DNA of 34,611 nucleotides from Prochlorococcus sp. AG-412-C21 (GTDB lineage: Bacteria; Cyanobacteriota; Cyanobacteriia; PCC-6307; Cyanobiaceae): NCBI GenBank assembly GCA_003214975.1, contig QCKZ01000014.1, positions 1 to 34,611 on the forward strand. The letters are read 5' to 3'. How positions within the stretch are numbered: the first letter of the stretch is position 1; each line of letters opens with the position of its first letter. This document shows positions 1 to 34,611 of the stretch, one piece after another. Position numbers and translations under genes: made by a program. The notes below the pieces were generated by a model. That model did not search any database. It was not told where the DNA came from and saw only the letters and a list, made by a program, of their open reading frames with translations.

Positions 1-464
1 CTATTAAAAGTGCAGAGGTATTACAGGCTCATGTTGATGAAGGATTAAAGTATGCAAGAAAAAATAGATTACCGAAACCAATAGCCGATTTTATTCCAGA
101 ACATCAAGGCACTCTAAAAATGGGATATTTTTTTCAAAAAGCTAAGGAAAAAAATCTTAAGATTAATGAAAATGATTTTAGATATAAAGGCCCTATCCCT
201 CAGTCAAAAGAAACTGCTATTTTAATGCTTGCAGATGGATGTGAAGCAGCATTAAGAGCTATGAATATTAATGCTTCTGATATTGAAGCTTTAGAAACAA
301 TATCAAAAATTATTCATTCACGTCAAAAAGATGGCCAATTAGATGATAGTAATTTGTCCAAGGGAGAAATTTTTATAATTAAAAGGGCTTTCTTGAATGT
401 ATGGAAAAGAATTAGACATAGAAGAATTCAGTATCCAACTAGCAAGAATAATACTTTTTCTTGA
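1..464 (+). CDS. C-terminal part of a PgpH/7TM-HD type HD-domain phosphohydrolase (truncated by window start)
   Basis: Frame of ORF 120..464 stays open back to base 3 (IKSAEVLQAHVDEGLKYARKNRLPKPIADFIPEHQGTLKMGYFFQKAKEK...); FIPEHQGT and the downstream helical region resemble PgpH-type HD proteins. Confidence 0.75.
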   Translation, partial: IKSAEVLQAHVDEGLKYARKNRLPKPIADFIPEHQGTLKMGYFFQKAKEKNLKINENDFRYKGPIPQSKETAILMLADGCEAALRAMNINASDIEALETISKIIHSRQKDGQLDDSNLSKGEIFIIKRAFLNVWKRIRHRRIQYPTSKNNTFS

Positions 465-472
465 TTTTCGAT

Positions 473-868
473 TTATGGCCTAATACTTCTTCGATGTTTT
501 GGGTTGCACCAATATAAAAGTGCCAATACGCTAAGTAAAGCAGTTAAAAGAGTAAAACTACCAATTCCAAAAATACCTTCTTTTAGTTTTACTAATCTAA
601 CAATAGAATATGGTCCAGTACCAGCAATTACCATTGAAATTGATACAAGTGTCAAAGTAACTCCCCATTTTTTTTGAGCTAAAAGAGCTGAAGAAGAAAC
701 TATCCCAATTATCGCGGCAGGCCAGCCAAGGCTGATAGCTAAAGTATAGTTAGCAACTTTAAGTGGGGGCACAAAAATTATTATCAAAGTACTTATTGGT
801 ATAGCAATTATGTTAGATATCAAACCTAACCATGCCATAGTCCAATATCCTATTAATCTTTCTCTCAT
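473..868 (-). CDS. small multi-pass membrane protein, hypothetical
   Basis: 131 aa ORF with about four hydrophobic segments; convergent with the preceding CDS. Confidence 0.6.
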   Translation of the reverse strand: MRERLIGYWTMAWLGLISNIIAIPISTLIIIFVPPLKVANYTLAISLGWPAAIIGIVSSSALLAQKKWGVTLTLVSISMVIAGTGPYSIVRLVKLKEGIFGIGSFTLLTALLSVLALLYWCNPKHRRSIRP

Positions 869-949
869 TATTTACAGCTTTAACTATTAGATAAATCTAC
901 ATTATTAAGAGAATATTTTTAATGCTACTTAATAATCCTAAGAAATAAT

Positions 950-2590
950 TTAATTTATAGGATTAGATAGATATGTTTTCTCAGATTTTTCTAAATTATC
1001 AAATTGTGGGTGAATTGAATTTTTTTTCTCAGAAAATACAAGTCTATTTATAGCATTAACGTAAGCACTTGCAGCAGCAACTACAACATCCGTGTCAGCA
1101 GAATGACCAGAATATATCTTATTATCCCTTCTTATTCTTATTGTTACTTCACCCAAGGCATCAATTCCTTCTGTTACCGACTTTACAGAAAATTCAATTA
1201 ATTCATTAGGAACTTTAGCTAATTTATTTAAAGCCTCGCATACAGCATCAACAGGTCCAGTCCCTATTGATACAGCAGTTTGCTCAGTATTATCTTCCGT
1301 GTTTAGAAGAGTAATAGTGGCTGTAGGTTTAGATGCATTACCGCAACTTACTTGCACAAGACTTAATTGAAATTTAGCTTCTGGAAGCTGTACTTGTTCA
1401 CTAACAATTGCTTCTAAGTCTCTATCAGTAATTTCTCTTTTCCTGTCAGCTAAATCCTTGAAACGAGCAAAAGCATCATTTAAATCTTCCCTACTCAAGT
1501 CATATCCCATCTCTTCTAATCTTGCTCTTACTGCACTTCTTCCACTAAGTTTCCCTAAAGATATTTTGTTGTCACTCAAACCAACAGTTTTCGCATCGAT
1601 AATTTCGTAAGTCAGTCTATTTTTTAAGACCCCATCCTGATGAATGCCTGATTCATGTGCAAAAGCGTTAGCTCCCACAATTGCTTTATTAGGTTGAACG
1701 GTCATTCCAGTTAGGTTGGAAACAAGCCTAGAGGTTTTTGTTATTTCTTCTGTTCTTATAGCTGTAAGAGGAGTTGGTGAATCTGGATTTCTTTTAAAAA
1801 AATTATTAAAAAAACTTTTCCTGACATGTAATGCCATTACTAATTCTTCTAGAGAGGCATTCCCCGCTCTTTCACCAATTCCATTAATCGTACATTCTAG
1901 TTGTCTCGCTCCATTTTTTACTGACTCTAGAAAATTGGCAACTGCTAAACCTAAATCATTATGTCCATGAACCGAGATTACTGCCTCATCAATATTTGGA
2001 ACGTTTTTATTTATATCGGCAATTAATTTGCCAAATTCACTAGGAGTTGTAAATCCAACAGTATCAGGGATATTTATTGTTGTCGCTCCTGCAGAAATTG
2101 CTAGCTGAATCACTTCGTATAAAAAATCAGGATCACTCCTTGAGGCATCTTCACAAGAAAATTCAATATCATCTACCAATGATTTTGCATAATTAACCAT
2201 TTCTGGAACTATTTTAAGAACATCTTTTCTGGATTTTTTAAGTTTATGTTTAAGATGAATATCACTTGTGGCAATAAAAGTATGTATTCTTTTCTTGGGA
2301 GCTGGATTTACTGCTTCATAACATGCTTTTATATCACCTTTGGATGCTCTAGCTAAACCGCATATTATAGGACCATTCTCTTTTCCTACAGCATTGGCAA
2401 TTTTATTAACAGCTTTAAAATCTCCTGGACTTGCGAACGGGAATCCAGCCTCAATAACATCCACTCCTAATCTTGCTAATTGATGTGCGATAGCAAGTTT
2501 TTCTTCAAGGTTTAAACTGGCACCAGGGGATTGCTCTCCATCTCGAAGAGTTGTATCAAAGATCAAAATTCTTCCAGGATCTTTTGACAT
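950..2590 (-). CDS. leuA: 2-isopropylmalate synthase
   Basis: N-terminal [44 protein letters not shown], full-length 546 aa. Confidence 0.97.
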
Positions 2591-2812
2591 TAGAGGGAAT
2601 CACTTAAACTTATATTAAGCTAATTAAAAAAAATTGACTAGATTTCGTGCAATAAAAACTTGATACAGGCTTATTACTTAACAATTTTGGTTAAAATTCT
2701 GAAAAAAAAATTAAAATAATTTAATTATTAAAGTATTGTTTTAAGATTATACCTTTTTATAAAAGGTTAATTTTGATTTTTTATGGAATTAAAGGCATAA
2801 ATTATAAAAAGT

Positions 2813-4396
2813 ATGAATGGGGAATACACAAAAAAAAATATTTTAGGCAAGTTAGCGATAGTTTTACATGCCCATCTTCCTTATGTTAGAAAAAATGAAA
2901 AAAACTCTTTAGAAGAGGATTGGCTATTTCAGGCGATATTGGAATGTTATATTCCACTACTTCAATCAATAGAATCTTCAAAAAATGAAAATCCTTTAAA
3001 TACAAAACTTACTATTAGTTTGTCTCCAACATTATTATCACTTTTAAATAATAAACAAATTCAAGAAACTTTCCCAAGCTGGATTAAAACAAGAAATGAT
3101 TTCTTAAAGGAACTGCCACAAGAAGAAAGAAATGCCTCTGAATTTTTAATTAAAACTCTTAATGACAAATACTTATATTGGCAAAAATGTTCTGGAAATT
3201 TAATTGAGAAGTTTAGAGTTTTAAATAACTCTGGAAATTTGGATATTCTTACTTGTGCTGCTACACATGGATATTTGCCAATCCTAAGGGAGAATCCTGA
3301 AACTGTTAAAGGACAAATTAATACAGCCATTAGTAGCCATGAAAATATTTTTGGAACTAAGCCTTTAGGTATTTGGTTACCTGAATGTGCATATTATGAG
3401 AATTTAGATGAAATACTTTTTAATTCTGGAATTAGATATACAATCTTAGACGGTCATGGGATTCTAAATTCCACACCAAGGCCTAGGTATGGTGTATACG
3501 CACCAATCTGCTCGAAGAAAGGAGTTGCATTCTTCGGGAGAGATAGTGAGTCAACCTTGCCCGTTTGGTCTGCTAAGGATGGATTTCCAGGCAATAAAGT
3601 TTATAGGGAATTTCATAAAGATTTGGGGTGGGAATTACCTATTTCTAAGCTACAAAAGAAAGGTATTTCAACTAGAAGACCTTTAGGTTTAAAGTTTCAT
3701 AAGATTACAGATGAAAACATACCATTAGGTGAAAAGGAGTTTTACTCAGAAAATAATGCCAAAAAGAAGGCTGTAGAACATGCTGATGCTTACCTTCTAG
3801 CAAGATCCAAACAATTAGAAAAATTAACTTTATCCTCTTCTTTTAAACCCTTATTGGTAGCTCCCTTTGATGCAGAGTTATTTGGTCATTGGTGGTATGA
3901 GGGACCTTTTTTCATTGAAAATATTTTAAAGAAGTCTAGTAAATATTCAATTAAGCTTACAAGTTTAAAAGAATTCTTACTTGAAAAGCCAAATCTTCAG
4001 ATTTGTGATCCATCTCCATCAAGCTGGGGGCAAGGTGGTTACCATAATTACTGGATTAATGATGCAAATGCATGGATCGTACCACAAATAACAAAAGCAG
4101 GCTCAACTTTTGTTGATATATGCTCGAAAAATTTTAATAATGACTTATCTTCAAGACTTTTAAAGCAAGCAGCAAGAGAATTACTTCTCTCTGAGTCTTC
4201 TGATTGGAGTTTTATACTAAGAGCTGGAACTACAACTGAGCTTGCTAAAGAGAGGATAGAAAGACACTTGTTCAGGTTCTGGAAATTAGTTGAAATGATT
4301 AAAAATCATTCCAATATTAATTTAGAATTTCTTCAAGATATTGAGGAAGAAGATAAAGTTTTCCCGGATATTAATATTAATGATTGGAGAAAATAA
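2813..4396 (+). CDS. glycoside hydrolase family 57 / DUF1957 protein, probable 1,4-alpha-glucan branching enzyme type
   Basis: LAIVLHAHLPYVR N-terminus, GIWLPECAYY, FDAELFGHWWYEGP, C-terminal DUF1957-like SSWGQGGYHNYWIND. Confidence 0.9.
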   Translation: MNGEYTKKNILGKLAIVLHAHLPYVRKNEKNSLEEDWLFQAILECYIPLLQSIESSKNENPLNTKLTISLSPTLLSLLNNKQIQETFPSWIKTRNDFLKELPQEERNASEFLIKTLNDKYLYWQKCSGNLIEKFRVLNNSGNLDILTCAATHGYLPILRENPETVKGQINTAISSHENIFGTKPLGIWLPECAYYENLDEILFNSGIRYTILDGHGILNSTPRPRYGVYAPICSKKGVAFFGRDSESTLPVWSAKDGFPGNKVYREFHKDLGWELPISKLQKKGISTRRPLGLKFHKITDENIPLGEKEFYSENNAKKKAVEHADAYLLARSKQLEKLTLSSSFKPLLVAPFDAELFGHWWYEGPFFIENILKKSSKYSIKLTSLKEFLLEKPNLQICDPSPSSWGQGGYHNYWINDANAWIVPQITKAGSTFVDICSKNFNNDLSSRLLKQAARELLLSESSDWSFILRAGTTTELAKERIERHLFRFWKLVEMIKNHSNINLEFLQDIEEEDKVFPDININDWRK

Positions 4397-4401
4397 AAAT
4401 A

Positions 4402-5613
4402 CTAATTTAATTTAAGCATTCCTAGTTTTACTTTTAGAGGTGAATTTATAAACATCTTACTCATCACGTAAATTAGTTTTGGAAGTGGAAGTGTATTAGT
4501 AAGAAAACCTACCCATTCATTAGTCGATAATCTAAAGAAATTTGAGAAAAAGCTTCTTAATCTACTTTCGTCAAAACTCATTAATCTTCTTAGACCATAT
4601 TGGTAAAGTTTATGCCTTTGTGTTAACTCGTAAGGCCATAGGATCTCCCAACCTTTTGTTGCTATCTCTAGAGAACTTAGATGAGGATCTTTTAAAAAGA
4701 TTGCTAATTTCTCTGCAAGGAGTGGAGCCCTTCTTAATAAAGATCCGATCATGTATCCTGATGCAGGATGCACCATACTTGCGGCTCCTCCAAAACCAAG
4801 TACAAATTGTTTTTTAAATGGGAGGGATAAATTCATTGGGAAAAGGCAATTCTCTTCATGAAAAATTTCACTTACCTTAATTCCATTACTATTCAGTCTT
4901 TTAAAAAGTCTTTTTTTAAGATTTTCTTGCGATAATGCGGGATAACTAGCTAATGATGTTTCTTCAACAAAAAAAGTTTCATTTCCCAGATCCATTGCAT
5001 ATAGAAAGGAAGGAGAGAATAATTTTTCTTCCTTGTTTAAATGATTTGGACGAAAATCCATTAAAACAAACTGCTCCTTATTAACAGGTGGCGATGAAAA
5101 TTTACCCACAATTCCATACGCAGCTTGTTGAGCGATTTCCTTTTGAACTGGTCTTTTTACAAAATTACTTTTATGACCACTTGCGTCAATAACTAACCTC
5201 GCCTTTATTCTTAGACCTGAAAAACAAATTACCTCAGATAGGTTATTTTTCTCTTTAATTTCCTGTGCTGTTTCGTTCAACCATTGAATCCCTTTACATT
5301 TTTTTAAAAGTTCATTTTGAAAGGCTTCTTGATTTATCAAACCATAATCGTACTTATGATTTGTTGGAGTATTCCCTTTTTTATTTTCCCCATTTCCAAA
5401 AAAACTAACTGTTTTAGACCATCGGTGAGATAACAAAGCCTCTAATCCTAATTCCTCTAATTCAGATGCCCATATACCGTATGTATTCTCCCATTTTTTA
5501 TTTGGAGATTTAGTTGATATTCCCTTTATATTTAGATCCTGCTTGGCTAATTCTGAAGCTAAACATAATGCTGCAGGACCAGAACCTAAAATTAAAATAT
5601 CAAGTATTTCCAT
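4402..5613 (-). CDS. crtL: lycopene cyclase (CrtL type; beta assignment tentative)
   Basis: N-terminal ILGSGPAALCLASELA dinucleotide fold, NTYGIWASELEELGL, FLYAMDLGNETFFVEETSLASYPAL, GFGGAASMVHPASGYMIGSLLRRAP. Confidence 0.92.
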   Translation of the reverse strand: MEILDILILGSGPAALCLASELAKQDLNIKGISTKSPNKKWENTYGIWASELEELGLEALLSHRWSKTVSFFGNGENKKGNTPTNHKYDYGLINQEAFQNELLKKCKGIQWLNETAQEIKEKNNLSEVICFSGLRIKARLVIDASGHKSNFVKRPVQKEIAQQAAYGIVGKFSSPPVNKEQFVLMDFRPNHLNKEEKLFSPSFLYAMDLGNETFFVEETSLASYPALSQENLKKRLFKRLNSNGIKVSEIFHEENCLFPMNLSLPFKKQFVLGFGGAASMVHPASGYMIGSLLRRAPLLAEKLAIFLKDPHLSSLEIATKGWEILWPYELTQRHKLYQYGLRRLMSFDESRLRSFFSNFFRLSTNEWVGFLTNTLPLPKLIYVMSKMFINSPLKVKLGMLKLN

Positions 5614-5637
5614 ATTATTTAATTAAGCATTAGTCTT

Positions 5638-8235
5638 TTAATTTTCTTCACCTGAGTTAAGTTGATCAGTTTCGTCTATTTGTTCACGAGGAACTAATAC
5701 TACTTCTGATAAATGATCACCTTCATCTAATCTTTGTAATTTTACTCCAGTAGCCGCTCTGGATTGCTGAGAAATTTTATCTGCGTTTGTTCTAACTATT
5801 ACACCTTTTTCGGTCACAAGAAGTAATTCTTCTCCCTCCCCAAGGACCTTCAAACAAACTAGTACATCATCTTTAATTCTGAATTTTATAGCTCTCAAGC
5901 CCATGCCTGCTCTTTTTTGTAATCTAAACTGAGTTACAGGAACTCTCTTTCCTAGTCCCAATGAACTGGCTATTAATACCCATGGACCATCTGAAGAGTT
6001 TTCCTCAACATTATCATCAATTTCTTTAGTGAGGTCATCAATTTTAGCCAATTGATCAACCAAATTAGATGTCAAAACATCCATGGATACCAGATTGTCT
6101 CCTTCTCTCAAGTTCATTGATTTAACCCCTCTAGCTGTTCTACCAAGTGTTCTTAATTCATTCATATTTAGTCTGAAATGAATAGCCATTCCAGTTTTTG
6201 ATCCAATTAAAACACTATCACCCTCTTTTGATAATCTGACCCAGGTTAGGGCATCTCCATCCTCAAGATTAATTGCGATTAATCCATTTGAGCGAATTTT
6301 TGAGAAAGCAGAAAGTGCAGTCCTTTTTATAAAGCCAGCCTTGGTTAGCATTAATAAATAACGATCGTCAACAAAAGAATCTACAGCAACTAGTGAAGTT
6401 ATTTTTTCTTCTCTTGGGATTGGGAGAAGTTGAACCGATGGAGTACCTTTTGCTGTTCTGCTACTCATAGGAACTCTATATGCTGGGAGAGCATAAGCTA
6501 CTCCTCTATCACTGAAAAGCAAAAGAGTATCATGATCGTTACAGCTTATAAATAATTTCACGTCATCATCTTCTTGAGTTTTTGTGCCAGCTTTACCCCT
6601 TGAACCACGACTGGTAGATTCAAACTCATTAACAGGCATCCTTTTTAAATAACCTTCTTCAGTCAATAGAACTACGGACCTGTCATTAGCTATGAGGTCA
6701 ATATCATCTAATCCGCCGCCTAAATTTAATATTTCTGTTTTTCTGGGAGAAGAGAATCTTTCATCGATTTTATTAAGTTCTTCAAGAATAATTTCAGAAA
6801 TTTTTTCATTACTATTTAATATTTGCTGATATTGGTTGATTTTTTGGGTTAATTCATCATGTTCTGCTTTGATTTTATCGGCCTCAAGAGCTGTTAATCT
6901 TCTTAACTGCATTTGTAAAATTGCGTCTGCCTGTGTGGAAGATAATTCATGATCAGTTTGTAATTTTTCTCGAGCTGAAATTGAATCTTTCGCTGATCTT
7001 ATTAGATTGATAATTTCATCCATAGCACCTAAAGCTAATAAAAGACCCTTTACAATATGATCTCTTTCTTCTGCCTTTTTTAATAAAAATCCTGTTCTTC
7101 GCCTTATTGTCTCTACCCTAAAATCTAGAAATACATCTAACATTTTTCTAAGTGAAAGAGTTGTGGGCTCTCCTTTAACTAAGGCTAGAATATTTGCACT
7201 AAAGTTATTTTGCAGCGGGGTTAACTTAAATAAATTATTTAAAACTACTTGTGGATAGGCATCTCTTTTTAACTCGATAACAATTCTCATACCATCTCGA
7301 TCACTTTCATCTCTAATATCAGAAATTCCTTCTAATTTTTTTTCATTAACCATATCTGCAATTCTCTCTATCAAGCCAGCTTTGTTAGTTTGAAAGGGGA
7401 GTTCCGTAATTATTACTGCATCTTTTTCTGCTCTACCAGCTGATTTGATTTGCTCAATATTTGCTACACCTCTCATGGTTATTGAACCTCTTCCTGTTTC
7501 GAATGTTTCTCTGATTCCATCTCTTCCTAATATTTGACCACCAGTTGGAAAATCAGGACCCTTAATTAGTTCAAAAAGTTCTCTATCTTCAATCGAAGGG
7601 TTTTTGATTATTGATTTAAGACCGTTGATTAATTCTCCTAAGTTATGGGGTGGAATATTAGTTGCCATTCCTACTGCTATTCCAGATGATCCATTTAAAA
7701 GTAGTTGAGGTATTCTTGCAGGTAAAACTGTCGGTTCTTGTTGAGAACCGTCAAAGTTATCTGCGAAATCTACAGTTTCAGATTCAATATCCTCTAGTAA
7801 ACTCTCGTCAGTAAGAGACTGTAGACGAGATTCTGTATATCTCATTGCTGCGGGGGGGTCGTTATCTACAGATCCAAAGTTTCCATGACCATCTATAAGT
7901 GGCATCCTCATAGAAAAATCTTGAGCCATCCTGACCAAAGCATCATAGACAGCAGTATCACCATGAGGGTGGTATTTACCTAGGACTTCCCCAACAACCC
8001 TTGCACATTTTCTATATGGTCTACCGCTAGTCAAACCAAGTTCATACATTGCGTAAAGAATTCTTCTATGAACAGGCTTTAATCCATCTCTTGCATCTGG
8101 AAGCGCACGTCCAACTATAACGCTCATTGCATACTCGAGATAAGAGCGAGACATCTCATTTCTTAAGTCAGTCTGAATAATTCGATCGTTATCTTCGCTT
8201 AATCCAGAATTTCCGGAATCTTCAATATCAGACAT
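5638..8235 (-). CDS. gyrA: DNA gyrase subunit A
   Basis: [73 protein letters not shown]-terminal beta-pinwheel repeats. Confidence 0.97.
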
Positions 8236-8414
8236 ACAAAAAACCTTTTTTTAATAATAATCGCTGATTGCCATAATGAATAAAAAAAAAGATATATTTA
8301 ATTCCCAAATACTCACATTCACACACAAATTAAAAGAAAAACTGTTGTTTTTGAATAAACCTTGGCTTATTACCCCTTTAGTTGTTAATTTAATCAGAAT
8401 AAATGAATATTTTC

Positions 8415-9578
8415 GTGAATATTGAACTTGGTTTAAACAAAAAAGTCAGAAGGGCTTATGGCATTGATGAAATAGCTTTAGTCCCTGGCAAAAGAACACT
8501 CGATTACGATTTAACTGATCCTTCCTGGTTAATAGGTGATTTAAAGAGAGAAGTCCCAATTGTTGCTAGTGCTATGGACAGCGTTGTTGATGTAAATACA
8601 GCTGTAGAACTTACTAAATTAGGTGCCCTAGGTGTTATTAATATGGAGGGCATACAAACACGATATGAAAATCCTGATGAAATATTTAATCAAATAGCAT
8701 CAGTAGGAAAAAATGATTTTGTTCCATTAATGCAGAAGATATACAGTGAACCTGTTAAGGAGGAATTGATTTTACAGAGAATAAATGAGGTTAAAGAAAG
8801 AGGAGGAATTGCAGCGTTTAGTGGCACTCCTCAAGCTGCCATTAAATTTAAAGAAATACTTAATAATTCCAAAATAGATTTATTTTTCCTTCAAGGAACA
8901 GTCGTTTCAACTGAGCATATTGGTATGGATGGTAATGAAACCTTAAATATTAAAGATCTCTGTCAATCTATGAAAGTCCCAGTTGTAGCTGGTAATTGTG
9001 TTACTTATGAAGTTGCCAAACTTCTTATGAAGGCTGGAGTTGCAGGATTAATGGTTGGTATAGGTCCTGGAGCAGCATGTACTTCAAGAGGTGTATTAGG
9101 AATTGGAATCCCTCAAGCAACTGCAATTGCTGATTGTAGTTCTGCAAGAGATGATTATTTTAAAGAAAGTGGTCGTTATATTCCTATTATTGGTGATGGA
9201 GGAATCGTGACGGGTGGAGATATTTGTAAATGTTTAGCATGTGGTGCAGATGCTGTAATGATTGGCTCGCCAATAGCTAAATCCTCAAATGCCCCAGGCA
9301 AAGGATTTCACTGGGGTATGGCTACTCCAAGTCCTATATTGCCAAGGGGCACAAGAATTGAAGTCGGGTCTACAGGATCCTTAGAAAGGATAATTAAAGG
9401 TCCTGCCTTACTTGATGATGGTACACATAATTTATTAGGTGCTATTAGAACATCAATGAGTACCCTTGGGGCTAAAAATATTAAAGAAATGCAAAAGGTT
9501 GAAATAGTTATTGCACCATCTCTTCTAACAGAGGGTAAGGTTTATCAAAAAGCTCAGCAGCTTGGGATGGGTAAATAG
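8415..9578 (+). CDS. guaB3: GuaB3-type IMP dehydrogenase family protein
   Basis: VRRAYGIDEIALVPGKRTLD, VPIVASAMDSVVDVNTAVELTKLGALGVINMEG, GIGPGAACTSRGVLGIG, GDGGIVTGGDICKCLACGADAVMIGSP; GTG at 8415 gives MNIELGLNKKVRRAYG. The ORF-track start (ATG, 8403) is 12 nt upstream in frame. Confidence 0.9.
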   Translation: MNIELGLNKKVRRAYGIDEIALVPGKRTLDYDLTDPSWLIGDLKREVPIVASAMDSVVDVNTAVELTKLGALGVINMEGIQTRYENPDEIFNQIASVGKNDFVPLMQKIYSEPVKEELILQRINEVKERGGIAAFSGTPQAAIKFKEILNNSKIDLFFLQGTVVSTEHIGMDGNETLNIKDLCQSMKVPVVAGNCVTYEVAKLLMKAGVAGLMVGIGPGAACTSRGVLGIGIPQATAIADCSSARDDYFKESGRYIPIIGDGGIVTGGDICKCLACGADAVMIGSPIAKSSNAPGKGFHWGMATPSPILPRGTRIEVGSTGSLERIIKGPALLDDGTHNLLGAIRTSMSTLGAKNIKEMQKVEIVIAPSLLTEGKVYQKAQQLGMGK

Positions 9579-9649
9579 TTTATTTAGAGCAAAATTATAA
9601 TACCTTAAGTGATTTAAACATTAGATTGAACAATTATCGTTTTAGGAGT

Positions 9650-9655
9650 TATTAT
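9650..9655 (+). promoter_or_regulatory. putative -10 element (TATTAT) of the yfr1 promoter
   Basis: TATTAT about 6-7 nt upstream of the expected Yfr1 5' end at ~9661. Confidence 0.5.
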
Positions 9656-9660
9656 TAAAT

Positions 9661-9718
9661 GATGGGGGAAACCCCATACTCCTCACACACTAAATCGCCC
9701 GATTAATCGGGCTTTTTT
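9661..9718 (+). ncRNA. yfr1: Yfr1 cyanobacterial small regulatory RNA
   Basis: 5' hairpin ATGGGG-GAAA-CCCCAT, single-stranded ACTCCTCACAC (9678..9688), 3' terminator hairpin GCCCGATTAATCGGGC plus T8; located between guaB-type and trxA genes as known for Prochlorococcus. Confidence 0.95.
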
Positions 9719-9720
9719 TT
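9694..9720 (+). terminator. Rho-independent terminator of yfr1
   Basis: GCCCGATTAATCGGGC inverted repeat followed by TTTTTTTT. Confidence 0.9.
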
Positions 9721-9810
9721 GATATTTTGTTACTTATATTATTTAATCTGTAATGAAATCATCACTTAAAAGAATTGCCTGCTAAATTTTCTAAAAGGAA
9801 TACTTAAATT

Positions 9811-10134
9811 ATGTCATCAGCTCCAGCCGTAACTGATTCTTCATTTGACAAGGATGTACTGCAAAGTGATCTGCCAGTATTGGTTGATTTTTGGGCCCCA
9901 TGGTGTGGTCCATGTAGGATGGTTGCACCAGTTGTAGAAGAAATCTCAAAAGACTTTGAAGGGAAAATTAAAGTTTTTAAATTAAACACAGATGAGAATC
10001 CAAATGTTGCAAGTCAATATGGAATTAGAAGTATTCCAACATTAATGATCTTTAAAGGAGGTCAAAAGGTTGATACTGTGGTTGGAGCTGTACCAAAAGC
10101 AACTCTTTCAAGCACACTAACTAAGCATTTATAA
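9811..10134 (+). CDS. trxA: thioredoxin
   Basis: [22 protein letters not shown], 107 aa, cis-Pro [11 protein letters not shown]. Confidence 0.97.
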
Positions 10135-10146
10135 AAATAAAGAGCT

Positions 10147-10764
10147 TTGCATAAGATTGGACTAATAGACTATGGGATGGGGAATATTCATTCCGTAACA
10201 AAATCACTAGAAAGTCTTGGAGAAGAAATACTATTAATTAAAAACTTTAACGAATCAAGGGCTTGTAAGGCGATAATACTTCCTGGAGTAGGAGCCTTTG
10301 ATCCTGCGATGATTAATCTTACAAATACTGATTTGATAACTGATTTGAAACATTGGATTAAAAGTGGGAAGTCTTTTTTAGGGATTTGTCTAGGTCTTCA
10401 ACTCCTTTTTGAATCTAGTGATGAAGGAAAAGTTCAAGGACTAGGAATTTTAAAAGGAAAAATACAAAAAATACCTAATATAGTTAACCAAAGAATCCCT
10501 CATATGGGTTGGTGCCAACTTTTACCTACAAAAACAAATACTTTATTAGAGCTAGAAGAATTTAATAATTGGGTCTATTTTGTACATTCCTATCATGCAA
10601 TCCCAGATGACTTCAAAATTATTGCAGCTCAGGTTAATTATGGTTCAAAAAAATTAACAGCGATGATTGAGAATGATAATTTATTGGCCTGTCAATTTCA
10701 TCCAGAAAAATCTGGCAAAACAGGAGAAAAACTTTTGAGAAGATGGCTAAGTAATATTCAATAA
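10147..10764 (+). CDS. hisH: imidazole glycerol phosphate synthase, glutamine amidotransferase subunit
   Basis: IGLIDYGMGNIHSVTKSLE, FLGICLGLQLLFESSDEG, CQFHPEKSGKTGEKLL; TTG start. Confidence 0.95.
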   Translation: MHKIGLIDYGMGNIHSVTKSLESLGEEILLIKNFNESRACKAIILPGVGAFDPAMINLTNTDLITDLKHWIKSGKSFLGICLGLQLLFESSDEGKVQGLGILKGKIQKIPNIVNQRIPHMGWCQLLPTKTNTLLELEEFNNWVYFVHSYHAIPDDFKIIAAQVNYGSKKLTAMIENDNLLACQFHPEKSGKTGEKLLRRWLSNIQ

Positions 10765-10777
10765 CTGATAATTACTG

Positions 10778-11377
10778 ATGAAGACAAACTTAAGATTAAT
10801 AGGTGGTAAAAGACTCCAAAGTCCAAATAATATTTATACTAGACCTACAACTTTGAGAGTTAGAGAGGCTATATTTAATATATTGAACAATAGAGTTGAA
10901 AATAGTAACTGGTTAGATTTATTTAGTGGAACTGGGGCCATATCTTGTGAAGCATATAATCATGGGGCAAGAAAAATAATTGCAATTGAAAAAAACAAAA
11001 ACAACTCAAAAATCTGCTTAAATAATCTACTTTCTTTGCAAGATATAGATAATCGAAAAAATGATATTGATGTTATTTGTAAAGACGTTTTGAACTGGAC
11101 AAAACCAAATCACGAAAGAAACTTATCATCTAAAATTATGGATTTAAATAAATTAAAATTTGATTTTGTTTATCTAGACCCTCCATATGATGTGAATTTC
11201 CATGAATTAGTTTTAAATCAAATATTTAATTGTAATTTTTTAAAAAAAGATTCAATAATTATTTGTGAACATTCTCAAAACCTATATATTAAAAAAAGTA
11301 CTTTATGGGAAACTATAGATGTCAGAGACTATGGACAGTCTAGATTAACATTTCTAATCAATGTCCAAAATCCCTGA
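10778..11377 (+). CDS. rsmD: 16S rRNA (guanine966-N2)-methyltransferase RsmD family
   Basis: [47 protein letters not shown]. Confidence 0.93.
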
Positions 11378-11473
11378 ACCTCTTCTGTATTGATTCCATG
11401 CACTTACAAATAATCCAAGTAGAGTTATTGGAACTAACCCTAAAACAATTCCACATAGAAGAGGCTCGATCAT
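11354..11473 (-). CDS. petG: cytochrome b6f complex subunit V (PetG)
   Basis: 39 aa [39 protein letters not shown], embedded in the longer open frame 11354..11659; ATG at 11471-11473. Confidence 0.95.
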
Positions 11474-11528
11474 TTTTTTGCCTTTTTTAAATTTCTTATT
11501 CACAATTGTTACATAGAGACTATTTTTT

Positions 11529-11915
11529 GTGTCAACATCTTCATCATCTGCAGCAGAAAGAGACCTTAAAAGAGAATTCTTGAAAAAGTTTTTTATTGTT
11601 TTTGTGGTTTCATTGATATGTTTTTCAATATTTTTCTTGAATCGTAATGAAAATAACAAATATATTATTGAAACTCTTGAGCTTAATGGATCTGTTAAGG
11701 AAGGAGATGCTCTTTTTAAGATAAATTGTGTTGGATGTCATGGAATTACAGCAAGAGGATTAGTGGGGCCAGACTTACACTCAATAACTCAACGTTTGAA
11801 TGATAAAGAGATAATAAAACAAGTTACTGGAGGCATTACTCCTCCCATGCCAAGTTTTGAAATTGATCCTGTAAATATGTCTAATTTATTAAAATATCTA
11901 CATAGCCTTGAATGA
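11529..11915 (+). CDS. membrane-anchored c-type cytochrome (possibly cytochrome cM)
   Basis: N-terminal hydrophobic anchor, single CVGCHG haem motif, PPMPSF distal Met ligand, class I cytochrome c size. Confidence 0.85.
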
Positions 11916-12664
11916 TTTTGGAGAAAAATTTTTCAAATATAAAGATCATCTTAGTTGAGCCAAATGGACCTTTAAATGTTGGGAGTGTTGCAAGATTATG
12001 CTCCAACTTTGAAGTTGAAGAATTAAGAATCGTTTCTCCAAAATGCGATATATTCTCTCTAGAAGCAAAAAAAATGGCCCTTAAAAAGGGTCAAAAATAT
12101 CTTGATCATTGTAAAATTTTTGAAAGTATTGAAAAAGCTATTTTTGATTGTGATTTAGTTATCGCGTCTTGTGGGAGGATTGATATAAGTAAAGATTCTT
12201 TTTTTGAATCCTCTGAAGATATATTTAATTCGATTTTATCTTTTAAAAAGATAAATAATCTAGCAATTATATTTGGCAGAGAAGATAGAGGTTTATCTAA
12301 TAATGAATTACTTCTAGCAAATAAGATTTTTAATATTCCTACTTCTAAGAATAATCCTTCTTTAAATCTTTCTCACGCAGTTTCAATAGTTTTGTATGAA
12401 TTAAATAAGTCTTCTAAAAGAAATTTTAATAAGGAATTAGAAGTTTTTAATCTTGCATCATCAAAACAAATACATGATTCATTTGTGGAGATAGAGGAAA
12501 TGCTTCTGGGAGTTGGATATCTTTTAAAACATACCTCTAGGGCAAAAATAAGTAAATTTAAGAAATATATTTTAAGGGCAAATACATCAATGCACGAAAT
12601 AAATGTTTTGAGAGGAATTGTACATCAAATAAACTGGTTTTTGAACAATTCAAAAAGAAATTAG
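11912..12664 (+). CDS. SpoU-family tRNA/rRNA 2'-O-methyltransferase (TrmJ/TrmH-like)
   Basis: IKIILVEPNGPLNVGSVARLCSNF, IIFGREDRGLSNNEL, NPSLNLSHAVSIVLYEL; ATGA overlap with upstream gene. Confidence 0.92.
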   Translation: MILEKNFSNIKIILVEPNGPLNVGSVARLCSNFEVEELRIVSPKCDIFSLEAKKMALKKGQKYLDHCKIFESIEKAIFDCDLVIASCGRIDISKDSFFESSEDIFNSILSFKKINNLAIIFGREDRGLSNNELLLANKIFNIPTSKNNPSLNLSHAVSIVLYELNKSSKRNFNKELEVFNLASSKQIHDSFVEIEEMLLGVGYLLKHTSRAKISKFKKYILRANTSMHEINVLRGIVHQINWFLNNSKRN

Positions 12665-12785
12665 GAAAGTATAAATTAAATTAGATTTTAATTCTCTATA
12701 GTTTTAATTTGATATGGATATTTACTAAAAACATTTTCTGAAGTAACATCTATTGATTATTTGAATATTAAAGAAAACTAAAACT

Positions 12786-13874
12786 GTGACTCCAACAAAG
12801 AAAAGAAGAGTTTTTCCTTTTACAGCTGTAATTGGTCAGGAAGAAATGAAATTAGCACTTTTGTTAAATGTTATTGATCCAAGAATTGGAGGAGTGATGA
12901 TAATGGGTGATAGAGGGACTGGAAAGTCTACTACAATTAGAGCTTTAGCTGATTTGTTACCTGCAATAGACGTTGTTAAAGACGATCCATATAATAGTTC
13001 TCTAGTTGATCCTGATTTGCAGAGTAAAGAAGTTTTGGAAAAAATTGTTCAAGGAGAAAGTCTAGAGAGTATTCAAAAACAAGTCCCTATGGTTGATTTG
13101 CCTTTAGGGGCTACTGAAGACAGGCTTTGTGGAACTATCGATATAGAGAAGGCTTTGAGTGAAGGTATTAAGGCATTTGAACCTGGTTTATTGGCAAAAG
13201 CTAATAGGGGTTTACTATATGTTGATGAAGTGAATTTGCTTGACGATCATTTAGTTGATGTACTTTTAGATTCGGCTGCTTCCGGATGGAATACAGTTGA
13301 AAGGGAAGGTGTCTCAGTTCGACATCCTGCCAGGTTTGTACTTATTGGTTCAGGAAACCCAGAAGAAGGTGAATTAAGGCCTCAGTTATTGGACAGGTTT
13401 GGAATGAGTGTTGAGGTTAAGACAGTTAGAGACGCTGAATTAAGAGTTCAAGTAGTAGATCAAAGAACTTCTTTTGACGATAATCCTGATGAATTTTCAA
13501 TGACTGTTGAGAAACAACAGCAGGAACTTCAACAAAAGGTTATTAAAGCTCAAGAAATTTTAAATACTGTTCAAATGGATGATGACCTTAGATTGAATAT
13601 TTCTGCAATCTGCGGAGAGCTAGATGTTGATGGTTTACGTGGCGATATTGTCACAAATCGATCTGCAAGGGCAATTGCAGCCTTTGAAGGCAGAACTGAA
13701 GTGCAAGAAGATGACATAGCAAGGGTTATTTCTTGTTCTTTAAGACATAGACTTAGAAAAGATCCTCTAGAACAAGTTGATTCAGGTGAAAGAGTTATTC
13801 AAGCTTTTTGTAAAGTATTTGATTTAGATGAAAAAGAAAATCTTACAAAATTTCAATTGTCTGCAGAAGATTAA
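12786..13874 (+). CDS. chlI: magnesium chelatase ATPase subunit I
   Basis: [69 protein letters not shown] start. Confidence 0.97.
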
Positions 13875-13879
13875 TTATA

Positions 13880-14353
13880 GTGAGAATAATTGGTATTGAC
13901 CCTGGATTAGCTAGAGTTGGCTATGGAATTATTGAAATAGAAAATGAAAAAAAGATATTATTAGATTGTGGCGTTATTGAGACAGTTAAAGATAAAAAAG
14001 AAGAAGATAGACTTTATGAGATATTCAAAGATCTTAATGAATTGATTAATCATTGGAATCCAAATGTAGCAGCGGTAGAAAAATTCTTCTTTTATAGATC
14101 AAGTACTACTATTAGTGTCGTGCAGGCTAGAGGCGTCATTATGATGGTATTGGCCTCAAAAAAAATTCATGTTAGTGAATATTCTCCTGCTCAGATAAAA
14201 TTAACCATTGCTGGGTCTGGTAAAGCATCTAAGAAAGAAGTACTTGATGCAGTTATGTATAACTTAAAACTTACAAAACCTCCAAAACCTGATGATTCAG
14301 CAGATGCGTTGGCCATAGCTCTAACAAAACTAAATGAAGAAGGCTTCAACTGA
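13880..14353 (+). CDS. ruvC: Holliday junction resolvase RuvC
   Basis: [52 protein letters not shown] start. Confidence 0.95.
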
Positions 14354-14362
14354 AGATTTAAT

Positions 14363-14920
14363 ATGAATATCTTTGACAAAAAGAAATTGGAGAGGGATAC
14401 TTTTAGAAAACTTAGAGATGAGATTTCTCTTAATCAAAGAGAAAATGTAGAAAAGAATGTAAAATTATATGTTGATTTATTTATTAAAAAATATAAAAAT
14501 ATTGGTTATATAGCAATATATTGGCCTCTAAAAAATGAAGTAGATATTAGAAGTCTTAAGGAAAAAATTTCTTTAGCTTTGCCCAGATGTAAAGATAGAA
14601 AAGAGTTGTTATTTTATCCATGGGATGATAAACCCCTTACAAAAGACTCCGAGGGGATACTAAGTCCAAAGAACTCTTTTTCATTAAGTCATAAGCAGAT
14701 AAGTATGATTCTTGTTCCATGTCTTTCTGTGGATAAAGAGTTAATAAGATTAGGTTATGGAGGAGGTTATTTTGATAAATTAAGGAGAAATGAAAATTGG
14801 AGGAATATTCCATCCATTGGAGTATTAACTTCTAATTGTGTAAGTACGATTCCATTATCCAGAGCTGAGTGGGATATTCCCTTATCAGGCTACATCACAG
14901 AAAAAGAAATATTTGTATAA
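14363..14920 (+). CDS. 5-formyltetrahydrofolate cyclo-ligase family protein
   Basis: IAIYWPLKNEVDIR, LVPCLSVDKELIRLGYGGGYFDKLR. Confidence 0.9.
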   Translation: MNIFDKKKLERDTFRKLRDEISLNQRENVEKNVKLYVDLFIKKYKNIGYIAIYWPLKNEVDIRSLKEKISLALPRCKDRKELLFYPWDDKPLTKDSEGILSPKNSFSLSHKQISMILVPCLSVDKELIRLGYGGGYFDKLRRNENWRNIPSIGVLTSNCVSTIPLSRAEWDIPLSGYITEKEIFV

Positions 14921-14959
14921 TAAAAGATCTACAAGTGGTTTATTAATAGTTTTTAAAAA

Positions 14960-15379
14960 ATGGAAAATCAAGAAAAATACAATAATTTATCAAAATTAGT
15001 CGAAAAGTTGAATAAATCAGAAGATCCAAAAAGAAAATATGAGTACATTTTGTGGTTGGGTAAAAAATTGAAAGAACCAGATAGCAAAATTCTTGTTGAA
15101 GAAAATAAGGTTAAGGGATGCGTTTCAGAAGTTTTTGTTAAGGCAAATATTAAAGGCGGTAAATTATTTTGGGAAGGATATTCAGATGCCCTAATAACTA
15201 AGGGTTTATTGGCATTCCTAATTACTGGATTAAATGAATTAACACCAAATGAGGTTGTTAAAATAAATAAGAAATTTATTGAAGATACTGGTTTGAAAGC
15301 AAGCTTAACTCCTTCACGATCAAATGGTTTTTTAAACATACTATTGAAAATGCAGTCTCAAGCAAATGAATTTTTGTAG
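14960..15379 (+). CDS. sufE: SufE family Fe-S assembly protein
   Basis: YEYILWLGKKL, NKVKGCVSEVFVKA (conserved Cys), SDALITKGLLAFLI, LKASLTPSRSNGFLNILLKMQ. Confidence 0.93.
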   Translation: MENQEKYNNLSKLVEKLNKSEDPKRKYEYILWLGKKLKEPDSKILVEENKVKGCVSEVFVKANIKGGKLFWEGYSDALITKGLLAFLITGLNELTPNEVVKINKKFIEDTGLKASLTPSRSNGFLNILLKMQSQANEFL

Positions 15380-15424
15380 GTTTAATAATATAAAATTAAA
15401 ATTCAAAGTTAAAAGAAATAAAAA

Positions 15425-16726
15425 ATGAGAAAATGCAAAATTGGTATTATAGGTTTTGGAACTGTAGGTTCAGGGATTTATAAAATATTTAATTCTGAAA
15501 TTGATTCACATCCAATTCTAAAAGAAATAGAAATTGCAAAAATAGCAGTAAAAGATCTTAGTAAAAAAAGGGATATTGAGCTAGATAATAATTTATTAAC
15601 TGATGATCCATTTAAATTAATTAATGACCCCTCTATAGATGTAATTGTTGAAGTAATGGGTGGGGTTGATTTAGCGAAAGAAATTATTCAGCAATCATTA
15701 AAATCAGGTAAATCTGTTGTTACGGCAAATAAAGCAGTCATTGCAAGATATGGAGAAGAAATATACAAAACTGCTGCTAAAGAAGGAGTTTATATATTGT
15801 CAGAGGCGGCAGTTTGCGGGGGGATTCCAATAATTGAACCCTTAAAAAGATCATTAAAAAGTAACAGCATAAAAAAAATGGTTGGGATAATAAATGGCAC
15901 AACAAATTTTATTCTTTCAAAGATGACAAATGAAAAAGCTGATTATAAGGAGACCTTGAAATTGGCCCAAAGCCTTGGTTATGCAGAATTCGATCCAACG
16001 GCAGATGTTGAGGGACATGATGCTGCTGATAAAATTTCAATTCTTAGTGAACTCGCATTTGGAGGGAAAATCAAAAGAGACGAGATACATTCTGAGGGCA
16101 TTAGTAAAATTAATCTCAAGGATATCGAATATGCCAATAAATTAGGATTTGAAATAAAACTTTTAGCTCTATCCGAAAGGCTTCAAATTAATAGCAATGA
16201 TTCACTTGCTTTGAATATTTGGGTAGGTCCTTCCTTGATTCCAAAATCTCATCCATTAGCAACAATTAAGGGAGTTAATAATGCCTTATTGATAGAGGCT
16301 GATCCTGTTGGAGAAATAATGTTGTATGGTCCAGGTGCAGGGAGTGGCCCAACTGCTGCATCAGTAGTATCAGATATATTAAATCTGCATGCCTCCTCAG
16401 TAAAAAATAATAATTCAATCGATCCATTATTATCTTTTGATTTCTGGAGAAAATGTCATATCATAAAATCTTCTCAAATAAATAAAAAAAATTACCTTAG
16501 AATTGTTTGTCTTGATAGTCCAGGCGTAATAGGAAAGATTGGAGATATTTTTGGAAATAATAATGTATCAATCGAATCAATTGTTCAACTAGATGCAACT
16601 GAGGACAAAGCTGAAATTGTCGTCATAACTCATGAGGTGAATAATGGGAATTTTGAGAAATCGAAAGATGAAATAAATTCTCTAAATGAAGTCAAAATTA
16701 TTGCAAGTCAAATAAGTTGTATTTAA
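15425..16726 (+). CDS. hom: homoserine dehydrogenase
   Basis: IGIIGFGTVGSGIYKIF, VTANKAVIARYG, GIINGTTNFILSKM, AEFDPTADVEGHDAADK, C-terminal ACT-like region. Confidence 0.96.
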   Translation: MRKCKIGIIGFGTVGSGIYKIFNSEIDSHPILKEIEIAKIAVKDLSKKRDIELDNNLLTDDPFKLINDPSIDVIVEVMGGVDLAKEIIQQSLKSGKSVVTANKAVIARYGEEIYKTAAKEGVYILSEAAVCGGIPIIEPLKRSLKSNSIKKMVGIINGTTNFILSKMTNEKADYKETLKLAQSLGYAEFDPTADVEGHDAADKISILSELAFGGKIKRDEIHSEGISKINLKDIEYANKLGFEIKLLALSERLQINSNDSLALNIWVGPSLIPKSHPLATIKGVNNALLIEADPVGEIMLYGPGAGSGPTAASVVSDILNLHASSVKNNNSIDPLLSFDFWRKCHIIKSSQINKKNYLRIVCLDSPGVIGKIGDIFGNNNVSIESIVQLDATEDKAEIVVITHEVNNGNFEKSKDEINSLNEVKIIASQISCI

Positions 16727-16796
16727 AAAAATAGTTTGCAAAATTCTTTATAGCTTGTTAAACCGAAGAAAGTAAGTGTTTGGTTTTAACACCTTA

Positions 16797-17048
16797 ATGA
16801 TTTCTTCAAAACTATTTGACAATAAAAACGAAAATAATAATTTAATTTGTTCTGAAAACCTTTATAAAGGGGCTTGTGTAAAAATTAAAAATAGTAAAAA
16901 AACTTTTCAAGTAATTGGTATAAATATAGGTAAAAAAATTTGTTGGGTAAGAGAGTGGCCTTTTGCCTGTAATTCTAAAAAAACATTTACTTTAGAAATA
17001 AGTCAAATAACATTACAAATTTTTTGCTCAAATCAATCCTCAGAATAA
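16797..17048 (+). CDS. small conserved-type hypothetical protein
   Basis: ORF track starts at GTG 16776; ATG at 16797 is in frame and a better start (MISSKLFDNKNENN...); CVKIKNSKKTFQVIGINIGKKICWVREWPF. Confidence 0.55.
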   Translation: MISSKLFDNKNENNNLICSENLYKGACVKIKNSKKTFQVIGINIGKKICWVREWPFACNSKKTFTLEISQITLQIFCSNQSSE

Positions 17049-17068
17049 TTTATTAGTACTTAAGAAAT

Positions 17069-18640
17069 ATGAAAAGAAAAGTTCTTTTATCAATATTTAT
17101 TATTTTAATTTCTTTCTTACAGAATTCTTGTGGCTCAAAAAGAATATCTAAAAAAATCACAGTAGCAAGTTCTGGAAAAATTGAATCTTTAGATCCAGCT
17201 AGAGCTAATACTCTTAAAGCAATTCAATTAATCAGTTCTTTGGGAGACACATTGTATGAATTAAATTCTAACGGAGATTTAATACCTGAATTGGCATCAG
17301 GGATGCCAATTATCTCAAAGGATAGACTTCAAATAATTATAAATTTAAGAAAAAATGTTTTATTTCATGATGGAACTTCATTTAACTCAAAGGCAATAAA
17401 GTTTACTTTTGATAGATTCAAAAGAATTGGAACAATGAATTATATTTTAGGAAATAAGATTAAATCAATAGAAACTCCAAGTGAATATTCAGTTATAATA
17501 AATCTAAATAAACCATCAAGTTCTTTAAATGGTTTACTTACATCAGTAAATTTAACCCCAATATCACCCACATTCTATAAAGAATATTCTGATAAGTTTC
17601 TAAATGAAAAATTCGTTGGTACTGGCAAATATGTCCTGTCCAGTTTCTCTAATGAAGTCCAATTAATTGATCCAAATTTGAATTATTGGGGTCAAAAGCC
17701 CTTAAATAAGGGTATTAATTTTGTGGGCTATTCAAATTCATCTTCTCTTTTTGGTGCTTTAAAAAGTAAACAAATTGATGTGCTCTTATCAAATTCAATT
17801 GATGACATTCAGAGAAACAGTCTAAATAATTTAAGTAAAAATAAAAAGTTTAAAGAAGGTAATAGCCCTTTCACTGAATTAAGTTTTATAAGCCTTAAAA
17901 CTAGTTCTTATCCCTTAAATAATCTTAATTTAAGAAAGGCTTTAGCAAAAAGTCTTAATAGAACATTAATTAGTGAAAAAGTAAGTTATGGCTTAAGGAA
18001 GCCATCTAGATCAATTATTCCTCCAATATTAAAAAAAGATAAGCAAGGTATGTGGCCTAAATATGATTATTTAGAAGCGAGAAACTTATTGCAAAAAGAA
18101 AATTATTGCAATGGAAACATTCTTAAAATACCTCTTACTTATAGATCCAATGTACCAGCTGATAAACTTATTGCCCTGACATGGCAGGAAGAAATAAAAA
18201 ATTCTTTGAAAGATTGTATTGATATTGAACTCAACGGAGTTGAATCTACAACAGTTTATAAGAATCTAAGTTTAGGAATTTATACAGCAGTTATTCTCGA
18301 TTGGAATGGAGCTTATTCAGATCCAGAAGCCTATCTCACTCCACTTTTAAGTTGTAATGAAATAATTGATGACATATGTAAAAAAGGAGAATCAGTTTAC
18401 AGCGGTAGTTTTTGGGGGTCAAATAAGGTTGAAAGTTTATTTCTTGAGAGTGAAAAAATAGGCGAAAATAAAAGACTAGATAAGCTTGTTGAAATTGAAA
18501 AAATAGCAGCAAATTCAATCCCTTACATTCCTATTTGGATATCCTCTCAAAAAGCATGGTCTCAAAATACATTATCAAAACCTATTTTTAATGGTGCAGG
18601 AATAATTTCATTGAGCGATCTAAAGTTTATTGATGAGTAG
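17069..18640 (+). CDS. peptide/nickel-type ABC transporter substrate-binding lipoprotein
   Basis: Lipobox-like FLQNSCGSK, SLDPARANTLKAIQLISSLGDTLYE, LRKNVLFHDGTSFNSKAIKFTFDR, SBP family 5 architecture. Confidence 0.92.
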   Translation: MKRKVLLSIFIILISFLQNSCGSKRISKKITVASSGKIESLDPARANTLKAIQLISSLGDTLYELNSNGDLIPELASGMPIISKDRLQIIINLRKNVLFHDGTSFNSKAIKFTFDRFKRIGTMNYILGNKIKSIETPSEYSVIINLNKPSSSLNGLLTSVNLTPISPTFYKEYSDKFLNEKFVGTGKYVLSSFSNEVQLIDPNLNYWGQKPLNKGINFVGYSNSSSLFGALKSKQIDVLLSNSIDDIQRNSLNNLSKNKKFKEGNSPFTELSFISLKTSSYPLNNLNLRKALAKSLNRTLISEKVSYGLRKPSRSIIPPILKKDKQGMWPKYDYLEARNLLQKENYCNGNILKIPLTYRSNVPADKLIALTWQEEIKNSLKDCIDIELNGVESTTVYKNLSLGIYTAVILDWNGAYSDPEAYLTPLLSCNEIIDDICKKGESVYSGSFWGSNKVESLFLESEKIGENKRLDKLVEIEKIAANSIPYIPIWISSQKAWSQNTLSKPIFNGAGIISLSDLKFIDE

Positions 18641-19655
18641 AAATTTAAATAAACTATTTAATTATTCCTTATTAAAAATTGCATTAATACCAATAATGTT
18701 ATGGATAATTTCTTCATTAGTGTTTATTTTATTAAGAGTTGCTCCAGGCGATCCTGTTGATGCCATTCTTGGATCTGGTGCAGATGAGGTGTCAAGGGAA
18801 TTTCTAAGAAATAAATTGGGGCTAAATGAATCTTTAATAAATCAATATTTTTCCTACATTAAAGATATATTGCAATTAGATTTTGGCCAATCTCTTAGTA
18901 CTCAAGAGCCAGTCCTTAATATTATTCTTAAGTCATTGCCTGCAAGTCTTGAACTTGGTTTGTGTTCAATATTGAGTGCAATGCTAATTGGATTCCCATT
19001 AGGATTTCTTGGGTTAAGAAATAAAGGTAATAAGACTGACTATATTGTTAGAATATTTGGTATTGCTACATATGCGATTTCTCCTTTTTGGGGAGCAATG
19101 TTAGTGCAGTTATTATTTTCTGTATATTTTAATATTTTCCCAATTGGGGCTAGATTTCCAATATTTCAGCAACAACCACAAATTACAGGTTTTCTAATTT
19201 TAGATAGTATTCTTTCAAATAATATTATTGCTTTAAAAGATAGCCTTTATCATCTTGCCCTTCCTTCAATTACTCTTGGCTTTCTATTAAGTGGTATATT
19301 CAGTCGCTCATTTAGAGTAAATTTGGATAATACTTTGAAAAGCGATTATGTAAATGCCGCTATATGTAGAGGAATACCGAGAAAAAAAGTTTTTTTAAAC
19401 CATGCTTTGCCTAATGCTCTATTGCCAATTATCACTATTTCTGGTTTGACAATGGCTTCTTTAGCAGGAGGTGTTCTTTTGTTTGAAGTAAATTTTTCAT
19501 GGCCAGGTATTGCTTTAAGATTACATGAAGCAATTTCTCAGAGAGACTATACCTTGGTTCAAGGCATTGTAATTTTTACTTCTATGCTTATAGTTTCTTT
19601 AAATCTCTTTGTTGATATTTTAATTGCCTATTTAGATCCAAGAATAGAGTACTAA
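18630..19655 (+). CDS. DppB-type ABC transporter permease
   Basis: LRVAPGDPVDAILGSGA, LGLNESLINQYFSYIKDILQLDFGQSLSTQEPV, KVFLNHALPNALLPIITISGL; overlaps SBP gene. Confidence 0.92.
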   Translation: MMSRNLNKLFNYSLLKIALIPIMLWIISSLVFILLRVAPGDPVDAILGSGADEVSREFLRNKLGLNESLINQYFSYIKDILQLDFGQSLSTQEPVLNIILKSLPASLELGLCSILSAMLIGFPLGFLGLRNKGNKTDYIVRIFGIATYAISPFWGAMLVQLLFSVYFNIFPIGARFPIFQQQPQITGFLILDSILSNNIIALKDSLYHLALPSITLGFLLSGIFSRSFRVNLDNTLKSDYVNAAICRGIPRKKVFLNHALPNALLPIITISGLTMASLAGGVLLFEVNFSWPGIALRLHEAISQRDYTLVQGIVIFTSMLIVSLNLFVDILIAYLDPRIEY

Positions 19656-21202
19656 TTTTTTAAGATTTCTTTAATAGTTTCTTGATCTAAAAAATGGAAA
19701 TCAAGTCCCATTTCTCTTTGGTTTTTAATTAATCTTGGGATCTCTTTGTCTTTAATATTTTTTATAAATTCAACTATAAATTTCGAAGATAAATTTTGTA
19801 CTAATGTTGGATCTGAACCAATAAAAGATTCACTTATTTTGAAGACATCATTATTTTCTTTATAACTATTATTAATTCTAATTGGAGAGAAATGACTTGC
19901 CCCTTCAATAATTAGAAACCTATTCGATCGATTATTTAAGGCAGAAAAAACTCTAAATTGTTCATTCATTAACGGAGTAATAAGGTCATATGTTCCACCT
20001 ATAAGTAGAGTTGGTATTTTAATACCAGCACTATTTTCTTTAGGCCATACTAAACTACCAAACGAATTAAAACCTATTATTGCACTCGCCTTATTAGCAT
20101 TATTTTTCTCAGTGAATGGTATCTCGCTCAATTGACATTGAAGTAATTTTGATAAATTTGTCAATGCAAAGTCTTTTAATGCCGAATTACATATTTCCTC
20201 AAGTTGATCATTTGGTTTGTTTCCCTCATATAAAAGTGCAATTAAAGCACCAAGTGAATGCCCCATTAATATATAAGAATCATTAGGTAAACCAAATTCC
20301 CCATTCTCATGAGCTTTTAATACAGCATCTAAATCTTTAATTCTATATAAGAAAAAGTCTGCACTACTTGGGATTGCTTCCTTACCTTCGAGGACTTCTT
20401 TAAATGATTTTAAATTACTTCCACTATGATCTATGAATGCTATTGGCCAACCCCTTTTAGTTAATTCGTTTCCTATCCATTTGAAATTATTAATTTCACC
20501 TCCAAGTCCTGGCATAAAAATTATGAGTTCTTTATCTTCTTTAGTTCTATTGCTTTTCCATATTTCAATTTCGAAAGGTTTTACTCGGTGAGGAGCATAA
20601 ATTTTTTTATTTATCTTTATAAGATCCGAAGTGAAATTATTTTCATTGTTTTTAAAGGGTTTTTCATTAATTTTCTCAAGATTATTTAACTTCGATATAA
20701 GATCTTGTTGAATTGATAATTCATTTCTCCATGATGAAATTATTAAAATTAAATTATCAATATCTAAAGATATTTCTTCTGAAGGTAATGCCTTAATGAT
20801 GTCTAAAGTTGAAACTTCTTTTTTATCATCTAATAGATTTTCTATAGTGTTATAAATTTCTATCCCATTTTTGTCATTAGGAACTTTAATTGTTTTGCTT
20901 AATTCTGTAAGAATTTTACGCCCTATCCAACTTCTTAAAACTTCTCTATTTAATCCCTCTTCTTTGAAAATTTTATATTCTAAAAATTTTGATAATTCAA
21001 AAACTTTTATTAATCCATTTTTTCTTAACCAATATATTAATTCTGTTGAATCATTTTTGTGTTTTTCTAATTTTGATAATTGTTCTATAGTAATAGGGAT
21101 TTGCATCTCTTCAAATTTAATATTTATCTTATCTGCAGCTTTTGAAACATTATTAAAAAATAAACCAGAAAAACCTAAAAAAATTATAAAAATGTATTTC
21201 AC
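19652..21202 (-). CDS. secreted alpha/beta hydrolase with N-terminal DUF1400-like region
   Basis: Signal peptide, FMPGLGGEINNFKWIGNELTKRGWPIAFIDHSGSN, nucleophile elbow MGHSLGALIALL; GTG start. Confidence 0.82.
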   Translation of the reverse strand: MKYIFIIFLGFSGLFFNNVSKAADKINIKFEEMQIPITIEQLSKLEKHKNDSTELIYWLRKNGLIKVFELSKFLEYKIFKEEGLNREVLRSWIGRKILTELSKTIKVPNDKNGIEIYNTIENLLDDKKEVSTLDIIKALPSEEISLDIDNLILIISSWRNELSIQQDLISKLNNLEKINEKPFKNNENNFTSDLIKINKKIYAPHRVKPFEIEIWKSNRTKEDKELIIFMPGLGGEINNFKWIGNELTKRGWPIAFIDHSGSNLKSFKEVLEGKEAIPSSADFFLYRIKDLDAVLKAHENGEFGLPNDSYILMGHSLGALIALLYEGNKPNDQLEEICNSALKDFALTNLSKLLQCQLSEIPFTEKNNANKASAIIGFNSFGSLVWPKENSAGIKIPTLLIGGTYDLITPLMNEQFRVFSALNNRSNRFLIIEGASHFSPIRINNSYKENNDVFKISESFIGSDPTLVQNLSSKFIVEFIKNIKDKEIPRLIKNQREMGLDFHFLDQETIKEILKN

Positions 21203-21204
21203 TT

Positions 21205-22434
21205 GTGATTAGTCCAAATAGTTTTCAAATTAGCAAAAATTGGTGGATTCAATTTCCATATCCTTTGAGGTTAATAACCAAGATAAGATTTTACGCTGCA
21301 TTTGGAGCAGGAGGTGTTATTTATTTAACATCACTCATTTTCAATAATATTGGGTTATCGGCAACAGATATCGGCTTAGGATTTACAATATCAGCAATAA
21401 TAGGTACCTTAACCAGATTCTTTACAGGAAATTATCTTAATAAAACAGGTAAAATACAATTTCCATTAATTGCTTCATCAATTCTAAGTATTGCTGCTAG
21501 CTTATTACTCATTTTTTCAAAAGATACTTTTTTTTACATAATTGGACAATCATTTGTTGGAGCTGCAGCAGGCATATATTGGCCTGCTGCTGAGTTTGGA
21601 GTTCCTTATTTTTGCAAGCCAATCGACACCCGAAAGGCTTATGCTCTTGTAAGGAGTTCAGAGGCTTTAGGAATATTTTTAGGAGTATTTTTAGGGGGGG
21701 TTATGACTAATTTTTTGTACTCCAAATCAATTTTTATAAATGATATTTTTTGTATGTTAGTTATTACATATTTAATATTGAGAAATAATTCTTCTATCAA
21801 AAGAAACTTAGAGAATTCCCAAAAAAGATTAGTAGATCCAATTAAAAAGGCCCAATTGAAATGGAATAAAAATTCAGCAATAATCATTTTATCTATTTTA
21901 TTGATAACTACTTCGTTAGCTTTGATTCAAGTAACTTTACCTTTGGATCTTGTTAAAGGTGGCGTATATCGGAATCCATTAAGTAAAGAAATCACTAGTC
22001 TTATAATTTCTATTCAGTTAATATTGTTGTTGTTTTTGCAATGGCCTGTAGGGTCATGGATTTCAAATAAAGGTAGATTATTTGGATTGAAATTTAGTTT
22101 AATAAACTTTTCTTTTGCTTCTTGTTTATTATTTATCTCTAGTTATTTAAATATACCTGCTATTTATTTGATTTCTTTCTCATTGATATTAGTAAGTTTA
22201 GGCACTGCTTCATTTCTTCCAACTTCAACAGATGTTGTTTTCAGAATAGCTCCTTCAAACAAAAAAGGTTTTGCTCTTGCTCTATTGTCGCAATGTTTCG
22301 CTATGGGTTATTTTTTTGGACCATTTATTTCTGGACGAATATTAGATCTATTTGGTTATGCTTCAATAATATGGCTATCTATTTCATGTTGTTGCTTTAT
22401 TATTTTTGCAATTCTATTTAAGAGATTATTTTAA
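21205..22434 (+). CDS. major facilitator superfamily transporter
   Basis: About 12 hydrophobic segments, GQSFVGAAAGIYWPAAEFGVPYF, 409 aa; GTG start. Confidence 0.85.
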   Translation: MISPNSFQISKNWWIQFPYPLRLITKIRFYAAFGAGGVIYLTSLIFNNIGLSATDIGLGFTISAIIGTLTRFFTGNYLNKTGKIQFPLIASSILSIAASLLLIFSKDTFFYIIGQSFVGAAAGIYWPAAEFGVPYFCKPIDTRKAYALVRSSEALGIFLGVFLGGVMTNFLYSKSIFINDIFCMLVITYLILRNNSSIKRNLENSQKRLVDPIKKAQLKWNKNSAIIILSILLITTSLALIQVTLPLDLVKGGVYRNPLSKEITSLIISIQLILLLFLQWPVGSWISNKGRLFGLKFSLINFSFASCLLFISSYLNIPAIYLISFSLILVSLGTASFLPTSTDVVFRIAPSNKKGFALALLSQCFAMGYFFGPFISGRILDLFGYASIIWLSISCCCFIIFAILFKRLF

Positions 22435-22802
22435 TTAATCTTTTCTAATTCAATAATTCTTCTCTCTCTTAGAAATAAGAAAAAAGGTGCTGAGAATGCA
22501 AATGCAATAAGAAAAGTTCCAATGTAAACAATCCACATGTTCTTCATATTCAGTTTTTTTGATTCATTTACTATCCATATAAAAATAGCACTTGCTCCTA
22601 CTAATAAGTCTCTAGAAATTGACTGTGCTGCAGGGTTGGCATTCGCTAAGGAAACGAAGTTATTGATATCAAAACTATTTCCATATTCCTTAGCAAATTC
22701 GAAATTTGCCATCATTGGAAGGATAGCGCCTAATATAGATAGAAAAAGGTAAAGATAAGATAGTATCTGTTTATTATCTTTTAAAATGTTAAGTAAATTC
22801 AT
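22431..22802 (-). CDS. DUF2834-like membrane protein
   Basis: 123 aa, three hydrophobic helices; ANANPAAQSISRDLLVGASAIFIWIVNESKKL resembles DUF2834. Confidence 0.65.
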   Translation of the reverse strand: MNLLNILKDNKQILSYLYLFLSILGAILPMMANFEFAKEYGNSFDINNFVSLANANPAAQSISRDLLVGASAIFIWIVNESKKLNMKNMWIVYIGTFLIAFAFSAPFFLFLRERRIIELEKIN

Positions 22803-22843
22803 TTTTCAAAAATATTTCTTTTAATAATAGTATTTAAAATTTT

Positions 22844-23710
22844 ATGTTTATTGAAAATAATAATAAAGTTGAAGACTACAAATTTAAAAAAGGAAATTTA
22901 AATTTTGCTGTAGTTGGTCATGTTGAGTGGATGAATTTTTTAATGGTCGATCAATTACCAAAACCAGGAATTATTTCTCATTCTAAAAAGTCTCTTGAAT
23001 ACCCAGCTGGTGGAGGATCTGTTATCGCTAAAACACTTTCTGAATTAACAGAAAGTCAAATTCATTTTTTTACTGCATTAGGTAATGATGATTATGGAAA
23101 TAAATGCTTCAAAATTCTCTCCAATATGGGAATAAAGTTACATGTGGCATGGCGTGACAAACCTACCAGAAGAGGTTTTAGTATTATTGACTCTCAAGGT
23201 GAGAGAGCAATTACTGTTATTGGAGAGAGGTTAGCTCCAAAACATAAAGACAATTTAGAATGGGATATTTTAAAAAATATGGACGGAATTTTTATTACTG
23301 CATCTGATTCGGAAATATTTAAAATGGCCAGATCAGCTTCAATACTTTGTACGACTCCAAGAGTGGGATTAAATACGATTAATAAATCAAATGTTCTTTT
23401 GGATGGATTAATAGGCAGTAATCTTGATCCTGGGGAAGCGTTTTCTTTTTCTGAATTATCTATAAAGCCCAAATATACTATTAAAACTGAGGGAGAGAAT
23501 GGGGGCATAATATTTCCAGGAGGACGATATAAGGCTATTAAAAACAAAAAACCAAAGGTTGATTCTTATGGATGTGGCGATTCTTTCGCTGCTGCTATCC
23601 TTTATGGAATGGCATCTAAATTGAATATAGATAAAAGCTTAAATCTTGCTAAAATGATTGGAAGAAATGTTAGTGAATTTTTCGGCCCATATGCAGAAAA
23701 TGATGCATAA
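22844..23710 (+). CDS. PfkB family carbohydrate kinase
   Basis: FTALGNDDYGNKCFKIL, KTEGENGGIIF, KVDSYGCGDSFAAAILYGMA (PfkB signature 2 with Ser/Gly variation). Confidence 0.9.
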   Translation: MFIENNNKVEDYKFKKGNLNFAVVGHVEWMNFLMVDQLPKPGIISHSKKSLEYPAGGGSVIAKTLSELTESQIHFFTALGNDDYGNKCFKILSNMGIKLHVAWRDKPTRRGFSIIDSQGERAITVIGERLAPKHKDNLEWDILKNMDGIFITASDSEIFKMARSASILCTTPRVGLNTINKSNVLLDGLIGSNLDPGEAFSFSELSIKPKYTIKTEGENGGIIFPGGRYKAIKNKKPKVDSYGCGDSFAAAILYGMASKLNIDKSLNLAKMIGRNVSEFFGPYAENDA

Positions 23711-23729
23711 TTAGTGATTTAAGACTTTT

Positions 23730-23921
23730 ATGAGTAATTTAGAAAATAAAAATAAAAATCTTCTTGTGGAAAACCTTATGGTTTTCTTTTTATTCACTGT
23801 TGTTTTAGTTTTTAAATCTTTGAAAACTTTATCTAGAATTTTTACTTATGGATTCTTAAAAAAAGAAATATTAACTACTAAAAGTAACTTAGGCTTAGAT
23901 ATGAAAATAAAAATAAAATAA
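23730..23921 (+). CDS. hypothetical small protein
   Basis: 63 aa ORF with one hydrophobic segment, same strand and tightly spaced with neighbours. Confidence 0.45.
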   Translation: MSNLENKNKNLLVENLMVFFLFTVVLVFKSLKTLSRIFTYGFLKKEILTTKSNLGLDMKIKIK

Positions 23922-23924
23922 GTA

Positions 23925-24278
23925 ATGAACAGATTTTTAGTTTTTTTAATTTTTGGAATTACCTTTTGGATCTTCAAAAAAATTAATTCTAAAAAAACTA
24001 AGAATTTAAAATTAGATAAATTTAAAAATAAACTTCAAAGCAAGCAAACAAATATTGAAAGAATTTTTTTAAGAGAGGAAGAAAAAACCTTTTCAAACCC
24101 TAATATAAATATCTATATTGGAACATACGATAATGAAGATAATATTAATAGAAAATTAAATATACACAGAGCAAGACTTTCAAAATTTAAGAAGTCTAAA
24201 TTAAATGGTGAAATGATATTTCAAGACGATGAACAAAGAATTTATAAAATTAATAACGGTAATAAAGTTTACTTATGA
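23925..24278 (+). CDS. hypothetical protein with N-terminal hydrophobic anchor
   Basis: 117 aa ORF; FLVFLIFGITFWIFKK then a charged cytosolic-type region. Confidence 0.55.
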   Translation: MNRFLVFLIFGITFWIFKKINSKKTKNLKLDKFKNKLQSKQTNIERIFLREEEKTFSNPNINIYIGTYDNEDNINRKLNIHRARLSKFKKSKLNGEMIFQDDEQRIYKINNGNKVYL

Positions 24279-24289
24279 TTTTTAATTTT

Positions 24290-24808
24290 TTAGCTACATT
24301 CAAGACTTTCTCTTGTTGAAACGCCTGTGGTTGGATTAATACCATCAGCAATTTTACAAAGATTTCTTTGGTCTTCGCTATCAAGAATCGCAAAAGTAAA
24401 ATCTGCTCCATCTATTTGAGCTCCTGCAAAACTGCTGCCTGATGCAATCATATTTACTAACACAGCATTCCTAAGATCTGTTTTTTGGAAATTAACTCGA
24501 TCAGAAAGGGTGTCTGTAAGGTTTATTCCATTTAAATTGGAACCTTTTAAATCCGACAGGGTTAACGTAGTTCCATGTAAATCAACGTCGCTAAAGTCTG
24601 CGTCTCTCGCAACTGCTCCAGCTATTGAGGATAAATGCAGATCCTCTCCATGGAAATCATATCCTGTGATATCAGATCTTACATAACTTGGAACTTCATC
24701 TCCCTCGCCCTTTACAGCAACATTTGCTCCAGCAAAAACTGGAGAAGATAAAACTAAGAAAGAAAAAGTTATGCATAAAAAATATTTTAAAAAACTAAAG
24801 AATTTCAT
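24290..24808 (-). CDS. pentapeptide-repeat protein with signal peptide (probable thylakoid lumen)
   Basis: N-terminal signal peptide ending SPVFAGA; A(D/N)[FL]xx-type repeats (ADFSDVDLHGTTLTLSDLKGSNLNGINL). Confidence 0.85.
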   Translation of the reverse strand: MKFFSFLKYFLCITFSFLVLSSPVFAGANVAVKGEGDEVPSYVRSDITGYDFHGEDLHLSSIAGAVARDADFSDVDLHGTTLTLSDLKGSNLNGINLTDTLSDRVNFQKTDLRNAVLVNMIASGSSFAGAQIDGADFTFAILDSEDQRNLCKIADGINPTTGVSTRESLECS

Positions 24809-24891
24809 ACCAAAAAATTTAAATATTTTTATTTTATAACAATTAGATAATTATTTAAATTGATGTATAAATTTGGAAGTTCTTTTTAAAA

Positions 24892-25413
24892 TTATTTAAC
24901 ACTATAAAATTTAATTCTAGGTTCTAAATTGGTTATGCAATCGAGAAGTTTTTTGTTATCTTTGCTATTCGTAACCTTGAACTCAGATTCAACTGTGCCG
25001 CCTTTATCTCTTAAAGCTTGATTTAAAACTATGGAACCGTTTTCGTCAGATACTGATCTATGAAAAGTTCCTCTAGGTATTCTTAAAATATATCCGCAAG
25101 ATTCTAATCTAACTTTATAAAAAGGATATTCCCACCCAAAATTAACAAGAAAAAATGTTCTTCCCCCAGAGATAGCCAATAGATTATCTTCTTGATTGTG
25201 ATGTATGTAGAATTGAAAATTATTATATTTGCCCTCATTTGGGGGACTAACTGCAGGACCACTGTGAATTACTAGATCTCTATAATTTGATTCATTAATA
25301 CTAATATCAAAAAACCTGACATCTTTTGTATCGCGAAACTTTTCATAACTTATCAATTCAAACATTTTTGATTTGTTTGGTTTGATAACTGGAATTTCTA
25401 AACTTGAGTTCAA
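24892..25413 (-). CDS. hypothetical protein, cupin-like
   Basis: 173 aa; YIHHNQEDNLLAISGGRTFFLVNF and ILRIPRGTFHRSV resemble the two cupin motifs. Confidence 0.55.
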   Translation of the reverse strand: MNSSLEIPVIKPNKSKMFELISYEKFRDTKDVRFFDISINESNYRDLVIHSGPAVSPPNEGKYNNFQFYIHHNQEDNLLAISGGRTFFLVNFGWEYPFYKVRLESCGYILRIPRGTFHRSVSDENGSIVLNQALRDKGGTVESEFKVTNSKDNKKLLDCITNLEPRIKFYSVK

Positions 25414-25550
25414 TTTTCTTTAAAGATTAAACAAATGAAAACAGATTTATATATCCTTGAACGTATCAACTAACACTAAAAAAGAAACATATTTTTAATT
25501 ATCTTTATTTCTTATTTTTAGAGGGTGAAATTAAATATATGTTTGAGGGT

Positions 25551-26408
25551 TTATTTGATTTCAATAGCTTTGATTTCCCATGACAATGTATTTTCTAGAT
25601 TATTTTTACCTATAAAATTACCTGTTACTACAGAAGTTAAATTAGATTTCGAAGAGGATACCAATGTTAAATATCTTTCGTCGATTAAACCCTTGCCGCT
25701 TGGATCAAAACCTCTCCAACCCGCACCTGGGATATATAATTCAGCCCAAGCATGTAAATCTAACTCAGAAGGTAACGGATCTTCAAAATGATAACCACTT
25801 ACAAACCTACTTGGGATCCCAATAGATCTACAAGCTTCAACCATAAGCATTGCCAAATCTCTGCATGATCCTATACGTTCTCTAAGTGTTCTGCTTGCTG
25901 GCCATGCTGGACCTGTATGTCTTTTGGTATATTTAACCCTATCTTGAATTATCTCAATTAATTGGTAAGTGAATGATAATGCGTTATTAATACTTCCTGC
26001 TAAAGCTTCTTGGGCAAGTTCAACGGCAGAAGGATCATGTTGTCCATTTGGCATCCACCCCTCTAATGCACCCTGTAAATCTCTGTTAATAATGCTTCTA
26101 CAAAAAGGTAATGTTAAATCTCTATTTTTAACTCCATCAATAATGTTTGGATGTTCAATAGTCTCAACTTCGCTAATCGATTCAATAATTAAGTTATCTG
26201 TGTATCCGTTGAATCTAATTCGATTAATCTCCTCGCCACTGGCAGCAAGTAATGGATAAATAATTTCTGGTTCTGGGGTTATTTTTAATTCAAAATTCTT
26301 CAACTTTTGAAATCCATTTGACCTAGGCTTTATACACAATCTATGCTCACCTAATTGAACAGAGTCTTCATATTTATATTCAAGTTTGTGAATGTATTTA
26401 ATTCTCAT
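25551..26408 (-). CDS. transglutaminase-like cysteine protease family protein (COG1305 type)
   Basis: N-terminal IHKLEYKYEDSVQLGEHRLCIKPR; RTLRERIGSCRDLAMLMVEACRSIGIPSRFVSGYHF; DLHAWAELYIPGAGWRGFDPS (Cys-His-Asp triad). Confidence 0.93.
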   Translation of the reverse strand: MRIKYIHKLEYKYEDSVQLGEHRLCIKPRSNGFQKLKNFELKITPEPEIIYPLLAASGEEINRIRFNGYTDNLIIESISEVETIEHPNIIDGVKNRDLTLPFCRSIINRDLQGALEGWMPNGQHDPSAVELAQEALAGSINNALSFTYQLIEIIQDRVKYTKRHTGPAWPASRTLRERIGSCRDLAMLMVEACRSIGIPSRFVSGYHFEDPLPSELDLHAWAELYIPGAGWRGFDPSGKGLIDERYLTLVSSSKSNLTSVVTGNFIGKNNLENTLSWEIKAIEIK

Positions 26409-26419
26409 TAATATACTTC

Positions 26420-27361
26420 TTAATTAATAAAATATTTTTCTTGAATGAGATCATTTAATTTATTTAAATCAATTTGTAATGAATCGATTGCCTCATGTAA
26501 ACCATCATTGATTATATCTTCAATTCTTATATAATTCCATTTTGCTTTAAGCAAACCTCTCATGCATTCTAATTCTGTAGGGTTTTCTAGAGGAGGAGAG
26601 GAATCTATCATTCTAAGAGTATTGCTTATCCCATCAAGACAGTATCTTACTGATCTGGGAAAAATTGGATCAAGTAAAAGAAATCTTGCGACTGAATTAG
26701 GCTTTATAGAATTTTGCTCTGCTTTTCTAAACATCTGATAGGCGCCAGCTGAGCGTAAAAGAGCAATCCATTGCAACTCATCAAGAACTCCTCCAAGCTC
26801 ATCTATGCTGGGAAGAAGTAAATAATATTTAACATCTAAAATCCTAGAAGTTTTGTCAGCTCTCTCAATTAATCTTCCAAGAATGCTAAATCTCCAAGCA
26901 AGGTCTTTGCTTAGAGTCGCGTCTGTAATTCCATAAAAAAGCTGACATTCTCTCCTTATTTCACTTAATTGTTCTTGTCTTGGCTTATTCCATATTGCTT
27001 CTCCTTCTAGCATATTCCAATATAGAATATTAATTTGTTCCCACATTTCTGTGGTCATCACGTCTCTGATTTGTCGTGCGTTTTCTCTTGCCAATTGAAT
27101 GCAAGAAATTATACTGTTTGGATTTAAACGATCTCTTATTAAAAAATTAATAACGTCATCAGGTTTGTTCTCTGGGAATCTTTTATCAAAAGATTCTCTG
27201 TCACTTGAAGCATCTATTAATGGGAGCCAAGGTTCTGCACTCCCTGGTGGACAATCTAATGACATTGCTTCACTTACTTCAACGAAACGAGATATATTTT
27301 CTGCACGTTCTAAATAACGATTGATCCAATAAAGTGACTCTGCTACACGACTTAAAAGCAT
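26420..27361 (-). CDS. alpha-E domain protein (DUF403)
   Basis: MLLSRVAESLYWINRYLERAENISRFVEV, LGRLIERADKTSRILDVKYYLL. Confidence 0.93.
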   Translation of the reverse strand: MLLSRVAESLYWINRYLERAENISRFVEVSEAMSLDCPPGSAEPWLPLIDASSDRESFDKRFPENKPDDVINFLIRDRLNPNSIISCIQLARENARQIRDVMTTEMWEQINILYWNMLEGEAIWNKPRQEQLSEIRRECQLFYGITDATLSKDLAWRFSILGRLIERADKTSRILDVKYYLLLPSIDELGGVLDELQWIALLRSAGAYQMFRKAEQNSIKPNSVARFLLLDPIFPRSVRYCLDGISNTLRMIDSSPPLENPTELECMRGLLKAKWNYIRIEDIINDGLHEAIDSLQIDLNKLNDLIQEKYFIN

Positions 27362-27362
27362 T

Positions 27363-28796
27363 TTATTTACCTACAACCCATGTATCTTTGCATCCTCCAC
27401 CTTGAGAAGAGTTGACTACTAATGATCCTTTTTTTAATGCTACCCTCGTGAGCCCACCTGGGCTAATCCATGAATCTTTCCCTCTCAATATATATGGTCT
27501 TAAATCAACATGACATGGATATAATTCTCCATCACATAAAGATGGGACAGTAGATAATTCTAAGGTTGGTTGTGCGATAAAATTTCTAGGATTCTTTCTA
27601 ATTTTATTAGCGAATTCTTCTATTTCAATGCTCGTTGAGTGAGGCCCAATTAACATTCCATATCCCCCAGCTTCAGCAACAGACTTAACAACAAGTTTTG
27701 GTAAATTTTCTAGAACATATTCCCGATCTTTTTGGTAATGACAAATATATGTTTCTACATTTTTAATAATAATTTCTTCATTAAGATAATATTTAATCAT
27801 TTTTGGAACAAAAGAATAAATCATTTTGTCATCTGCTATTCCTGTCCCAGGTGCATTTGCTAAAGCAACATGACCTGCCTTGAAAACATCAAGTAATCCG
27901 CTTACACCAAGGCAGGAATCTTTTCTGAAATTGAGAGGATCTAAGAAATCATCATCAATTCGTCTATAAATGACATCTACTCTTTTTAATCCAGACGTAG
28001 TTTTTAAATATACATAATCATCATTGCAAATTAAGTCATGACCCTGAACTAGTTGGATGCCCATTTCTTGAGCTAAATAACTATGTTCAAAATAGGCACT
28101 GTTAAAAATTCCTGGAGTTAGTAGAACTATCTTGGGAGTGTCTGTCCAAACAGCAAGTTCTTGAAGAGTTTTTAAAAGATATGATGGATATTCATCAATT
28201 GGTTTTACTATTCTTCCAGAGAAAAGATTAGGGAAAATATTTTTCATAACTAATCTATTTTCTAAAAAATAAGCAACCCCAGAAGGACACCTTAAATTAT
28301 CTTCTAAAACATGCCAATCTCCCTTTCTGTCCCTTATTAAATCAAGTCCTGAAATCTGACACCATTTATTCAACGGAGGTTTGAAACCTATCATCTGTGG
28401 TCTCCAGCCATCTGAAGTCTCTATTAATTCTCTTGGAATTATTCCGTCATTAATTATATTTTGAGAATTATAAATATCATCTAGGAATAAATCAATTGCC
28501 TCAAGCCTTTGTTTTAGACCTTTGTCTAATGTTACCCAATCATCTTTACTAATTATTCTTGGAAGGGGATCAAAAGGTAATATTCTCTCCGTACCTTTTA
28601 AACCAGTATCGTTTAATCTAAAAGTTGCACCATGTCTTAGTAATAATTTTTTTGCTGCTGAATGGTTTCTGTTTAATTCTTCAAGACCCATATTATCTAA
28701 AGAGGACAGAAGTGGAATTAATATTTCTCTAGCAGAGTTAACATTATCCTTAAAGTATTCATCAAAACTATTTTTAGGACGATAACTTGAAAACAT
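27363..28796 (-). CDS. circularly permuted ATP-grasp protein (COG2308)
   Basis: NRNHSAAKKLLLRHGATFRL, WHVLEDNLRCPSGVAYFLENR, VDVIYRRIDDDFLDPL, PYILRGKDSWISPGGLTRVALKKGSLVVNSSQGGGCKDTWVV. Confidence 0.94.
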   Translation of the reverse strand: MFSSYRPKNSFDEYFKDNVNSAREILIPLLSSLDNMGLEELNRNHSAAKKLLLRHGATFRLNDTGLKGTERILPFDPLPRIISKDDWVTLDKGLKQRLEAIDLFLDDIYNSQNIINDGIIPRELIETSDGWRPQMIGFKPPLNKWCQISGLDLIRDRKGDWHVLEDNLRCPSGVAYFLENRLVMKNIFPNLFSGRIVKPIDEYPSYLLKTLQELAVWTDTPKIVLLTPGIFNSAYFEHSYLAQEMGIQLVQGHDLICNDDYVYLKTTSGLKRVDVIYRRIDDDFLDPLNFRKDSCLGVSGLLDVFKAGHVALANAPGTGIADDKMIYSFVPKMIKYYLNEEIIIKNVETYICHYQKDREYVLENLPKLVVKSVAEAGGYGMLIGPHSTSIEIEEFANKIRKNPRNFIAQPTLELSTVPSLCDGELYPCHVDLRPYILRGKDSWISPGGLTRVALKKGSLVVNSSQGGGCKDTWVVGK

Positions 28797-28932
28797 ATAT
28801 TTTATCGTTTTATAACTTTTACTTTAGCTTCGAATCTTAATTCGTATTTATGGCTACAAAAAGAAATATCTATTAACTTGAACTATTTCATTATTTTGAT
28901 CATTGAAGTATATTTCCTAAAAATCTAAAAGT

Positions 28933-29169
28933 ATGAGTTCTGGTAATTGGCAATTTGTTTTTTTTAGATATTTCGCAAGCTTTCTTTTTATTCTCTCTCA
29001 TAGTTTGCTGGTGCTTGATCATTTACCCGTTGGGGCGGCACTTCATGGACTTGGGGAAGTTTTTATTGCACCTTGGGCTTATAAGGAAAGAGCTTGGGAT
29101 CTTGTAGTTATTGCAGTTTTATTTTTCTTCTTCGATATTTGGGGTCTCATAAACACCCCTTGGAATTAA
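28933..29169 (+). CDS. small membrane protein, hypothetical
   Basis: 78 aa, two or three hydrophobic segments; SSGNWQFVFFRYFASFLFILSHSLLVLDHLPVGAALHGLGEVFIAPWAYKERAWDL. Confidence 0.65.
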   Translation: MSSGNWQFVFFRYFASFLFILSHSLLVLDHLPVGAALHGLGEVFIAPWAYKERAWDLVVIAVLFFFFDIWGLINTPWN

Positions 29170-29200
29170 CTGTTATTATTTAAATACTAATTTTGCAAAA

Positions 29201-29434
29201 ATGATATTAAAAATAAAATCTAATTTTTATCAAATTTTTAGATTAATTTTTCTTTTAGTTTTAACAAATATTCCCAATTTATATGCACACAATTTATTTA
29301 ACGGTGGTTGCAGGGAACATTGTGGACAAAAAGTTAAAGCAATTAATAATAAAAAACAATTAAATAATATAAATGATCAAATTGATAATGAGAGTAATAA
29401 TTCATGTTTAAATAAATCTCTTTGTAGAGGTTGA
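29201..29434 (+). CDS. small secreted cysteine-containing protein
   Basis: 77 aa; signal peptide ending NLYAHN, then HNLFNGGCREHCGQ...SCLNKSLCRG. Confidence 0.55.
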   Translation: MILKIKSNFYQIFRLIFLLVLTNIPNLYAHNLFNGGCREHCGQKVKAINNKKQLNNINDQIDNESNNSCLNKSLCRG

Positions 29435-29459
29435 TCTCTTGGAATTTATTTAATCTGTT

Positions 29460-29735
29460 TCATGAAATTGTATCTTTGATGATTATCGAATGGTTCCTAT
29501 TTGCTTGATAATTTTTATTAGGAGGATTGACTTGATTTTTAATTAAAAAAATTAAACTATATATTAACGGTAAAAGTAGAGACGACGCAGCAACTAAAGC
29601 AATTATCTGGTTTAACCTAATAAATGGTTTTTTTACGAGATCCTCTCCGCACAAGCCACAAATCAGAGTTCCTTTTGAGGATTGTTTTTGAAATTGATAT
29701 TTAGGATTGCAATAGGGGCAATAATATCTAACCAT
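29460..29735 (-). CDS. zinc-ribbon small membrane protein
   Basis: YYCPYCNPKYQF...LICGLCGEDL (two CXXC knuckles) followed by a transmembrane helix. Confidence 0.65.
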   Translation of the reverse strand: MVRYYCPYCNPKYQFQKQSSKGTLICGLCGEDLVKKPFIRLNQIIALVAASSLLLPLIYSLIFLIKNQVNPPNKNYQANRNHSIIIKDTIS

Positions 29736-29792
29736 CTTTTATTTTTTATTGTTTTAATCATTATCTATAAAACGAGAAGAATGTCATCTTAT

Positions 29793-29824
29793 TAAAAAAA
29801 AGAGGGCTTATTTAAGCCCTCTTT
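29793..29824 (-). terminator. Rho-independent terminator, minus-strand orientation
   Basis: Near-perfect inverted repeat AAAGAGGGCTTA-TT-TAAGCCCTCTTT; on the minus strand it is followed by an uninterrupted T tract; plus-strand 3' side is only TTTCATCT. Confidence 0.75.
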
Positions 29825-29902
29825 CATCTCTTACTTATATTTTTACTGAAGTTAATAACGCACCTAAATCATCGATCCTTGTTGCTAACTTCCATTAAGC
29901 TA

Positions 29903-30174
29903 ATGCTTACCAAAATTAACTAATTGTCTTTAACTGGGGCAAAAACTCTAGAATTAAGCTTGTTTCTTAAAGGGCACCTAAACGATGCAGAAGAAGGAAG
30001 CTTAGACATTAATAAAAAATAATTGGAGCAGTTAATTAAATTAGTCCGGTTTATTCCGAAATTTCAGGCAGGCTATCGATCATTTTGAAAGACCTCCTAG
30101 AACTCAACAATTTAAAATTAGGAAAATTTTTCTCTAAAGACAATCCGTTTTTATACGCATTGCTTTTTAATTAA
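29903..30174 (+). pseudogene. decayed small gene (two in-frame TAA, one frameshift)
   Basis: From ATG 29903: MLTKIN*LSLTGAKTLELSLFLKGHLNDAEEGSLDINKK*LEQLIKLVRFIPKFQAGYRSF then +1 frame LKDLLELNNLKLGKFFSKDNPFLYALLFN*; both stops are compatible with CAA>TAA. Confidence 0.5.
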
Positions 30175-30291
30175 AAATGTCCGAGAGTAGTAATCGCTTT
30201 AAATTTTTTTAGATATTTTTAGTAAGTTTTGCTTATTTCTTTTGGTATTTAATTCGTCTATCTTAATTTTAAATAATTGAGGAAATCTTTT

Positions 30292-30447
30292 ATGAATCAT
30301 TCTAAAGAAGTTAGTAAAACTGATAAATCCAATCCTATAGACGAATATTTTCAATGTCTTTCATATTGCGATATTCACCCAAAAGGGATAGATAATGACT
30401 GTGAGGTTATTTGTATGGAAAGACATTTAAAAGCTAACTATTGGTAG
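30292..30447 (+). CDS. 51 aa twin-CX3C microprotein, hypothetical
   Basis: ATG with AGGA about 10 nt upstream (TTGAGGAAATCTTTTATG); MNHSKEVSKTDKSNPIDEYFQCLSYCDIHPKGIDNDCEVICMERHLKANYW; below the ORF-track length cut-off. Confidence 0.65.
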   Translation: MNHSKEVSKTDKSNPIDEYFQCLSYCDIHPKGIDNDCEVICMERHLKANYW

Positions 30448-30481
30448 TTTGAATTATTTTTGTTTTACTGCTTGAATCCCT

Positions 30482-31540
30482 TCAAAAAGAGTTAGTACGA
30501 ACTTTAAATTTCCATACATTTACTACACCTTTTGCGTTAACTGCAGCTAGTGCACAATCATCAGGTCTCCACGAAAGTGCACCCACTAAATCGCCCGCGA
30601 ATGCTGCCCCAACTGGGTCACCATTGCCATCATCTTTTAGGAAACTTGCGACAACAGAACCATCTCTAGATCCTGAGGCTACAAGCATGCCTTTATTTGA
30701 AAAAGCTAGGCTAGAAATAGGCTCGGTATGGTGCAATAGCTCTCCCGGCATAGTTCCCTCTGGACCATCACCTATAAAGCTCCATACTGTGATTCTCTCG
30801 CTACCACTAGTTGCTAATAATTTTCCACTATCATCAAAGGAAAGATGACTAGGTTTTCCTGGGTATCCAGTCATTTCAGCATCCATTCCAGTTGATCTTC
30901 TCCAAAAATGAACTGAATTGTCTTGACTCCCGCAGGCGACTATATCACCATCAGGACTTAATTCCATTGAGACTAATGATCCTTGCCACTCGAGTTTTTG
31001 ATTCGTTTTATTATTTACTATGTCAAAGAATGTTACTCTCCCGTAGCAGGCTGTAGCTAGCTCATTATTATTTGACCATTTTATTGCACTTACTGTGCTT
31101 GGATGATCATCTGAGACCCATTTTTCTTCACCAATTTCATTGAAAACATATACTTTTTTTGAAGAAGCTACTGCAAGAAATAAGCCATCATTTGACCACT
31201 TAAGATGCTCTACCCAAGCCTTGCCAAGATCGAGAGTTTTAATTACTTTACCTTCGTGGCAATTATATATTTGAATATTCCCATCTTGACCGGAAGTTGC
31301 AAAAATCTCTCCTTCTGGATGAATGGACATTGCTAGTAGACCACCAGAGTGTGTATTTTCTTTTTTCCAAATAATTTTCCCAGTATCTCCTTCAAAGGCA
31401 AAAATACCTCCTGCTACATCCCCAACAATGAATAACTTTCCTTTAATAGCCCAACCACAAACTATTGCATAATCATTAACTTCAGCTGTCCATCCCTCAT
31501 GGAACATGCCTCTTGGGCTAAATGATTCTATATCAGGCAT
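30482..31540 (-). CDS. WD40 repeat protein
   Basis: Repeated [LM]xxSxxGxxxAxxSxDxxxxxW-type blades (LAMSIHPEGEIFATSGQDGNIQIYN, MELSPDGDIVACGSQDNSVHFWR, LAFSNKGMLVASGSRDGSV). Confidence 0.92.
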   Translation of the reverse strand: MPDIESFSPRGMFHEGWTAEVNDYAIVCGWAIKGKLFIVGDVAGGIFAFEGDTGKIIWKKENTHSGGLLAMSIHPEGEIFATSGQDGNIQIYNCHEGKVIKTLDLGKAWVEHLKWSNDGLFLAVASSKKVYVFNEIGEEKWVSDDHPSTVSAIKWSNNNELATACYGRVTFFDIVNNKTNQKLEWQGSLVSMELSPDGDIVACGSQDNSVHFWRRSTGMDAEMTGYPGKPSHLSFDDSGKLLATSGSERITVWSFIGDGPEGTMPGELLHHTEPISSLAFSNKGMLVASGSRDGSVVASFLKDDGNGDPVGAAFAGDLVGALSWRPDDCALAAVNAKGVVNVWKFKVRTNSF

Positions 31541-32883
31541 TTTTCAAAACCTTCTCGCATCTCTTTCTCGTCCAAATTCCTACCTATAAAAACAAGTTGG
31601 TTCCTACGAGGTTCGTTACCCCATTCTTTATCAGGTTGCGCTGTAAATAGCATATGTACCCCTTGAAAAACTATTCTCTGTGGGTTTCCTGAGTAGCTAA
31701 TGAAACCTTTTGTTCTAAATATATCCACACCTTTTTCAGAAAGAAGTCTGCCCAGCCAAGTATTAAGTTTTTCTGGATCAACATCTCCAAATCGTTCAAT
31801 TGCAATTGACGTTACTTCATCATCGTGTTCGTGCTCAGCTTGCCAGAATCTTTCAGTATTAAATGGAATCTCTTTTGAATTATTTTCTTCACTTTTAATG
31901 ACTTTCATATTGAATTCTTCAGCAGTGTGCTGTGTAAACAAACCTATTTTTGTTGGCTTTTCTATGTTCAGGATGAAGGATTTATTCCCTTTATCCACCA
32001 ATTTGAGATTTATATGTTCTCCAAATGGGATAGTATTTCCAGGATCTAAACTGTTAGTTTTTTCTGCATAAAGTCTTACGGAAGATTCTGCACCATCTTT
32101 AAGTTCTTCTTCACTCTCACCTTGGTTAACGAGAGCTACTAGTGACATTTCTGGATCGGGTCCTTCTTCTAGCATTAATTCATATTTACCTGCAGCAAGA
32201 TCGTAAACACCTGTCCACTCAAAAGGATATTCTGGTTCAAGAAATGTTGGTCTGCGTTTAAGGATCTGATCGAGATCAAATGCACTTAGATTTAGGACTG
32301 TTTCGATGGGTACTTGAGCATTCTCGGCTCGAATGATTCGAGTCATTCTGTTCATATCTCTCAATCTCGATTCAAGAGTATCTAGATCATCATCAGAGAC
32401 TAAATCAGTTTTGTTTAGGACAAGAACATCTGCAAATGCAACTTGTTCTGAACTTTCATCACTTCTTCCTAATTGCTGATCAATATGTGCCGCATCAACT
32501 AAAGTCACAATTCCATCGAGAGTAAATTCGGAACTAATTTCTTCATCCATGAAAAAAGTCTGAGCAACTGGGCCTGGATCTGCTAATCCTGTCGTTTCTA
32601 CTAAAACATAGTCAAACTTATCTCTTCTTTTCATAAGGTTGCCAAGGACTCTTATTAAATCCCCGCGAACAGTACAACAAATGCACCCATTTGACATCTC
32701 AAATACTTCTTCGTCGGCATTAATTACGAGCCCTTGATCTATACCTACTTCACCGTATTCATTTTCAATTACGGCAATTCTTTTACCATGCTCTTCACTT
32801 AATATTCTATTAAGAAGAGTCGTTTTCCCTGAGCCAAGGAATCCAGTGAGGATAGTTACGGGAACTTTATCTTTGATGCTCAT
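31528..32883 (-). CDS. COG0523 (CobW-type) GTPase with a large inserted domain, putative zinc metallochaperone
   Basis: TGFLGSGKTTLLNRIL, NEYGEVGIDQGLV, CICC motif SNGCICCTVRGDL, NKTD, C-terminal VFQGVHMLFTAQPDKEW...LVFIGRNLD; extra ~130 aa between residues ~219 and 350. Confidence 0.95.
   Translation of the reverse strand: MSIKDKVPVTILTGFLGSGKTTLLNRILSEEHGKRIAVIENEYGEVGIDQGLVINADEEVFEMSNGCICCTVRGDLIRVLGNLMKRRDKFDYVLVETTGLADPGPVAQTFFMDEEISSEFTLDGIVTLVDAAHIDQQLGRSDESSEQVAFADVLVLNKTDLVSDDDLDTLESRLRDMNRMTRIIRAENAQVPIETVLNLSAFDLDQILKRRPTFLEPEYPFEWTGVYDLAAGKYELMLEEGPDPEMSLVALVNQGESEEELKDGAESSVRLYAEKTNSLDPGNTIPFGEHINLKLVDKGNKSFILNIEKPTKIGLFTQHTAEEFNMKVIKSEENNSKEIPFNTERFWQAEHEHDDEVTSIAIERFGDVDPEKLNTWLGRLLSEKGVDIFRTKGFISYSGNPQRIVFQGVHMLFTAQPDKEWGNEPRRNQLVFIGRNLDEKEMREGFEKCLI
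31894..32226 (-). other. inserted FEWxG...FTQHxxxEF domain of the COG0523 protein
   Basis: PFEWTGVYDLAAGKYELMLEEGPDPEMSLVAL...SFILNIEKPTKIGLFTQHTAEEFNMKVIK; matches a segment of the adjacent ZnuA. Confidence 0.75.
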
Positions 32884-32961
32884 TTACTGATTTTTACTAA
32901 ATAAATAATAGTCTAATAATAGTAATAATAAGAAATGAAAACCGTTTTTATTTAGAAAAAT

Positions 32962-34563
32962 TTAATCTGAAAGTTTGTACCATTCAGACTCAAGATTGGA
33001 GCCAGATTCTTTATCACAGCTTCCACCTAATGAATCAACAATTGTACAAGTGTTGTGAACCGCTACTGAAACCGTATTCCCGTCCATCATCAATCCATCA
33101 ACGAATATTTGATTAGAAGCTAAAGGTACTGAACTTTGTCTACTTAAGTTTCTTAATAACTTAGATGCTGGAATTTGTTCAGGAAATATTGCCTGAACTT
33201 TCTCTTCATCTAACATTTTTAAAGTCGAACTTATGTTTTCTGGCCTTAAGCTTGAGGAGTCTCCAAGAAAGTCAAGTAAACTAATAGTTTCAAAACCAAA
33301 TGCATCACCGTAGTATTCAAGTGCTTTGTGTTTAGAGACAATTACTTTGTTTTCCTCAGGAATAGAGCTTACTTGTTCGACGATCCAACTATCTAAGCCT
33401 TCTAGAAGTGAATCAGCTTTTTCGAATCTTTCATTAATTAGTTTTCTGTCCCCTCTATTAAAAACTGAAATATCTTTTTTTAAGTTTTTACTTATAACAT
33501 CTCCCATTTTTATGATGTTATGTGGATCATGCCATACATGTGGATCTAGACCTCCATGGTCATGATGGTGATGATGCCCCTCGCCTTCGTCTGGTACTTG
33601 TGCTATCGGTTCGACATCACTATTTGAAACGTCTTTAAAAAAGTGTTGAGTTGCTTCAAACTCAAAAGGCATGTGTTCAGTAAAAAATATATATTGACCA
33701 TCTTCTTTGATTTCCACGTTAAAAACAGTGCTTTCTTTTCTTTGATCAAAGTTAAGAATAAAAGCTTTATTACTTTCGATCAGTGTACCATTATTTTTTC
33801 TGCTTATTGAGTCTTTAGATCCTAATAATTCTTTAGCTAAATCTTCAGAACCTTCTATATCATTAGATTTGAGAATCACCATCTTCATTGCAGGATCTGC
33901 ATATTCGCCATCAACTTTTTCAAATGACCATTTGTAGGAACCCTTAGAAAGCTGGAATTTACCTGCCCATTCGAAATCACCTTCAGCGTGATCATCATGT
34001 CCACCATGGTCTGAGTGATCATCGTGACCTCCATGATCAGAATGATCATCTACCTTAGCTGAATGTTCAGCATGATCATCATGTCCATCATGGTCTGAGT
34101 GATCATCGTGACCTCCATGATCAGAATGATCATCTACCTTAGCTGAATGTTCAGCATGATCATCATGTCCATCATGGTCTGAGTGATCATCTACGTCTAT
34201 TGCACTAACACCTACAACAACAGTATTCTTTTTACTTTCCCAATTTCTCATACTTGGAGTCATTTCTTTACCAAGAGTGAATACTTTGTCTGCGCTATTT
34301 AATAATTGAGCTTGTCTTGGATTTATCTTTAAGTCATGAACATCCTGTTTCCTATCTACTAAGCATGTAACTTCGTCAGAAGGTAATGCAATTGATTTAA
34401 CTAAATCACAAACTAGTGGTTCAACTGCTACATATGACTTTCCTTTGGCCATGACATCCTGCCCAAAACCAGAAAATATTATCGTTCCTGCGATAAGGGA
34501 ATTTTTAATAATTGACTTACTTGAAACTGTTTTATTTGTTAAAAGTCTTTTAAAAATTGACAT
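32962..34563 (-). CDS. znuA: zinc ABC transporter substrate-binding protein with His/Asp-rich loop and inserted domain
   Basis: SYVAVEPLVCDLVKSIAL, QDVHDLKINPRQAQLL, LDPHVWHDPHNIIKMGD, VIVSKHKALEYYGDAFGFETISLL, SLRPENIS; His-rich repeats, His run HHHHHDH. Confidence 0.93.
   Translation of the reverse strand: MSIFKRLLTNKTVSSKSIIKNSLIAGTIIFSGFGQDVMAKGKSYVAVEPLVCDLVKSIALPSDEVTCLVDRKQDVHDLKINPRQAQLLNSADKVFTLGKEMTPSMRNWESKKNTVVVGVSAIDVDDHSDHDGHDDHAEHSAKVDDHSDHGGHDDHSDHDGHDDHAEHSAKVDDHSDHGGHDDHSDHGGHDDHAEGDFEWAGKFQLSKGSYKWSFEKVDGEYADPAMKMVILKSNDIEGSEDLAKELLGSKDSISRKNNGTLIESNKAFILNFDQRKESTVFNVEIKEDGQYIFFTEHMPFEFEATQHFFKDVSNSDVEPIAQVPDEGEGHHHHHDHGGLDPHVWHDPHNIIKMGDVISKNLKKDISVFNRGDRKLINERFEKADSLLEGLDSWIVEQVSSIPEENKVIVSKHKALEYYGDAFGFETISLLDFLGDSSSLRPENISSTLKMLDEEKVQAIFPEQIPASKLLRNLSRQSSVPLASNQIFVDGLMMDGNTVSVAVHNTCTIVDSLGGSCDKESGSNLESEWYKLSD
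33628..33978 (-). other. inserted FEWxG...FTEHxxxEF domain of ZnuA
   Basis: DFEWAGKFQLSKGSYKWSFEKVDGEYADPAMKMVIL...ESTVFNVEIKEDGQYIFFTEHMPFEFEATQHFFK. Confidence 0.75.
33983..34194 (-). repeat. 84-bp tandem repeat (about 2.5 copies) encoding His/Asp-rich 28 aa units
   Basis: TCAGC(G/A)TGATCATCATGTCCA(C/T)CATGG... copies start at 33983, 34067 and 34151 (exact 84-nt spacing); encodes DDHSDHDGHDDHAEHSAKVDDHSDHGGH. Confidence 0.95.
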
Positions 34564-34587
34564 AAATAATTATTAAATACTTAAAAA

Positions 34588-34602
34588 TGATAATCATTTT
34601 CA
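34588..34602. promoter_or_regulatory. putative Zur (Fur-family) box upstream of znuA
   Basis: 7-1-7 palindrome TGATAAT-C-ATTTTCA, one mismatch from perfect symmetry, 24 bp upstream of the znuA start. Confidence 0.7.
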
Positions 34603-34611
34603 TTTCGCCTG

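Follow-up and report, generated by a model that had tools for sequence, protein, structure and literature searches.

The znuA-GTPase-WD40 locus

The window, which comprises the whole stretch of 34,611 nucleotides of Prochlorococcus DNA that was analysed, ends in three genes encoded on the reverse strand. The gene at positions 32962 to 34563 is an intact open reading frame encoding a ZnuA-type zinc-binding protein of an ABC importer, with 533 residues and a signal-peptide-like N-terminus. It matches Pfam PF01297 in two pieces (E = 2.6e-37; 129.2 bits vs a curated cut-off of 29), and the His motifs DVHDLK, DPHVWHDP and SKHK, identified by eye, are canonical. The gene at 31528 to 32883, also intact, encodes a COG0523 (CobW/ZNG1-type) GTPase of 451 residues, in which Pfam recognizes the cobW (residues 8 to 184, E = 2.2e-61) and CobW_C (residues 358 to 450, E = 2.8e-25) domains and which contains the CxCC motif, as CICC at residue 67. 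A WD40 β-propeller protein (Pfam WD40, E = 1e-28) is encoded at 30482 to 31540, its gene overlapping the end of the GTPase gene by 13 bases. Upstream of znuA lies a Zur-type palindrome, ATGAAAATGATTATCATTTT (34584 to 34603, reverse strand), for which the chance expectation in the window is 0.06 and whose 15-base core (7-1-7) is kept before znuA in most of the Prochlorococcus relatives checked.

Only 48 bases of the contig lie beyond the start of znuA, and znuB, zur and znuC fall outside the window. The full locus in two relatives (L038 and L034) comprises znuB (reverse), zur (forward) and znuC (reverse) next to znuA, the GTPase gene and the WD40 gene, which run in one direction; znuA is linked to znuB, znuC and zur in these two, in L131 and in others. 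A WD40 gene adjoins the GTPase gene in 65 of 80 related loci, across phyla (80 of 478 loci found). In Synechococcus WH8102, Zur represses znuA (synw0971) together with the two genes that follow it, which had no assigned function at the time (PMC9337993); these two genes are probably the counterparts of the GTPase and WD40 genes described here. Haas et al. 2009 (PMC2770081) described subfamily 5 COG0523 genes as clustering with WD40 and znuABC genes, some of them being Zur-regulated, and in the loci of its relatives the present GTPase gene clusters in the same manner.

A homologous domain is inserted in both ZnuA and the GTPase

An initial annotation of this DNA had proposed that ZnuA and the neighbouring GTPase contain the same extra domain, and the positions that it gave, 31894 and 33978, are the exact far ends of two domain copies. 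The GTPase copy (residues 220 to 330; 31894 to 32226, reverse strand) separates the GTPase and CobW_C domains, while the ZnuA copy comprises residues 196 to 308 (33640 to 33978, reverse strand). The two proteins align by blastp with E-values of 3e-5 (full proteins) and 3e-8 (inserts), and by phmmer with an E-value of 8.6e-8. The Smith-Waterman score was 84, whereas 2000 shuffles averaged 29.1 ± 5.0 and never exceeded 53 (z about 11). The profile-profile comparison that the annotation had suggested as a check, run with hhalign on small alignments of each copy, gave E = 4e-10 and a probability of 96.7. Judged from their sequences, GTPase residues 220 to 330 and ZnuA residues 196 to 308 are homologous. 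The pairwise identity of the inserts is only about 29%, as could also be expected if two unrelated inserts had converged or resembled each other by chance. This explanation is scarcely credible: it is refuted at the sequence level by the shuffles, by blastp, by the profile score and by near-invariant residues common to 78 copies, and it is further contradicted by intermediates, such as a Desulfobacteraceae ZnuA copy carrying the GTPase-type motif GPDPSM, and by the same predicted topology in both copies.

Both copies are true insertions, as had been claimed. The Pfam match is split in each host; orthologous ZnuA proteins of other Prochlorococcus (L034 and L037) cleanly lack the segment, and close relatives of the GTPase lack it too. 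The genome of the window (1.25 Mb, 74% complete) encodes another ZnuA-type protein on contig 13, which is domain-free and whose own ATPase and permease genes adjoin it.

The ZnuA copy is placed inside a His-rich loop, preceded by a His/Asp-rich tract (residues 125 to 195; 33979 to 34191, reverse strand) and followed by the patch EGHHHHHDHGG (residues 328 to 338; 33550 to 33582, reverse strand), both recognized in the sequence. The initial annotation had noted a His-rich patch after each copy. The one in the GTPase, AEHEHDDE, is a feature of the host protein, given that relatives without the domain also have it, as AHEHD followed by E or D; in the nearest of these (L025 to L029) the sequence PEFLNE runs straight into the AHEHD motif. 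Throughout the carriers, the domain is always within the His-rich loop of ZnuA and, in GTPases, at the junction before CobW_C, where distant COG0523 proteins of the GTPase tree (L030 to L033) have long His-rich stretches. About 40% of COG0523 proteins contain a His-rich region, commonly near the C-terminus, according to Haas et al. 2009 (PMC2770081).

Predicted fold and database matches

AlphaFold2 models calculated with related sequences, and metal-free, display pLDDT values of 93.5 for the GTPase copy and 88.1 for the ZnuA copy. Both copies are predicted as confident single domains adopting an α/β sandwich with the same order of elements, consisting of three strands, a helix and further strands. 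The initial annotation had named a non-significant profile score and dissimilar folds as outcomes that would count against it; the profile-profile score proved significant and the predicted folds alike.

Comparison of the insert with Pfam-A and NCBIfam revealed no family, the best sub-threshold Pfam matches being scattered (E of at least 0.007). A sequence search of the PDB gave no significant match (E of at least 0.36), and Foldseek against the PDB also returned none (best E-values of 0.031 and 0.019, TM about 0.3 to 0.4). The Foldseek top matches were assorted β-sandwich and jelly-roll structures, which were not used as evidence of kinship. Membership of a known domain family was ruled out by these negative Pfam, NCBIfam and PDB searches, and the Pfam ZinT family matched neither the full proteins nor 44 domain copies. 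The domain, its sharing by a receptor and a chaperone and its movement between scaffolds are absent from the databases and literature searched, an earlier mention in PMC3323870, on marine cyanobacterial zinc genes, being possible.

Conserved residues and candidate metal site

Six residues, E222, W223, D243, H319, E323 and F324 in GTPase numbering (E198, W199, D223, H297, E301 and F302 in ZnuA), are 97-100% conserved among 78 copies, with E222, D243, H319 and E323 present in 100, 97, 100 and 100%, respectively. The invariance of the H-x3-E-F motif in the 80 scan loci is partly built in, as the genome-scan pattern demanded H..EF. Among 97 copies that only the profile search had identified, 94 retain the motif, and the three exceptions are two cut-off open reading frames and one false start inside the domain. 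In 21 verrucomicrobial copies the Asp loop is replaced by a His-rich, often Cys-containing loop (9 to 21 His where counted), and none of the 21 retains H-x3-E-F. This replacement may be a single event, and the joint loss of the Asp loop and H-x3-E-F points to the two elements forming one site. Such near-invariance of Glu, Asp and His-x3-Glu is suggestive of a metal site, with E222, D243, H319 and E323 as candidate ligands.

The conserved Trp, Phe and Gly beside the polar residues would also suit a docking or oligomerisation module, in which the domain associates with itself or with a partner, the conserved acidic and His residues being structural; the WD40 protein, a typical interaction scaffold, is encoded in 65 of the 80 loci. 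The two carriers, however, reside in different compartments with no obvious common partner, and pure docking leaves both the exclusive His-rich placement and the verrucomicrobial His-loop replacement unexplained. Docking, which the initial annotation had already regarded as less obvious owing to the two compartments, is improbable, since the compartments differ and the domain tracks His-rich segments.

Distribution and further carriers

A scan of about 85,000 species genomes returned 478 loci, of which 80 were analysed, and was complemented by whole-genome profile searches. This genome-wide motif search, also suggested in the initial annotation, identified the domain in GTPases of about 15 phyla, comprising Cyanobacteriota, Acidobacteriota, Verrucomicrobiota, Actinomycetota, Chloroflexota, Planctomycetota, Spirochaetota, Pseudomonadota, Gemmatimonadota, Myxococcota, Bdellovibrionota, Kiritimatiellota, SAR324 and others. 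ZnuA copies extend beyond Prochlorococcus and its family to Verrucomicrobia, Kiritimatiellae, SAR324, Hahella, a Desulfobacteraceae MAG and haloarchaea. The sharing of the domain is thus much older and wider than one operon. Its occurrence is sparse, with 31 of 386 cyanobacterial genomes positive (most other cyanobacteria sampled had no copy by profile), 2 of 398 Pseudomonadota, 26 of 289 in the Verrucomicrobiota sample, 6 of 49 SAR324, 21 of 281 Chloroflexota, 16 of 247 Acidobacteriota and 1 of 247 in the phylum of L095. The cyanobacterial sample includes 22 genomes with both copies, 9 with the GTPase copy alone and none with the ZnuA copy alone. Outside the cyanobacteria, two genomes (G419 and G1138), both of which may be incomplete, have a ZnuA copy without a domain-bearing GTPase.

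Domain-bearing znuA and GTPase genes were found apart in two genomes (G324 and G379), and one member of the window's family (G321) has a domain-free ZnuA beside a domain-bearing GTPase. ZnuA orthologs without the domain retain the His-rich loop, which is long in G324. Some ZnuA proteins, including those of SAR324 and Prochlorococcus, contain two tandem copies (L016, L078, L119 and L148). In L075 (G254), an 873-residue open reading frame containing two domains extends across a run of N; it is likely an assembly artefact and was not counted as tandem.

Confinement of the domain to ZnuA and the GTPase was overturned by carriers in plasmid records. In haloarchaea, free-standing proteins of 183 to 208 residues have a twin-arginine/lipobox-like start, the sequence HEHEHDDPP, the domain and a His-containing tail, which is His-rich in two cases. 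In Alicyclobacillus curvatus, the domain is located inside a 303-residue membrane protein, with HRHGQSHDHE before it and EHDH after it. Searches of Pfam and NCBIfam with the membrane part gave no match; identification as a nickel/cobalt transporter was dismissed on this ground, its H-x4-D-H motif being no more than a lead. Every carrier type, whether ZnuA loop, GTPase linker, haloarchaeal lipoprotein or Alicyclobacillus membrane protein, presents the domain in a His-rich context. A phage origin was also discarded, as none of 26 pattern matches in viral contigs was a relative.

These additional carriers bear on the identity of the metal. A stand-alone Natrinema copy directly follows ureC, a gamma subunit gene, ureG, ureD, ureE and ureF; the Alicyclobacillus gene adjoins genes for a metal-sensitive repressor and a cation-efflux protein; and haloarchaeal znu operons lie near a cobalt-factor methyltransferase. 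Such neighbours would fit a module for transition metals in general, with each carrier having its own metal: nickel or cobalt in some cases, zinc in znu operons. The great majority of copies, in contrast, are part of a COG0523/WD40 or znuABC locus, and several of these loci include a zur-like gene. A varying metal, which overlaps with the zinc-binding module proposed below, is conceivable but doubtful, and zinc may not be the sole metal, given one stand-alone copy beside nickel-urease genes.

Movement of the domain between ZnuA scaffolds

The domain tree, built on 116 columns, leaves many forks open. It groups the 15 bacterial ZnuA copies in one clade (99/93), and in an extended tree, whose bootstraps are rough, the ZnuA copies unite with the stand-alone copies of haloarchaea (95/83), separately from those of the GTPases. 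In the tree of ZnuA scaffolds, calculated after removal of the domain and His tracts, the carriers do not form one clade; seven changes are needed, at least five of them forced by well-supported branches, and a single vertically inherited ZnuA insertion is rejected (AU p about 2e-69). In Hahella, the sister (100/100) of the carrier is a paralog from the same genome that has no domain, and the carrier's domain is 79% identical to that of a SAR324 ZnuA (L214), while the ZnuA lobes of the two proteins are 24% and 19% identical. The scaffold tree and these direct identities reveal that the domain moves independently of the ZnuA scaffold, having entered the His-rich loops of different ZnuA scaffolds repeatedly. 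The GTPase carriers are close to a single clade, in a tree that scored L213 as domain-free when it has the domain with the motif YAQHTAEEF; in GTPases the inserted domain looks like one old insertion.

A proposed metal-binding module and its relation to known systems

The homologous, independently folding domain of about 110 residues is probably a portable module binding a transition metal, here most likely zinc, and working together with His-rich loops. The initial annotation had suggested a common metal-sensing or metal-handling module; the shared module is established, and the metal-handling role is well supported by indirect evidence, namely the znuABC-zur-COG0523 locus, the Zur-type box, the His-rich placement, the near-invariant E/D/H/E residues and the verrucomicrobial His loops. 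Under zinc shortage, Zur would release the znuA-GTPase-WD40 operon. In the periplasm, the module in the middle of the ZnuA His-rich loop would act with the His tracts to gather zinc and hold it close to the high-affinity cleft. In the cytoplasm, the GTPase module would collect incoming zinc and pass it to the CxCC site for GTP-dependent delivery. Acting together, module and host His-rich tract would make more metal available locally, at the ZnuA cleft outside and at the GTPase CxCC site inside, and the domain would hand the metal on rather than only sense or store it. The module is not essential for ZnuA, because several Prochlorococcus lack the ZnuA copy and the G321 ZnuA is domain-free beside a domain-bearing GTPase.

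The main rival to such a metal-loading module is a regulatory switch, in which a zinc-binding sensor gates its host, so that abundant zinc would close ZnuA or keep the GTPase inactive. A single well-folded domain, rather than only a flexible His tract, would suit a sensor, and the His-rich loop of ZnuA has been suggested to act in regulation (Wei et al. 2007, a title listed in PMC10957091). However, the tandem ZnuA copies of SAR324 and Prochlorococcus and the loops of 9 to 21 His within the domain look more like capacity, and a switch is rather unlikely.

The carriers belong to known families, and there is precedent in principle for an extra metal domain on a zinc receptor. The present ZnuA resembles E. 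coli and Synechocystis ZnuA (cluster A-I) in its Pfam-recognized fold, its three His motifs, its His-rich loop and its znuB, znuC and zur partners, but known ZnuA proteins have a disordered loop only, whereas here a folded domain of about 110 residues lies within it. AdcA, the Gram-positive ZnuA-ZinT fusion, is likewise an importer zinc-binding protein with an extra metal-binding domain. There, ZinT forms a separate domain at the C-terminus and has a Pfam family of its own, in contrast with the different domain inserted mid-protein here, which gave no ZinT match. The periplasmic zinc-trafficking proteins AztC/AztD and ZrgA/PA4063 provide further examples of accessory zinc handling beside an importer, with His-rich loops adding binding sites. 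AztD, however, is an independent protein of the periplasm, ZrgA is a binding protein of the ferredoxin-like kind, and neither is shared with a cytoplasmic GTPase (PMC6689063, PMC9820375). The Anabaena exoprotein ZepA shares Zur regulation, a znuA and COG0523 gene context and a β-sandwich domain, but is set apart by its description as a PEP-CTERM exoprotein (PMC10957091). The GTPase agrees with COG0523 subfamily 5, which includes most eukaryotic homologs, in cobW and CobW_C domains, CxCC motif, WD40/znuABC linkage and Zur-type regulation (PMC2770081). It differs from other COG0523 proteins in having an extra domain between the two Pfam domains rather than a His stretch; the passages of Haas et al. 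2009 consulted describe His stretches and no such domain.

On balance, a previously undescribed, mobile metal-binding domain family of bacteria and haloarchaea, located in His-rich segments of several unrelated metal proteins on both membrane sides, is somewhat more likely than not. Such a family would represent a folded equivalent of the disordered His-rich zinc loop and would supply importer and cytoplasmic chaperone with matched metal-loading modules. The finding bears on the route of zinc from importer to intracellular chaperone and on the role of the ZnuA and COG0523 His-rich loops, for which natural ZnuA orthologs without the domain offer a ready-made comparison. Prochlorococcus lives at very low zinc. 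If the domain binds metal, it would constitute a new domain family and aid the annotation of metal proteins in about 15 bacterial phyla and in haloarchaea.

Genes associated with the domain-bearing proteins

The gene encoding the WD40 protein (window positions 30482-31540), in which an obvious signal peptide was not seen, is tightly coupled to domain-bearing GTPases across phyla (65 of 80 related loci), and the WD40 and GTPase genes often overlap. The window's own genome encodes a second ABC metal importer on contig 13 (L036:6343-8903), probably a manganese-type system, whose binding protein has neither the domain nor a His-rich loop. The ZnuA copy of a Desulfobacteraceae MAG (L095) carries the GPDPSM motif of the GTPase type and forms the deepest branch among bacterial ZnuA copies; it is a possible intermediate.

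Two genomes separate the genes. In G324 (L076, G324:C1:350000-360000; also L047), the ZnuA adjoining the GTPase is His-rich and devoid of the domain, while a second znuA, which carries the domain and is preceded by a separate Zur-type box, lies away from the GTPase between unrelated genes, an arrangement that may reflect a swap carried by an island. In G379 (L077:2498-5955), the domain-bearing znuA adjoins a truncated GTPase start (128 aa) and another COG0523 gene, the complete domain-bearing GTPase being encoded elsewhere. An 873-aa ORF of G254 with two domain copies (L075:4727-7345) crosses a run of N and was set aside as a likely assembly artefact instead of being counted as a genuine tandem.

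Domain copies in other contexts

In verrucomicrobial GTPases (L186-L210), the conserved Asp loop of the domain has expanded into a His-rich loop, comprising 9-21 His where counted and often Cys; copies with such loops have lost His-x3-Glu. An Alicyclobacillus curvatus plasmid encodes a 303-aa membrane protein (L271:4788-5699), matching no known Pfam or NCBIfam family, with the domain inserted between His-rich stretches. Metal-sensitive repressor and cation-efflux genes adjoin it, and its H-x4-D-H motif recalls nickel/cobalt transporters. Haloarchaea present free-standing, lipoprotein-like domain proteins in which His-containing sequence flanks the domain (L272:4869-5495; L275:4872-5432; and, on the Natrinema versiforme plasmid pNVE414, L273:4875-5426). 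The gene from Natrinema comes immediately after the urease genes ureC, a gamma subunit gene, ureG, ureD, ureE and ureF, a neighbourhood that suggests a nickel connection for this copy.
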